Positions 1 through 46,974 of a stretch of DNA of 46,974 nt are shown one piece after another (positions within the stretch are counted from its first letter, which is position 1; every line of letters begins with the position of its first letter). The translations under genes and the position numbers were made by a program. The stretch is taken from assembly GCA_028715545.1 (NCBI GenBank), contig JAQURP010000004.1:1-46974 (forward strand), read 5' to 3'. Under the pieces are notes generated by a model. That model was not told the DNA's origin. It saw nothing but the letters and a program-made list of their open reading frames with translations, and did not search any database. Source of the DNA: Methanocellales archaeon (lineage in GTDB: Archaea; Halobacteriota; UBA148).

Positions 1-268
1 CAGCATTATCAAAATTGATGGTCACTTCTGCATGATCTGGGTTTTTCCCATTAACATTGTATATGAGGTCTGTCAGCCTTTCAGCCCTCATCATTTTGGA
101 AGAGGATAAACCCAATACGAAAAGGATAGCATCGATGATGTTTGACTTTCCACTACCATTGGGTCCAGATATGGTCGTGAAATCATCGAAAAAGGAAATC
201 TTCACCCTTTTTCCAAAAGACTTAAAATTCCTGAGATCAATATCTTTTATGTGCAAGGCTAGCCCCAT
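1..268 (-). CDS. smc: Chromosome segregation ATPase SMC, N-terminal part (gene runs off the window)
   Basis: The first 89 codons of an SMC protein are present; the rest lies beyond the left edge. The ATP-binding Walker A loop GPNGSGKSN is at residues 35-43, preceded by the usual SMC opening ([15 protein letters not shown]) and followed by [10 protein letters not shown], the signature of SMC rather than Rad50. SMC forms ring-shaped dimers that organise and help separate chromosomes. I chose the ATG at 268 because a GAGGG sequence abuts it; a TTG four codons later is possible. No partner gene (scpA/scpB) is visible in the part shown. Confidence 0.93.
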
Positions 269-417
269 CCCTCTATATAATAATCAATCAAAGAGCATAT
301 ATATTTTATGGTTCTTATAATGTATTTTGACTTGCAGTAGTATCTTAGTATTTTCGGAGGATTTTTCTATTAAAAGGTTTTTTTAGATAATAGCAGCTTT
401 ATACTCCTAATTCTGAT

Positions 418-660
418 TTACTTTTTCCAATTCTTTAGACAAAAAAATCTTCTTTTCCGTATATTACTAATTAACGTAATTAACAAAACAACTCCTATAA
501 GCAATATCTGATATTTTGACAGTTTCGAAAAATCTGAAATAATTATTATCTCTAATAGTAGCAGAAACGCACTCAAAATTAAACCTAATAATCCAATGTC
601 AAACAATGTATTGGCAATTATATTTGCAAGGCTTAATTCGCCTAATCTATGTAACTCCAC
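418..660 (-). CDS. Small hypothetical membrane protein
   Basis: An 80-residue ORF with a GTG start. Two hydrophobic stretches (about residues 20-42 and 50-63) look like membrane helices and the C-terminus is strongly basic (RKRRFFCLKNWKK). I do not recognise the family. It starts 15 bases after the stop of another small membrane reading frame that is interrupted by a stop codon (676-915), so the two may be remnants of one decayed locus or a pair of tiny membrane proteins. Base composition is more AT-rich than in the neighbouring aspS, as expected for a poorly conserved accessory gene. Whether it is expressed is uncertain. Confidence 0.4.
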   Translation of the reverse strand: MELHRLGELSLANIIANTLFDIGLLGLILSAFLLLLEIIIISDFSKLSKYQILLIGVVLLITLISNIRKRRFFCLKNWKK

Positions 661-675
661 TGATCCTAATGTCTC

Positions 676-915
676 TCATTTGGAAATTTTGTCAAGTACG
701 TCACTAGCGTCCCTTTTCAAAGCAGATTCAAAATAAATAACAATCGAACCAGAAAGAATTAAACAAAGAGCAGAAAAAAAGAGTAAAGACACACTCATTA
801 CAGTTTTTCCACTTACAAATGCTGCAACAACTAAACTAATTGACCCTCATATGATAATAGAAATCCATGGGTGTATATCAACAAAAAATTTCTCTATTAT
901 ATTGATTAAATCATT
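676..915 (-). pseudogene. Broken small membrane protein frame with in-frame TGA
   Basis: Reading the minus strand from 915 to 676 gives one frame interrupted once, by TGA at 847-849. The flanking residues (HPWISIII, stop, GSISLVVAAFVSG) make a continuous membrane helix if that codon were TGG (Trp). The downstream part has an ATG at 798 and alone would encode 40 residues with one helix. The upstream part has no ATG, GTG or TTG start. I read this as a decaying gene; a base-calling error or an independent 40-residue protein starting at 798 are alternatives. Confidence 0.35.
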
Positions 916-968
916 TTATTAAATTATAACCTTTACTATCTCTATCCAACTATAGATTCACCAGTAAA

Positions 969-2252
969 CTATGGTGACAACCTATGCTGGTCTCTCGGGA
1001 ATAATACAACTTCCCGAATATTGTTGAGATCGAGCATCGTCATCAGCAACCGTTCCAGCCCCAGCCCCCATCCTGCATGTGGCGGCATTCCGTATTTGAA
1101 AGCCCTCAGGTAAAACTCAAATCCGTCTGGATTCAGCCCTTGTGCCTCGATTCTTTTCAAGAGTAGGTCGTGGGAATGTATCCTCTGAGCTCCTGAGGAG
1201 AGCTCCATTCTGGGATGCATCAAATCAAACGCTTTGCATATCTCTGGGCGATCTTCATAGGGTTCTGTGTAATAGGGCTTGGTCTCGGTAGGCCAATCCA
1301 CTATAAAGTAATGCTTGCCTATCTTCTCTCCGACGGCCTTTTCTGTTGCCGTATCCAAGTCATCACCCCACTCCATATTCCCAATGTCTATCGCCTCATC
1401 ATAGGACAATCGCTTGAAAGGCACCTTTGGAGTCCTGAGTTGCAAGCCCAGAATGTCAAGCTCATGCTTACAACTCTTGATCACGCCTGAATATACGCTC
1501 TCAACTAATAGCTCTAAAATCGACATCACGTCTTCGTGGGTCACAAAGGAAGCCTCTATATCAATAGAACTGACCTCGTTCAGATGTTTGGTAGTGTCAT
1601 GCTCTTCTGCTCTGAAGATCGGTCCGATTTCATAGACTCTGTCCAACCCAGCCGACATCATGATCTGCTTATATAATTGTGGACTTTGGCTGAGAAATGC
1701 CTCCCGCTCGAAATACGTAATCGGAAATAGCTCAGTACCCCCCTCTGTTGCTGTGGCAACGATCTTGGGTGTATTTATCTCTTTAAAGCCGCTGTTATCC
1801 AAGAAAGTTCGAATCGTCTTTAATACATGATGGCGGATTACAAATATCGCCTGTATGCTTTGCCGCCTAATGTCCATGAATCTGGAGTCCAATCTCGTAT
1901 CCAAATCCGCGTTCACTTTTCCTGTAACGTCCAACGGGAGCGGAGAATCTGCATTGTTCAGCACTTGGACATCACTTGGGATGATTTCGTAGTTATTGGG
2001 AGCCTTATCCTCTCTTTTGACGAAGCCAGATATCGAAACCACAGACTCTCTGGAAATGCCGCGGACTATGTTGAATAATTTTTCATCTACCTTTTTCTTG
2101 GGTAGCGTTACTTGCACTAATCCTTCCCTATCTCTGAGAACGAGGAATGTGATCCCACCAAGGTCCCTTGTCTCATGGACCCATCCTGCTATGACTACCT
2201 TCTTACCATCATCATCTGGCGTTATTTCTCTAGAGTAATGTGTTCGTAGCAT
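969..2252 (-). CDS. aspS: Aspartyl-tRNA synthetase (archaeal type)
   Basis: Charges tRNA-Asp with aspartate in the cytoplasm; archaeal forms are often non-discriminating and also make Asp-tRNA-Asn, which an amidotransferase then converts. The 427 residues match the short archaeal/eukaryotic-like class rather than the roughly 590-residue bacterial one with its GAD insert. An N-terminal OB-fold anticodon-binding domain (residues about 1-110, [17 protein letters not shown]) is followed by the class II catalytic core: motif 2 around [14 protein letters not shown] and motif 3 GLGLERLLM near the C-terminus. The ATG at 2252 starts the standard N-terminus MLRTHYS. It appears to be a single-gene unit. 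Confidence 0.96.
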
Positions 2253-2392
2253 TTAATTACAGACCTCTCGATTATTTTTGCCTTTTTATTTAGATAGATA
2301 GTTACGTCCAGGTTTAAAAGTCTAATCTCATTTCATCTCCTCAAAGTTCTAAACACATGAAAAGACACCTATATCGAATCGAAAGCTTCAAT

Positions 2393-2404
2393 AACCTATA
2401 GGTT
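2393..2404. promoter_or_regulatory. 12-bp perfect palindrome upstream of the HEPN gene
   Basis: The sequence AACCTATAGGTT is a perfect palindrome about 80 bases before the HEPN-protein start, and CCTATAG recurs about ten bases downstream (around 2415-2421). This is the arrangement of a possible operator, but no regulator is linked to it and a single palindrome of this size in AT-rich DNA is weak evidence. Confidence 0.2.
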
Positions 2405-2482
2405 AAGTCTTATTTTGTCCTATAGAAAATCTTTGAAAACGAGCATTTATCTTAAATTTTTACAAGGGAAGGACGTGCTATC

Positions 2483-3295
2483 ATGAATATAACGCAGTCT
2501 TTGTTGGATACTGAAAATGCCCTACGCGATTTTACTCAGGTTTTACTGCAAGCTAAATTCGGTGAAGAATGGATTATCCACTTGGGAATAACCGAAGATC
2601 GTGTTAACCAATGGAAATCCAGAATGGAAGAAGAGCGGAAAAGCCAACGTGCCGGAGCTGTGGAAGAGCATCTTCTTTATTACGCCGATTTTTATGATTT
2701 GCAGAAGATAATCGAGAAGAACTGGGAACAATTATTCAAGGACGTCTTCTTCGATTTAAAAGCTCTGCAAACATATTTCGACAAATTGCAAGATTTTCGA
2801 GATCAAGATGCCCATCGCAGGGAGTTGTTACTGTTCCAACAAAATCTTGTCATGGGCATTTGTGGGGAGATTCTTTCCCTTCTTGTAAAATATCGCAGCA
2901 ATATGGGGGGCCATTTCCCGCAAATCGAGTCAGCCCAGGATAGTTTAGGATCACTTTTGTTGCCTGGGCCGATAGTGCAATTCACTCTAACAAAGAAGGT
3001 ATTACGGCTGGTCCCAGTCGTTCTGACAGAAAAGGTGTTAAGGCCTGGTGACGAGGTTGAGTTTGTAATCACTGCGTCTGATATGGAGGGGGGAGAAATA
3101 GAATTTGCAATGGGGAAGGATTTTTGTGGGGGAAAATGGCAGAAGGACAATCATTTCAAATGGAGAATTGATGACTCTGATATAGGGAAAAAAACTGACC
3201 TTACTTTTTATATTCGAAGCATGCGGAAGCATCACGCAATGGGCGACTATGACGATTTTGTTAATTTCTCTTATAATCTAATTCCCAAGCGATGA
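2483..3295 (+). CDS. HEPN-domain protein (Swt1-like HEPN) with beta-rich C-terminal domain
   Basis: A 270-residue soluble protein. The N-terminal half (about 1-145) is predicted all-helical and contains RDQDAH at residues 106-111, a match to the R-X4-H motif of HEPN domains, within KLQDFRDQDAHRREL, which resembles the HEPN domain associated with Swt1-type proteins. HEPN domains are often RNases in toxin-antitoxin, CRISPR and abortive-infection systems, but some are non-catalytic. Residues about 165-270 are beta-strand-rich and Ig-like in pattern (LRPGDEVEFVITASD). No antitoxin or nucleotidyltransferase gene sits beside it. Function is inferred from the motif only; it could act in RNA cleavage, defence or as a binding protein. 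Confidence 0.6.
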   Translation: MNITQSLLDTENALRDFTQVLLQAKFGEEWIIHLGITEDRVNQWKSRMEEERKSQRAGAVEEHLLYYADFYDLQKIIEKNWEQLFKDVFFDLKALQTYFDKLQDFRDQDAHRRELLLFQQNLVMGICGEILSLLVKYRSNMGGHFPQIESAQDSLGSLLLPGPIVQFTLTKKVLRLVPVVLTEKVLRPGDEVEFVITASDMEGGEIEFAMGKDFCGGKWQKDNHFKWRIDDSDIGKKTDLTFYIRSMRKHHAMGDYDDFVNFSYNLIPKR

Positions 3296-3348
3296 CCTAT
3301 GGTGTGCGTTCGAAAAAAAATTCGAATAGATTTTGCCCAAAATTTGTA

Positions 3349-3389
3349 GGGCGGGCGGAATCCCCCCAGAATCCCCCTTCCGCCCCGCC
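3349..3389. repeat. GC-rich inverted repeat
   Basis: The left arm GGGCGGGCGGAA (3349-3360) pairs with the right arm TTCCGCCCCGCC (3378-3389) with about one mismatch in 12, leaving a C-rich loop of 17 bases. It is not followed by a T run on either strand, so an ordinary intrinsic terminator is unlikely. Confidence 0.5.
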
Positions 3390-3770
3390 AGCAGAAGCGA
3401 CCCTTTCGTATTGGACGATTTTGCTCCGCTTTTGGCGGACCTCCGAGCTTTGCTTGGTTTGACTTTTCTGATAACCTCGGGCATAACTGAAGTTGGGCGC
3501 CTTCGAAAGAATTCTCCTCGTGAGATTTTGAGGCAACCCACAAAACCGAAACAGAGATGAGAATTTTTTCAGAGATGGTGGACAATTTGGACAGAGAAAC
3601 CTGCAAGGTTTCGTAGTCGGTTAAGATATCTTATACGCTTTTTCTTGAAGAGAAAAACGAGGTTTAGTGCAACGTCCCAAATGGAAACTGAAGAGTTAAA
3701 TTTTCACTTATATCAATTCGACCTTAGGGGGTATATATGTCTGAAGGATTGGGGCAGTCCAGATTTTTTG

Positions 3771-3794
3771 TTTCTTTTTTTCTAAAAAAAGAAA
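3771..3794 (-). terminator. Putative transcription terminator of the hydrogenase-like operon
   Basis: An 11-base perfect inverted repeat (TTTCTTTTTTT / AAAAAAAGAAA) with a 2-base centre lies about 49 bases past the last stop codon of the operon. On the minus strand it presents T runs, which suffice for archaeal termination. It could also serve the convergent HEPN gene. Confidence 0.5.
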
Positions 3795-3842
3795 ATAGGG
3801 GGAATTTTACTTTGAGTTATTTATCCTTATGGATGACTTTTG

Positions 3843-4358
3843 TCAATATCCTTCTTTTCCTATTTTCCGGATTAATTTCAATAATCCTTTTATAATCTCT
3901 ATTGGTGTTGGGGGGTCTCCAGGAATCTTAACATCTACTGGTATTACTTTATCAACTGATCCTATAACTGCATAACTGTCTTTGAATATTCCACTACCAC
4001 AAGCATCATCACCCAGTGCAATGACCCATTTTGGTGAGGGTGTGGCTTCATAGGCCTTACGAAGAGGAGTAATCATGTTACAAGTCACTGGTCCAGTAAC
4101 TATTAATACATCAGCGTGTCTCGGAGAAGCTACAAAGGTAATCCCGTATTGTTCTATATCATAATAGGGATTTGTTAAATTAACTAATTCTATTTCAGGC
4201 GAGCCATCACTGCCGGTATCAACTTCTCTTAGGGCTATACTTCTGCCAAATACTGAACTGATGCTTCTTTTTAATTCAAGATGCAATCTTTTTAGTTCTT
4301 CATCATCTCTATTTTTTTTTGCTTTCGGAGCTATTATCTGGGAAGGGAGGTTATTCAT
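3843..4358 (-). CDS. Hydrogenase small-subunit/NuoB-like protein lacking all cluster-binding cysteines
   Basis: Homologous to NuoB and HycG/EchC, the subunit that normally holds the [4Fe-4S] cluster next to the active site. The fold markers are intact: YYDIEQYGI, ASPRHADVLIVTGPVT, and KWVIALGDDACGSGIFKDSYAV. The four ligand positions are all changed. In DTGxCxxCDIE the cysteines are Asp51 and Pro54, in GDCA the position is Asp118, and in PGCPP it is Asp148. A Cys at 120 is off-position. The subunit therefore should not bind the usual cluster. At 171 residues the length is normal, so this is not a decayed gene. A GGTGATT ribosome site ends two bases before the ATG. It is the last gene of the operon, eight bases after the large subunit. 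It resembles hydrogenase-related (Ehr-type) complexes. Confidence 0.9.
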   Translation of the reverse strand: MNNLPSQIIAPKAKKNRDDEELKRLHLELKRSISSVFGRSIALREVDTGSDGSPEIELVNLTNPYYDIEQYGITFVASPRHADVLIVTGPVTCNMITPLRKAYEATPSPKWVIALGDDACGSGIFKDSYAVIGSVDKVIPVDVKIPGDPPTPIEIIKGLLKLIRKIGKEGY

Positions 4359-4366
4359 TGAATCAC

Positions 4367-5929
4367 CTATAAATCATTGCCTTCGTAAGATAAGTTTAAG
4401 CTTTTATTAATCAAGGGGAAATCTGGCACAATATTTCCCATAACTGCATGCTCTATTGCATACCAGTTACAAAAAGAGGCAGTTCTTACCTTAAATCGAT
4501 CTATCTTTTTATTTTTAATATTAATAAACATGATATTTTGTCCTCTTGAGGATTCAACGATCGAAAAAGAACAACCATCTTTAATATCATAATTTACACT
4601 CATCTCACCTTTGGGCATATTTTTTATTATCCTCAAAATGATATTAGCTGAATTCTTAATCGTATTTGCCTTTATTCTGAATCTAGAAAGAACATCGCCT
4701 TGATTTAAAATTTTATTTGGATTCATAATTTGTTCATATGTCTTGGCATAAGGATGGCATATTCTTTCATCCTTATTTACTCCAGATGCTCTTGCCAGGG
4801 GGCCAGTAAGATTTAGCGGCTTAACCAAACTTTCTTTTATTATTCCTGTTGTTTCAAAACGATCAAGAACAGATGCGTTTTCTAGTATTTTCAAGAAAGA
4901 ACTCGTGAATTGTGAATAAAAATAGTTAAGATACTCTTCTAGTTCATCAAGAGTTTTAGAGTTTACATCTTTGCTTACACCACCTATTATTAACATCCCC
5001 TTGCAAAACCTTGACCCCGTCAGCCTCTCATTCCATCTTAATATCTCTTCCCGTAGATTAAAGAATTGGCTTGCTCCCATAGGGTAGGCTACATCAACAA
5101 TCATTCCTGCAATATCTCCTAACAAAGAATAAATACGCTCCATCTCAGCACATAATACTCTCAGGTGTTCTGCTCGTTTAGAGACTTTAATACCAGATAT
5201 CTTTTCTATTGCTATGCAATATGCAAGCGTATTTGCAATGGTCTCATCTCCGCAGATTGATTCTGCAAATACTACTCCTTCCTCGGGCGTTTTATTCTCG
5301 GCAGATTTTTCAATTCCCCTATGCTTCCAGAAATGCCTTATCTCAAGATTTAATATTGTCTCTCCTATAACATTGAAGCGAAAGTGACCAGGTGCAATTA
5401 TCCCTGCATGAATTGGTCCAACAGATATCTCGTACACGCCCTCTCCGTTTATTTTCTTAAAAAAATAATCTTCTGAAGGCGACACTTTACCTTTAAGTTT
5501 GAGATGTGCATTGGTAAAAGATTTTTTTAGGGGATGAAAACCCTCTGGGTAATATTCGTGTAAAAAAAGTTTTCGGGTATCGAATGAATGATTAAATTCA
5601 ATTCCAAACCCATCCTGCATCTCTCTTTCATATAACACTGCGGTAGGATATATTTGAGCAATGGATTCCGCATTATTATTTATTTTTGATTGTATGATTA
5701 GCAATTTTCTATAATCAGCTTTCTCAAAAACATAAATTAGAGTAATTCCTTTTTGGTTCTTGAAATTTTCAATCCCGAATTCTAAGATTAAATTAAAGTG
5801 TAAACTCTTTAAAGATTTTGAGATTTCCACAATCTCTTTAGGATTAATAAATACATATTCTTCTAAATCTGTTTCTTCATCATAGATAATTGAAGGGAAC
5901 AATTGTTTTAGCTGGTCTTTGTAACTCAT
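4367..5929 (-). CDS. HycE/NuoCD-like large subunit without a complete [NiFe] site
   Basis: A fusion of a NuoC-like domain (about 1-140, signature YEREMQDGFGIEF and YPEGFHPLKKSF) and a NuoD/hydrogenase large-subunit domain (GPIHAGIIAPGHFRF near 171, HRGIEK at 203-208), as in HycE/HyfG. [NiFe] hydrogenases bind nickel with two CxxC pairs. Here the first pair reads C226-G-D-E229 and the C-terminal DPCxxC is replaced by SLNLSYEGNDL, so only one of four ligands remains. Hydrogen chemistry is therefore not expected. I place the start at ATG 5929, one base past the upstream stop and preceded by a GGGGGT site, rather than at the TTG at 5944. At 520 residues it is full length. Function unknown; partner of the altered small subunit. 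Confidence 0.9.
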   Translation of the reverse strand: MSYKDQLKQLFPSIIYDEETDLEEYVFINPKEIVEISKSLKSLHFNLILEFGIENFKNQKGITLIYVFEKADYRKLLIIQSKINNNAESIAQIYPTAVLYEREMQDGFGIEFNHSFDTRKLFLHEYYPEGFHPLKKSFTNAHLKLKGKVSPSEDYFFKKINGEGVYEISVGPIHAGIIAPGHFRFNVIGETILNLEIRHFWKHRGIEKSAENKTPEEGVVFAESICGDETIANTLAYCIAIEKISGIKVSKRAEHLRVLCAEMERIYSLLGDIAGMIVDVAYPMGASQFFNLREEILRWNERLTGSRFCKGMLIIGGVSKDVNSKTLDELEEYLNYFYSQFTSSFLKILENASVLDRFETTGIIKESLVKPLNLTGPLARASGVNKDERICHPYAKTYEQIMNPNKILNQGDVLSRFRIKANTIKNSANIILRIIKNMPKGEMSVNYDIKDGCSFSIVESSRGQNIMFINIKNKKIDRFKVRTASFCNWYAIEHAVMGNIVPDFPLINKSLNLSYEGNDL

Positions 5930-5930
5930 T

Positions 5931-7379
5931 TCATAAACCCCCAAATCCTAATTGTGAACTAATCACATTCAAAAAATCGAATAAAATTTTGGGCATGTAA
6001 ACCCCAAGGAGAAGTAGCATTATTATCAATATAACAATTGGCATTTTCATATTTATGAAAATTGGATATTTTTCAGGTGTGTTTCCTTGTTCTGTCACTA
6101 TTCGCAAGATAAACCAAACAAATGAACTCGCTGCAATTAATATGAACATCAATAAGATGAAAGCTAAACTTAAAGATACCTTAGATAATGAAGCAATAAT
6201 AAAGAATTTTGGGATAAATATTGGGAACAAAGGCGTACCAATTATTGCAATGCTTCCAATTATCAAGCCCGTTGCTGCTAACGGTTGAAGTTTTAGCACA
6301 TTTCGTATCTCTCCCACTTTAACTGATCCGTATTGCCTATGAATTATGCCTGCTGAAAAGAACAAAAGTGCTTTGGTAAGTGCATGAGCCAACACATAAA
6401 ATAAGGTCCAAAAAAGATTTCCTACTGCAACACCTATAAGTATAAACCCCATATTTTCTATGCTAGAAAATGCTATTAATTTTTTGATATTTCTTCTTAC
6501 AGGCATACTAAAACCCGCAATACCCACAGTGATGATGCCAAAAACCAACAATACATTGGATGCTGTCTGACCATAAATTGTTGGATGAATTAAGGAATAC
6601 ATTCTTATAATTGCATAAATGCCTATATTTAGGACAACACTTGAAAGTAGAACACTTACATCAGAAGCTGCTTTAGCATGAGACGGAGGCAACCAGGCAT
6701 GAAATGGAACAATACCAGATTTAGCCGCAAATCCAATGTAAATTAATACAAACGAAAATAATAGCAGCTGAGGGCTGATCTGACCCGCTACTTGCAACAA
6801 CTCGTTCCAATTCAATGTTGGTTCTATGCCCGCACTTTTGCTTGCAGCAAATAAAAAAACAAGCCCGACAAGTGAAAATAACATTGCTGTTGAAGTAATA
6901 AAAATGTATTTAATAGCAGCAATTATATTCTCTTTGGCATTTAAAACAACTATGAGAACTGCTGAGATTATAGTTGTAATTTCAGCAAATATCCATAATA
7001 ATGCTAGATTATTTGATACGAATACACCTATTGTGCTTATAAACAGCAAGTTATAAGCAAGATAAAACAATTTTATATTGGATTCTTTAAGTTCATTTTC
7101 TTTAACTAATAAAAAAACATATCCTTTAGCATAAATAGATGCAAGGAAAAAAATTACCCCCGCTATAAGAATCTCATAAAGACTTAGCGCATCTATTGAA
7201 ACATAATTGTTGCTTAGCAAACTGATTGGGAGTGCTGCATACACAAATAAATAAATAGGAGTAACAATTGCAATCAAAGAATTGAATATTGTTAAAATAT
7301 TTATCAAGGCATTAGATTTGGCCAATATAATAATGATGAATGATAAAATGAAAAACAGTAATATTATGCCATATATCAT
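5931..7379 (-). CDS. HyfF/NuoN-like antiporter-type membrane subunit
   Basis: A roughly 14-helix membrane protein of the complex I/Mrp antiporter family (482 residues). It keeps the helix-5 glutamate (Glu133 in WIFAEITT) and the central lysine (Lys220 in GFAAKSGIVPFHAWLPPSHAKA) that form the proton channel in NuoL/M/N. The position often occupied by a second lysine on the following helix is Asn251; I am not sure this is unusual for HyfF-type subunits. A GGTGA site lies seven bases before the ATG. It follows the HyfE-like gene by 20 bases and precedes the large subunit by one base. Its presence implies that the complex moves ions across the membrane despite the altered catalytic arm. Confidence 0.9.
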   Translation of the reverse strand: MIYGIILLFFILSFIIIILAKSNALINILTIFNSLIAIVTPIYLFVYAALPISLLSNNYVSIDALSLYEILIAGVIFFLASIYAKGYVFLLVKENELKESNIKLFYLAYNLLFISTIGVFVSNNLALLWIFAEITTIISAVLIVVLNAKENIIAAIKYIFITSTAMLFSLVGLVFLFAASKSAGIEPTLNWNELLQVAGQISPQLLLFSFVLIYIGFAAKSGIVPFHAWLPPSHAKAASDVSVLLSSVVLNIGIYAIIRMYSLIHPTIYGQTASNVLLVFGIITVGIAGFSMPVRRNIKKLIAFSSIENMGFILIGVAVGNLFWTLFYVLAHALTKALLFFSAGIIHRQYGSVKVGEIRNVLKLQPLAATGLIIGSIAIIGTPLFPIFIPKFFIIASLSKVSLSLAFILLMFILIAASSFVWFILRIVTEQGNTPEKYPIFINMKMPIVILIIMLLLLGVYMPKILFDFLNVISSQLGFGGL

Positions 7380-7399
7380 TCTTCAGTCACCTTCTTAAA

Positions 7400-8062
7400 C
7401 TATTTATGAAAAGGATTCAATTTATCATGGAATTTCTCAACAGAAGAATCCATCCCAAATCCAAGGATAGAGGTAACGGCTAATAACACTAACATGTCCA
7501 TTAAGATAAGAATCTCAATTAAAAAAGGTAGATCGCCTATGAAAATACTTAATAAAACAACGCCATTTTCCATCATAAGATATCCAATAATTTTTGTAAT
7601 TATCTTTTTTCTCGCAACAATGATAAGCATCCCTATGAGGATCATTGACACGCCAAGGACGATGCTGATATAATTAAGCGAATTTACTTGCAATTGTTCT
7701 TTTATTCCGAGAAACGAAAAGAATAACGTTCCAAAAATTATTAAACTCATAAATATTGATGTTGTTGGACTAAACAGATTATATTCTAAATCAACATATA
7801 TTTCCATGCTCTTTTGGGTTCTCTTCAGCATAATTGGAACTAATAGGCATTTGCTTATTAGAGTAAGCAAAGCAATGTACAGTAAAACTATTTTTTTATC
7901 TTCAAAAAAAATAAGAAGAACCAGTAATGAAAGAATAAAAGATTGAAATGAATATGTATTAATAAGAGAGATTAAATTTCTACGCGATACAGAAACTACT
8001 GTTAATAAGATGATTGTAACAATAAAGATCTTCTGCAGGTCAGTAAATAGTAATATATTCAT
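7400..8062 (-). CDS. HyfE-like (NuoK-related) membrane subunit
   Basis: A 220-residue protein with about six membrane helices. The C-terminal half matches the HyfE pattern of a basic ARKKIITKIIGY segment followed by MMENGVVLLS and a final helix rich in leucine. Glu165 in MMENG corresponds to the conserved NuoK glutamate. In Hyf-type complexes this subunit sits between the NuoH-like and NuoN-like proteins in the membrane arm. The start ATG overlaps the stop of the upstream HyfC-like gene (8059-8062), so the two are translationally coupled. The first 80 residues are poorly conserved. Confidence 0.82.
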   Translation of the reverse strand: MNILLFTDLQKIFIVTIILLTVVSVSRRNLISLINTYSFQSFILSLLVLLIFFEDKKIVLLYIALLTLISKCLLVPIMLKRTQKSMEIYVDLEYNLFSPTTSIFMSLIIFGTLFFSFLGIKEQLQVNSLNYISIVLGVSMILIGMLIIVARKKIITKIIGYLMMENGVVLLSIFIGDLPFLIEILILMDMLVLLAVTSILGFGMDSSVEKFHDKLNPFHK

Positions 8063-8991
8063 AGCAATACCTCAATTAATATTGTGATAAAAGATAAAAA
8101 ATAGCTCATTGCAAATAAATTAGATAAACGAAAAAACCTTAATTTTGCAACATTAGATTCAATTATGCCTATGCCAATAACAAATAACAGGCTTTTAATA
8201 AAAAACATGATTACTGCAATTGATAGTGTCATTATCTGCATTGTTGTGGAGACGCCAATGGGGATAAAAATATTAACAATAATGCCTATCAACACAAGTT
8301 GTTTTATTGCCGAAGACCATTCGATTAAAGCAAGATTTTTCCCTGATTGCTCCAAAACCATAGCTTCATGAATCATCGTAAGTTCTAAATGCGTTTCAGG
8401 ATTATCAACAGGTATCCTTGAACTTTCAGTAATAAGAATTATAATGAATGGAATAAATAATAACCACAAAAAAACATGATTCTGGCTAAGCAATGAGTTC
8501 TTAATAATTTCAAAAAAGTTAACACTATTAAAACTAAAAGCGACTGCAGCAAAAACCATTATGATGGTTGGCTCAATAATAGCCGACACGCTCATTTCTC
8601 TTGAGCTCCCCATACCTCCAAATGTGCTTCCAGCATCAAGACCGCTAAGAGCAATAAAAAATTTAGTTAACATTAGGATATATGAAAATAGGATAATATT
8701 CCCAAATATGTTTGAATTATTGGGGATAAATATAAGGGGTACAAATAATGACAACAAAAGTGAGCCTGTAAAGTCTACGTATGGGGTAACCCGTGTGATA
8801 AATGAAGAATTGCGGGAGTAAAGACTTTCTTTTTTCAGTAATTTGAAGATATTGCGATATGTTTGAACAACACTTGGGCCGTGCCTGCCTTGAAGAATAG
8901 CTTTAACCTTTTTAATTACAGAAATATATAAAGGTGATAAAAATAACACTAAGGTTAGGTTTGCAATAGCAAATAATAAAAAGCCATTCAT
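8059..8991 (-). CDS. HyfC/NuoH-like membrane subunit
   Basis: The 310-residue membrane protein that normally links the catalytic arm to the pump subunits (HycD/HyfC/NuoH family). The diagnostic segment ESSRIPVDNPETHLELTMIHEAMVLEQSG-like is present and well conserved, with the acidic residues thought to couple redox changes to proton movement. The loop DAGSTFGGMGSSRE is also typical. A GGGGTGATT site lies five bases before the ATG. The start overlaps the end of the HyfB-like gene by four bases. Strong conservation of this coupling subunit next to metal-free catalytic subunits suggests it is still under selection for energy coupling. Confidence 0.9.
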   Translation of the reverse strand: MNGFLLFAIANLTLVLFLSPLYISVIKKVKAILQGRHGPSVVQTYRNIFKLLKKESLYSRNSSFITRVTPYVDFTGSLLLSLFVPLIFIPNNSNIFGNIILFSYILMLTKFFIALSGLDAGSTFGGMGSSREMSVSAIIEPTIIMVFAAVAFSFNSVNFFEIIKNSLLSQNHVFLWLLFIPFIIILITESSRIPVDNPETHLELTMIHEAMVLEQSGKNLALIEWSSAIKQLVLIGIIVNIFIPIGVSTTMQIMTLSIAVIMFFIKSLLFVIGIGIIESNVAKLRFFRLSNLFAMSYFLSFITILIEVLL

Positions 8992-10946
8992 CTGATAATC
9001 ACCCCTAAATACAGTAATAAGGAAATAATTGCAAAAAAACTAATTAGGATGTAGGGGTATAACTCAACTCTATTTTGTAAAGAGTATAAAACAGACGAAA
9101 CTTTGCTAATTACCCTGAAAACAGGCATATATAAGTACTCTTCAAAAAATTTTATCAAACTAATCTTTGCTTCACCTTCTTTAAAGAATACCCCATCCGG
9201 ATCATAAAATGACTTTTTATTAACAAGTTTTGGTTTATAGATGCTGCTAAAAATGGTGGTGACTGGCTGTGAAAATCCTGATGCAGTGTATTCCATACGT
9301 CCATTTTGCGAATTTATCCCGCACCCCCATGTTTCGGTTACTCTGGATTTATTATTACCGACCATTTTCATTATAAGGTAGGTCAAGCCTCCTAAAAATA
9401 CGGCAATCATTGATAAGATGAGAAGATTAGGTAAAGAAAAATTTATTCCAACTTTTTGCCCAATCACTTCGAATATCTGGTAAGAAAAAACTCCTAACGC
9501 TATACAAAATATTGCAATTATTGCTGGTCCGATTATCATAGAAGAATCAACTTCTTTTGCGGATTCTGCTTCTTTTGATCTGGGTGACGCCAAAAAAACT
9601 ATTCCAAATGCTTTTACAAAACATACCGCTGCCAAAGTGCTGGTCAATGCAAATAAAGATAATGATAAAATAAGGATTATTTTAATTATTGGTGACGATA
9701 AAACGTTAAATTTTAAGAACACTTGAAAAATCATCAATTCGCTTACAAATCCATTGAACGGAGGCAAGGCACTTATAGAAATTGCGCCTATTAAAAACAA
9801 TAGCGCAGTATAAGGCATTTTCTTGATCAATCCACCCATCTCTTCAATGTTTTTCGTATTCATCCTATACACAACCGAGCCCGAGCTTAAGAAAAGCAAA
9901 CTCTTGAAAAGAGCATGATTGAGGGTGTGAAATAACGCCGCAAATATGGAAATCATAGCCAAATCCCTGACTTGATAAAATGAGAATATCATATAAAGGC
10001 CGACTCCCAATAGAATAATGCCTATATTTTCGATGCTATGGTATGCAAGCAGCCTTTTGATGTCATGTTCCTTTAGCGCATAAATTACTCCTAATAACGC
10101 GGACACAGTGCCTGCAATCAGTATAAGAATTCCCCACCATAACTGCTGTTCTGGTAAAAGGAAGAGAAATCTGAGGAAACCATAGATTGCAACTTTAATC
10201 ATCACGCCGGACATTAAGGCAGAGATGGAAGATGGGCTTGCAGGATGAGCATAAGGCAACCATTTGTGGAAAGGGATTACTCCTGCTTTAATGGCAAAAC
10301 CCGCTGTTAAAGACAAAAAAATCAGTGATGCTAATGGTGCAGATAAACCTTGTAACGGGGTGTAATCAAGACTATTAGTGTGGTTATAAATCAGGGTAAA
10401 AGCAAAGATTAAGAAGATTGTGCTCATCTGAGTCATAACAAAATAGAATATGCCTGCTTTTTTTGTTTCTTTTTTATCATAATCAAACATAACTAACATG
10501 AATGAAGAAATAGACATCAATTCCCAGAAAAAGAGAAATGCAATTAAATTGTGAGATGCGACAACAAATACCATTGATAGGATAAAGAATGCTGTTAAGG
10601 AAACTAGCAAGTTTCTTTTAATTTCATTCTCAAAATGTTCGGAATAAGAAATAGAATATATGGCGACCGATAAACCAATTAAACTTATCAATATAATAAA
10701 AAAGGATGCCAAATTATCAATAGAGAGATTAAAAGTAAATCCTGATAGCAGTATGTGAAAATTGACTGTTTCATGCACCAGAACATTAAAAGAAAAGAAC
10801 AACAAACCAGTACAAGCAATGATTAGCGTGAACAAGGATAATTTCCGTATTAGACTTTTTTTTGCGTTGATACAAATTAAGGGAATAATTATTGAAACCG
10901 CAAAAAGAAGCATACTTGACTGAAATATTATCTGAGAATAAGTCAT
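8988..10946 (-). CDS. HyfB/NuoL-like antiporter-type membrane subunit
   Basis: The first gene of the operon; 652 residues and about 16 helices in the HyfB/HycC pattern. The proton-channel residues are in place: Glu142 (FFWELMSISS), Lys220 (GFAIKAGVIPFHKWLPYAHPASPS) and Lys251 (GVMIKVAIYGFLRF). The C-terminal soluble part contains ETWGCGI and MEYTASGFSQP, typical of hydrogenase-4 HyfB and not of NuoL. I place the start at ATG 10946, because an extended ribosome site (10953-10962) ends six bases before it; the upstream ATG at 10958 falls inside that site. The six genes are contiguous or overlapping, so they form one operon. No ferredoxin-like (HyfH/NuoI) gene is included. Confidence 0.92.
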   Translation of the reverse strand: MTYSQIIFQSSMLLFAVSIIIPLICINAKKSLIRKLSLFTLIIACTGLLFFSFNVLVHETVNFHILLSGFTFNLSIDNLASFFIILISLIGLSVAIYSISYSEHFENEIKRNLLVSLTAFFILSMVFVVASHNLIAFLFFWELMSISSFMLVMFDYDKKETKKAGIFYFVMTQMSTIFLIFAFTLIYNHTNSLDYTPLQGLSAPLASLIFLSLTAGFAIKAGVIPFHKWLPYAHPASPSSISALMSGVMIKVAIYGFLRFLFLLPEQQLWWGILILIAGTVSALLGVIYALKEHDIKRLLAYHSIENIGIILLGVGLYMIFSFYQVRDLAMISIFAALFHTLNHALFKSLLFLSSGSVVYRMNTKNIEEMGGLIKKMPYTALLFLIGAISISALPPFNGFVSELMIFQVFLKFNVLSSPIIKIILILSLSLFALTSTLAAVCFVKAFGIVFLASPRSKEAESAKEVDSSMIIGPAIIAIFCIALGVFSYQIFEVIGQKVGINFSLPNLLILSMIAVFLGGLTYLIMKMVGNNKSRVTETWGCGINSQNGRMEYTASGFSQPVTTIFSSIYKPKLVNKKSFYDPDGVFFKEGEAKISLIKFFEEYLYMPVFRVISKVSSVLYSLQNRVELYPYILISFFAIISLLLYLGVIIR

Positions 10947-10952
10947 CTTACT

Positions 10953-10962
10953 GATCATCTCC
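10953..10962 (-). promoter_or_regulatory. Extended Shine-Dalgarno site of the hydrogenase-like operon
   Basis: GGAGATGATC on the minus strand matches nine of ten positions of the anti-16S sequence (GGAGGTGATC), spaced six bases from ATG 10946. It contains an earlier in-frame ATG (10958), which it argues against as the start. Confidence 0.65.
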
Positions 10963-11066
10963 GTTTAAAAACGACCAAAAGTAACAAACAAAGGTTCACT
11001 TACAAACAAGATTTTTAGGCTTGAATATATTGGGTGTCATAAGTCTCTGCTGAATCATTGAACTTG

Positions 11067-11074
11067 TATATAAA
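11067..11074 (-). promoter_or_regulatory. TATA box for the hydrogenase-like operon
   Basis: TTTATATA on the minus strand, preceded by an A-rich stretch, sits in the 360-base gap between hisD and the operon. It would place the transcript start near 11045 and give a leader of about 100 bases, long for an archaeon and compatible with leader-based control. The rest of the gap is AT-rich and shows nothing else definite. Confidence 0.45.
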
Positions 11075-11280
11075 TCTATCATTTCACATTTTTTTATTCC
11101 CTATTTCATACTTTTCTCATAGAAAATTCTAATATCCAAGGGACTAAAAGCCCCCTTTTATAAAATTCTTTTCATGCTAATCTTAATTCATATAGAAACT
11201 AATGTAGTTTTAGCACTTTTTGAGCAATTATGCAAAAACAATTAGGTCAAACTAATCAAGAACTAAAAATCAGAAGTTAC

Positions 11281-11311
11281 AGCCTCAGAGCCGTAAATAT
11301 TATTCGAGGCT
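11281..11311 (-). terminator. Hairpin after hisD, possible terminator
   Basis: The arms AGCCTC (11281-11286) and GAGGCT (11306-11311) pair perfectly around a 19-base loop, ten bases past the hisD stop, with a short T run further downstream on the minus strand. Stem length is modest. Confidence 0.35.
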
Positions 11312-11321
11312 TTCTATTCTC

Positions 11322-12620
11322 TCATTCCTCAAATCTCTTCCTAATGGAATCCGCATGGATTTCAAACCCCTCTGCCCTGGCAAGCGCTATTATGTCATCT
11401 TTTATGCTGCTCAATCCTTCCTTACTGAGAATCTGGATGCTTGTCTTCTTTATGAAGTGGTCCACGTTCAGACCAGAAAATACCCTGGCATATCCTCCTG
11501 TAGGTAGAACGTGATTGGTTCCATACGCATAATCGCCTCCTGCTACTGGAGAATAATCTCCGATGAAGATTGAGCCAGCATGTTTGATCTTCTTCAACAC
11601 GCTCAGGGTATCTGATGTCATCAGCTCCAAATGCTCTGGAGCGAATTTATTGACGAATTCGATCCCCTCCTCAAGATCGCTCACAGTCAGAATGGCGCTA
11701 CGCTCTAGTGCTTTTGCTATGATGTCATTTCGCTGCTCTTTTTTCCCTTGCACTTTCAACTCGCTACTCACAGCTTTCGCTAGTTCATCGGAGGTCGTGA
11801 TTAGGACGGAAAGGGACATGGGACCGTGCTCAGCCTGTGCGACCATATCTGATGCGATGATCGACGCTTTTTTGTTCAAGCTTTGATTAAGAGGTTGATC
11901 TGCAAGGATCATGACCTCACTGGGACCAGCAGGAAAATCTATTTCAACCTCGTTACGCACCAGCATTTTAGCAGCGGTTACGTAGACGTTTCCAGGGCCA
12001 ACGATCTTATCAACCTTTGGTATCGTTTCCGTACCATAGGCCATCGCAGCTATGGACTGAGCTCCACCCACCTTATATACGCTATCTGCCCCGGCGATGT
12101 TTGTGGCAACTAGTGTGAGTGGATCTATCTTTCCGTCTGGCTTGGGCGGAGTGCATACTATAACATCTTCTACACCCGCTACCTTTGCGGGAATGACTGT
12201 CATCAAAGCTGTCGATGGATAAGATGCCAAACCACCGGGCACATATGCACCTACGCACTCTAAGGGCTCAATCTTTTGACCTAACACTATTCCGGGTGCA
12301 AATTCTGACAGCCACAGATCCTCTTTCAATTGTTCTCCATGGAATGCTGCAATGTTTAGCGACGTATTCTCTAGATGTCTGATGAGTTCTTTGTCTAGAG
12401 ACCTTTCTGCCTCTTGTAACTCCTCCTCTGTGACCTCTAGCTCTTTAAGTTCAACCCCATCGAACTCCTTGGTGTACTTGATTAGGGCAGCATCGCCTTT
12501 TTCTTGTACATCTGCTAGGATGCTCTTTACACATTCCATCGACTTTTGCAGAGCAATTTCTCTATGTAACAATCGCTCAATTTCAGTGTCGCTCAACTCC
12601 GAGAGCCGTTTAATTATCAT
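11322..12620 (-). CDS. hisD: Histidinol dehydrogenase
   Basis: Catalyses the last two steps of histidine synthesis, oxidising L-histidinol to L-histidine with NAD+. The 432 residues are the normal length. Zinc-ligand regions are visible: MVAQAEHGP (Gln and His), VAGGDYAYGTNHVLPTGGYAR (Asp) and the C-terminal RAEGFEIHADSIRKR (His). The NAD-binding segment KIVGPGNVYVTAAKMLV is also clear. It overlaps the upstream phosphopantoate ligase gene by 11 bases and so is the last gene of a CoA-biosynthesis operon; no other his genes are adjacent, although a HisA-like gene lies 6 kb away. The link between histidine and CoA genes is probably only operonic convenience. Confidence 0.95.
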   Translation of the reverse strand: MIIKRLSELSDTEIERLLHREIALQKSMECVKSILADVQEKGDAALIKYTKEFDGVELKELEVTEEELQEAERSLDKELIRHLENTSLNIAAFHGEQLKEDLWLSEFAPGIVLGQKIEPLECVGAYVPGGLASYPSTALMTVIPAKVAGVEDVIVCTPPKPDGKIDPLTLVATNIAGADSVYKVGGAQSIAAMAYGTETIPKVDKIVGPGNVYVTAAKMLVRNEVEIDFPAGPSEVMILADQPLNQSLNKKASIIASDMVAQAEHGPMSLSVLITTSDELAKAVSSELKVQGKKEQRNDIIAKALERSAILTVSDLEEGIEFVNKFAPEHLELMTSDTLSVLKKIKHAGSIFIGDYSPVAGGDYAYGTNHVLPTGGYARVFSGLNVDHFIKKTSIQILSKEGLSSIKDDIIALARAEGFEIHADSIRKRFEE

Positions 12621-13332
12621 GCTTGATCCTACTCTGTAAGTTTACTTCATTATCGAATGCATCTATTATCTCTTTCATCTCTCTCTTATTCATGTATCTT
12701 AATTCTTCGGACAAATTTACCATATTTGGTATTGCTCTGACCACATTATCCACAATCGTTATGTTCGCAGTTCTGGAAGTTCTACTCAGTGGATTCAGAT
12801 CTATCGCTATGACGGTTTTACCCATGTGTACAAGAGCTTCACATCTATCCCCATCCTCCAAGGGCACGAGAACTACATCCGCTCCATAAATCCCCTTTTT
12901 TTCCACCTTTCCCCTTTCATGCTTTATGCCTATTATGCTTGAATCAGCCTTCTTTCCAAGTATGTTTGTTGCTCCATGTGCCTTTAGATGGGCTATTATC
13001 TTGTCAATGCGCTCTTCAGTGCGATGAAACAGGTTCACCTCAAGAGGTGCACCTATGCTTTCACTTAATCGCACGATCTCATCTGGTACCAGTGCAGCGG
13101 TGTTACCGTTTACAGATATGGTGGGGTGAGCCGCCATCAACAAAGTTGCAACGGCAACCATCGTCGCATGCATTGCCGCCTTGGTGGTTTTTTCCCCGAT
13201 TAGGTAATCAAATGCCTCGCCCCTACCGTGGGCTATCAAACCTTGCGTACAGACGATGCCAGACTCATATCCTCTCACGAGCCTCTCCCTGATCATCAAT
13301 GATATGTAGCGAGGGTGATCCTTTGGTATCAT
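12610..13332 (-). CDS. 4-phosphopantoate--beta-alanine ligase (archaeal phosphopantothenate synthetase)
   Basis: Joins 4-phosphopantoate and beta-alanine with ATP to give 4'-phosphopantothenate. This is the archaeal alternative to pantothenate synthetase plus pantothenate kinase. The 240-residue sequence matches the former DUF137 family: it opens with IPKDHPRYISLMIRERLV and contains the nucleotide-binding segments SVNGNTAALVP, NLFHRTEERI and DLNPLSRTSRTANITIVDN. It overlaps pantoate kinase by four bases (ATGA) and hisD by 11, so the genes are translationally coupled. The substrate is supplied by the kinase directly upstream and the product is used by CoaBC, the first gene of the operon. Confidence 0.93.
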   Translation of the reverse strand: MIPKDHPRYISLMIRERLVRGYESGIVCTQGLIAHGRGEAFDYLIGEKTTKAAMHATMVAVATLLMAAHPTISVNGNTAALVPDEIVRLSESIGAPLEVNLFHRTEERIDKIIAHLKAHGATNILGKKADSSIIGIKHERGKVEKKGIYGADVVLVPLEDGDRCEALVHMGKTVIAIDLNPLSRTSRTANITIVDNVVRAIPNMVNLSEELRYMNKREMKEIIDAFDNEVNLQSRIKHDN

Positions 13333-14174
13333 AGCAATCGAGCCCCACCATGGCCTATCTTGTATGTGCGGACGGGTCCGAAGTCCTTCAGTGAATCATA
13401 ACCCCCTATTGCAAAGACTACCTCTCCAAGCATAGCCATGCTTGCAGTTCCACCTGCGGATTTAACTGACTCTATAATGTCTGCTACAACATCGCTCATG
13501 AGACCCGTATCGATGGCGAATTGATTGGACAATTGCATGAAATTCTGGATTGTTGGGCGTTTAAGAAGGCCCTTTAGAGCAATTCTACCTACCCGGTTGA
13601 TACGTACTCTTGCCTTATCATCCTCTAGCACATCTTTCGTCGAAATCTCGCCTAGCACGACGTGATTAACCTCGACATCGCTGACTGGAATCCTGTCTAC
13701 CTCACCAATGCCAGGCGCTCCAGGCTTCCTTCGAATTATCATCCCGCCATGTGTTTGAGCTATCACATCTCCCAAGCCTGTCTTGTTCTCGACTTCGGCT
13801 ACATGAGCAACCTCTGCAGCGCCATTATAACTCAGATCAAGGGACAGCGCATTACTCAGGGCAAGTGCTGTGCTTAATGCTCCAGCTCCGCTGGCACCGA
13901 AGCCGCAACCAATTGGTACCTCTATCTTACTACGCACTTCGACGAAATACTCACTTGCCAATCTCCTCACGACGGACTGAGTGGTGGGTGCATCTGTCTT
14001 GGTTCCATTTATAATTACGGATATGCCCTCACCCTCTTCTACTGAAACCTCTGTGGTCACTCCTGCCTGCAGAGTAAATCCGCAACCCCTAGATCCCATT
14101 TGTCTCTGATCTGAGTGCTCGCAGATTTCAAAAAAACCTGTTATGTGTGCTGGTGCATATGCTCTTGTCCTCAT
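13329..14174 (-). CDS. Pantoate kinase (GHMP family)
   Basis: Phosphorylates pantoate to 4-phosphopantoate, the first committed step of the archaeal CoA route. It is a 281-residue GHMP kinase: an N-terminal substrate region (YAPAHITGFFEIC), the ATP-binding loop PIGCGFGASGAGALSTALAL at about residues 92-111, and a C-terminal glycine-rich segment. The cysteine-containing loop (GCGFGASG) is typical of pantoate kinase. It overlaps both neighbours by four bases. The genomic context (CoaBC upstream, phosphopantoate ligase downstream) makes the assignment firm over other GHMP kinases such as mevalonate kinase. Confidence 0.93.
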   Translation of the reverse strand: MRTRAYAPAHITGFFEICEHSDQRQMGSRGCGFTLQAGVTTEVSVEEGEGISVIINGTKTDAPTTQSVVRRLASEYFVEVRSKIEVPIGCGFGASGAGALSTALALSNALSLDLSYNGAAEVAHVAEVENKTGLGDVIAQTHGGMIIRRKPGAPGIGEVDRIPVSDVEVNHVVLGEISTKDVLEDDKARVRINRVGRIALKGLLKRPTIQNFMQLSNQFAIDTGLMSDVVADIIESVKSAGGTASMAMLGEVVFAIGGYDSLKDFGPVRTYKIGHGGARLL

Positions 14175-15385
14175 AACACCTCAACCAACGCATCGATAAC
14201 CCTCTTAGCTATGTCCCTCTTTGAACCCTTGACATGCATGATCTCACTACTGAGAATATACACTTCATTTTCATCCTCACCTATCCCGCCCCTGCCGACG
14301 TCATTTGCTACCACCAGATCCAGCTTGTACTTATCCATCATCGATTTCGCTCTTGAGATCAACTCTTTCATAGAAACATTCGTCTCTGCTTTGAAGCCGA
14401 TTATTGTCAAATTAGGATGTTTTTTCCTTACCAACTCTATCATCTTCGGAACAGGCTTCAGCGATAACGTCAGCTCCTTGCCAAAAGAGTTTTTGTTAGG
14501 GTGCTCATCGACTGTATAATCTGATATGGCGGCAGGGCATATTAACACATTAAAACCATTTCTCAACTCGTTAAGCACTGCATCCGTCATTTGTTGGGCG
14601 CTCTCGACATAGGTGCTTTCTATCTCTGAATAGGGACTATATCCTCTTTGTACTAGTTTGACATCTGCCCCCCTTATATATGCCTCTCTCGCCAGTTCCA
14701 GTCCAGTCTTTCCAGAACTACGACTCGTTAGTATCCGGATTGGATCGATGGATTCTGCAGTCCCTCCTGCTGTTATCAACACCTTCGCACCTCTCAAGTC
14801 CTTCCTGTTGAGAACTCGTAGCACACATATGACAATGTCCTCGATGCTAGCGAGCTTCGCACTCCCCTCTTCCGTCCTCGGACGCATGAACTCTATTCCT
14901 AACTCTTTTAGATGCTGGATATTTTTCATGACTATTGGATGTGAATACATCGAACTATGCATGGCAGGAGCTATGACGATTGGTATGCCAGACCCAAGTG
15001 CGGTGGTGGCAAAGGTCGTTACAGGGGTATCATCGATTCCAGTTGCGATCTTTCCGATGGTATTCGCCGTGCAAGGGGCTATCAACAACAGGTCTGCTTT
15101 ATCCTCTCGGCACCCACACAGCTCAACATGTTCGATCTTGCCTGTAAGTTCAGTAATCACTTCATGCCCAGTTGCATATTGAAGTACCTGTGGATGTATG
15201 ATTTTTTTAGCAGAAGGAGACATGACTGCATGAACATCTGCGCCAAATCTCATTAGCTCTCGTGCCAGCTTGACAGTCTCGACAGCAGCTACGCTACCTG
15301 TAACGCATAGAATAATTTTCCTGCCAGAGAGCTCATCGCTCTCTACCCCTTTTATGTCAAATGCCGGATGAGTCAAGGGTATCAT
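14171..15385 (-). CDS. coaBC: Bifunctional phosphopantothenoylcysteine decarboxylase/phosphopantothenate--cysteine ligase
   Basis: Makes 4'-phosphopantetheine from 4'-phosphopantothenate and cysteine in two steps. Residues about 20-180 are the FMN-dependent CoaC half (CVTGSVAAVETVKLARELM, IAPCTANTIGKIATGIDDT, and the PAMHSSMYSHP active-site segment). Residues about 200-404 are the CoaB ligase half (ITAGGTAESIDPIRILTSRSSGKTG, and the conserved AAISDY and KPVPKM motifs). The 404 residues are full length. It is the first gene of the coaBC-pantoate kinase-phosphopantoate ligase-hisD operon, with a four-base overlap to the next gene. Confidence 0.96.
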   Translation of the reverse strand: MIPLTHPAFDIKGVESDELSGRKIILCVTGSVAAVETVKLARELMRFGADVHAVMSPSAKKIIHPQVLQYATGHEVITELTGKIEHVELCGCREDKADLLLIAPCTANTIGKIATGIDDTPVTTFATTALGSGIPIVIAPAMHSSMYSHPIVMKNIQHLKELGIEFMRPRTEEGSAKLASIEDIVICVLRVLNRKDLRGAKVLITAGGTAESIDPIRILTSRSSGKTGLELAREAYIRGADVKLVQRGYSPYSEIESTYVESAQQMTDAVLNELRNGFNVLICPAAISDYTVDEHPNKNSFGKELTLSLKPVPKMIELVRKKHPNLTIIGFKAETNVSMKELISRAKSMMDKYKLDLVVANDVGRGGIGEDENEVYILSSEIMHVKGSKRDIAKRVIDALVEVL

Positions 15386-15590
15386 TGTTCTAAGTCGTTT
15401 TTCAAGGTTAAAAAAGCTTGTTAATTCTGTTCGATGGAATTATAAGATGTTTTATTTGTAGCATTGCCGGAAGGTAACGAGCTTTGAAAAGCTCAGCATG
15501 AGTATATTTAACGTCTTGCATGCATCTTAAGTTGCGAGAAAAGCGATGAATTTGTGATGGTGTAGCCCGACCCATCTGAAGTGATTGATC

Positions 15591-16166
15591 TTACCCATGC
15601 AACTTCTTTAACACCCATGCCATGTTTTTTCCTAGAACTTTCATCGTCCTAATGCCCTCTTCATCTTTTTCCACTGCACCTATGTCGAGTCCCACACCTA
15701 AATTCCAATAGGAAGAACCTGGAACTATCATTTCGTTGATAAAGAAGAAGTGATTGATAGAATTAAAGACGTGAATGCTGCCTGCCCTGCGCACAGCAAC
15801 AACAGCCGCACCTACCTTTCGTTTGAACATGTTGTCGTTAGCCTTGGCCACAAGGCCTGCCCTGTCGATCAAAGCCTTCATTTCAGTGCTGACGTTGGCG
15901 AAATAGGTGGGTGAGCCTAGTATTATTCCATCTGCATCAAGCATCTTCTCGATGCACTCGTTTAGAATATCGTTATTCACCGAACAACGCTGATCTTTAT
16001 TTTGAAAGCACTTGTAGCAGGCCATACAACCCTGGATTTTCTTGCCAGAAAGCTGAAAAAGCTCGGTTTCAATCCCCTCTTTTTGTAATTCGCCAAACAC
16101 ATGATTGATGAGTATAGCTGTGTTTCCGTCTTTACGTGCACTGGCGTTTATTGCAAAAACTTTCAT
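15591..16166 (-). CDS. Iron-sulfur flavoprotein (Isf family, NADPH-dependent FMN reductase fold)
   Basis: A flavodoxin-like redox protein of 191 residues. The FMN phosphate-binding loop [13 protein letters not shown] is at the N-terminus and [21 protein letters not shown] binds the flavin ring. A compact cysteine motif CX2CX2CX7C (Cys47, 50, 53, 61) matches the unusual [4Fe-4S] site of methanogen-type iron-sulfur flavoproteins. Such proteins accept electrons from ferredoxin and reduce O2 or peroxide in anaerobes; the actual substrate here is not shown. It is a single-gene unit with a strong AAGGAGGA ribosome site seven bases before the ATG and a TATA-like stretch upstream (about 16184-16195). 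Confidence 0.88.
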
Positions 16167-16612
16167 TTCATATCCTCCTTTATATTTATATTATCGCAAA
16201 GAGATTAATTGCATATAACTTATTTTACCAGTATATATGAAATTCGCATTTTGTCTATTTTTTTGATCAAGAAGCCAATTTTTAAAGATTTGAGATCTGC
16301 TTATTCTATATGCATTGGTGGTACCAAATTCACAGAAAAAAACGACATAAAAAATCAATAACAACTAAAATTAAACACCCAAAAGTAAACCATCTTCTAA
16401 CTTTTTCAAAGGGATCGCCTTACTTAAATAGAGGATTAAATTATTATTTAATTTTTCGGCTGAAATTATGGGTGTAGTTATTATTTAACACATAAAAAGT
16501 AAGTGCGGGGTGAAGAAATGTTTATTCAATAAATCTAGAATCCTTAATCTTTAAAATTTTCTTATCAAAGCATTTATATAATTGTAACTTTTTTTAATAT
16601 AGCTGTGGTGTT
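16167..16612. promoter_or_regulatory. Divergent promoter region between the flavoprotein and the acyltransferase
   Basis: About 445 bases without a gene, very AT-rich. On the minus strand an ATAATATAAATATAAA stretch followed by AAGGAGGA serves the flavoprotein. On the plus strand CATTTATATAATTG at about 16571-16584 is a good TATA candidate for the acyltransferase, 30 bases before its TTG start. Nothing else definite is seen in the middle. Confidence 0.4.
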
Positions 16613-17764
16613 TTGAGCTTGTCTGAGAATACCTCCTCTAGATCGGGCAGAATTCTTTATATAGATAATATCAGGGTTTTTTTGATTGTTATGATTGTTC
16701 TTCATCATGTTGCTGTCGCCTATGGGGGCTCGGGTGGCTGGCCCCTTAAGGAAACTCCAACTGATGAAATCAGTCCAATTATATTTTTATTATTTAATGC
16801 TATCAATCAAAGCTATGTCTTATCATTCTTTTATCTTCTTTCCGGATATTTTGTTCCAAGATCCTATGATAAAAAAGGACCAAAAATATTCTTGAAAGAC
16901 CGATTAATACGTTTAGGTGTACCTGTGTTGGTTTACACCACTTTAATCACTCCCATTATTGATTACATTGTGTTAAATTTCGCCGAAGGAAAAGAAGCAT
17001 CTTTCTTTGGAATAATTACCTATCGACTTCAACACCCTATTTCTACTTGGGAACCGGGCCCTCTCTGGTTTGTAGAGGCTTTGCTGATTTTTTCAACAGC
17101 ATATGTTTTTTACAGGCTCGTTTCCAGTTATTCGTTTAATCCGTTTAAGAATACTTTTCCAACAAATGCAGCAGTTACGGGAAGCATTATAGCAATTGCA
17201 CTGGGGACATTCTTTGTAAGGATATGGTATCCTGTTGGAGTTGAAGTATTGGATCATTTCCAGTTAGGACATTTTACTCACTACCTATTCTGTTTCTGGT
17301 CGGGGATCTTGGCATACAGGGGAAGGTGGTTTGAGAATTTATCAAACCCAAAACTATGGAAGATAGTAGCTGTTTTAACAATAATTGCTTTTCCGATTAT
17401 GCTTGCTGTGGGCCTGAGTATGGGTTATGATATTGATCTTTTTTTAGGTACGTTTTCCTGGCAGTCTTTAGTAATCTCAACATGGGACTCAATTGCCTGT
17501 TTAAGCATTATTATTAGTTTAGCATATATTTTCAAGAAAAGATTTGACACACAGGGAAGATTGATTAAATGGATGTCCCCTAACTTCTATGCAGTATATA
17601 TCCTCCATGCATTAGTTATCGTCTCGATAATGATCCCATTCTTATACATTGCAATACCGACAGCCTTGAAATTTTTCTTTGTTTCATTAATAAGTGTTCC
17701 TATGTGCTTCGTAATTAGTGATTTAATCAGAAAGGTGCCTTACACTAAAAGGGTCTTGGGGTAG
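16613..17764 (+). CDS. Membrane acyltransferase (acyltransferase 3 family)
   Basis: A 383-residue protein with about ten membrane helices. The N-terminus RILYIDNIRVFLIVMIVLHHVAVAYG has the family signature (a conserved His after the first helix, here HH), and the PGPLWFVEALLIFS segment is also characteristic. Family members transfer acyl groups such as acetyl or succinyl to sugars of cell-surface glycans or lipids. The substrate cannot be told. The start is a TTG preceded by GTGGTG; no ATG exists before the conserved N-terminus. It stands alone, followed by a T-rich run (17767-17780) that may terminate it. Lateral transfer from bacteria is plausible, since the family is patchy in archaea. Confidence 0.85.
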   Translation: MSLSENTSSRSGRILYIDNIRVFLIVMIVLHHVAVAYGGSGGWPLKETPTDEISPIIFLLFNAINQSYVLSFFYLLSGYFVPRSYDKKGPKIFLKDRLIRLGVPVLVYTTLITPIIDYIVLNFAEGKEASFFGIITYRLQHPISTWEPGPLWFVEALLIFSTAYVFYRLVSSYSFNPFKNTFPTNAAVTGSIIAIALGTFFVRIWYPVGVEVLDHFQLGHFTHYLFCFWSGILAYRGRWFENLSNPKLWKIVAVLTIIAFPIMLAVGLSMGYDIDLFLGTFSWQSLVISTWDSIACLSIIISLAYIFKKRFDTQGRLIKWMSPNFYAVYILHALVIVSIMIPFLYIAIPTALKFFFVSLISVPMCFVISDLIRKVPYTKRVLG

Positions 17765-17870
17765 GTCATTTTTTTTCTTTCTGATAAGCATATATTTTAT
17801 ATGCATTATCAAATTGAATAGGATCTTACTCATTTTTACATTAGGTATATTAACGATATTTCCAGAAGAA

Positions 17871-18257
17871 TTATTGGTTGATTTTTGATTTTATTGTTTT
17901 TATTGTGAGGATATGGGTGGTAACACAAATCGCGATTAGAAGTAATAATATCTGTATTAAAAAGTTTGATATAACAAAAAATATGGTGTAACCTATTGCC
18001 AGCCACAGAAATGTCAATGTGCATATCTTATTCCTTATTGAAATACCTCTCCCCTCTACATAATTTGTTAAATATGGGCCAAAAACCCTATTGTTAAATA
18101 ACCCTTGTTGCAATCTTTGGGAACTTTTTCCATAGAAAAAGGCGGCCAATAAAAGAAAAGGGGTTGTTGGCAAAAGTGGAACAATGATGCCTATCAATCC
18201 TAATATCACACATGTGGACCCAAGAATTGTGAATACAATCTTTTTGAAATTTCTCAT
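17871..18257 (-). CDS. DUF454 (YbaN-like) inner-membrane protein
   Basis: A 128-residue membrane protein with three to four helices. The DUF454 signature is clear: GLIGIIVPLLPTTPFLLLAAFFYGKSS followed by FGPYLTNYVEGRGIS. Function of the family is unknown; in bacteria it often sits near redox or heme-related genes, which is not the case here. Full length for the family. Upstream DNA (18258-18300) has a TTATATAAAAAAA-type stretch on the minus strand that may be its TATA box. Confidence 0.85.
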   Translation of the reverse strand: MRNFKKIVFTILGSTCVILGLIGIIVPLLPTTPFLLLAAFFYGKSSQRLQQGLFNNRVFGPYLTNYVEGRGISIRNKICTLTFLWLAIGYTIFFVISNFLIQILLLLIAICVTTHILTIKTIKSKINQ

Positions 18258-18408
18258 TATTACGTCCTAATTTCTGAACTATTGAACATCATTTTTTTTA
18301 TATAATCTAACTTATATGGTCTAACTAAATACGAGGTAAGAATATAAATAAGTGACATAAGCTAGATCTCCGAAACCCATACGAGATATTTGTCAGCATT
18401 TGCAATCA

Positions 18409-18636
18409 TCACCTATCCGTATCCACTTCAATAACCTTCTCCCTCGATTTTTCACCTCTGATTATTTTGACATCACCTTTCTTCACATTAAAAAATTCTG
18501 CTAAGAATCCGATTAAAGCTTTATTCGCCTTATGGTCAATTGCTGGGGCCTTTATATGCACCTTAAGTTGCCCCAACTCTTCGGAAACATCATTTTTCTT
18601 TGCATTAGGGATTACTTTTACATTTATCACTTTCAT
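18409..18636 (-). CDS. DUF167 (YggU-like) protein
   Basis: A small soluble protein, 75 residues from ATG 18636, with the DUF167 pattern VIPNAKKNDVS, LKVHIKAPAIDHKANKALIGFLAEFF and KIIRGEKSREKVIEV. Structures of the family show a compact alpha/beta fold; the function is unknown. The frame continues upstream to a TTG at 18726, which would add 30 charged residues; family members from other archaea do carry short N-terminal extensions, so that start cannot be excluded. Stand-alone gene. Confidence 0.8.
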   Translation of the reverse strand: MKVINVKVIPNAKKNDVSEELGQLKVHIKAPAIDHKANKALIGFLAEFFNVKKGDVKIIRGEKSREKVIEVDTDR

Positions 18637-18873
18637 TTCAAGGACCTGATTGTTTTCATACTTCTTGTTGTAATATATTGTCTCTCCAAAATATGCTGAT
18701 AGACTCTTCTCCAGTTTTTTTTTCAACCTTCTAATAATGACCTATTGCGAGATAACGCTTTTAGCTTAATACTCAGTATAATTGAAATTCTATTTTACTC
18801 GCCCTCTGAAATAAAAATAAATAACCAGATAAGAGCAAGTCTTTTGAAGTTGCTCACTGCGATGTGATCAGTA

Positions 18874-19599
18874 CTAAGATATTTGACTTTTGAAACTATA
18901 AATATCCTCCTTGGTTATTCTTCCGTTATGAATGGCAGTGGCAACTAAAACACCGCTTACACCAATCGTTTGCATCCGCCTGATATCTGATATATCGTTT
19001 ATACCACCTCCCACTAGGAGGGGTATTGGCATTGATTTAATCATTTTTTTTATCTTATCCTCTCTCATTCCGCAAGAGGTCCCAACACTCTTCAGATCAA
19101 GATAGATCAATCTCTTGATATCATAATCATAAGATAAAATGATCTTGATCAGATCTTCTGCATCAAGATTCTTTAATTCCTTTATCCTTGTCAATAATTC
19201 ATCACCCTTGAAGTCCAGGCTTAACACAATTTCGCATGTCTCAGTCATTTTTTCCAACTCATCCAGTGATTGTAATGTCTCAGTTCCAACTACTATGCTT
19301 CCCACATCTGCTAGATCCTTAACGTCTCTTGCAATGGATATTCCACTGTCTAGCAGAATATCAAAGCCCAATTTCTTTATCTCCAACACTGATCTAAGGT
19401 TAGATCCCTGCCTCTCTATCGCATCTAGATCAGCTATATACAGTTCTCTAGCTCCAAGCTTTTTGAATACATTTGCAACTTCTACAGGATTCGTGGAAGT
19501 GGTTAGAGCACTCTTAACTGGCAGATAGCTCTCTCTATCTCCTGCTTTTGCGTGGACTACCGTACCACTCTTGATATCCATCACAGGAATGATCATCAT
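18874..19599 (-). CDS. HisA-like TIM-barrel protein linked to methanofuran genes
   Basis: Related to HisA/HisF: a half-barrel repeat with PVMDIKSGTVVHAKAGDR at the start, phosphate-binding loops LLVGGGINDISDIRRM and GVSGVLVATAIHNGRI, and an Asp in both halves. Unlike true HisA (ProFAR isomerase), the substrate segment after the first strand reads VVHAKAGDRESYLPVKS, and the middle is divergent. It is divergent from, and shares a promoter region with, the methanofuran cluster, so I infer a role in that pathway or in related C1-cofactor metabolism rather than histidine synthesis. ATG 19599 or 19596 is the likely start; both lie close to a TATA-like sequence, giving a leaderless mRNA. Confidence 0.75.
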   Translation of the reverse strand: MMIIPVMDIKSGTVVHAKAGDRESYLPVKSALTTSTNPVEVANVFKKLGARELYIADLDAIERQGSNLRSVLEIKKLGFDILLDSGISIARDVKDLADVGSIVVGTETLQSLDELEKMTETCEIVLSLDFKGDELLTRIKELKNLDAEDLIKIILSYDYDIKRLIYLDLKSVGTSCGMREDKIKKMIKSMPIPLLVGGGINDISDIRRMQTIGVSGVLVATAIHNGRITKEDIYSFKSQIS

Positions 19600-19649
19600 C
19601 AATATCAATAAATATATATGATATATAGCATGTTTTTAAATAACATTCC
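19600..19649. promoter_or_regulatory. Shared divergent promoter of the HisA-like gene and mfnD
   Basis: Only about 50 bases separate the two start codons. The near-symmetrical AATATATATGATATATAG (about 19611-19628) can serve as TATA box in both directions. Both transcripts would be leaderless or nearly so. Sharing of one element suggests coordinated expression. Confidence 0.5.
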
Positions 19650-20813
19650 ATGAAAATTTTCGTTTTTGAATATGTAAGTGCTGGAGGTTTGGGCGAAACA
19701 CCTCTACTTACCGAGGGTTATGCAATGTTGAAAAGCATTTGTGGCAGTCTCTCCTCTGCTGGGCATGAAGTACATACGTTGTTATGCCCAAAGATAAGTA
19801 AACTTGGTATTCGACCGCCTGCAGACAAGATAGAAACATATTTTTCGCTGCAGGATGTAGAAAAAATCTTGCCACATGTGGATGCTTGTATTCCGATCGC
19901 TCCGGATAATTTATTGTATGACCTTACTAAAATGATCGAAGCCAAAACTTCGATAATAGGGTGCCCCTCTAAAAGCATCTTATCTTGCTCAAATAAGGAT
20001 GAGACTTATAGGATCATCTCCAAGATGTCGAGATATTTTGAAGTGCCAGATTATGCTGCTCTTCCACTAGAGGTCTATCCTGTCTTAGAATATTGTAATG
20101 AAATAGGCTTCCCTGTAGTTATCAAACCAGTCGATGGTGCTGGATGTGAAGGAATCAGTGTGGTAGATTCCAAGGAAGGGTTGGAAGGTGCCATAAAAAA
20201 AGTGTCTGATGTCTCGATGGCGAAGAAGCTTATCGCCCAAAAGTTTTGTGAAGGTGAACCTATGAGCTGTAGCCTCATTTGCTCCCAATCTCGAGTGCTT
20301 CCCATTTCCATGAATTCTCAACGAATCAAAATCTCTGGTAGCAATATCAGCTATCTGGGTGGCATTTCTCCATACCCATGTGCGCATCAAGAGGAAATAT
20401 TTGAGGAATCAAAGGCTATAGCACAAAAATTGGAGTTATTTGGTTTTGTCGGAATGGACCTATTGGTATCGGGGGATAGAATATATTTCATGGAGATCAA
20501 CCCCAGAGTTACCACTTCTTTCATAGCGCTCTCCAATGTAATGCAAATGGGCGAATTGTTGGTCGACTGTCTTGAAGATGCTCTCCCCTCCTCCGTAAAC
20601 CTGAATGGCTTTGGATCTGTCGCCATTTTTCCCTTGAAAAGGAGTTGTGCTGTAGGATATGAAAAAATACTTCAGATTCCTGAGGTTATATCTCCCCCTT
20701 TTTCAGAGAAATGTAAGGTACTGGCATCTGTCAAGAGTTCAAGTTTATATGGTATTTTAGATAAAATTAATGCTGTTCAAAAAAAGTTGAGAGAAATAGG
20801 GGCAATATGTTGA
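19650..20813 (+). CDS. mfnD: Tyramine--L-glutamate ligase (ATP-grasp), methanofuran biosynthesis
   Basis: Ligates glutamate to tyramine, giving gamma-glutamyltyramine for the methanofuran side chain. The N-terminus KIFVFEYVSAGGLGE is typical of MfnD. The ATP-grasp core follows: PVVIKPVDGAGCEGISVV (P-loop-like and lysine), KFCEGEPMSCSLI, and the metal-binding end GFVGMDLLV...FMEINPRVTTSF. The 387 residues exceed the roughly 300 usual for MfnD by an extra C-terminal region of about 70 residues of unknown role. It overlaps the next gene by seven bases. The order mfnD-mfnF-mfnB supports the assignment over other ATP-grasp ligases. Confidence 0.87.
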   Translation: MKIFVFEYVSAGGLGETPLLTEGYAMLKSICGSLSSAGHEVHTLLCPKISKLGIRPPADKIETYFSLQDVEKILPHVDACIPIAPDNLLYDLTKMIEAKTSIIGCPSKSILSCSNKDETYRIISKMSRYFEVPDYAALPLEVYPVLEYCNEIGFPVVIKPVDGAGCEGISVVDSKEGLEGAIKKVSDVSMAKKLIAQKFCEGEPMSCSLICSQSRVLPISMNSQRIKISGSNISYLGGISPYPCAHQEEIFEESKAIAQKLELFGFVGMDLLVSGDRIYFMEINPRVTTSFIALSNVMQMGELLVDCLEDALPSSVNLNGFGSVAIFPLKRSCAVGYEKILQIPEVISPPFSEKCKVLASVKSSSLYGILDKINAVQKKLREIGAIC

Positions 20814-21850
20814 TCATCGGCCTTGATATAGGTGGCGCTTATACAAAGGTCGCCACCCTAAGAGTCCAAGGAAAAAAGAGAGAAGTACTGGAGATAAGCT
20901 CAGATTACTTTCCCTTTTGGAAGCTCAGCGATAAGTTCCCTCAATTCATCAGAGCACGCCTTCCGGAAACAGAAAAATTGATAGGAGTTACTATGACCGC
21001 TGAACTAGCAGACTGCTTCTCTTCTAAAGAAGAAGGCGTTGAGCACATTTTGAACTCCGTTCGCTCCATAGCAAAAACTTTGGTCCTAAGCACCTCTGCA
21101 GAATTCATCAATGCAGAGGAAGCTCTTAGATATCCGCTAGAAGTTGCGGCCTCTAACTGGATTGCACCTTCACTTCTGATCTCAAGGTATGTACCTAACG
21201 CGCTCTTCATCGATGTCGGGAGCACGACGACAGATATAGTTCCCATAGTGGATGGAAAACCTTCCGCTCTAGGTAGAAATGATCTTGAGAGGCTGTCCTA
21301 CGGGGAATTGGTCTACACGGGTGCTCTCAGAACAAATCTCGCCACCATAGTGCAGTCCGTTCCCTTCAGAAATAATGCTATACCTGTGTCATCAGAATAT
21401 TTCAGCATAACTGCAGACATCCATCTTATCTTGGATCATATAAGGGAGGAGGACTATTCTTGTGAGACGCCGGATGGGCGGGGTAAAATCAAAGAAGATA
21501 TATCAAGAAGAATAGCAAGGTTAATATGTGCTGATATGGACATGCTGGACGAGGCTGATGTCATGTGTATGGCAAACCACGTATACAAAAAACAGGTTGA
21601 GCAGATTCAAGCTGGTCTGATCCATGTGATCGAACAACAGCATGTGGGAAGAAATATGCCAGTAATACTTGCAGGAACGGGTGCTCCTTTTTTAGGAAAT
21701 GTTGCAATCAGGCAATTGGGTTATAGCGACATCATATATTTTGAGGAGTTCGTCGAGAGATACCTCGGTCTTTCTGCTGATAAAGCATCCATATCCGCTC
21801 CCGCTTTTAGTATAGCAGCACTCCTAACCATGGAAGGGATGGTAAAATGA
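20807..21850 (+). CDS. mfnF: Methanofuran coupling enzyme MfnF (ASKHA/hydantoinase-like fold)
   Basis: Annotated in many genomes as an H4MPT-linked C1-transfer pathway protein; in Methanocaldococcus the family member joins the aminomethylfuran diphosphate unit to gamma-glutamyltyramine. It has the ASKHA ATPase fold with phosphate loops LIIGLDIGGAYTK (residues 2-14) and FIDVGSTTTDIVPI, and the adenosine motif VILAGTGAPFL. Length of 347 residues fits. It is coupled to mfnD and mfnB by overlaps of seven and four bases. Confidence 0.87.
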   Translation: MLIIGLDIGGAYTKVATLRVQGKKREVLEISSDYFPFWKLSDKFPQFIRARLPETEKLIGVTMTAELADCFSSKEEGVEHILNSVRSIAKTLVLSTSAEFINAEEALRYPLEVAASNWIAPSLLISRYVPNALFIDVGSTTTDIVPIVDGKPSALGRNDLERLSYGELVYTGALRTNLATIVQSVPFRNNAIPVSSEYFSITADIHLILDHIREEDYSCETPDGRGKIKEDISRRIARLICADMDMLDEADVMCMANHVYKKQVEQIQAGLIHVIEQQHVGRNMPVILAGTGAPFLGNVAIRQLGYSDIIYFEEFVERYLGLSADKASISAPAFSIAALLTMEGMVK

Positions 21851-22551
21851 AATTGTTGGTCAGCGTTGTTGATGCAGATGAGACGATTGATGCTCTGAAA
21901 GGTGGTGCAGACATCATTGATGTGAAGAATCCAAGAGAAGGAGCTTTAGGGGCAAATTTTCCATGGATAATAAATGAGATAAAGCAAGCCCTTCCAGACG
22001 GTATTGAGATGAGCTGTGCTCTGGGAGATGTTCCTCATCTGCCTGGCACGGTCAGCCTAGCTGCTTTGGGTTGTGCTTCAATTGGCCCAGATTACATAAA
22101 GGTTGGGCTATATGGGACAAAAAATCAGGGAGAGGCGTCGGAAGTCATGAGAGCTGTGGTGAGAAGCGTTGGTAACTTCAATGACGAAATCAGTATAATA
22201 GCCTCTGGTTATGCCGACTTTAGACGGGTTGGCAGTTTTGATCCCATGCTATTGCCAGAGGTGGCAAGTGAATCCGGGTGCGAGGGAATACTGGTGGACA
22301 CAGGTATCAAAGATGGTACGCGGCTGTTTGACTTCATGAGCCTTGAAAAAATAAGGGATTTTATAGAATGTGGACATGGATTTGGCTTGCTCGTGGCCTT
22401 GGCAGGATCTCTCAGATCTGAAGATGTTTTGCTGCTGAGAGAGATGAAGCCTGACGTTATTGGGGTCAGGGGGGCTGCTTGTGAGCACCATGACAGAAAA
22501 GGCAGGATCTCACTAAAAAGGGTCACGGAGTTAAAAAAAATATTTAGATGA
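21847..22551 (+). CDS. mfnB: (5-formylfuran-3-yl)methyl phosphate synthase
   Basis: Makes the furan ring precursor of methanofuran from two glyceraldehyde-3-phosphates. The 234-residue TIM barrel matches the former DUF556 family: LLVSVVDADETIDALKGGADIIDVKNPREGALGANFPW includes the catalytic Lys in DVKNP, and YIKVGLYG holds the second conserved lysine. Its end overlaps the end of the convergent nrpR by eight bases. The other methanofuran genes (tyrosine decarboxylase mfnA, transaminase mfnC, kinase mfnE) are not in the window. The cluster implies formylmethanofuran-based C1 chemistry in this organism. Confidence 0.92.
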   Translation: MKLLVSVVDADETIDALKGGADIIDVKNPREGALGANFPWIINEIKQALPDGIEMSCALGDVPHLPGTVSLAALGCASIGPDYIKVGLYGTKNQGEASEVMRAVVRSVGNFNDEISIIASGYADFRRVGSFDPMLLPEVASESGCEGILVDTGIKDGTRLFDFMSLEKIRDFIECGHGFGLLVALAGSLRSEDVLLLREMKPDVIGVRGAACEHHDRKGRISLKRVTELKKIFR

Positions 22552-23530
22552 ACTCTTCTATGTGCTTCATCATCTTAATTGGCATCAGCCCATGTATTGC
22601 CCTTGTTTCGGTAGCTATCCCCGCCTCTTCTATGGCGGCAATGGGAGTTAAGCCACCAATGACCGCGACACCGCAACTTCGTGTAGGGGGGAGAAGTCCA
22701 AGGACCCTTTCACCTGCCTCACCAACCATCATGATGCCTTTAAAAAGAGTGCTGATTTGGTCAAGGACTTCTATGGTCTCTTTTCGTGAGGATGCGGGTA
22801 TCTCTCTGTAATTTGCAAGTATCCTGCCCCTACCTTCTTTGACAACTTTGAGAACGCTCGTCATGCCTTTAGCCATGAACAACTCCAATGGATCAAGCGA
22901 TGATCCGTCAAAGCGGATTATTTCTACGAACTTCTCGGGTTTTTTATCTCTCACTTCCACTATTCCACCATAGATCGGATCTGTAGGTACACCCCTGCTC
23001 ACTAGAATTCCGTCAATATTGATGCTACAAACGGTGCATATGGCTGTTTTACCCTTTGGTACAGTGACTCCACATGCATCCTCCCCTGCTGAAAAGACCT
23101 TTACCAGAGGATTGATCATCCAACCACTCTCATGTACATTCTTTAACACACTAAGGGCCTTCTTGAGCCTCTCAGCTCCCAACAAGCTGATATTTATAAT
23201 GATATCTCCGTCGCGCGTGAGATGGTCATAGGTCACCCTATAGGTCAAATCTTGGATCACTGATTTTATGAAGCCCACTCTCTCATGGATTTTTTCTGCG
23301 TTAAGTTCTGTTATCCCCTTTTCTGTGATTATCCTTCCAAGCCGACCTGCTTTCTTTGTGAACCCCCTCTCATCAAGTATCTGTAAATAATTTCTTACCA
23401 TTCGCTCGCCGATATAGTGCCCTAATTTCTCAAGTCTCCTAGCGATGATAGTTGCGCCTAGAGGTTCATTGCCCTCTCTGAGGGTGCCCAAAATGTCCAA
23501 CAACCTCTGTTCATCTATGGTTTTGACCAT
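22544..23530 (-). CDS. nrpR: NrpR-type nitrogen-responsive transcription regulator
   Basis: Represses nitrogen-assimilation genes in methanogens and is released by 2-oxoglutarate. Residues about 1-75 are a winged helix (LLDILGTLREGNEPLGATIIARRLEK, MVRNYLQILDERGFTKK); the remainder is one NrpR (DUF128) domain (GDIIINISLL, KTAICTVCSINIDGILVSRGVPTDPIYGG, and PTRSCGVAVIGGLTPIAAIEEAG). One domain with the DNA-binding part resembles the NrpRI type. I start it at ATG 23530, which lies about 30 bases from a TTATATATAT box, giving a leaderless mRNA; a TTG at 23551 is the alternative. Candidate operators lie in its upstream region, suggesting autoregulation. Confidence 0.9.
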   Translation of the reverse strand: MVKTIDEQRLLDILGTLREGNEPLGATIIARRLEKLGHYIGERMVRNYLQILDERGFTKKAGRLGRIITEKGITELNAEKIHERVGFIKSVIQDLTYRVTYDHLTRDGDIIINISLLGAERLKKALSVLKNVHESGWMINPLVKVFSAGEDACGVTVPKGKTAICTVCSINIDGILVSRGVPTDPIYGGIVEVRDKKPEKFVEIIRFDGSSLDPLELFMAKGMTSVLKVVKEGRGRILANYREIPASSRKETIEVLDQISTLFKGIMMVGEAGERVLGLLPPTRSCGVAVIGGLTPIAAIEEAGIATETRAIHGLMPIKMMKHIEEFI

Positions 23531-23567
23531 TAATAATCGCTGTGTTATCAACGCTTATATATATGTC

Positions 23568-23581
23568 GGAAATTTTTTGCC
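23568..23581. promoter_or_regulatory. Candidate NrpR operator 1
   Basis: GGAAATTTTTTGCC fits the GGAA-N6-TTCC operator used by NrpR with one mismatch; flanking C and G extend the dyad (CGGAA...TGCCG). It lies just upstream of the TATA box of the glutamate-synthase-domain gene and next to that of nrpR. Confidence 0.4.
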
Positions 23582-23587
23582 GCTAAA

Positions 23588-23595
23588 TTTATATA
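23588..23595 (+). promoter_or_regulatory. TATA box of the glutamate-synthase-domain gene
   Basis: TTTATATA preceded by an A-rich BRE-like stretch (GCTAAA), 67 bases before ATG 23662; the transcript should begin near 23620. Confidence 0.55.
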
Positions 23596-23621
23596 TTGGC
23601 AACTAAAAAAGCAAATTTAAA

Positions 23622-23635
23622 GGAAATATATTACC
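23622..23635. promoter_or_regulatory. Candidate NrpR operator 2
   Basis: GGAAATATATTACC fits GGAA-N6-TTCC with one mismatch and sits at the predicted transcription start of the downstream gene, where a bound repressor would block RNA polymerase. With operator 1 it brackets the TATA box. Confidence 0.4.
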
Positions 23636-23661
23636 GATGATTAAAATGCGTGGTGAAAAAC

Positions 23662-25251
23662 ATGGCTGACATATATGCAAATGCAAGGTCCACAACTGGA
23701 ACAAGAACAAGGGTAACGGATATAAATCCGACTTCTGGAATGTGCCCAATATGTATCAGAAATTGTCAAACGCTCTGTGAAATTGGGTTGTCTGCGTTCA
23801 GAGGAAGAGAAGTTCTCTATCCTTCCCCGGAGGTATTTGGCGAAAGTACATCTGCATCAAATAAAGATTATGCGCTTGATTGGAGTCACTTTCAGATTTT
23901 GGTTGATGTACTGGGTGCAAAGGGCATAGAAGCAGACCCAGACAAAGCGATATTTGAAGCAGTAGACATAAAAACCGAAGTAGGAGGTGTTCCGCTCAAA
24001 ATACCAGTGTTAACAGCCGGGCTTGGATCTACGGCCGTAGCCAAGAAGAATTGGGATTCCCTTGCAATAGGTGCAGCATTAACTGGAACAATACAAGTCA
24101 TAGGAGAGAACGTATGTGGGATGGACCCCGCATCAAAGATCACTGGGGGAAAGGTTGTACATTCGGAGGACCTGCAGTACAGGGTTGAAAAGTACAGGGA
24201 GTTCTGGGATGGAAAACATGGCGACATAGTAGTGCAAACCAATGTCGAAGACCAAAGGCTGGGTGTGGACACATATGCATTGTCAAAGTTAGGTGTCAAC
24301 ATCATAGAAAGAAAATGGGGTCAGGGAGCAAAGGCCATAGGTGGGGAAGTAAGAATCCAGGATATAGGGAAGGCTAAGATGCTTAAGCAGAGAGGATACA
24401 TTGTCCTTCCAGATCCAGAAGATATATCTGTGCAAGAGGCCTTTAGAGCGGGAGTGTTCCGATCCTTTGAACGCCACTCTCGTGTAGGAATGCCGGAGCA
24501 AAGGAGCTTTGTCGAAGATGTCGAATGGCTAAGGGGGCAAGGCGCGAAAAAAGTCTTTTTGAAAACTGGGGCATATCGTCCTTCTGTGGTAGCATTTACT
24601 ATGAAGGTCGCATCAGAGGCAAAAATAGATGTGGTGACTTTCGATGGCGCAGGAGGTGGGACAGGAATGAGTCCAGTGCCAATGATGAATGAGTGTAGCA
24701 CTCCTACTGTGTATCTAGAGGCACAGGTTTTGAAATGCATGGAGTTGCTGATGAGTAAGGGAAGATACGTACCAGATATCGTAATGGCTGGTGGTTTTGT
24801 CAACGAGACGCAGATGTTTAAATCGATGGCAATGAGCAATCTCGGAAATGGCCCCTGTGTAAAAGCCATCGCTATGGCCAGAGCCCCCATCACCGCCGCT
24901 TTAAAAGCATCCTATTTCACAGAGCTTGCTGTGAAAGGAGAATTACCCCTGGCATTCGCAAAGAAATATGGCGAAACTCCAGAACAGTTCTTCATAGCTG
25001 CGCCAGAGCTAAAAAGTGAATTCGGAGATAATTTCCAAGACATCCCCGTAGGTGCAATAGGTGTCTACACCTACTATTATAGCAGACTTGGTGTCGGTCT
25101 GAAACAGTTATTGGCTGCTACGAGGAAATGGAGACTGGACTTGATAGACAGGGGGGATATAGCCTCATTGTCAGATAGGGCAAGCAAAGTTACCATTATC
25201 CCTACCATAGAAGAAATCGAAAATGACGTCATGGAGAGCATTCTTAGCTGA
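23662..25251 (+). CDS. FMN-binding glutamate synthase-domain protein (archaeal GltB2-like)
   Basis: A 529-residue protein carrying the central FMN/glutamate synthase domain (GGTGMSPVPMMNECSTP, the FMN phosphate site) preceded by a cysteine motif CX2CX3CX3C at residues 28-39 (CPICIRNCQTLC), which could bind an iron-sulfur cluster. There is no glutaminase domain, as is usual for archaeal stand-alone proteins of this type. Similar domains occur in glutamate synthase and methylglutamate synthase, so the exact reaction is open. Control by NrpR from the divergent gene would fit nitrogen assimilation. ATG 23662 has a GGTGA site five bases upstream; the GTG at 23650 lies within that site region. Confidence 0.88.
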   Translation: MADIYANARSTTGTRTRVTDINPTSGMCPICIRNCQTLCEIGLSAFRGREVLYPSPEVFGESTSASNKDYALDWSHFQILVDVLGAKGIEADPDKAIFEAVDIKTEVGGVPLKIPVLTAGLGSTAVAKKNWDSLAIGAALTGTIQVIGENVCGMDPASKITGGKVVHSEDLQYRVEKYREFWDGKHGDIVVQTNVEDQRLGVDTYALSKLGVNIIERKWGQGAKAIGGEVRIQDIGKAKMLKQRGYIVLPDPEDISVQEAFRAGVFRSFERHSRVGMPEQRSFVEDVEWLRGQGAKKVFLKTGAYRPSVVAFTMKVASEAKIDVVTFDGAGGGTGMSPVPMMNECSTPTVYLEAQVLKCMELLMSKGRYVPDIVMAGGFVNETQMFKSMAMSNLGNGPCVKAIAMARAPITAALKASYFTELAVKGELPLAFAKKYGETPEQFFIAAPELKSEFGDNFQDIPVGAIGVYTYYYSRLGVGLKQLLAATRKWRLDLIDRGDIASLSDRASKVTIIPTIEEIENDVMESILS

Positions 25252-25581
25252 TAAGACTATTTGATCAAGAAAAATTTATAGAAGAACCGCTTGATCAAGG
25301 CGAAAATCTGAATGGATGAATAGCTATGGCAGTATCAGGCGTGAGCATGTAATACTGTGCAGCGTTATTCTTAGTGGGTTTGATGGATCGATTGAAGTGG
25401 AAGGTAGGTGGTAGAGCAATTCATAAGCTTCTTTCACTATGAATCACTCTTATAATCTTTTCTGCCTTTTTTCTGCATGGGAAGCTAGAACTCTTTACTC
25501 CTCACGTTAAAGATGACTTCATCTCCTCTGAATGGGCAGAGCCTTTGACGACTCTTTCTCGTAATAATAACTGCCTTCAGG
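25252..25581. other. Intergenic region with TTGATCAAG direct repeats
   Basis: A 330-base gap between convergent genes. TTGATCAAG occurs at 25261-25269 and 25291-25299, bracketing an AAATTTATA element at 25273-25281, like a promoter flanked by operators reading to the right. Yet no long frame follows: only an 8-codon ATG frame near 25327 and a short minus-strand frame without a standard start (about 25465-25575). A small RNA gene is possible; nothing recognisable. Confidence 0.3.
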
Positions 25582-26397
25582 TTAGATCTTTATGATATCT
25601 AGACTGAAACTTACCCATGGGGCAGAATGCGTGAGAACTCCCAATGACATTATGTCCACTCCAGTTCCTGCGAATTCGCTGATGTTTTCTGGGTTGATGC
25701 CGCCAGATGCCTCAAGCCGCACTAGCTTTCTAAGTTTTGCTTTCTTCAATTTCTCCACAGCGTCCATGATGTCTTCTGGGGCCATATTATCAAACATTAT
25801 GATGTCAACTCCAAGTTGTGCTACTTTGATCGCATCATTAACATTATCCACTTCGATTTCGATTTCCTTTGTAGGGTAAATCTTTTTAGCATTCCTTACG
25901 GCATTTTCCAGACCCGCGATCTGGATGTGATTATCCTTGATCAATATCGCGTCAGATAGGGCAAATCGGTGTGTGTTTCCTCCCCCAATTGCAATTGCCT
26001 TTTTCTCATATTTTCTGAAGCCAGGCGTGGTCTTTCTAGTGCCTGCGATTTTGACACCCTTGCTGATCTTAACACATTCCCTAGTTAACGAAGCTATGCC
26101 GCTCATCCTGCCCAAGAAGTTTAATGCCAACCTCTCTGCTGCTAGAATTGATCTGGAGCTGCCACTAATATTGAGAACTACGTCTCCATTTTTAATTTCA
26201 GATCCATCGGTAAATTGGGACTCAACCTCTAGCGCAAAATGCTTAAACACAGCTTTTGCTTCTTCAAGCCCTGCTAAATATCCGGGTTTATCAGCCTTAA
26301 TCTGCGCTATCACAGGAATTTCAGGAACCACTGCCCCTGAAATGTCTCCGGATCCGATGTCTTCTTCGAGGAAGCGCTCAAGATCAGTAATTGTCAT
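25582..26397 (-). CDS. nadC: Nicotinate-nucleotide pyrophosphorylase (quinolinate phosphoribosyltransferase)
   Basis: Converts quinolinate and PRPP to nicotinate mononucleotide in de novo NAD synthesis. The 271 residues show the family core: FLEEDIGSGDISG at the N-terminus, NFLGRMSGIASLT, the catalytic TRKTTPGFRKYEKKAIAIGGG segment with HRFALSDAILIKDNH, and the phosphate loop EASGGINPENI. It is divergent from nadX, 46 bases away, so the two NAD genes likely share regulation. nadA is not in the window. Confidence 0.96.
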   Translation of the reverse strand: MTITDLERFLEEDIGSGDISGAVVPEIPVIAQIKADKPGYLAGLEEAKAVFKHFALEVESQFTDGSEIKNGDVVLNISGSSRSILAAERLALNFLGRMSGIASLTRECVKISKGVKIAGTRKTTPGFRKYEKKAIAIGGGNTHRFALSDAILIKDNHIQIAGLENAVRNAKKIYPTKEIEIEVDNVNDAIKVAQLGVDIIMFDNMAPEDIMDAVEKLKKAKLRKLVRLEASGGINPENISEFAGTGVDIMSLGVLTHSAPWVSFSLDIIKI

Positions 26398-26443
26398 GTT
26401 TCACCGTAAGTAATTTCATACCTCCGATATATAGTTTCCTTTG

Positions 26444-27256
26444 ATGATTAAGATAGGAATAGTGGGATGTGGAGCGATTGGGAAGGAGATTTGCAGAGCA
26501 GTCGATAAAGGAATCATAAAGGTACAATTGGTGGCGATAGCAGATAGAAAACTTCAAGCTGCATCAGCATTTGCATCCTCTCTAAGATCACCTCCAGAGG
26601 TGATGAGCGCCGCAGCGTTGATAGATGTTGTGGACTTGGTAGTGGAGTGCGCATCCCAAACAGCAGTGAGAGAGATAGTGCCTTCTGCACTCAAGAAGGG
26701 CAAAGACGTGATGATCATGAGTGTTGGGGCATTGACCAGCCTTGAGCTTTTAAAGGAGATAACCCTCTTGGCAAGGAAATATGGTTGCAAGGTTTATCTG
26801 CCCTCAGGTGCAATCGTGGGCTTGGACGGACTAAAATCAGCCTCTATAGGGAAAATAGACTCCGTGACGCTGACCACTAGGAAGCCATTATCCTCTCTGG
26901 AGAGAGCGCCTTATATCGAGCAATGTAAGGTGGATCTGAGTACTATAAAGGAATCTACTCTCATATTCGAGGGAAATGCAGAAGAAGCAGTCAAGGGCTT
27001 TCCAGATAATGTTAATGTGGCTGCAACGCTCAGCCTTGCTGGTATCGGCACTCAAAACACTAAAATTCGAATAATAGCTGACCCGAAGCTGGAGAGAAAT
27101 GTTCATGAAATTTGCGTAAAGGGGAATTTTGGTAAGTTTGAAACAAGGGTGGAAAATGTTCCATCAACAGCCAATCCAAAGACCAGTTATTTGGCTGCAT
27201 TATCTGCCATAGCAACGCTGAGGAGACTGTCAGACCCACTACAGATTGGAACATGA
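26444..27256 (+). CDS. nadX: L-aspartate dehydrogenase
   Basis: Oxidises aspartate to iminoaspartate, which NadA condenses into quinolinate; this replaces the oxygen-dependent NadB in anaerobes. It has a Rossmann NAD(P) fold (IKIGIVGCGAIGKEICRAV) and the family segments VECASQTAVREIVPSALKKG, DVMIMSVGAL, YLPSGAIVGLDGLKSA and NVNVAATLSLAG. 270 residues, full length. I use ATG 26444; the TTG three bases earlier is also in frame. An 18-base A/T-rich stretch upstream (CGATATATAG) serves as the probable TATA box of a leaderless transcript. Confidence 0.93.
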   Translation: MIKIGIVGCGAIGKEICRAVDKGIIKVQLVAIADRKLQAASAFASSLRSPPEVMSAAALIDVVDLVVECASQTAVREIVPSALKKGKDVMIMSVGALTSLELLKEITLLARKYGCKVYLPSGAIVGLDGLKSASIGKIDSVTLTTRKPLSSLERAPYIEQCKVDLSTIKESTLIFEGNAEEAVKGFPDNVNVAATLSLAGIGTQNTKIRIIADPKLERNVHEICVKGNFGKFETRVENVPSTANPKTSYLAALSAIATLRRLSDPLQIGT

Positions 27257-27758
27257 TAAGACAAGAAAAAAGAGTGGAATAGCTGTGGTTTTTGCCATCG
27301 TTGAGATTGTTGTGTTTCATTCAGATAAAGAAAGGCTTTGCAAGGAACTCGTTAATGCTAAGTTGACGGAGAATACGCTCTCTTGGTCTATGTAAATATG
27401 AAAGGTCCAGCGACTATAATATATTTATCTATTTATTTAATAGTAAAGACCCTTGAAAAAGTGGGCAGAATCCAAGACTAGGGCTATTTTTGCCAAGAAG
27501 ATAAAATGGAACACTTCTTTTGAAGAGAACAGTACTCTAAAGCCAATTAGATGGTGATCTCTGTATATCTACTTTGAGAGAAGAATAAAGTTAAAACCAA
27601 GATCACATGGGTTTTAGGATTATAAGCCAGTAGACAAAGCTCTTGTATGAGATAAGTCTTATATTGGTTAATAGGCAGGTCGACAGGCTAAAGATAATTG
27701 GGATGGATGTAAATGCAATTAAGGCATCAACTCAGAAATTGGACCGGGGGTTGGGAAG
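27257..27758. other. Gene-poor stretch with possible small-ORF remnants
   Basis: About 500 bases without a firm gene. Plus strand 27285-27395 has a GTG-started frame of 36 residues (ends LTENTLSWSM), open upstream to 27246 and overlapping the nadX end; it looks protein-like but matches nothing I know. A second frame ends at 27762, overlapping the GTG start of the next gene by GTGA; from a TTG near 27646 it would encode 39 residues, from ATG 27703 only 19. They may be decayed genes or a coupled leader peptide. A TATA-like ATAATATATTTATC occurs near 27417-27430. Confidence 0.3.
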
Positions 27759-28577
27759 GTGATTAGGTATCTTGAGCTGGCTAGACCACAGAATTGTGTA
27801 ATGGCTGGGCTTGCCATCGCAATCGGTGGTCTGATAGGTGCGGAAAGTACCTTCATCGATAACATACAGTCTATAGCAATTGCATCCATCGTTGGATGCA
27901 TGATCACCGCTGGTGGCAACGCGGTCAATGATTTCTATGATGCTAGAATAGATGCTATAAACCGTCCAGATAGACCGATACCTTCTGGAAGAATTAGCCC
28001 AAGGAATGCCCTCCTTTTCTCTATGAGTCTGTTCGTCATTGGTACAGCGCTCTCGTTTTTCATAAACCCCATATGTCTGTTCATCGCATCTTTAAGCTCA
28101 TTGGTACTGATCTATTATTCATATACGTTGAAGAGAAAGATATTATGGGGCAACATATGCATTGGTTACCTGGTAGGCTCTACTTTTCTGTTTGGTGGGG
28201 CGGCAGTTGGTGGGCTCATGGCCACATCAGTGCCCTTCCTGCTTGCAATGTTAGCTACCGTGGGTAGAGAAATAGTGAAGGATATGGAAGATATGGAAGG
28301 TGATCAGAAAGAGGGTATCATAACTTTACCGATTGCGATTGGGGAAAAAAGATCTGCAGCCATAGCATCAATGTTCTTATTAGGGACCATATTATTGAGC
28401 CCATTGCCAGCCGTGCTTAACATTCTTGGCATGCCCTATTTAATGGTCGTGGGCTTTGCAGATGTGTGCTTCTTAGCAGCAATTGTGACGATCAAAAGCC
28501 CCTCAAGGTCCTCATCTTTTCTCAAGAATGGAATGGTGGTGGCATTGCTCGCTTTCATCATTGAAGTGGCGATATAG
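27759..28577 (+). CDS. Digeranylgeranylglyceryl phosphate synthase (UbiA family)
   Basis: Adds the second geranylgeranyl chain to geranylgeranylglyceryl phosphate, forming the archaeal ether-lipid core in the membrane. A 272-residue UbiA prenyltransferase with about eight helices, the first Asp-rich motif NDFYDARIDAINRPDRPIPSG and the second DMEDMEGDQKEGIITLPI. The start MIRYLELARPQNC is standard. The start codon is GTG, preceded by a purine-rich GGGTTGGGAAG. It lies eight bases before the bactofilin gene and is probably cotranscribed with it. Confidence 0.93.
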   Translation: MIRYLELARPQNCVMAGLAIAIGGLIGAESTFIDNIQSIAIASIVGCMITAGGNAVNDFYDARIDAINRPDRPIPSGRISPRNALLFSMSLFVIGTALSFFINPICLFIASLSSLVLIYYSYTLKRKILWGNICIGYLVGSTFLFGGAAVGGLMATSVPFLLAMLATVGREIVKDMEDMEGDQKEGIITLPIAIGEKRSAAIASMFLLGTILLSPLPAVLNILGMPYLMVVGFADVCFLAAIVTIKSPSRSSSFLKNGMVVALLAFIIEVAI

Positions 28578-28585
28578 GTGAAAAA

Positions 28586-29008
28586 ATGGTCATCAAGAAA
28601 CATGTTGGCACGAACACGTATGTGATTTTGAGCAGGTCTTTTGTTGATCGAGACTTCAACTTGGATGGAAACCTGATAGTCGGTCGGAAAGTGTACTTCT
28701 GGGGTGACTTGGCTGTATCTGGCGCACTAGAACTCGGAAAGTCCTCAGAAATCAAAGGGAACTTGACAGCAAGTTATGCCCTACTTGGGCCCAGAACCCA
28801 CATTAAGGGAAACGTCCAAGTTGAAAATGACCTAACATTGTTGGACGGAGCTAGGACAGATGGCGATGTAATCTGTGGAGGCAATGCATTGATCAGACCA
28901 GGAGTAACGACGGACCATATTCAGGCTGGTGGAGATGTAAAACTGGTTGGTAAGGTTAACACCAAGCGAGTTAAAGCCGGTGGTAAAGTTATCTCGAGAA
29001 CATCATAA
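28586..29008 (+). CDS. Bactofilin-like polymer-forming protein
   Basis: A 140-residue protein made of short beta-strand repeats (GNLIVGRKVYFWGDLAVSG, GNLTASYALLGPRTHIKGN, GDVICGGNALIRPG, GDVKLVGKVN), the right-handed beta-helix pattern of bactofilins (former DUF583). Bacterial bactofilins polymerise into filaments that scaffold cell-shape enzymes at the membrane. No transmembrane or long tail is seen. The gene follows the ether-lipid prenyltransferase by eight bases with a TAGGTGA ribosome site, which suggests a membrane-associated role. Archaeal function is not established. Confidence 0.82.
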   Translation: MVIKKHVGTNTYVILSRSFVDRDFNLDGNLIVGRKVYFWGDLAVSGALELGKSSEIKGNLTASYALLGPRTHIKGNVQVENDLTLLDGARTDGDVICGGNALIRPGVTTDHIQAGGDVKLVGKVNTKRVKAGGKVISRTS

Positions 29009-29026
29009 TCAAGCTTTCTGACGCTC

Positions 29027-29084
29027 TTTACATTTGGTAGAAGATTTTTACTATATTTACATTTGGTAGAAGATTTTTACTATA
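29027..29084 (+). repeat. Perfect tandem duplication of a 29-bp promoter-like unit
   Basis: Two identical 29-base units (29027-29055 and 29056-29084) abut each other. Each holds TTTGGTAGAAG and ends in a TATA-like TTTTTACTATA. They lie 53 bases before the winged-helix gene, so they may be a doubled promoter or operator for the regulator-larA operon. Confidence 0.8.
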
Positions 29085-29136
29085 ATGATTCAAAACCTTT
29101 ATCGGATTTTAAGATAAATATGTTTGGGAGAGAAAA

Positions 29137-29643
29137 ATGCCAAAAGGGACAAGAATAGTTAATGATCCTGCTGATCTGGTTCCGTTGATAAGAGCATTTG
29201 GGTCAGATATACATAAAAAGGTGTTTAATGGACTTTCTTCTGGCTGGATGACCAAAAAGGAGCTTGAAAAAGAAGTGGGTTTTGACGTAGTTGAAAGTCT
29301 CAAAATACTCCAAAATGGTGGGTTGATCCAGAGCAGGTGGAGAATGTCCGGGAATGTGGAGGTTCCCGAAAAAGAGTTTTATACCTCCTATTCTGATGTG
29401 AGAGCCAATTTTCAATGTGGGTTGGATGAGCTGAGCAACTTGATACGCATCGCATTTTCCGATGAAGAAGAATTTCTTGAAATAGTTCTCAAGATAGAGG
29501 AAGAGATAAAGATGGGAAATACATCGACAGTTGGCTTGTGTCGAGCTCTAAATCAAAATGCCTGCTTCATTAGGGGGGTTGCAAAGCGATCTAATAAATT
29601 AATGGTCAGGGGCCAGAAGCTTTTGTTGACTGAGGAAAAGTAA
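29137..29643 (+). CDS. Winged-helix (ArsR-like) transcription regulator
   Basis: 168 residues. The first 75 form a winged-helix pattern (SDIHKKVFNGLSSGWMTKKELEKEVGFDVVESLKILQNGGLIQSRWRM), similar to archaeal ArsR-type regulators. The remaining part is helical with two cysteines (VGLCRALNQNACFIRGVAKRS) that could sense a ligand or metal. It overlaps larA by one base (TAATG), so the two are translationally coupled and the regulator probably controls larA and itself through the duplicated upstream element. Confidence 0.75.
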   Translation: MPKGTRIVNDPADLVPLIRAFGSDIHKKVFNGLSSGWMTKKELEKEVGFDVVESLKILQNGGLIQSRWRMSGNVEVPEKEFYTSYSDVRANFQCGLDELSNLIRIAFSDEEEFLEIVLKIEEEIKMGNTSTVGLCRALNQNACFIRGVAKRSNKLMVRGQKLLLTEEK

Positions 29644-30881
29644 TGGATAGATTGAGTCATCTATCGCTAAAATATGGGAAGAAAGAGATCGATTTAACTT
29701 TACCCTCTAATTCACAAATTGTCAAACCCAACGAGATTCCAGGACAGGATGAAGAGGTGGAAATCAAAAGAGGGCTGATGAGTCCTATAAGCAGCAAAAA
29801 ACTTTCTGAGTTGGTGCTTCCTCACGAGAAGACGGCAATCATTGTCAGCGATATTACGCGTCCCACGCCAACTTCAAAATTGTTGCCCCCCTTGTTAGAA
29901 GAGCTGAACAAAGGTGGTGTATCCAGCGAAGACTTGGTAGTAGTTTTTGCAACAGGGCTTCACAGAAAATTGATCGAAGAAGAGAGGAGATCGTTGATCG
30001 GAGACGTTTATGATCAAATTAAGTGCATCAATCATGATGTAGATGATTGTACATATCTTGGCAACACTAGGAGTGGGACTAAAGTCAGCATCCTAAGGGA
30101 TGTCTTCGATGCAGATGTCGTGATCTGTGTTGGCACCATAGAGCTTCATTACTTTGCAGGTTACAGTGGTGGTGCGAAGTCCATTTTGCCAGGCGTCAGT
30201 TCAAGGGAGACGATAGAAATGAATCATAAACTGATGCTTTTGCCAAATGCTGCATCCGGATGCGCGGACAGTCCAGTCCGAAAGGATATGGAAGAGGCCG
30301 GAGCAATGTTGGGGATAGATTTCATCCTGAATGTGGTCTTGAATGCTAAAAGAGAAATCGTTAGGGCAGTTGCGGGGCACCCGGTACATGCGCATAGGGC
30401 CGGAGCAATTTATGCAAATCAAATTTACAAGATTCCCATAAGGGAGAGGGCAGACATAGTGATCACATCTGCTGGTGGCGCGCCCAAGGATCTCAATGTT
30501 TATCAAGCATACAAAGCCTTGGACAACGCAAAACATGCAGTCTCAAAGGGTGGTTCAATCATCTTGGTCGCCGAATGCCCAGAGGGGATGGGCAGTGCTG
30601 TGCTTGAGTCCTGGGTAAGAGAGGCGAATAGCCCCAGAGATGTAATCGATCGGCTAGAGAGAAATTTCAAGTTAGGGGGACATATGGCTGCTGCAATCGC
30701 ACGTATAGCGGAAAAGCATGACATTTACATCCTATCAGAGCTGCCAACTCATCTGGCGGAAAAATCCTTCTTCATACCGGTGAAAGATGTAGGGGTGGCT
30801 TTGGAGGCGGCGATGAAAAAGTATAGGGATGCCAAGATAATCGTAATGCCTTATGGCAACTCCACGCTTCCGTTTACTTGA
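29643..30881 (+). CDS. larA: LarA family nickel-pincer racemase (lactate racemase-like)
   Basis: LarA enzymes racemise or epimerise 2-hydroxy acids using a nickel-pincer nucleotide covalently bound to a lysine. The key residues align with the Lactobacillus enzyme: Asp70 and Arg73 (SDITRPTPTS), His107 (ATGLHR), His169 and Lys179 (ELHYFAGYSGGAKS) and His195 (EMNHKL). The Lys that holds the cofactor is therefore present. Length 412 is normal. The cofactor-making genes larB, larC and larE are not in the window. Many LarA homologues act on substrates other than lactate, so the substrate is open. It ends eight bases inside the convergent fumarase gene. Confidence 0.85.
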   Translation: MDRLSHLSLKYGKKEIDLTLPSNSQIVKPNEIPGQDEEVEIKRGLMSPISSKKLSELVLPHEKTAIIVSDITRPTPTSKLLPPLLEELNKGGVSSEDLVVVFATGLHRKLIEEERRSLIGDVYDQIKCINHDVDDCTYLGNTRSGTKVSILRDVFDADVVICVGTIELHYFAGYSGGAKSILPGVSSRETIEMNHKLMLLPNAASGCADSPVRKDMEEAGAMLGIDFILNVVLNAKREIVRAVAGHPVHAHRAGAIYANQIYKIPIRERADIVITSAGGAPKDLNVYQAYKALDNAKHAVSKGGSIILVAECPEGMGSAVLESWVREANSPRDVIDRLERNFKLGGHMAAAIARIAEKHDIYILSELPTHLAEKSFFIPVKDVGVALEAAMKKYRDAKIIVMPYGNSTLPFT

Positions 30882-31434
30882 ACTTTTTCATTTGCTGATC
30901 TGCCTTTTTTTGAACTTCATCAAACAGATCGTTATCTTGGGCATCTGTCGCGACGATGAGCGGTCCGAAATTCTCTACTTCAAGAACCCAAACCGACTCT
31001 GCCATCCCGAGGTCTGTCCAATAATTGCCGACGACACGCTTTATCTGCTTGGCTGCGGTTGATCCACACCCGCCGGTATAGGTTAGATAAACACATTTAT
31101 CGCGTAATACTTCTGTGATATTCATTCCGCCCTTTCCGATGATGACCCTGATCTCAAAACGTTTTAGCAGCTCTGTGGTCATCTTGCTCATTCTAGCACT
31201 GGTGGTTGGTCCGGCCGCCAGTGCTGTATTTTTTCGCATAAGGGGTCCACAGTGATATATGGTTGCACCCTTCAGTTCGAACGGTATTTTTTTACCTTCT
31301 CCGCTCCACTGCAATAATCGCTCATGTGCCTTATCCCGGGCAGTAATGATGATGCCGTTTAGGTATACGACATCTCCTGCAACCAGCTTAATCACGTCAT
31401 TCGCGCTCAGCGGCGTTGTTAACTGGTACTCCAT
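30874..31434 (-). CDS. Fumarate hydratase, beta subunit (class I)
   Basis: The C-terminal-type subunit of the two-subunit iron-sulfur fumarase, which interconverts fumarate and malate. The 186 residues match FumB-type subunits: LTTPLSANDVIKLVAGDVVYLNGIIITARDKAHERL, IYHCGPLM, AGPTTSARM and VYLTYTGGCGSTAAKQIKRV. I start it at ATG 31434 (MEYQLTTPLS), one base past the alpha-subunit stop; frames that extend further upstream lie inside the alpha gene. Overlaps the 3' end of larA by eight bases. In methanogens fumarase serves the incomplete citric acid cycle that supplies biosynthesis. Confidence 0.95.
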   Translation of the reverse strand: MEYQLTTPLSANDVIKLVAGDVVYLNGIIITARDKAHERLLQWSGEGKKIPFELKGATIYHCGPLMRKNTALAAGPTTSARMSKMTTELLKRFEIRVIIGKGGMNITEVLRDKCVYLTYTGGCGSTAAKQIKRVVGNYWTDLGMAESVWVLEVENFGPLIVATDAQDNDLFDEVQKKADQQMKKFK

Positions 31435-31435
31435 T

Positions 31436-32257
31436 TTAGTCCTCCAAAGTGATTGACGCTCTGCGGGCAGCCCAACACTGTATGTTGACCGCCACAGGCA
31501 GGGATGCAGTGTGACATCTACCGTATTCAACGTTCACCGCCATCGCAGTAGTACTTCCACCAAGGCCCATTGGACCCAAGCCCAGTGAGTTAATTTCATC
31601 CAACAATTCTCGTTCAAACGTATCCATGGGTTTGTCCAATTTCCGTAGTACAGCCTTCTTGGCAAGTTTTGCTGCTCCGTCAAAGGTGCCACCGATGCCA
31701 ACACCCACTATGATGGGCGGGCATGACCTACCACCTGCATTTTTCACTGTCTCCAATACAAAACGCTTGATATTTTTTACCTCGGATGGGTTGAACATTC
31801 GCAATGCAGACATGTTTTCTGAGCCCGATCCTTTGGGTGCGACCGTTATTTTGACTTTGTTCCCTTTCACGAGAGAAAGGTTTACGTCCATGAGTTCATT
31901 TTCAGAGCCCTCTCTAGTGATGGGGTGCACTGCATTATGTCTGAGCGGTATCTCCTTCGTTGCCTTGGCAACCCCTTCTTGGATTGCCTCCACAAGGTCG
32001 AAATCGATCTCTGCGTCATAGCCCACATCCACAAAAAAAACAGGGGTACCGGTGTCTTGACACATGGGAGTGCCGTGTTCCTTAGCAAGCTCGGCATTTT
32101 CTATCATCTGCCTCAACTGCGTGCGAGCGATTTGATTGCTCTCTGTTTTCAGTGCAGATTTCAGAGCGGAAAGGACGTCTTCCGGCAGCTCGATTTCTGC
32201 CTGGCGCAGCAGTTGAACGACTTCGTTTACGACCTGCTTTCGAGTTATTTTGCTCAC
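31436..32257 (-). CDS. Fumarate hydratase, alpha subunit (class I)
   Basis: Carries the [4Fe-4S] cluster of the heterodimeric fumarase. The cysteine regions are visible: GTPMCQDTGTPVFFVDVG, NAGGRSCPPIIVGVGIGGTFDGAAKLAKKA and the C-terminal EYGRCHTASLPVAVN. The 273 residues are normal. The start is GTG 32257, confirmed by the conserved N-terminus SKITRKQVVNEVVQLLRQAE. It forms an operon with the beta subunit one base downstream. The promoter region upstream is duplicated elsewhere (34994-35074), including the first codons of this gene. Confidence 0.95.
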   Translation of the reverse strand: MSKITRKQVVNEVVQLLRQAEIELPEDVLSALKSALKTESNQIARTQLRQMIENAELAKEHGTPMCQDTGTPVFFVDVGYDAEIDFDLVEAIQEGVAKATKEIPLRHNAVHPITREGSENELMDVNLSLVKGNKVKITVAPKGSGSENMSALRMFNPSEVKNIKRFVLETVKNAGGRSCPPIIVGVGIGGTFDGAAKLAKKAVLRKLDKPMDTFERELLDEINSLGLGPMGLGGSTTAMAVNVEYGRCHTASLPVAVNIQCWAARRASITLED

Positions 32258-32306
32258 AGTTTTTAATGGGACATGAAGTACTAAAAGGTTTCAATTGGGG
32301 GTTCTG
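32230..32306 (-). repeat. Fumarase promoter block, copy A
   Basis: Contains the first eight or nine codons of the fumarase alpha gene and its promoter. Reading toward the gene there is GAAACC (BRE-like) then TTTTAGTA (TATA-like) about 36 bases before the GTG. It is nearly identical to 34994-35074. Confidence 0.8.
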
Positions 32307-32353
32307 TTTGTTGGGAAAAGAGAAATGAAATAAAAAATGATACTTCACTTTAT

Positions 32354-32461
32354 ATGGCAACTCTGCCCATGGACCTAGTAAGGGGCTTCGGATGGGACGA
32401 GAACACCAGGATAAAGATAAAGATAACAGGGCGAAAGACGCTGGAGATAGGAGAGGCGTGA
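32354..32461 (+). pseudogene. AbrB/SpoVT-like DNA-binding domain fragment
   Basis: A 35-codon frame from ATG 32354 reads MATLPMDLVRGFGWDENTR and continues IKIKITGRKTLEIGEA. This is the pattern of an AbrB/MazE domain (TLPxxLVxxxGWxExxxIKI). The first beta strand of the domain is encoded just upstream in the same frame (KRNEIKNDTSLY), but no ATG, GTG or TTG precedes it after the last stop. So the gene either begins at the internal ATG and lacks its first strand, or it is a decayed regulator or antitoxin gene. It ends about 40 bases before the lipoprotein gene. Confidence 0.5.
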
Positions 32462-32500
32462 AAGCTTTATGTTAGGTTTTGGATGATATACCATAGAGAT

Positions 32501-33616
32501 ATGAAGATAGGACGGCGCAAGTTCCTCAAGTCTCTTGCTATTGCCGGGGCAGTAGCAACTATGGGTTTTTCAGGATGCGTGTCGCCTGAAGACCCGACTC
32601 CAGCCCTCACGCCAACGCCTACTCAAACACCAGAGGTAACACCCGGGAAAGTAGAAGAGCATGAAGAGGGGCTAGACAAGCAGCCTCTGATCGAGGGGGG
32701 CTGGGATCTAGACGAGTTTGTAGGTCTGACAGATGAGCAGCGGTACCGGATGGAGCTGGTCAATGAAATAAAGGCCTTTGCATTAGGGCTTGGCTTCAGC
32801 GAGACGGAGAATTTTAAGAGGTATGTAGATGAGCTAGATGCCTACCACTACTATTTTTATGCCCCAGTTACCACCCTGCCTTATGGCCTCGGTGATCCAG
32901 AGTTGCGCTTCGGCGTTGGTACGCCGGAAGACGTGGTCATCGATCTGGATGAGTATGATGTCTTCTTCTTCTCTATAGAGGCAGTGGCCGGCGTCAAGAC
33001 ACCTGTAACGAGAACGCTTATTGAAGCTCCGCTGAGCCGTTTCATTCATGTTGTTTTCCACGAGGAATGGCACGAACAAATAGACCTGCCGCTGGTCATC
33101 GAGGAGCCGAATGCTGAGGTCGTCAGTCACATTGCGAGCATGCTCTTTGTCGAAAAGAAGTTTGGCCCTTGTTCGGAGGAGTATAATGCCTTAAATCAAC
33201 AATGGGAAAACAAACTGAGGGAGAGTGCGGTTTATGTGGACCACTACCACCAGCTTGAGACTTTGTACTGCCAGTTCCATGCCAAGGAGATTTCCATATC
33301 TGAAACGCTGCGTTTGAAGGATGGGATTCTGGAGTCGCTTGGGGGGGAGATCGAGGATATCTGGGGGGCTCGTCCAGAGCAGTTGAACAATGCCATTATT
33401 GCTTTCCAGATGACCTATTACAGGCACCTGAGCCTGATGCACCAAGTATTTCTGGCATTGAATTCGGACCTGGAGAGGGCGATAGCCTTGTTCCTCGCGA
33501 TTCCAAGGCAGGGAGAGGATGCTACCAGCCTCGACGAAATCAATGACATCGAGGCAGAGGTCATCTGCTACTTGGAGGACATATTGGATTGGCAGAAAGC
33601 TCCTCCGGGGCGGTGA
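32501..33616 (+). CDS. Tat-exported lipoprotein with HEEWH metallopeptidase motif
   Basis: The 371-residue protein begins MKIGRRKFLKSLAIAGAVA: twin arginines at residues 5-6, a hydrophobic stretch, and a lipobox FSGC with Cys26 to be lipidated. It should be folded in the cytoplasm, exported by Tat and anchored outside the cell. A Thr/Pro-rich spacer (PALTPTPTQTP) follows. HEEWH at residues 187-191 is an HExxH zinc motif, followed by EEPNAEVV with Glu206, a spacing similar to that of predicted aminopeptidases of the COG4324 type. I infer a cell-surface zinc peptidase; substrate unknown. An ATG six codons earlier (32483) is possible, but 32501 gives the better Tat signal. Confidence 0.75.
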   Translation: MKIGRRKFLKSLAIAGAVATMGFSGCVSPEDPTPALTPTPTQTPEVTPGKVEEHEEGLDKQPLIEGGWDLDEFVGLTDEQRYRMELVNEIKAFALGLGFSETENFKRYVDELDAYHYYFYAPVTTLPYGLGDPELRFGVGTPEDVVIDLDEYDVFFFSIEAVAGVKTPVTRTLIEAPLSRFIHVVFHEEWHEQIDLPLVIEEPNAEVVSHIASMLFVEKKFGPCSEEYNALNQQWENKLRESAVYVDHYHQLETLYCQFHAKEISISETLRLKDGILESLGGEIEDIWGARPEQLNNAIIAFQMTYYRHLSLMHQVFLALNSDLERAIALFLAIPRQGEDATSLDEINDIEAEVICYLEDILDWQKAPPGR

Positions 33617-34096
33617 GGACAGCATAGCCTAGTTATGGCGCAGATTGATCAGGGCTTCAGGCGGCATTTGGGTAGCAATCATCCAAAATGTGCAGCTCGG
33701 GCAACATCGTCTATTGAAAAATGAGTTACGAGTGAAAATGAGCATGGACGTGTAGGATTGATTCCAAACATCTGTGAAAGGCATAGGTGGGATTAGACAA
33801 TTATCTTCATCGGGTTTCATCTCTTCTCGCTTGTGCCCGCAAAAGATTGGTTAAGTGGACTGTGGAGTTTGAATAAAGAACGGGCGAAAATCGCTAGTAT
33901 ATAAACCGTACCAAATATCACAGTGCCAGATAACAAGTTCACCATCACGAATAAGTTTGAACGCTCATTTTAGCCCACATTGATCCGGTTCAAGTAGTTC
34001 CATGCAAACATCTCAGATTAACAAAAACAATAATATTGTCAAATATCATTCAAAGAAAAGCCCGTTATTAATTACCTATATTTCAATAATTCGCTG
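33617..34096. other. Intergenic region with a doubtful 63-codon frame
   Basis: Holds no firm gene. A minus-strand frame at 33629-33820 would encode 63 residues containing a CCPSC cluster (RRCCPSCTFWM), but the frame has no recognised family, no obvious ribosome site and lies between convergent genes. It could be a small zinc protein or chance. The rest (33821-34096) is AT-rich, with a TATA-like AGTATATAAACC near 33897-33908. Confidence 0.25.
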
Positions 34097-34873
34097 TTAT
34101 TTATTATCATTATTATTTTTGTTTTTTAAAATTTTAACATCTTCATCCATCTTTTCTTTTTTAACAGTTTCAGCACCATTTTTTAATGTCCCGGCTTTCA
34201 AAAATCCCCCGAGCAAAAATGCTGCACCCAACATCTCGGCGGGATACAAACCAACTGATTGACCCGACCTTGCCATGCTGCCTGCAGCTGCAATGATCAA
34301 AGTTCCAAGAGCAATTAACACATTAGCCCACATTCGGTAAGAGTACTGTTTTTTTCGGGCGAACAGAACAATAGAATAAATTGCACCACCCAACAGAAAT
34401 ATTGTGCCCGGTATGTTAAGAAATAAGGAACAGATTCTTGGAAATGTCTGTGATTCGCCAAGGGCAGTCCCACCCACAGTGATCCCTGCCACCAGATTTT
34501 CTTCCACCAACTCGGTGGTAAATGTGCCATAGAAAAATATAGCCATTACAATTAAAATAAACATAAAAAAGATGTGTCCATAGATTTTTTTTCTAAAAAT
34601 AAGGTATACTACACCCAGACCCAAAAAACCAACAAGGGATGCCGCCAAAACAATATAGATTCGATAAATATTTGGATCCCATGAATCCGCATACTCTGAA
34701 TATGCTTCCATGAAGGCGGCAATGGTATAAATCAGGAATCCAATGGACCATGCTACTTGATGTAGTTTACGACGGTCTAAGTATTGTTTTACTAATAAAA
34801 TCGTAAAAATGGCACCGATTATCCCCGTTACCAGAGGCCAGGCCCAATGTGACCAAAACGCTATCCAATCCAT
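34097..34873 (-). CDS. Seven-helix membrane protein of unknown function
   Basis: 258 residues with about seven hydrophobic helices (starting WPLVTGIIGAIFTILLVKQYL) and a charged, Asn/Lys-rich C-terminal tail (DVKILKNKNNNDNK). No catalytic motif is visible and I do not recognise the family; the general look is that of archaeal conserved membrane proteins. A GAGGAGAT ribosome site precedes the ATG. The gene lies downstream of a copy of the fumarase promoter (34994-35074) and of an aborted 15-codon frame that copies the start of the fumarase alpha subunit. Confidence 0.7.
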   Translation of the reverse strand: MDWIAFWSHWAWPLVTGIIGAIFTILLVKQYLDRRKLHQVAWSIGFLIYTIAAFMEAYSEYADSWDPNIYRIYIVLAASLVGFLGLGVVYLIFRKKIYGHIFFMFILIVMAIFFYGTFTTELVEENLVAGITVGGTALGESQTFPRICSLFLNIPGTIFLLGGAIYSIVLFARKKQYSYRMWANVLIALGTLIIAAAGSMARSGQSVGLYPAEMLGAAFLLGGFLKAGTLKNGAETVKKEKMDEDVKILKNKNNNDNK

Positions 34874-34973
34874 TTTTTTTTATCTCCTCTACCAGTTAAG
34901 CTTACCAAACTCTTTGCGTGCCGTTTCGTCTAACTCATTATTTCAGAGCTCTACCATAAAAAGATTCTTACCA

Positions 34974-35021
34974 TTATCTTACAACCAAGTCATCGACTCG
35001 CTTTCGGGTTATTTTGCTCAC
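34974..35021 (-). pseudogene. Truncated copy of the fumarase alpha-subunit start
   Basis: From GTG 35021 the frame reads MSKITRKRVDDLVVR then stops at 34974. The first seven residues equal those of the fumarase alpha subunit (MSKITRKQV), after which the sequence diverges. It lies about 100 bases before the seven-helix membrane-protein gene, so it would be the first translated frame on that transcript. Confidence 0.6.
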
Positions 35022-35074
35022 AGTTTTTAATGGGAGGTGAAGTACTAAAAGGTTTCAATTGATTTGGGGTTCTG
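34994..35074 (-). repeat. Fumarase promoter block, copy B
   Basis: About 77 bases align with 32230-32306 with only a handful of mismatches and a four-base insertion; the central part, including the TATA-like box and GTG, is nearly identical. It sits upstream of the unrelated seven-helix membrane-protein gene and, divergently, of the CPBP protease gene. Confidence 0.85.
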
Positions 35075-35204
35075 GATTTTTTCTGGGATGAACATAAAAT
35101 ATTGAAAATCGCTGATTTATACGATTTTTGAGATTAAACACAAATATGTTTAAAGTATCTATCAAATATTTAGAAGAACCATTAAGAATACAAAGGTAGA
35201 TTAA

Positions 35205-35939
35205 ATGTCTATAATACCTGAAAAGGAAAAGAAAAAAATTTACTCATTGTTAAAAGAAAATTACTTGGTATTTGTACCTTTTTTAATTTTTTTAACAATG
35301 CTTCTTTTTAATAGCGTTATAGAAAAATATTTCGTTGACTATCAAGGATTATCTAAAAAAATAGTACCAATTTTATTTATCACATCAATATTCCCCTTTA
35401 TATTATCATTCAAATACTTCAACAAAAAGGGATTGATTGAATTCGAAGATATAGGATTCACTCGAACTGAATGGAAATTTAATTTATTTTTTGGTCTTCT
35501 AACTGGAATTTTTTTGGGGTTGCTCGCCCGGGCTTTCGTGTTGATGGGGGTTCCGATTGGGGCGTTACCAAGAGGAGAAGGACTTTACTTCTTCCTTGGT
35601 TACTTTTTTATGGTGTGTATTTCGGCTCCGTTATGGGAAGAGATAGCCTTCAGAGGATTACTTTTCAATTTCTTTGAGAGATATTTCAATTACCTAGGGA
35701 AATTCACTTACCTAGGGAAATTCACAGAAAAACTAGACGTAAAAGATTTTTTAATCATCGTAATTGTATCCTCGGTTTTTCTAATGATGCATTTAGATAG
35801 GGTGCCTGCAATGCGATTCTTGATTCTTTTAACCTCTCTCGTCTACACTACAACGTACTATAAAACTAGGAATATTATACTACCGATAGTTGCTCATTCC
35901 GTGTATAACCTATTTATTTTTCTTCTTCTTTTTAACTGA
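35205..35939 (+). CDS. CPBP family intramembrane metalloprotease (Abi-like)
   Basis: A 244-residue protein with about seven to eight membrane helices. The CPBP motifs are present: EEIAFR (Glu145, Glu146, Arg150), a histidine in MMHLDR (His196), and HSVYN (His231, Asn235) at the end. Members include CAAX-processing proteases and bacteriocin-immunity proteins; the substrate cannot be inferred. Between motifs 1 and 2 the sequence contains the tandem hexapeptide YLGKFTYLGKFT, caused by an in-frame 18-base duplication at 35690-35725. A TATA-like ACAAATATGTTTAAA lies upstream near 35141-35156. Confidence 0.85.
   Translation: MSIIPEKEKKKIYSLLKENYLVFVPFLIFLTMLLFNSVIEKYFVDYQGLSKKIVPILFITSIFPFILSFKYFNKKGLIEFEDIGFTRTEWKFNLFFGLLTGIFLGLLARAFVLMGVPIGALPRGEGLYFFLGYFFMVCISAPLWEEIAFRGLLFNFFERYFNYLGKFTYLGKFTEKLDVKDFLIIVIVSSVFLMMHLDRVPAMRFLILLTSLVYTTTYYKTRNIILPIVAHSVYNLFIFLLLFN
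35690..35725 (+). repeat. In-frame 18-bp tandem duplication inside the CPBP gene
   Basis: Two identical units (35690-35707 and 35708-35725) of TTACCTAGGGAAATTCAC encode the repeat YLGKFT twice in a loop between membrane segments. It is recent, since no base differs. Confidence 0.9.
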
Positions 35940-36305
35940 GGTTTTTTTTGGTGACTCCCTTCTCCCATTAAAACCTCAATATGCTACCTCTCCCCAATAT
36001 GCCCCCCATCCTTCATCTCATCAATCCAGTCCCAACTCTTGGAATAACTCCATTCACATTTGCGCTCTATCTTCTATTTCTCTTGATGGGAAGGTGTTTT
36101 AGTATCTGGATTGTAGTTATTGGTAACATGCTATCATGCAACTTCACTGGTTTATTACAAGGGAACAAACAATGATTGATAGATAATATCACGCTTTTTC
36201 AATTATATTCTTAAAGATGCACATCCTAGAAAATTCATGTTTATCTATATCTACGTTTAAGATAATTAGGCATTATTATGGTATCATAATATTTGAGTGA
36301 ACTAG
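35940..36305. other. Intergenic region with a doubtful 64-codon frame
   Basis: Between the CPBP gene and the ABC operon. A plus-strand frame at 35981-36175 would encode a hydrophobic 64-residue peptide, and the opposite strand is also mostly open with two stops, the look of a worn-down gene or element remnant. No family recognised. The promoter of the ABC operon probably lies at 36270-36300, where TATCATAATATTTG is AT-rich just ahead of the start codon. Confidence 0.25.
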
Positions 36306-37265
36306 ATGATCAATATTGAAAATTTAACAAAGAAGTTTGAAAAAATAACTGCGGTTGATAACATAAGTCTACAGATAAAAGAAGGAGAGATATTTGGATT
36401 ACTTGGACCAAACGGAGCAGGGAAAACCACGACACTTCTAATGTTAACCACACTTAAACCACCAACGTCAGGTACTGCAACTATTAATAATTTTGATATT
36501 ATTAAACAGCCTGATATGGTTAGAAAGTCGATTGGAATAGTGTTCCAGGACCCAAGTTCAGATGAAATACTAACTGGTTATGAAAATCTGAAGCTTCATG
36601 GATGGCTGTATGATATGCCGGATGATTTAAGGGAACAAAGAATTACCGAAGTTCTTGACTTGGTTGATCTCACAGATAGGAAAGACGATTTAGTAAAAAA
36701 ATACTCGGGTGGTATGAGAAGAAGGCTAGAACTTGCTAGAGGGCTTATGCATCATCCGAAGGTGTTATTTTTGGACGAGCCAACTCTTGGGCTTGATCCT
36801 CAATCCCGTGAATATATCTGGACATATGTTGAGAAATTATCAAAGGAAAAAAACATTACAATTATTTTAACCACTCATTATATGGATGAAGCTGATAAGT
36901 TATGTGACCGTTTGGCCATCATCGATAGCGGGAAAATTGTCGTCATTGGTTCTCCAAAAAAATTAAAAAAAGATTTGGGCGGAGATATTATACGAATAAA
37001 AGCTGGAAAACTCAATATCGACGCTTTAAAAAAATTAACCTATGTCAAAAATATTGCCAATTGTGATGGTGAATTCTGTTTGACTGTTGAGGATGCTAAT
37101 TTAAATTTACAAGAAATTTTGGGTATTATCGGCAAAGTTGATTCCGTAGAGATCCGAACACCGACACTTGATGATGTATTTTTACACTATACTGGTCGAG
37201 GAATTCGAGAGAGTTCTCCAGAGGGTGGGTGGGCTGAGAAAGCTATGCATATGAGGTCGAAATAA
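36306..37265 (+). CDS. ABC transporter ATP-binding protein (DrrA-like exporter)
   Basis: A 319-residue ATPase with Walker A GPNGAGKT (residues 34-41), Q-loop FQDPSSDE, signature YSGGMRRRLELARGL, Walker B VLFLDEPTLGLD and the switch histidine TTHYMDEADKL. The extra C-terminal region of about 90 residues is typical of DrrA-type drug or lipid exporters. It energises the membrane partner encoded directly downstream (one-base overlap). The exported compound is unknown. Confidence 0.95.
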   Translation: MINIENLTKKFEKITAVDNISLQIKEGEIFGLLGPNGAGKTTTLLMLTTLKPPTSGTATINNFDIIKQPDMVRKSIGIVFQDPSSDEILTGYENLKLHGWLYDMPDDLREQRITEVLDLVDLTDRKDDLVKKYSGGMRRRLELARGLMHHPKVLFLDEPTLGLDPQSREYIWTYVEKLSKEKNITIILTTHYMDEADKLCDRLAIIDSGKIVVIGSPKKLKKDLGGDIIRIKAGKLNIDALKKLTYVKNIANCDGEFCLTVEDANLNLQEILGIIGKVDSVEIRTPTLDDVFLHYTGRGIRESSPEGGWAEKAMHMRSK

Positions 37266-38035
37266 TGGGTGAATTGAAAGGTATTTATGCATTATGGTAT
37301 AGGGAAATCAAGGTATTCACGAGAGAACGATCAAGAGTTATTTCATCGATTATTAATCCTCTGCTATGGTTTTTTATCATTGGTGGGGGTCTTGGAGCAT
37401 CTGTCTCATTTGGTAGTATAAATTATCAAACATTTATTTATCCGGGTATTCTAATTCAAACAGCATTATTTTCTTCTATTTTTTTTGGGGTTTATATTGT
37501 CTGGGATAAAAAAATAGATTTCATGAAAGAAGTGCTAGTTGCACCTATGAACAGAACATCGATATTTGTTGGTAAGATACTTGGTGGGTCTACAGATACA
37601 TTGATTCAAATTATTATTTTATTAACAATCGGTGTTGTTTTTATTGCAACTGGGGTTATGAGTGGAATAAATTTTAATTTTTTCACAATATTTGTTACTA
37701 TAGTTTTTTTGTATGTGACAACAGTTGGACTTGTCAGTATCGGGCTTATACTTGGCTCTCAGATGGAAAGCCCCGAAGGTTTTCAATTGATTATCAGTTT
37801 TGTTATTTTTCCCATGTTTTTTTTATCAGGGGCACTTTTTCCAATAAATAATTTACCGTCATGGTTAGCCCCTTTCATATTAGCTAATCCGGTAACCTAT
37901 GCAGTGGATGGTGTTAGGGGAGTTCTAATCGGTATCTCAAGATTTAGCCTCGTATATGATTTCCTAATAATTTGCATTTTCTCAATAATAATGATTTTAA
38001 TTGGCACGTATGCATTTAAAAAGATGAAAATTTAG
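37265..38035 (+). CDS. ABC-2 type transporter permease
   Basis: 256 residues with six membrane helices in the ABC-2 pattern: an amphipathic start (LYWYREIKVFTRERSRVISSIINPLLWFFIIGG-like), then helices and the SGALFPINNLPSWLAPFILANPVTYAVDGVRG loop characteristic of DrrB/NodJ-type permeases. It pairs with the preceding ATPase as a homodimeric exporter. It ends with AAAATTTAGTAATAATTTTTTTTAT, where the T run can terminate the operon. Confidence 0.93.
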   Translation: MGELKGIYALWYREIKVFTRERSRVISSIINPLLWFFIIGGGLGASVSFGSINYQTFIYPGILIQTALFSSIFFGVYIVWDKKIDFMKEVLVAPMNRTSIFVGKILGGSTDTLIQIIILLTIGVVFIATGVMSGINFNFFTIFVTIVFLYVTTVGLVSIGLILGSQMESPEGFQLIISFVIFPMFFLSGALFPINNLPSWLAPFILANPVTYAVDGVRGVLIGISRFSLVYDFLIICIFSIIMILIGTYAFKKMKI

Positions 38036-38206
38036 TAATAATTTTTTTTATAAAGCTTAAAAATTAGTATATTATTATACTGCCACCATCGGGAATGTTT
38101 GCTAAAAGTTAGATGCCCGGTTATGATTCGCTTCTTTGTCTCACAAATCACATACAACAATGGGAAAACTTAATCTATCGTTGAGTGTTAATTATAGCGA
38201 CTCCTG

Positions 38207-38917
38207 ATGAATGAAAAAACGATCTTCTTCGACGCATATGGGACCCTGCTGGAGCTTGGAAACTATCATCGAGAACTCTCTGCGCTTATGTTAAAGGAGA
38301 CCAAGTTTGACTTGGACTTGGATTCATTTCACTTGGCATGGAATACTGAATTTGAGCGAACGATCTTCGATATAATTGAAGGTCAGATCCCTTTCACAAA
38401 CCTTCGGGTGATTTACGGGGCCAGCCTTAAGAGCGCCTTTCTCCAGCACTCGGTTCACCTTGAAGATGAGCGGGTGGATGAACTTAACATTATTTGCAGG
38501 GAATTCTTGGACCAGCGATGCTCCGTATTGCCTTCAGCAAGAAAAATAATAGCGAAGCTGAAAGAAGACGGTGCAAATGTGGGTTTGATCTCCAATGGCG
38601 ATGATGAAGAGGTTTTGTACCATCTGGGAGATCTTGTTGGAGTTTTTGATTCAGTGATAACCTCTGAAAAGGTTGGGCTGTATAAACCTGACCCAGAGAT
38701 ATTCAGGATCGCTCTGGAGGAGTTCGGGGCCAAGGCATGTGATTCTCTATATATAGGTGATAATCTTCGCATCGATGTGCAAGGATCGAACAAAGCCGGG
38801 ATCGGCTCGATATGGTATAACCGAAGAAACAAGCATCCTGTCGACGGCATCCATCCGATGTTCACCATATCTGATATGGAAGAAGTTTTGGAGATCGTTA
38901 ACTTGATGTTCCCGTAG
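38207..38917 (+). CDS. HAD superfamily hydrolase
   Basis: 236-residue haloacid dehalogenase-like hydrolase. The four motifs are visible: I, FFDAYGTLLELG, with nucleophile Asp9; II, LISNGDDEE; III, the lysine in GLYKPDPEIF; and IV, YIGDNLRIDVQGSNKAGIGSIWYNR. The helical cap between motif I and II (about residues 20-85) is of the C1 type. Such enzymes dephosphorylate small metabolites; the substrate is not evident. Stand-alone gene with a start ATG at 38207. Confidence 0.9.
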   Translation: MNEKTIFFDAYGTLLELGNYHRELSALMLKETKFDLDLDSFHLAWNTEFERTIFDIIEGQIPFTNLRVIYGASLKSAFLQHSVHLEDERVDELNIICREFLDQRCSVLPSARKIIAKLKEDGANVGLISNGDDEEVLYHLGDLVGVFDSVITSEKVGLYKPDPEIFRIALEEFGAKACDSLYIGDNLRIDVQGSNKAGIGSIWYNRRNKHPVDGIHPMFTISDMEEVLEIVNLMFP

Positions 38918-38997
38918 CATCGATGATATGGTAAACAGTATGCGCTGATAAGGTGCCCTATCGGATCAGAAATTTCTTGATTTCCAGAGTAAGTGCT

Positions 38998-39690
38998 CTA
39001 GGCAAAGAACGAGAACAGCACCGACAGTAAGACCGTGATATAAACTGCTTGGAAGCTCCCGGTTCCGCCAAGATTGACATAAGCGCTTCCACGCTCTTTT
39101 ATTGAGTATAATCGTGTCACCATTCCAATCAGTATGCCCAGAACGCCTGAAACGAGAACCACAGGTGCGATGCTTTGTGGTGCTAAGGCTAATGCGAATG
39201 GGATTGTTAAAAATCCGATACAATTGGGAACCGTTATGCCCACTCCACTTTTCGGTTCAGATAGTAGGTTTGTAGCAACTATCATGATCAACGTGATCAG
39301 TATCGTCTCCAGCATTGGTGTAATGCTGAAAAGGCTCAGAGCAAACAGCAATGGCAAGATAAAGCCGCCTATGTTCAGTGTAACAGTCGTGTGATATATG
39401 CGTGGATCCCCACTCTCCAGCTCCTCTTTCAACGGTACGGAATAAACCTCTCCCAATAGTAAAGCCTCATTACTGGTGTAGTCTGGTTTCTTAGTCCTTG
39501 TACGGTATAGTGGCATCTCAAAAACTTGCAATAAGAGTATCGCAGTGATTATGGTAAACAATGTATTAGGAAAAAGCCCAAGAGAATTGCCCAATTTTCC
39601 CACATAACATAGGTAAAATATTGGGAGCAATAAAAAGCCAAACAGCGCAAACATTTTCGAATCTGGCTTGTTTATGAGACCTCTAACCAT
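38998..39690 (-). CDS. DUF1614 family membrane protein
   Basis: A 230-residue protein with about six membrane helices, matching DUF1614, a family of unknown function common in methanogens (NIGGFILPLLFALSL, ATNLLSEPKSGVGITVPNCIGFLTIPFALALAP, VSGVLGILIG, and AYVNLGGTGSFQAVYIT). The family has been considered a possible protease-like or transporter-like membrane protein, without proof. ATG 39690 is preceded by GGTGGTAGG; the TTG at 39708 is less likely. Convergent with the HAD gene, 80 bases away. Confidence 0.83.
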   Translation of the reverse strand: MVRGLINKPDSKMFALFGFLLLPIFYLCYVGKLGNSLGLFPNTLFTIITAILLLQVFEMPLYRTRTKKPDYTSNEALLLGEVYSVPLKEELESGDPRIYHTTVTLNIGGFILPLLFALSLFSITPMLETILITLIMIVATNLLSEPKSGVGITVPNCIGFLTIPFALALAPQSIAPVVLVSGVLGILIGMVTRLYSIKERGSAYVNLGGTGSFQAVYITVLLSVLFSFFA

Positions 39691-39775
39691 CCTACCACCA
39701 TGGAGCAAGTTGTTCGTTGGCTACTTAAATATACCGTCGAAAGGCACGCTCCTCTTCGTCATCTTATATGTAGAG

Positions 39776-40300
39776 CTAATCGAGAATGCCCATGGGTCTC
39801 CTTTCCCTTTTCTGCCTTTCAAGATAACTGTATACAAATGCATGTGGCGCTCCCTTGATCAACATTTCGATGCACCTTCTTACTATCTGGATTCTATCTG
39901 GTGTGCCGATTATTCCAACTGTTTTTGCATAGACCGAAATCTTTGCTCCTGTTAATTCCTCCATCAGCTCTCTGGTCTTTCCCCCCTTCCCAATTATCCG
40001 TCCCTTCACCCGTATCATGTCTTTTTTCGTCGTAAGTATCTTGGATAAATCTATTATATCTAACATGAGCATTTCATCTTCGAGTAATAAAAGTGCCTTT
40101 TCAGGGCTGAAACCCCTTCCGATCGCCTTGATAACCTCGCCTGCTATCATCTCCTTTAAGGAATCAGGGGAGTTTATTTGGATGCTCCCTATTTTACTGT
40201 CGATGTTAAGGTTGACGCCGATTTTTTCAATTATATTTTTGGTGCTTCCATTAGCACCAATTATAACACCTACTCTTTCTAGTGGAACTTTAACATACAT
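39776..40300 (-). CDS. KH-domain RNA-binding protein (archaeal Pno1/Dim2 homologue)
   Basis: 174 residues with two KH domains, GVIIGANGSTKNIIEKI (GxxG at GANG) and GRIIGKGGKTRELMEEL (GKGG). Eukaryotic Pno1/Dim2 helps small-ribosomal-subunit maturation together with RIO kinases, and the neighbouring rio1 supports the same role here. I start it at ATG 40300, because the stop codon of rio1 lies inside its AGGTGA ribosome site five bases upstream; the GTG at 40309 is too close to that site. Confidence 0.93.
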   Translation of the reverse strand: MYVKVPLERVGVIIGANGSTKNIIEKIGVNLNIDSKIGSIQINSPDSLKEMIAGEVIKAIGRGFSPEKALLLLEDEMLMLDIIDLSKILTTKKDMIRVKGRIIGKGGKTRELMEELTGAKISVYAKTVGIIGTPDRIQIVRRCIEMLIKGAPHAFVYSYLERQKRERRPMGILD

Positions 40301-40305
40301 CGATT

Positions 40306-41058
40306 TCACCTGATCTTTGCAACGGCCTCTTCATCTGAACATTCCACACCCAATTTTCTAAAAAATTTAACTGTATTTTTCACGTCCCTAAGAAGAAAAG
40401 CCTCAGCTTTAGGGTGATCCCTTGTGACGGACTGCCCCATATCGATGAAAATTGGTGAACCATCATACAAGATGTTGTACTCGCTCAGATCAGCATGAAC
40501 CAACTTTGATTTATTGTAAAGGATGCTTATATAGTCCACGATCTTGGCAAGCAGCTCGGCGGGGTCCTCAATTTCATGTGCTACATCCTTTAGCAGAGGT
40601 GCAGGACATTCGTCCTTTCCGATGAATTCCATAACCAAGACGTTCCTTTCCACCACCATCGGTTTCGGAACCCTAACTCCGGCTTCATACGCCTTACTCA
40701 GATTTCGCAACTCTTTTCGAGCCCAAGCAAGCACAATGTCTTTTTTGCTGTGTTTTATGTCTTTAAACCTACGATCGCCTGTCAAATATTCCTGCATCGC
40801 CTTGAAGTCACTAGTGGCTATCTTATATATCTTGATGGCAAGCTCGCCCTCTTTACCGATGGCATGAAACACGTTTGCCTCTTTTCCGGCACTGATGACT
40901 CCGCCCATTGCACTAATAATATCTTTGCTTGCGAGTCTATACAGGGCTTTCAGCGTGGGAACGTCAAACACGTCGCCCCATACTTTTAGATCCTCAGAAT
41001 CTTTTACCCTTACTCGCAGCCGTTCAATCTTTTCGTCGATTCTTTGAATCTCCTTCAT
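40306..41058 (-). CDS. rio1: RIO1-type serine protein kinase/ATPase
   Basis: Atypical kinase involved in late small-subunit rRNA maturation. The 250 residues show the RIO1 marks: [11 protein letters not shown] (flexible ATP loop), the lysine in AIKIYK, catalytic [11 protein letters not shown] and the metal-binding IFIDMGQSV. The first 35 residues are a charged helix. The start is ATG 41058, giving a four-base ATGA overlap with the eIF1A gene; the longer frame (to 41121) would lie inside eIF1A and is unlikely. Coupling to KH and eIF1A genes is the normal archaeal arrangement. Confidence 0.95.
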
Positions 41059-41354
41059 GCTTTGCCTTTTAAGTATCCCCTGCGCTCCAACCAATCCACC
41101 TGCGGAGAAGTGTATCTCCAAATCACATCTGCTTTATCGTCCTGGAAATCCCAAGGCATGATGATTACGACATCTCCATTGCGTATCCAGATCCGCTTTT
41201 TCATCTTACCAGGTATTCTGCCCATTCTTGTCTTTCCATCCAAACATCTAACACTCACTCGATTGGCGCCAAGCATGCTATCCACGATACCCAGCATCTC
41301 TTTACCTTTGGGAATTCGCACACGTACGATCTCCCCCCCCTCTTCTTGATTCAA
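41055..41354 (-). CDS. Translation initiation factor eIF1A (aIF1A)
   Basis: Binds the small ribosomal subunit near the A site during initiation, the archaeal counterpart of IF1. The 99-residue OB-fold protein has [48 protein letters not shown] and [16 protein letters not shown], all typical. The start must be a TTG at 41354 (overlapping the tyrS stop), because no ATG or GTG precedes the conserved part. Coupled by overlaps on both sides. Confidence 0.94.
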
Positions 41355-42331
41355 ATTAACACCTCTCGCACGGGATCCAGGATCTCATTTATATATTCTA
41401 TTGCAGCATTCTTCAGGTCCAACGGATGCAATATGTCGGAAACGAAATCCCTCTCCAGAGAATCATAGGACGCATAATGCAAGTCCCCGCCAAACTTGTC
41501 TGGACGTTTTATAGTGACCTCAGAGAATCTAGGGAAGATATGGTATCTGAACAATTGAACTATCGGGTTATCCTTTACTTGCTTTGGACAAAAGGCATCA
41601 ATGATCTTTTGTTTGACTTGCTCACAGGAATCATCCACTGAAATGTAATTTTCCTTTGATGAACTCATCTTTGTTCCATCCAACCCAACTAAAATCGGTA
41701 TATGTATGCATATCGGAGCTCTTAGCCCAAGCTTTGGCATCACATCTCTGGCTAGCATATGAATCTTACGCTGATCCATGCCTCCTACTGCAACATCTAT
41801 GTCAAGCTCTACTATATCTGCCACCTGCAAAACTGGGTATACTACGTTAGAGGTTTTCATGTTTTTTGGATCCCGAGCTATCATTTTCATGCTCCTTATT
41901 GCTCTTTTTTCAGTTATATGGCTCATCAGCCTGTGGCTTAACATCTGATATTCAGGAGTCATTTGAAAACCATCTTTATTTGAGAGATTATACTCATCTG
42001 AGCCACCGAGCACAAATGTCGTCTTATTTGGGTCAAGCCCCATAGCATTGAATGCTTCTTTATTCTCTTTTGCCATTTCATGGATTTCCTCTAATTCTCC
42101 TTTTTCGTTCAAGTATGCATGTAGGTCTGCCAAAAGAACGATAATCTCGAATCCAACTTTTTGGAGATCGAGCAATTTGTTGACTGTGAGAACGTGCCCC
42201 ATATGTATTTTTCCAGAAGGTTCATAGCCTACATATGCAGTTAGACGTTTCTTGGACCCGATCAACTCCTTCAACTCATCCAATTTCACTATCTCTTCTA
42301 CATTTCTGGTTATCAAAGATAATTTATCCAT
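41351..42331 (-). CDS. tyrS: Tyrosyl-tRNA synthetase (archaeal type)
   Basis: Charges tRNA-Tyr. The 326-residue class I enzyme is the short archaeal/eukaryotic type without the bacterial S4 domain. The HIGH-like motif reads HMGH ([15 protein letters not shown]) and the KMSKS loop reads KMSSSKEN. The tyrosine pocket segment ([14 protein letters not shown]) is intact. It leads the operon tyrS-eIF1A-rio1-KH, joined by a short overlap (the eIF1A TTG shares two bases with its TGA stop). A TATA-like stretch lies in the 130 bases upstream shared with the divergent exchanger gene. Confidence 0.95.
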
Positions 42332-42462
42332 CTGTGTCTAAGAAAGGGTGGCAATATCTTAATGTTTTGCCTTAATTCAGCTATTTTAAGTTGTGCTTTT
42401 TGCTCTCTAAAAAATCTGAAATAGAATATTAATAAATACAATGAGCTATACTCAGGTCTTCT

Positions 42463-43422
42463 ATGCTTGACTACCTGGGGATAATATTGGGGCTCGCCCT
42501 TTTATATAAAGGGGCAGATTACTTAGTTGATGCCTCATCTAATCTAGCTAAGAGGCTTGGTATCTCTTCTTTGGTAATTGGGCTGACAATTGTTGCATTC
42601 GGCACATCGATGCCTGAACTCATTGTTAATGTTTATTCCTCCTTTCAAGGAAATGCTGATGTTGTCTATGGTAATATCATTGGAAGCAATATCTGCAATA
42701 TATTGATGATACTGGGTTTAGCTGCCCTACTAATGCCTTTAAAAGTTCAAAGTTCAACTGTTTGGAAAGAAATACCATTTGCTTTGCTTGCCGCCATAAC
42801 TCTTTTTATACTATCAAATGAGACCTTCTTTAATTTAGCAAACACTAATTCTTTGACAAGGACAGATGGAATAATCCTGCTTTTCTTTTTTATAATTTTT
42901 CTGTACTATGTTTTTGGATTAACCAAATGTAAAGAAGAAAGTGCAATAGGGGTTGAAGTGCATAAACATAAAGGAATCATCCTCTTTTTCATGATGGCTG
43001 GTGGCTTTGCTGCCTTATTTATTGGCGCAAAGCTTACCGTAGATTCAGCAGTTAACATAGCACGGCAATTTGGAGTTAGTGATCTATTAATTTCCTCAAC
43101 GATTGTTGCAGTGGGCACATCTTTGCCTGAGATGGTGACATCCGCTATGGCAGCGCTAAAAAAGGAAATGGACCTATCACTAGGAAATATCGTCGGCTCA
43201 AATATTTTCAATATATTTTTCATAATGGGTGTAAGCGCAGTTATCTCTCCTTTGGCTGTGCCTGTAGGAATAAATTTTGATTTGATTATTCTGATAATTG
43301 CCACCATATTATTATTTATTTTTATGTTTAGCGGCACAAAGCACAAATTAGACAGATGGGAAGGAATAATATTTCTATTGTTGTATGTTGTTTATATTGC
43401 TATTATAATTACCAGAGGTTAA
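42463..43422 (+). CDS. Calcium/sodium exchanger family protein (YrbG-like CaCA)
   Basis: A 319-residue antiporter with about ten helices and the two inverted repeats of the CaCA family. The first is VAFGTSMPELIVN with GNIIGSNICNILMILG, the second is VAVGTSLPEMVTS with GNIVGSNIFNIFFIMG; the Glu residues bind the cation. It is expected to export Ca2+ in exchange for Na+ or H+ at the cell membrane. Length and motifs match the archaeal structural model protein NCX_Mj closely. Single-gene unit. Confidence 0.93.
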   Translation: MLDYLGIILGLALLYKGADYLVDASSNLAKRLGISSLVIGLTIVAFGTSMPELIVNVYSSFQGNADVVYGNIIGSNICNILMILGLAALLMPLKVQSSTVWKEIPFALLAAITLFILSNETFFNLANTNSLTRTDGIILLFFFIIFLYYVFGLTKCKEESAIGVEVHKHKGIILFFMMAGGFAALFIGAKLTVDSAVNIARQFGVSDLLISSTIVAVGTSLPEMVTSAMAALKKEMDLSLGNIVGSNIFNIFFIMGVSAVISPLAVPVGINFDLIILIIATILLFIFMFSGTKHKLDRWEGIIFLLLYVVYIAIIITRG

Positions 43423-43511
43423 CTATTAATTCAGATTTTTCTGATTTGAGTTTCAAGTTTTTAGCTAACTATGGTTATCTATAAAAAAAGTTTGTTTGAG
43501 GTATAAGATTA

Positions 43512-44243
43512 TCATAATAACTGCAATAAAATAACAAGTAAAATTCCTAAAATTAAAGAAAAAATTGTGGAATGATCTTCTGATTTGCCACATGAATTCG
43601 GAATAATTTCATCACTTGTGATGTATATCATTAAACCAGCAGTAGCTCCTATAATTAGTCCCACTAAAGATGTGGAAATATGAGTATATACTGAGTTAGC
43701 GATTAGTAATCCTATCAAAATTGGGATTGCTGTTGACGACGAAATCAAAAAGGACTTTAATCTTTTTTTTGTAGAGTAGAAATATGGGGCAGAAGTACAT
43801 ATTCCTTCAGGAATATTATGAATTGCAATTGCTAAAGCTATAATAACACCTACTTTAGCTGTTGAAACTGCTCCAATAGCTATGGCCATTCCTTCAGGGA
43901 TATTATGCAAAAATATTCCTATAATAATAAATAAGGCAGTTCTTTTTAATTTATGTTCTTGGTCTTGAGAACAAAGTTCTGGATGTATGTGGGGGATTAA
44001 TTTATCGACACTATACATCGTAATTGAACCTAAAACAATCCCTAAAATACACATCTCTCCTGAAGACAGATGTATGCTTTCGGGAATAAGTTCCAAAAAA
44101 GAAATAGCTAACATCACTCCTCCTGCAAAAGCCAACATATCATACATGAATTTTTCAGAGGGCTTTTTCAGGACACCAATTAAAGATCCTATTACAGGAC
44201 CTAAAACTGAAATTGCTATGATGATTGATAATGTGGTATTCAT
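43512..44243 (-). CDS. ZIP family metal transporter (ZupT/GufA-like)
   Basis: A 243-residue transporter with eight helices. Helix 4 has HNIPEGMAIAIG and helix 5 has HNIPEGICTSAP, the metal-binding motifs of ZIP proteins that import Zn2+, Fe2+ or Mn2+. A loop between helices 3 and 4 carries His and Asp residues (HIHPELCSQDQEH) that may bind metal. Convergent with the exchanger gene; no metal regulator is seen nearby. Confidence 0.92.
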   Translation of the reverse strand: MNTTLSIIIAISVLGPVIGSLIGVLKKPSEKFMYDMLAFAGGVMLAISFLELIPESIHLSSGEMCILGIVLGSITMYSVDKLIPHIHPELCSQDQEHKLKRTALFIIIGIFLHNIPEGMAIAIGAVSTAKVGVIIALAIAIHNIPEGICTSAPYFYSTKKRLKSFLISSSTAIPILIGLLIANSVYTHISTSLVGLIIGATAGLMIYITSDEIIPNSCGKSEDHSTIFSLILGILLVILLQLL

Positions 44244-44496
44244 TTTTCAACTCTGGATAAAAAAGAATTAAATGCTTATAAACTTTATCAAAAAGTTGTG
44301 CACATTTGGTCTTGGTGAGGTAGTAACTATAGAATTAAGATAGAAATGAAATGTTAAGCTACTAAATGTCAATGGTATAAGTTAGGATACGATCTGCCAA
44401 ATAAGCGGATTATTACACAAAGAAAAAAATATTAAGGGTGAAAATAAATAACTTTAAACAACAGATTTAAGCATTAATTAATATTTCTAAAAAACT

Positions 44497-45369
44497 ATGA
44501 AAATAGGTTATCCGTGTATAAATCGTAGCATAGGTTGTACCGCCAATTCTACTTTTAGGCTAAAATCCTATTCAGAAGATAAATTAATTGAAAAAATAAA
44601 AAATAATTTGGAATGTCTGAATAGAATATTGGAGTATAATGTAAAAAATAATATATTGTTCTTCAGGATAAGCTCTGATTTGGTTCCTTTTGCTTCACAT
44701 CCCATCTGTAAATATAACTGGTCAAAACATTTCCAAAAAGAGTTCAAAGAAGTTGGAGATTACATAGATAAAAATGCTATTAGGATTTCTATGCATCCTG
44801 ACCCGTTTGTTATAATAAATTCAAAAGATAACGCAATATTGGAAAGAAGCATTAAGGAATTGGATTACCATTGCAGTGTTTTGGATGCGATGGGTCTTAA
44901 CAGCACTGCAAAAGTACAGATACATATTGGTGGAGTTTATAGGGATAAAGAAAAATCTATTGAGAGATTTATTGAAACCTACAATAGATTAAGTCATGAA
45001 ATACGCAAAAGGCTCACAATAGAGAACGATGATAGATCTTACGGTCTCAAGGATTGTCTTGCTATCCATAAAAAGACGGAAATTCCAATTGTTTTTGACA
45101 CGCTCCATCATCAATGCTTAAATAATGGAGAAACTATCAGAAATGCTATTTTAAGTGCCAAGAAAACTTGGAAAAAGAGAGATGGAAAATTAATGGTTGA
45201 CTACAGTAATCAAAAAACCGGTGTAAAGAAGGGAATGCATAACGAAAATATGGATATGAAATTATTTAAGAAATTCATAGGAGAAACAAAAGGTATAGAT
45301 TTTGATATAATGCTCGAAATAAAAGATAAAGAAAAAAGTGCTTTGAAAGCTATTAAGGTAATAAAATGA
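44497..45369 (+). CDS. uvsE: UV-damage endonuclease UvsE
   Basis: Nicks DNA 5' of UV photoproducts as an alternative to nucleotide excision repair. A TIM-barrel metalloenzyme of 290 residues with the family pattern IGYPCIN, FFRISSDLVPFASH, ISMHPDPFVIINS, IHIGGVYRDKEKSIERF, IENDDRSYG (metal ligand Glu) and FDTLHHQCLN. UvsE is patchy in archaea, so transfer is plausible. It is preceded by a long AT-rich stretch and is not in an operon with other repair genes. Confidence 0.93.
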   Translation: MKIGYPCINRSIGCTANSTFRLKSYSEDKLIEKIKNNLECLNRILEYNVKNNILFFRISSDLVPFASHPICKYNWSKHFQKEFKEVGDYIDKNAIRISMHPDPFVIINSKDNAILERSIKELDYHCSVLDAMGLNSTAKVQIHIGGVYRDKEKSIERFIETYNRLSHEIRKRLTIENDDRSYGLKDCLAIHKKTEIPIVFDTLHHQCLNNGETIRNAILSAKKTWKKRDGKLMVDYSNQKTGVKKGMHNENMDMKLFKKFIGETKGIDFDIMLEIKDKEKSALKAIKVIK

Positions 45370-45420
45370 AGAGATTTTTAGTGCAACGTTCTCGAAGGAA
45401 AAACTCAAAGTAGCGAGGGT

Positions 45421-45435
45421 ACTTATTTTTTTTTG
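45421..45435 (+). terminator. T-rich terminator after uvsE
   Basis: A run of nine T (45426-45434) about 55 bases past the uvsE stop, enough for archaeal intrinsic termination; no hairpin is needed. Confidence 0.4.
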
Positions 45436-45445
45436 CATAAATCCC

Positions 45446-45871
45446 CTATTTTTTCTCACTCGATTTAGAAGAAGTCCAACCCCCCAATAAGGCGAATATC
45501 TCATAAATTATTAAAGTTATAAGTCCATTAATTAATGAAAGAATCATTAGATTGATCAAAAAATAATTTTGCGGAAATTCCATGTTTGCTAAATAAGGCA
45601 TAACTGAAAATGGAATCAACCATATAATCCCAACAAAACAGAAGATTCCAATAATAAAAACTTGTTTAAGATTGAATTTATTTTTTGTTGCATTCCATCC
45701 TGCGATGAAGGTAATTAAACCAGAAAATATACCGAGCGGATTGTAAGCTAATTGCGACATTATTTTTAGTTGAATTGATGAGAACATCCCAATACTCACA
45801 ATAAATACGGCTAATATATACTTCCACGAGAACTTCAAATATTCATTGAAGGATTTATTAAACATTTTCAT
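45446..45871 (-). CDS. Hypothetical four-helix membrane protein
   Basis: 141 residues with four membrane helices and a short charged tail (TSSKSSEKK). No recognised family. I start it at ATG 45871, since the frame's upstream TTG (45916) would overlap the TATA-like TTTATATAATA located about 30 bases before the ATG; AGGT precedes the ATG. Function unknown; no operon partner. Confidence 0.65.
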   Translation of the reverse strand: MKMFNKSFNEYLKFSWKYILAVFIVSIGMFSSIQLKIMSQLAYNPLGIFSGLITFIAGWNATKNKFNLKQVFIIGIFCFVGIIWLIPFSVMPYLANMEFPQNYFLINLMILSLINGLITLIIYEIFALLGGWTSSKSSEKK

Positions 45872-46132
45872 GTTGTACCTGTTTACTTCTTTCTTTATTA
45901 TATAAATTTCCGGCAAATTTATCTTTGGGGTGATTTCTGCTTTTCTATATACTCATCAACTTCCTTATTCATCTTTTTATATTTATTTTCTAAAGAGCCA
46001 GATGCACTCTGTTATATGATCGAGTATATGACCGAGCCGAAGGCGAGAGTGCAATGTGGTTCGGAGCGAAGTGGAGAAAGTTCGAAACCGGCACGAGAAA
46101 TCTATAAATGAGAAGAACATATACAATAATAT

Positions 46133-46615
46133 ATGGTCTTTGAAAAATATCCCTCGAAAATTACCGAGGATTATTGGGTTCATGCCCGTCCAAAAAACTC
46201 TTCATATAAAATTACAGATAATTGCGGTAAATGGCTCGTATTTACATATACAAAAGACTTGGATGAAACATGGCAAAAAATTGCAAAGGCCACTGAAAAA
46301 GGGGCATTGGGAATTGGAGCCAAGGCTGCAACAGCATTAGAAAACCCGAATGCAGCCAATCAGGATGTTAAGGTAATATGTGTTTATACATATGATTCAG
46401 AAGATAAAAAGGATGTTGCAAGAATTGCATGGAAACTTTTTGATTTAGGTGTAGCTCCAGAAGTATTAAATTATAAAAAAGATAAAGTTACGATTGAAGG
46501 TAAATATGCTGTGAAAGGTCATAAAAAGATAAGTAGATATTCTGTGAGTATACATCATTTTAAAGATAAGACTGAAAAGGAATTTATCAAATTCTTCAAG
46601 GAACATTTTGAGTAG
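46133..46615 (+). CDS. BLES03/DUF1917-like protein (putative phosphothreonine lyase-type domain)
   Basis: 160 soluble residues. The pattern YWVHARPKN, KWLVFTYTKDLDETWQKIAKATEKGALGIGAKAATA and VICVYTYDSEDKKDVARIAWKLFDLG resembles proteins annotated with a BLES03 (DUF1917) domain, which are found from humans to archaea. A phosphothreonine-lyase-like activity has been proposed for this fold; nothing here proves it. The ATG lies in an AT-rich context (ATACAATAATAT) suggesting a leaderless transcript. The assignment is by memory of the pattern and should be read as tentative. Confidence 0.5.
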   Translation: MVFEKYPSKITEDYWVHARPKNSSYKITDNCGKWLVFTYTKDLDETWQKIAKATEKGALGIGAKAATALENPNAANQDVKVICVYTYDSEDKKDVARIAWKLFDLGVAPEVLNYKKDKVTIEGKYAVKGHKKISRYSVSIHHFKDKTEKEFIKFFKEHFE

Positions 46616-46900
46616 GTCTGGTTTCGAATTGAACATAACAACTATTAAGCGCGATAATTATTCGCTTTATGTATAGATTTCAGAGGTTATTTCAATTAAT
46701 CTATTTTATGAATCAGTTGTTTCACAATAAAGCTACAAGCCGATATGCAAATTCATCTAAGACCTAAAACTGAGAAAATATTCTTATTACTAACTAATTC
46801 CAACATTTTTTCACTTTTCCAACCATAATTTAATAAAATCCACTGAAAATAAGGTAAATACTTTAATCATCAGAGGAAATAGCTTTTTCAGGAGATCATT

Positions 46901-46974
46901 ATGGCAATTCATCCAATTGAGTACCGATATGGCACGCCAGAGATGAAAAAAATCTGGACCGAAGAGGTGAGGCT
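46901..46974 (+). CDS. purB: Adenylosuccinate lyase, N-terminal part (gene runs off the window)
   Basis: The first 24 codons (MAIHPIEYRYGTPEMKKIW) match the standard archaeal adenylosuccinate lyase start. The enzyme makes AMP and also SAICAR-derived AICAR in purine synthesis. A strong AGGAGATC ribosome site ends a few bases before the ATG. The gene continues beyond the right edge. Confidence 0.85.
   Translation, partial: MAIHPIEYRYGTPEMKKIWTEEVR

Follow-up and report, generated by a model that had tools for sequence, protein, structure and literature searches.

An Ehr-type operon without metal-site ligands or ferredoxin, shared by archaea and Patescibacteria

Known Ehr complexes and their relatives

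The loss of nickel ligands in operons of the energy-converting hydrogenase-related (Ehr) type has been known since 2009, when Mhun_1817-1822 of Methanospirillum hungatei and the homologous operons of Methanosarcina acetivorans and Methanosarcina mazei were described as lacking the Ni cysteines (Anderson 2009, PMC2686161). In the M. hungatei genome paper these genes are named ehrABCDLS and ferredoxin reduction is predicted as their function (PMC4704411). For the Ehr of CPR bacteria a loss of Ni ligands has likewise been reported (Jaffe 2020, PMC7304191). In the portions of these accounts that could be compared, as in other mentions of Ehr, only the NiFe site is treated; that the small subunit has lost its cluster, or that the ferredoxin is missing, goes unmentioned there, and the key Ehr survey (Marreiros 2013) was not covered by this comparison. 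The loss of the N2 cluster and of the ferredoxin is what the present analysis adds, with the reservation that its priority cannot be fully checked.

Ordinary Ehr operons, such as those of Methanoperedens, Omnitrophota, Methanocella and Bacillota MAGs, encode a membrane arm homologous to the one discussed here and a large subunit (~35-45% identical) with the same SxSG replacement of the nickel ligands, but they keep the four N2 cysteines of the small subunit, and nearly all of them include a 2x[4Fe-4S] ferredoxin, either fused or as a separate protein. On plasmids of Rhizobium and Burkholderia, Ehr operons have the six-gene order described below and also lack a ferredoxin gene, whereas their small subunits retain all four N2 cysteines (SCNGCELE, a GxCA-type motif and PGCPP), so that they look like an intermediate state. 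The closest relatives with a solved structure are the subunits of the formate hydrogenlyase (FHL, Hyc) of Escherichia coli (7z0s chains C, D, E and G); both Hyc and Hyf of this organism have the NiFe site, Fe-S clusters and ferredoxin subunits. The Mrp Na+/H+ antiporter shares homologous antiporter subunits and the absence of a redox cofactor with the complex considered here, but has no HycE/HycG arm. A gene set of the same kind is presumably also formed by Rv0082-Rv0087 of Mycobacterium tuberculosis.

The operon under study lies in a stretch of 46,974 nucleotides, further called the window, from a Methanocellales archaeon whose 1.23-Mb genome is 94% complete. No McrA and no other 49 kDa homologue were found in this genome, which carries a full Mrp operon separately, on another contig. 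The six-gene operon type is that of the Ehr of M. hungatei JF1 and its Methanosarcina homologues, and the forms in a Methanospirillum MAG, M. acetivorans and Methanoregula are free of cluster ligands and group with that of the window. The operon is an Ehr subtype with an unusual property.

The operon and its former metal sites

Six intact open reading frames, all on the minus strand and tightly packed, occupy positions 3843-10958 in the contiguous order HyfB-, HyfC-, HyfE-, HyfF-, HycE- and HycG-like, flanked by HisD at one end and by a small ORF and AspRS at the other. Neighbouring genes overlap or are separated by at most ~20 bp, and the small-subunit ORF starts directly after the stop of the large subunit. 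The initial annotation had proposed a complete and tightly coupled operon of this composition, which the domain matches (Proton_antipo_M twice, NADHdh, Complex1_30kDa with Complex1_49kDa, and Oxidored_q6 in Pfam, besides NCBIfam) bear out; its span of 3843-10946 had the correct start, but ended 12 bases short of the ATG adopted here.

The membrane arm is encoded by four genes. The HyfB/HycC-like antiporter subunit (656 aa; 8988..10958, minus strand) is recognised by Pfam and, above the cut-off, by NCBIfam NF006418, and all of its ion-path residues E146, K224, K255, H348 and E407 are kept. The HyfC/HycD/NuoH-like subunit (310 aa; 8059..8991, minus strand; Pfam NADHdh) retains the E-channel glutamates E132, E140, E189, E203, E209 and E214, the first three of which align with E130, E138 and E189 of HycD. 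The HyfE-like membrane protein (220 aa; 7400..8062, minus strand) has no Pfam match and reaches the NCBIfam model 'hydrogenase 4 membrane subunit' only below its cut-off. The HyfF-like antiporter subunit (482 aa; 5931..7379, minus strand; NCBIfam NF006427 above cut-off) keeps E133, K157, K220, H332 and K336. The ion-path residues of HyfB, HyfC and HyfF are retained in cluster-free and cluster-bearing complexes alike. In the HyfB-like subunit, E146 lies in TM5, and K224 in TM7 aligns with Leu208 of HycC; the structural study of FHL comments on this loss of the TM7 lysine in the E. coli protein (PMC9474812). Judged by these residues, the putative ion path is, if anything, more complete than in E. 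coli FHL.

The soluble arm consists of a HycE/NuoCD-like large subunit (525 aa, TTG start; 4367..5944, minus strand; Pfam, alignment and fold) and a HycG/NuoB-like small subunit (171 aa; 3843..4358, minus strand) without N2 cysteines and without a ferredoxin domain. Alignment of the large subunit to E. coli HycE (7z0s_E) places the nickel-ligand positions at C231, E234, S519 and G522. The C-terminal DPCxxC motif, noted as absent from the outset, is indeed missing, since NLSYEG occupies the L2 position that reads DPCYSC in HycE; the sequence SFCNW at the C-terminus does not represent L2. C231 (codon at 5252..5254, minus strand) is the only cysteine at a nickel-ligand position. The earlier count of one remaining ligand cysteine, there numbered C226 from a later start codon, is thus correct, but this cysteine is incidental and not conserved: it is rejected as a functional ligand since the sister species has Gly at this position and the other members of clade A (see below) have Ser. 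C243 and C492 of the large subunit are kept.

In the small subunit, alignment to HycG (7z0s_G) and MbhJ (6cfw_J) puts D51, P54, D118 and D148 at the four ligand positions of the N2 cluster, none of which is a cysteine, in agreement with what had been claimed from the first inspection. Positions of the first and second cysteine are found in SDGSPEIE versus SCNGCEVE (D51 to P54, 4197..4208), that of the third in GDDAC versus GxCA (D118, 4005..4007), and that of the fourth in PGDPP versus PGCPP (D148, 3915..3917), all on the minus strand. No ferredoxin-like ORF or domain occurs in or beside the operon, and the gaps between the genes leave no room for one. Replacement clusters are not apparent elsewhere: the membrane subunits contain no CxxC, and such cysteines as are conserved stand isolated. 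With the NiFe site, the N2 site and the ferredoxin module all absent, the whole electron path is gone.

When set against the definitions of related complexes, the operon does not qualify as a group 4 [NiFe] hydrogenase, for which CxxC nickel ligands in both L1 and L2 of the large subunit and ligands for a proximal [4Fe-4S] cluster in the small subunit are required. Nor is it a complex I or Fpo, as N2 ligands beside a quinone-type site and the subunits of an electron-input module are lacking, or an Mrp complex (MrpABCDEFG, no peripheral arm), as it has NuoH-, HycE- and HycG-like subunits and no genes for MrpB, C, E, F and G. It does satisfy the description of Ehr, by combining a Hyf/Ech-like membrane arm with a HycE-like large subunit without Ni ligands, except that the N2-type cluster and ferredoxin subunit that are usual in surveyed Ehr loci are missing.

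In spite of these losses, the folds predicted for the large and the small subunit resemble those of HycE and MbhJ/HycG, respectively. The model of the small subunit (pLDDT 90) matches MbhJ (6cfw_J) in Foldseek with a TM score of 0.90 on the target and 1.9 A, and the best match of the large-subunit model (pLDDT 83, poorly predicted around residues 162-191) is HycE (7z0s_E; TM 0.87).

Occurrence and conservation of the cluster-free state

An initial genome-wide scan by large subunit yielded 80 loci, of which the small subunits were then read. The combined ligand states are nearly discrete: hydrogenases have four cysteines in both subunits, ordinary Ehr have four in the small subunit and SxSG in the large one, and cluster-free Ehr combine SxSG with a small subunit that has no ligand cysteine, or a single one in some Patescibacteria. 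Two groups of the last type can be distinguished. Clade A, with SDNxxEIE, GDDAC and PGNPP in the small subunit, was represented in the scan by UBA148, Altiarchaeota, Woesearchaeota, a Dehalococcoidia MAG, a Crenarchaeota MAG and Methanospirillum. Clade B comprises the Patescibacteria (STNAEEIE, GDGAC, PGDPP and variants), which share the loss of both Ni ligands and N2 cysteines with the window, but differ from clade A in that the gene for the small subunit comes first instead of last and in that the replacements are mostly T/E/G/D.

In a profile search, the clade-A type was detected in 18 of 295 Halobacteriota genomes. It occurs in 19 of the 31 genomes of one genus, which we take to be Methanosarcina (one of the 19 being incomplete), and in the Woesearchaeota phylum in 3 of 237; the cluster-free type is present in 10 of 380 genomes of the sampled Patescibacteria phylum. 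Altogether, clade A spans UBA148 archaea, Methanosarcina including M. acetivorans, Methanoregula, Methanospirillum, Altiarchaeota, Woesearchaeota and one Chloroflexota MAG. Two carriers, which we assume to be M. acetivorans C2A and Methanoregula boonei, also carry these six genes without a ferredoxin; in the former the operon lies at 5,385,306-5,392,629 of its contig. The survey of ligand positions that had been proposed for related genomes thus reveals the same loss in 38 species-level clade-A genomes included in the tree and in about 18 Patescibacteria, about 56 genomes in total.

It was claimed at the start that two full-length and well-conserved subunits point to selection rather than decay, and that the claim would fail if sister genomes had intact CxxC motifs or if dN/dS of the catalytic subunits were near 1. 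Neither is the case. In a same-genus relative deposited as 'Methanocellaceae archaeon UBA148' the large subunit is 95% identical to that of the window and the small subunit again lacks all cluster ligands. Between these two genomes dN/dS (NG86) is 0.15 for HyfB, 0.08 for HyfC, 0.12 for HyfE, 0.22 for HyfF, 0.14 for the large and 0.24 for the small subunit, i.e. 0.08-0.24 for the six genes. The range across all close species pairs compared is 0.09-0.14 for the large subunit and 0.06-0.24 for the small one; for the nine pairs that involve Methanosarcina-type and Methanoregula-type genomes the ranges are 0.10-0.14 and 0.06-0.19, respectively. Together with the low dN/dS and the sister species, the fixed replacement residues uphold the claim.

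In clade A, D51 and D118 are each found in 40 of 41 sequences, position 148 is Asn in 39 of 41 (Asp in the window), and K144 is invariant (41/41), whereas 45 of 52 cluster-bearing forms have Tyr at position 144. In clade B the corresponding sites are T51, mostly E54, D or N at 148, mostly K or R at 144, and mostly Gly at 118. Judged from the alignments alone, the fixation of the former ligand sites within clade A reflects selection for some property and not a relaxed constraint. A hydrogenase pseudogene cluster, or an assembly error in this MAG, is consequently a highly improbable explanation. Although two other genomes of the same genus do without the operon, which is therefore dispensable, a decayed or misassembled cluster is not expected to recur with full-length ORFs in the same state in about 56 genomes, with dN/dS far below 1 and fixed replacement residues.

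Possible function and origin

The reading that we prefer, to which we would give an even chance, is that of a complex of the complex I/group 4 hydrogenase superfamily that works without electron transfer, its membrane arm being a secondary antiporter and its soluble arm a cap or gate. From the missing NiFe site, N2 cluster and ferredoxin it is inferred that no electron transfer would take place. Existing ion gradients may then power, as in Mrp, an exchange of H+ against Na+ or another cation by the membrane arm, and the former catalytic arm of large and small subunit may act as a structural cap or gate that opens or closes the E-channel. More speculatively, the polar cluster of D51, D118, N(D)148 and K144 at the old N2 site could serve as a protonatable, ion-binding or salt-bridge switch in place of the redox-driven change in charge. 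The description as an ion-translocating machine with no obvious redox cofactor, given initially, fits the kept antiporter and E-channel residues, with the proviso that transport is only inferred.

In favour of the antiporter reading are the purifying selection on all six subunits and the fact that the loss of ligands was read directly against HycE and HycG. On the other hand, there are no transport data, the Mrp operon of the host would make a second antiporter partly redundant, the kept His179, C243 and C492 could point to an unrecognised ligand or chemistry, and such a strongly conserved soluble arm calls for more than a passive plug.

Within the former catalytic pocket, His179 of the large subunit is invariant (41/41), which, with a pocket arginine, the full conservation of the soluble arm and equally low dN/dS values for the large subunit and the pump subunits, could also indicate hidden redox chemistry. 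A flavin, F420, quinone, methanophenazine-like cofactor or soluble partner in the old pocket would then drive the membrane arm without Fe-S clusters. This main rival appears unlikely. No route for electrons to enter or leave is left once N2 and ferredoxin are gone, and a conserved redox partner gene beside the six genes, common to the loci compared, was not found. Furthermore, it is hard to name one carrier that would serve Methanosarcina, Altiarchaeota, Chloroflexota and Patescibacteria, and the pocket Tyr has become Phe in 32 of 41 clade-A sequences, although Phe also occurs in 28 of 52 cluster-bearing Ehr.

The residues at the former N2 site might instead make up a metal or ion site of a new, non-redox kind (Asp, Asp and Asn/Asp, with Lys144 near) that binds or senses a divalent or monovalent cation and gates the pump. 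Oxygen donors are present at three of the four old ligand positions in both clades (D51, D118 and N148 in A; T51, E54 and D148 in B) and these positions are nearly invariant within clade A, yet Gly prevails at 118 in clade B and a lysine alongside would disfavour a bare cation. As a salt-bridge network accounts for the residues equally well, we consider such a site, which is inferred from sequence alignment alone, rather unlikely.

That the arm is a mere assembly remnant on a plain Na+/H+ antiporter, without any gating, is compatible with the kept antiporter residues and with the ability of Mrp complexes to do without such an arm. It is nevertheless improbable, as the arm and the membrane subunits are under equally strong purifying selection and, wherever a cluster-free locus extends over this region, the soluble arm is present.

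Returning to the gated antiporter, a further step, to which we would give slightly less than an even chance, is that a machine of this superfamily has reverted to a redox-free ion exchanger in which the entire catalytic arm was kept and the N2 site became a conserved polar switch. If true, this would show that electrons are not needed for the membrane arm and E-channel to run or to be gated. The survey of ligands also argues against ferredoxin reduction by cluster-free Ehr genes. For studies on coupling, a natural and conserved relative with the same arms and no cluster provides a control: if the complex moves ions, coupling needs no electrons, and if another ligand is bound, this ligand is the trigger. 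Its occurrence in the genetically tractable M. acetivorans makes this directly testable, and it is also found in reduced Patescibacteria and DPANN genomes, of which the energy metabolism is poorly understood.

Regarding origin, the phylogeny proposed in the initial annotation places homologues with intact N2 cysteines in separate clades. Clade A is a single group (SH-aLRT 100) that adjoins cluster-bearing Bacillota Ehr. A first tree required three changes and disfavoured one clade for all cluster-free forms (AU p 0.045); with a larger sample one clade was not rejected (AU p 0.48), and a better tree was obtained in which clade B forms one group. Whether N2 was lost once or separately in clades A and B is not resolved by these AU tests; if the clades are separate, the conversion to a redox-free exchanger would have occurred more than once. 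Since the Rhizobium and Burkholderia operons lack the ferredoxin and have four cysteines, the inferred order of losses is plausibly Ni-Fe, then ferredoxin, then N2. Horizontal transfer of the clade-A operon is likely, because the clade crosses domains, one of its members sharing a contig with PheS/PheT and ThrS genes of bacterial type. In the window, the GC content of the operon is 0.33 as compared to 0.41 for the rest, and GC3 is 0.23-0.34 as compared to 0.43-0.52 in five other genes.

Composition and origin of the operon

The six-gene operon of energy-converting hydrogenase-related (Ehr) type at positions 3843-10958 is AT-rich, with a GC content of 0.33 as compared to 0.41 in the remainder of the window, and a GC3 of about 0.28 versus about 0.46 in the other window genes. 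Since it is also missing from two genomes of the same genus, acquisition by a horizontal route is likely.

Relatives bearing on cluster loss

Six-gene Ehr operons without ferredoxin are carried by plasmids of Rhizobium (L191:2245-9414) and Burkholderia (L192:2264-9411), with the N2 ligands present and the Ni ligands absent. Strong matches to their small subunit occur in 59 plasmid records; the annotation of these operons is hydrogenase 4 or formate hydrogenlyase. The bacterial Ehr loci L079, L080, L108, L109 and L112 likewise retain all four N2 cysteines, no ferredoxin ORF was seen near them, and on sequence grounds they could form another group of intermediates. The small subunit of a Patescibacteria locus (L153, genome G485) is more divergent (165 bits) and lacks the N2 cysteines (GDNSAELE / GTDAISGGL / CGNPP), and this locus perhaps represents an additional lineage of cluster-free complexes.

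Metabolic context in the host genome

McrA is absent from the host genome, and genes resembling those of methanofuran biosynthesis, for an ATP-grasp ligase, a hydantoinase-like kinase and an MfnB-like protein, were recognized at window positions 19650-22551 by sequence reading, without profile search. The host thus seems, as far as gene content can tell, to be a non-methanogen that retains a methanofuran/C1 pathway. At the end of contig C13 (positions 3-74), a fragment matches large subunits of NiFe hydrogenases at their N-terminal end, and the host may possess a true NiFe hydrogenase of which the gene was broken by the assembly. Apart from the window operon's own, no Fpo/Nuo 49 kDa homologue was found in this genome, nor were antiporter-like subunits found beyond that operon and a full Mrp-type antiporter operon (contig C12, 3317-12765; locus L193), which comprises MrpE/F/G/B/C-like genes and four antiporter subunits. 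The latter operon is adjoined by an A-type ATP synthase beta gene.

Follow-up and report, generated by a model that had tools for sequence, protein, structure and literature searches.

The window, by which we mean the whole 46,974-nucleotide stretch of DNA analysed here, encodes a six-subunit complex of the Ehr (energy-converting-hydrogenase-related) type that, judged from its sequence, has probably lost its electron path entirely and would work as a redox-silent ion-translocating machine. The ligands of the [NiFe] site, of cluster N2 and of the ferredoxin clusters are gone, and purifying selection has kept the folds of the small (S) and large (L) subunits, the coupling loops and the ion-path residues. 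We infer that the complex no longer passes electrons. A conserved, apparently redox-free relative of complex I is a more important result than the acidic pocket of S, with which an earlier note on this DNA was concerned; that note had not noticed the loss of the electron path.

The operon holds six genes of the HyfB-C-E-F-G-I type, all on the minus strand, in the order B, C, E, F, L and S, with S last. B (656 aa, 8988-10958), an antiporter-like subunit of the HyfB/NuoL type, matches NF006418 above cut-off and HycC (7z0s_C) with an E-value of 1e-79; C (310 aa, 8059-8991), of the HyfC/NuoH type, matches PF00146 and HycD (7z0s_D, E 3e-37); and F (482 aa, 5931-7379), an antiporter-like subunit of the HyfF/NuoM-N type, matches PF00361 and NF006427 above cut-off. 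The membrane subunit E (220 aa, 7400-8062) is assigned to the HyfE type by its conserved operon position and by a match to NF008556 (HyfE) that lies below cut-off (E 5e-15). Across seven close pairs, all six genes showed dN/dS values of 0.04-0.25. A search for a ferredoxin subunit in the first 14 kb of the window, which hold the operon, returned no ORF with a CxxCxxCxxxC motif and no HyfH match, and alignment of the six subunits revealed no conserved set of cysteines able to bind a cluster. We sampled 394 genomes of the phylum; the same gene order, again with an S devoid of the cluster cysteines, was present in 32 of them, which belong to several families. Beside the operon, at 2483-3295 on the plus strand, the window contains a gene with a weak match to Swt1-like HEPN (PF18731, 28.5 bits, just above cut-off).

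The membrane arm retains the antiporter residues E146, K224, H238 and K352 in B and E133, K220 and K336 in F, together with the E-channel acids E140, E189, D196, E203 and E214 in C, and all of these are kept in archaeal, CPR and four-Cys members of the family. B also has an invariant cysteine, Cys546, which falls in the alignment in the region of Cys537 of the HycC ND3 loop, a residue that in FHL contacts the beta1-beta2 loop (PMC9474812). The coupling parts described for FHL are the ND3, beta1-beta2, NDUFS7 and ND1 loops and the E-channel (PMC9474812).

S (171 aa, 3843-4358, minus strand) was identified as a NuoB/HyfI/MbhJ-type small subunit by Pfam (PF01058 Oxidored_q6, 88.1 bits for a cut-off of 27) and by its AF2 fold; a search of the window's genome gave no other NuoB-like match, which leaves the operon S as the sole one. 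Alignment with P. furiosus MbhJ (6cfw_J, phmmer E 9.5e-31) brought all four ligand motifs into register without gaps, GSCNGCDIE of MbhJ corresponding to GSDGSPEIE, GACPTGG to GDDACGSG, and PGCPP to PGDPP. The one-time cluster cysteines are replaced by Asp51 (codon GAT, 4206-4208), Pro54 (CCT, 4197-4199), Asp118 (GAT, the second of the adjoining Asp117-Asp118 codons at 4005-4010) and Asp148 (GAC, 3915-3917), all on the minus strand and just as the earlier note had read them, and 0 of the 4 ligands of the N2/proximal [4Fe-4S] cluster are left. A change from a Cys codon (TGT or TGC) to an Asp codon (GAT or GAC) takes two base changes. Since four Cys are present in every outgroup small subunit of group 4 or complex I that is readable at all four positions, the loss in S is not a matter of chance. 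The same note had argued that Cys-to-Asp changes of this kind are unlikely by drift, and indeed the change from Cys to acid is real, selected and shared by some 30 species within this phylum. S itself is under purifying selection (dN/dS 0.06-0.25 in seven close pairs). Its AF2 model, made with 42 relatives, has a mean pLDDT of 92.3, and the best fold match is again MbhJ (6cfw_J, TM 0.90, rmsd 1.9 A); because the model superposes on MbhJ, the pocket appears to have kept its shape after losing its ligands.

The large subunit L (525 aa, 4367-5944, minus strand), assigned to the HyfG/NuoCD type by AF2 modelling and alignment, gave a model with a pLDDT of 89.1 and HycE (7z0s_E, TM 0.92) as its best fold match. 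Its [NiFe] motifs are replaced, ICGDE standing for CGIC and a C-terminal LNLSYEGNDL for DPCxxC, and the L1 and L2 motifs are absent from L family-wide. At the L1 position the window has one isolated Cys (SICGDE), where the sister species has Gly and most relatives Ser; there is none at L2. Near the one-time [NiFe]/quinone site, H179, G232, D233, R467 and N513, and further K514, S515, S519, Y520 and D524 of the cavity, do not vary among the 32 aligned members. Because these residues are invariant, the L cavity retains a role common to the Cys-less and the four-Cys forms.

The archaeal relatives have Asp at position 51 of S in 32/32 cases, Asp or Glu at 118 in 32/32 and Asn at 148 in 31/32. The sister species (L005/L060) also has Asn at 148, and the alignment shows Asp148 of the window to be a private and probably recent change. 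The residues shift further in CPR bacteria, where position 51 is T, S, A or D, 118 is D or G and 148 is D or N, the sets found at 51/54/118/148 including T-E-G-D, T-C-D-D and D-C-D-N. The three Asp are therefore not invariant among homologues, and the alignment rules out three invariant Asp as a single metal site.

Asp117, next to Asp118 and not mentioned in the earlier note, is part of the same pocket, and we counted residues at 51, 54, 117, 118 and 148 in the 66 distinct archaeal and CPR small subunits classed as Cys-less. The patterns were DTDDN (23), TEDGD (12), DCDDD (7), TCDDD (6), SEDGD and DADDN (4 each), DADEN (3), DCDDN (2) and five singletons, among them DPDDD of the window. Three carboxylates were found over these positions in 57 of the 66, four in 8 and two in 1, and clear four-Cys forms had 0. 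Position 117 was Asp in 64/66 (S, A, T or V in four-Cys forms) and position 148 was only ever Asn or Asp, and the acids trade places via E54 and D117 with their total count held. The narrow spread of this count (p = 0.004 in a column shuffle that treats the 13 distinct patterns as independent and ignores relatedness) is an indication, not proof. Since 65/66 Cys-less subunits carry three or four carboxylates and the four-Cys forms none, the selected unit is a small carboxylate patch and not three Asp. What stands of the acidic site put forward in the earlier note is that variation at its positions is constrained; by that note's own criterion a fixed site of three Asp is refuted, and replacement of the cluster charge or binding of a cation fits the data better than three Asp ligands.

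Most simply, the carboxylate patch would replace the negative charge and the hydrogen bonding of the cluster. In the mechanism that we propose, the three or four carboxylates of the one-time N2 pocket would stand in both for this charge and for the cluster as a structural staple, acting purely by hydrogen bonding or with a cation bound in the pocket. The main rival reading is a true mononuclear metal site, though we regard it as doubtful; in it the pocket carboxylates would coordinate a hard cation (Mg2+, Ca2+, Mn2+ or Na+) with a structural role or one that is transported or sensed. It would account for the retention of at least three acids despite their moving (D51/D117/D118 in archaea; E54/D117/D148 or D117/D118/D148 in CPR) and for the restriction of position 148 to Asn or Asp in 66/66, but the shifting ligand positions run contrary to one strict coordination geometry, the CPR member L097 has only two acids, L135 has two acids and one Cys, and no metal is present in the AF2 model.

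Relatives that have kept their cysteines show what was lost together with them. Four-Cys sisters in families f30, f36 and f11 of the same phylum (L038-L042) have the order B-C-E-F-L-Fd-S, with a 2x[4Fe-4S] ferredoxin gene or domain (CxxCxxCxxxC) between L and S, an S with four Cys, and an L likewise without [NiFe] cysteines. Since the [NiFe] cysteines are absent and the ferredoxin and the four Cys are present, they look like ordinary Ehr complexes. In most of these operons S is directly followed by a gene of 144-161 aa (6589-7020 in L039; also in L040 and L042, and on the opposite strand in L041), which is Usp-type by Pfam in L039 and L041; the genes of L040 and L042 resemble it in their length and position. 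In CPR bacteria (Patescibacteria) the order is S-B-C-E-F-L, with no ferredoxin and a Cys-less S. No ferredoxin gene or domain was present in 23 Cys-less operons of archaea and 9 whole ones of CPR bacteria. Besides the Cys-containing sisters there is an apparent INTERMEDIATE: L097, in which a half-eroded ferredoxin goes with a Cys-less S. Its fused ferredoxin-S protein (8656-9402, minus strand) reads D, A, D, N at the ligand positions of S, and its ferredoxin domain has lost 3 of 4 Cys from one of the two [4Fe-4S] motifs, the other being intact. L135 has kept one of the four Cys of S. Because every four-Cys S of this syntenic family comes with a ferredoxin, Cys-less operons are without one and L097 lies between, we conclude that within the family the presence of the cluster cysteines and that of the ferredoxin gene are linked. 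In a tree of B, C, E, F and L, the four-Cys clade fell beside the CPR clade with a support of 81, and a topology holding all Cys-less members together was not rejected (AU p 0.317, with the long-branched L097 left out). The tree thus favours neither one loss nor several firmly, and a single loss of the cysteines is compatible with it.

We propose that the ancestor was an Ehr complex that was stripped of its whole electron path. The membrane arm would still translocate ions, as an antiporter or as a pump, and the L/S module would serve as a ligand-binding regulator or as the drive of the two antiporter-like subunits, coupled to them conformationally or electrostatically. An ion gradient, the binding of a ligand and some non-redox reaction are candidate drives. 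An unlinked ferredoxin or flavin partner may exist, although with no cluster at the N2 position no known path would lead to the L cavity. The loss of redox centres is judged from Cys ligands, and cofactors held without Cys ligation may remain. Going further, the window might encode a natural homologue of complex I that couples some non-redox event to the translocation of ions via the intact complex I coupling path. In the old [NiFe]/quinone cavity this event would be the binding or conversion of a small molecule (e.g. formate, CO2 or bicarbonate); at the old N2 site it would involve an ion. We hold this more specific idea to be rather unlikely.

Formate also figures in a different explanation, namely that the complex is still a redox enzyme, in which a separately encoded ferredoxin, flavoprotein or formate dehydrogenase feeds electrons directly to a substrate bound in the one-time [NiFe]/quinone cavity of L and bypasses the N2 position. 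Genes for formate dehydrogenase A/B and beta-carbonic anhydrase adjoin the operon in three lineages (L059/L105, L037 and the four-Cys L041), and a formate/nitrite transporter gene lies near the L059 and L041 operons, none being seen at L037. For Margulisbacteria, complexes of the FDH-Ehr kind have been proposed (PMC6349859), which points in the same direction, as does the conservation in 32/32 of the L cavity residues G232, D233, N513, K514, S515, S519, Y520 and D524. Such an enzyme is nevertheless improbable, since no encoded cluster lies within electron-transfer distance of the L cavity, the Fdh linkage is absent from most Cys-less operons, including that of the window and all CPR loci, and the Fdh genes of L059/L105 are convergent with the operon and not co-transcribed with it. 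As a functional clue, the formate dehydrogenase, carbonic anhydrase and transporter neighbours are a weak lead, and the window shares nothing with them. The formate dehydrogenase/beta-carbonic anhydrase neighbourhood of L059 extends over 9300-12826, and the arrangement differs among L059, L037 and L041. As for the host, methyl-coenzyme M reductase was absent from 11/11 genomes of the window's order, and the window organism is therefore not a methanogen.

It seems very improbable to us that the operon is degenerate, the remains of an Ehr complex in decay since its redox function was lost. L097 does appear half-eroded, and the S dN/dS of 0.25 in the pair formed by the window and its sister is the highest of the operon, but none of the six genes is broken, their dN/dS is low in seven pairs, 32 genomes of the phylum and many of CPR bacteria have conserved the operon, and the composition of the pocket is strongly constrained. 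A sequencing, assembly or alignment artefact can be dismissed, for although the window comes from a draft genome of 76 contigs, the same D/acid/N pattern is seen in independent genomes, including the finished single-contig L055, L057 and L059, and the motif alignment is ungapped.

How complex I couples its redox reaction to distant membrane proton pumps is a long-standing question. Being free of redox centres while selection maintains its coupling loops, E-channel and antiporter residues, the family offers a natural experiment on this question, in which the driver of the retained coupling parts cannot be the usual electron chemistry. Both methanogens and tiny CPR bacteria have conserved the same apparently redox-free complex, and relatives in genetically tractable Methanosarcina-type genomes make the question testable. 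The graded series, from four Cys with ferredoxin through the half-eroded form to the fully Cys-less one, shows how an electron-driven complex can be converted.

Among known systems, the closest comparison is with the Ehr complexes themselves, for which Marreiros et al. 2013 is reportedly the key classification paper. The complex of the window resembles them in its group-4-hydrogenase-like core, its antiporter-like subunits and its lack of [NiFe] cysteines (PMC6349859, PMC10284858). Published accounts of Ehr complexes note the absence of [NiFe] ligands and give the function as unknown (PMC10284858, PMC6349859). Redox-coupled ion transport has been proposed for them, whereas the window complex is also without the ferredoxin subunit and the S cluster; the Ehr iron-sulfur wire is missing from it and present only in the sister clade L038-L042. 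With the group 4 [NiFe] hydrogenases (E. coli FHL/Hyf and P. furiosus MBH) it shares the subunits B-C-E-F-G-I, the S and L folds (TM 0.90 and 0.92), an ND3-loop-type Cys and the E-channel acids, but not the [NiFe] ligands, the proximal [4Fe-4S] ligands or the HyfH/HycF-type ferredoxin subunit. With respiratory complex I and Fpo it shares homologous S (NuoB), L (NuoC+D), C (NuoH) and B/F (NuoL/M/N) subunits and proton-path residues, and differs from them in having no N2, no NuoI and no electron-input module. Mrp Na+/H+ antiporters are similar in their antiporter-like subunits, as seen in B and F, and dissimilar in that the window complex has S and L modules; no Pfam match to MrpE/F/G-type subunits was found among the six operon genes. 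Genes similar to hyc have been mentioned in M. acetivorans with no function given (PMC13224831). In the open-licence literature we found no Ehr-type complex described as missing the proximal cluster and the ferredoxin subunit as well, and, judged on that literature, the Cys-less, ferredoxin-less Ehr-type complex is provisionally new. A precedent for reuse of such parts exists in DAB2, where a NuoL-like subunit belongs to a redox-free machine driven by the proton motive force (PMC13144422). The DAB/MpsAB inorganic-carbon pumps thus resemble the window complex in their redox-free reuse of a NuoL-type antiporter-like subunit (PMC13144422), but they consist of DabA, which is beta-carbonic-anhydrase-like, and one NuoL-like protein, and none of the six operon proteins matches a DabA-type Pfam family. 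By analogy, the window complex may work partly like DAB while not being a DAB member, since it keeps the whole Ehr core.

Follow-up and report, generated by a model that had tools for sequence, protein, structure and literature searches.

A perfect 29-bp tandem duplication beside the likely core promoter of a regulator and LarA-type gene pair in a draft Methanocellales genome

Here, we report a perfect tandem repeat of two 29-bp units in a draft genome of a Methanocellales archaeon, which is probably a recent, ordinary, and largely neutral duplication beside the promoter of a regulator gene and a LarA-type gene. As a duplication it is ordinary, and no special switch is indicated. The assembly (G000) comprises 1,225,610 bases in 76 contigs; the window, meaning the whole stretch of DNA that was analyzed, is contig C4 (46,974 nt). 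The features discussed below are as follows.

28586-29008, forward strand: bactofilin-domain protein, the last gene before the repeat (PF04519, E 8e-10)
29027-29055, forward strand: copy 1 of the 29-bp unit; the nearest two relatives read have one unit only
29056-29084, forward strand: copy 2 of the unit, in the slot of the single G003 unit; the G002 unit lies 1 bp nearer the promoter
29045-29049, forward strand: T5 tract of copy 1, a possible archaeal U-tract terminator, 36 nt after the bactofilin stop codon (putative function)
29074-29078, forward strand: T5 tract of copy 2, 65 nt after the bactofilin stop codon (putative function)
29089-29113, forward strand: conserved element TTCAAAACCTTTATCGGATTTTAAG, read from sequence conservation as the BRE plus TATA-like core promoter of the regulator operon
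29137-29643, forward strand: 168-aa regulator, PF09824 (ArsR transcriptional regulator; Pfam E 6.9e-54)
29643-30881, forward strand: 412-aa LarA-superfamily protein, above the NCBIfam LarAH6 malate racemase cut-off

Tandem Repeats Finder returned 29027-29084 as a perfect tandem (period 29, 2.0 copies, 100% matches) of the unit TTTACATTTGGTAGAAGATTTTTACTATA, which was absent from 100 of 100 dinucleotide shuffles and had no third match in the 1.23-Mb assembly (both at up to 3 mismatches), confirming at the level of the assembled sequence the perfect repeat described in an earlier, sequence-only reading. Identity ends sharply on both sides: unit 1 is preceded by c where the unit's last base is a, and unit 2 is followed by a where the unit begins with t. 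The repeat starts 18 bp past the stop codon of the bactofilin-domain gene (the genes upstream are ubiA and bactofilin) and ends 4 bp upstream of the conserved 25-mer and 52 bp upstream of the regulator start. The promoter-side location given in the earlier reading likewise holds, with both units directly upstream of the regulator's likely promoter.

Within the genus, G003 carries one unit (3 differences) in the place of copy 2, ending 52 bp before the regulator ATG; G002 also carries one, with one change in the first 25 bases and an end 1 bp shorter; and in a third species, G001, the region is longer and diverged, with a possible partial remnant of the unit by eye. No recognizable unit was found by eye upstream of the regulator in the next genus (G004). 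The unit was present in 3 of the 11 genomes of the order, and a search with all 29 bases, allowing 3 mismatches, matched 2 of 60 genomes, namely the present assembly, which was counted, and G003. The adjacent near-identical copies here, with one copy at the orthologous site in G003 and G002, mark a duplication. Either this lineage acquired the second copy or the relatives lost it, and recent acquisition is favored because the two copies are perfectly identical. Four-fold sites in three neighboring genes differ between G000 and G003 at 45 of 282 positions (16%); if the copies dated from that species split, the chance of 0 differences in 29 bases would be P ~0.006 (0.84^29), in line with the recency that had been claimed from the identity of the units. 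These comparisons suggest a recent, lineage-specific second copy; the two units could also have been kept alike by gene conversion.

No clear excess of conservation over four-fold sites, and hence no clear constraint, is seen in the unit itself: it differs from that of G003 at 3 of 29 bases, against 16% of four-fold sites (P = 0.30), and from that of G002 at 1 of the first 25 bases, against 15.4% (P = 0.08), the latter value leaving room for mild constraint. An ATAA block around the unit end is partly shared with G001 and G004 (by eye), so that part may predate the unit.

Short tandem duplications in prokaryotic intergenic DNA arise by slippage or end joining, and they recur in this assembly. 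Exact tandem repeats with a period of 15 to 200 were counted in 434,974 bases (internally repetitive units left out; open reading frames of at least 100 aa used), giving 12 rows, of which 9 were automatically assigned to coding and 3 to non-coding DNA (periods 29, 17, and 20). One 23-bp row (L059:15360) was moved by the analyst from coding to non-coding, as it precedes a likely start where the crude caller had an open reading frame; non-coding duplications then number four, the present repeat included and, as a point against neutrality, the longest. The 8 remaining coding rows (7 arrays) all have periods divisible by three and the other 4 rows none, which suggests that, as a class, these repeats are not mere assembly errors, and the recurrence of similar perfect duplications means that such events outside genes are not rare here. 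A single row (22 bp) was found in 160,000 bases of relatives. The excerpts of the literature matches listed hold no archaeal case of such a promoter-side duplication.

Several of these rows were inspected individually. The perfect 23-bp tandem at L059:15360-15405, which directly precedes the probable start of a different gene, is single-copy in G003, the sole one of three relatives with a match (G002 and G001 had none). A perfect 18-bp duplication at 35690-35725 lies in frame inside a 244-aa open reading frame; relatives match only 27 bp outside that repeat and nothing over it. Alignments of relatives do not reach over the duplication at L059:7180, and the row at L052:3925, flagged as non-coding, may hold a start codon.

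On the simplest reading, we infer that the ancestor had a single 29-bp intergenic segment here, downstream of ubiA and bactofilin and upstream of the likely core promoter of the operon for the regulator and the malate racemase, and that a second was added in tandem in this lineage. The copies are undiverged, and neither the 25-mer nor its spacing to the ATG has altered. The effect would most likely be nil or slight, amounting to an extra 29 bases and an additional T5 tract ahead of the promoter. With two perfect copies, a single unit in the nearest relatives, and a kind of event that recurs in the assembly, the repeat resembles other short intergenic duplications of prokaryotes; unlike those made by classical slippage, it has no end homology visible to explain the copying.

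The likely core promoter lies downstream of both units, at 29089-29113, judging by conservation. When matched as a degenerate pattern allowing three mismatches, this 25-mer occurred exactly once per genome in 10 of the 11 genomes of the order, 47 to 50 bp upstream of the regulator start in those with a match; it was not matched in G007 (76% complete). It resembles an archaeal BRE plus TATA box, and it is identical in G000, G003, and G002, which also share its 48-bp spacing to the ATG, so that the repeat neither contains nor shifts the inferred parts of the core promoter. In a sample of the assembly, a AAANNTTTAT-type motif occurred in 42 of 111 upstream regions, against 23 of 111 for the reversed motif (up to 1 mismatch), and exact matches numbered 10 against 3; 22 of 49 hits lie 30 to 49 bp before the called start, with starts called crudely and the regulator's own region among the 111. 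Control of the archaeal regulator gene is thus better sought in the 25-mer than in the repeat. In some genomes the element contains, by eye, the inverted repeat TTCAAA..TTTGAA, which may be an operator for autoregulation; the palindrome is good in G010 and G006 and weaker in G000, G001, G004, and G005 (by eye), and we do not claim it as the regulator's site.

The most concrete functional rival to a neutral duplication is termination, in which two U5 tracts 29 nt apart would end the ubiA-bactofilin transcript better and shield the regulator promoter from read-through; we consider this unlikely. With five U residues each, 36 and 65 nt past the stop codon, the tracts are long enough for an archaeal U-tract terminator (at least U4); the single units of G003 and G002 carry a T5 as well, and T tracts of 8 and 5 were seen by eye in G001. 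For Methanococcus maripaludis, the median efficiency of termination is 30, 43.3, 52.1, and 55.5% for 0, 1, 2, and >2 U4 tracts, and two such tracts are the minimum for efficient binding of aCPSF1 (excerpted text of PMC8716108). The doubled U5 tract after a stop codon resembles these aCPSF1-read terminators, although the 29 nt between tract starts exceeds the 23-nt motif in the same excerpt. T tracts are also little enriched over A tracts in 177 3' flanks of this assembly (T5, 63 versus A5, 53; T4, 98 versus A4, 100; T6, 34 versus A6, 22; two or more T5, 20 flanks versus 9 for A5), with mononucleotide shuffles averaging 32.6 flanks with T5 (observed, 63 of 177). By eye, G004 is without a T4 at the site, and no bacterial-type terminator was found in 28580-29700.

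RNA folds were compared with shuffles and count against a neutral reading. The G000 unit forms a weak hairpin that few shuffles equal (z, -2.4; 4 of 200); a closely similar hairpin forms in the G002 unit (z, -1.3), and the best fold of the G003 unit is a different one (z, -1.6). For the 128-nt leader with both units, z was -1.8, with 9 of 200 shuffles as good. No Rfam match was found in the window at gathering scores.

We also doubt that the duplication tunes expression, a reading in which the doubled U5 tract or a doubled binding site would alter termination or insulation and hence the level of the malate racemase regulator operon, with an adjustable copy number. A tandem unit beside a promoter, the copy number of which could in principle change, as in the switch suggested in the sequence-only reading, recalls phase-variable promoter repeats such as those of Mycobacterium tuberculosis (PMC12817950, seen in excerpt); unlike those, the likely core promoter here is outside the unit, there are two copies only, and one genome of the species was compared.

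Similarly doubtful is a doubled operator or upstream activating site, with the PF09824 protein or another regulator binding each unit upstream of the BRE. A gap of 4 bp separates the units from the 25-mer on its upstream flank, which is a usual place for archaeal activator sites; regulator genes often control themselves. The sequence-only reading had named the downstream winged-helix protein as the natural binder, a proposal that fits poorly with the distribution of the two: the regulator protein was matched in 49 of 60 genomes, whereas the unit occurs in 3 of 11 genomes of the order (2 of 60 searched at up to 3 mismatches, its own included), so the unit is not a general operator of the regulator family. 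The best inverted repeat in the unit is not significant, being equaled by 842 of 1,000 shuffles (675 for the G003 unit and 953 for the G002 unit), and its inner inverted repeat was not found elsewhere in a 435-kb sample. The assembly has no second locus with the unit, and it is the 25-mer, not the unit, that is conserved alongside the regulator. The unit may yet be a site special to the three unit-bearing species, or one bound by this one regulator protein.

An assembly artefact, with one unit in the organism and two in the contig, appears quite improbable. The assembly is a draft of 76 contigs, the nearest relatives have one unit, and exactly 2.0 copies without extension is what an unmerged overlap would give. 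However, the nearer contig end is ~18 kb away from the site, reads are usually long relative to 58 bp, depending on the platform, and the divisibility by three of all coding periods, and of none of the other 4, makes short tandems look biological as a class.

The claim that the repeat doubles the promoter, in which the ACTATA unit ends would act as TATA boxes and give extra start sites, is very unlikely: the conserved BRE/TATA-like element is single and downstream of both units, its spacing to the ATG is kept, and the TATA-like unit end is not conserved (ACTATA here, ACCATA in G003, and ACCTAA in G002), whereas the 25-mer is. Each unit holds a bacterial sigma-70-like pattern (TTTACA-16-TACTAT, 9/12), and 28580-29700 has 6 such sites versus 1.6 in shuffles, which may underlie the first impression of promoter doubling; such patterns are inapplicable and carry no weight because the host is an archaeon. 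A T-rich motif, obtained de novo by expectation maximization from 158 upstream regions, gives the unit ends 3.7 and 3.5 bits, against 0.6 for the 25-mer region, in the window and also prefers the unit region in G003 and G002, which counts weakly against the 25-mer as promoter; however, it is spread across the whole 100 bp without a clear peak, is therefore not promoter-like, and was dropped for want of a clear positional peak.

The regulator-larA operon named in the sequence-only reading is reasonable, the regulator and LarA-like open reading frames sharing one base (29643), and the best-scoring model for the gene there called larA is that of the LarAH6-type malate racemases (534.7 bits; cut-off, 500), its lactate racemase score falling below the cut-off (328.7 bits; cut-off, 460). 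Both bacteria and archaea are reported to have malate racemases (excerpt of PMC11770544). A LarA-type gene directly follows the regulator in 7 of 30 loci read (L003 to L007, L009, and L010), some loci being cut short. Homologues of the regulator protein in named genomes comprised 3 loci at 78 to 82% identity (Methanocellaceae archaeon UBA148/Methanocellales archaeon) and 1 at 47% (Methanothrix). A search of solved structures gave no match to the regulator at E ≤1, and PF09824 is not mentioned among the literature matches listed, which does not by itself show its absence from print.

The LarAH6-type gene faces a two-part fumarase (30874-32257, reverse strand), the whole region spanning 29643-32257. 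Fumarase genes also adjoin the regulator in L011 and L012 and lie 0.9 kb from it in L008, with no racemase found between; this proximity without a racemase between hints at malate or fumarate as the regulator's putative signal. For the nickel-insertion family PF01969, of the LarC type, G007 has no match, seven further genomes among the 11 have a single match, and two each were found in G002, G003, and G000 (in the last at G000:C39:10703-11848 and G000:C9:12700-13704).
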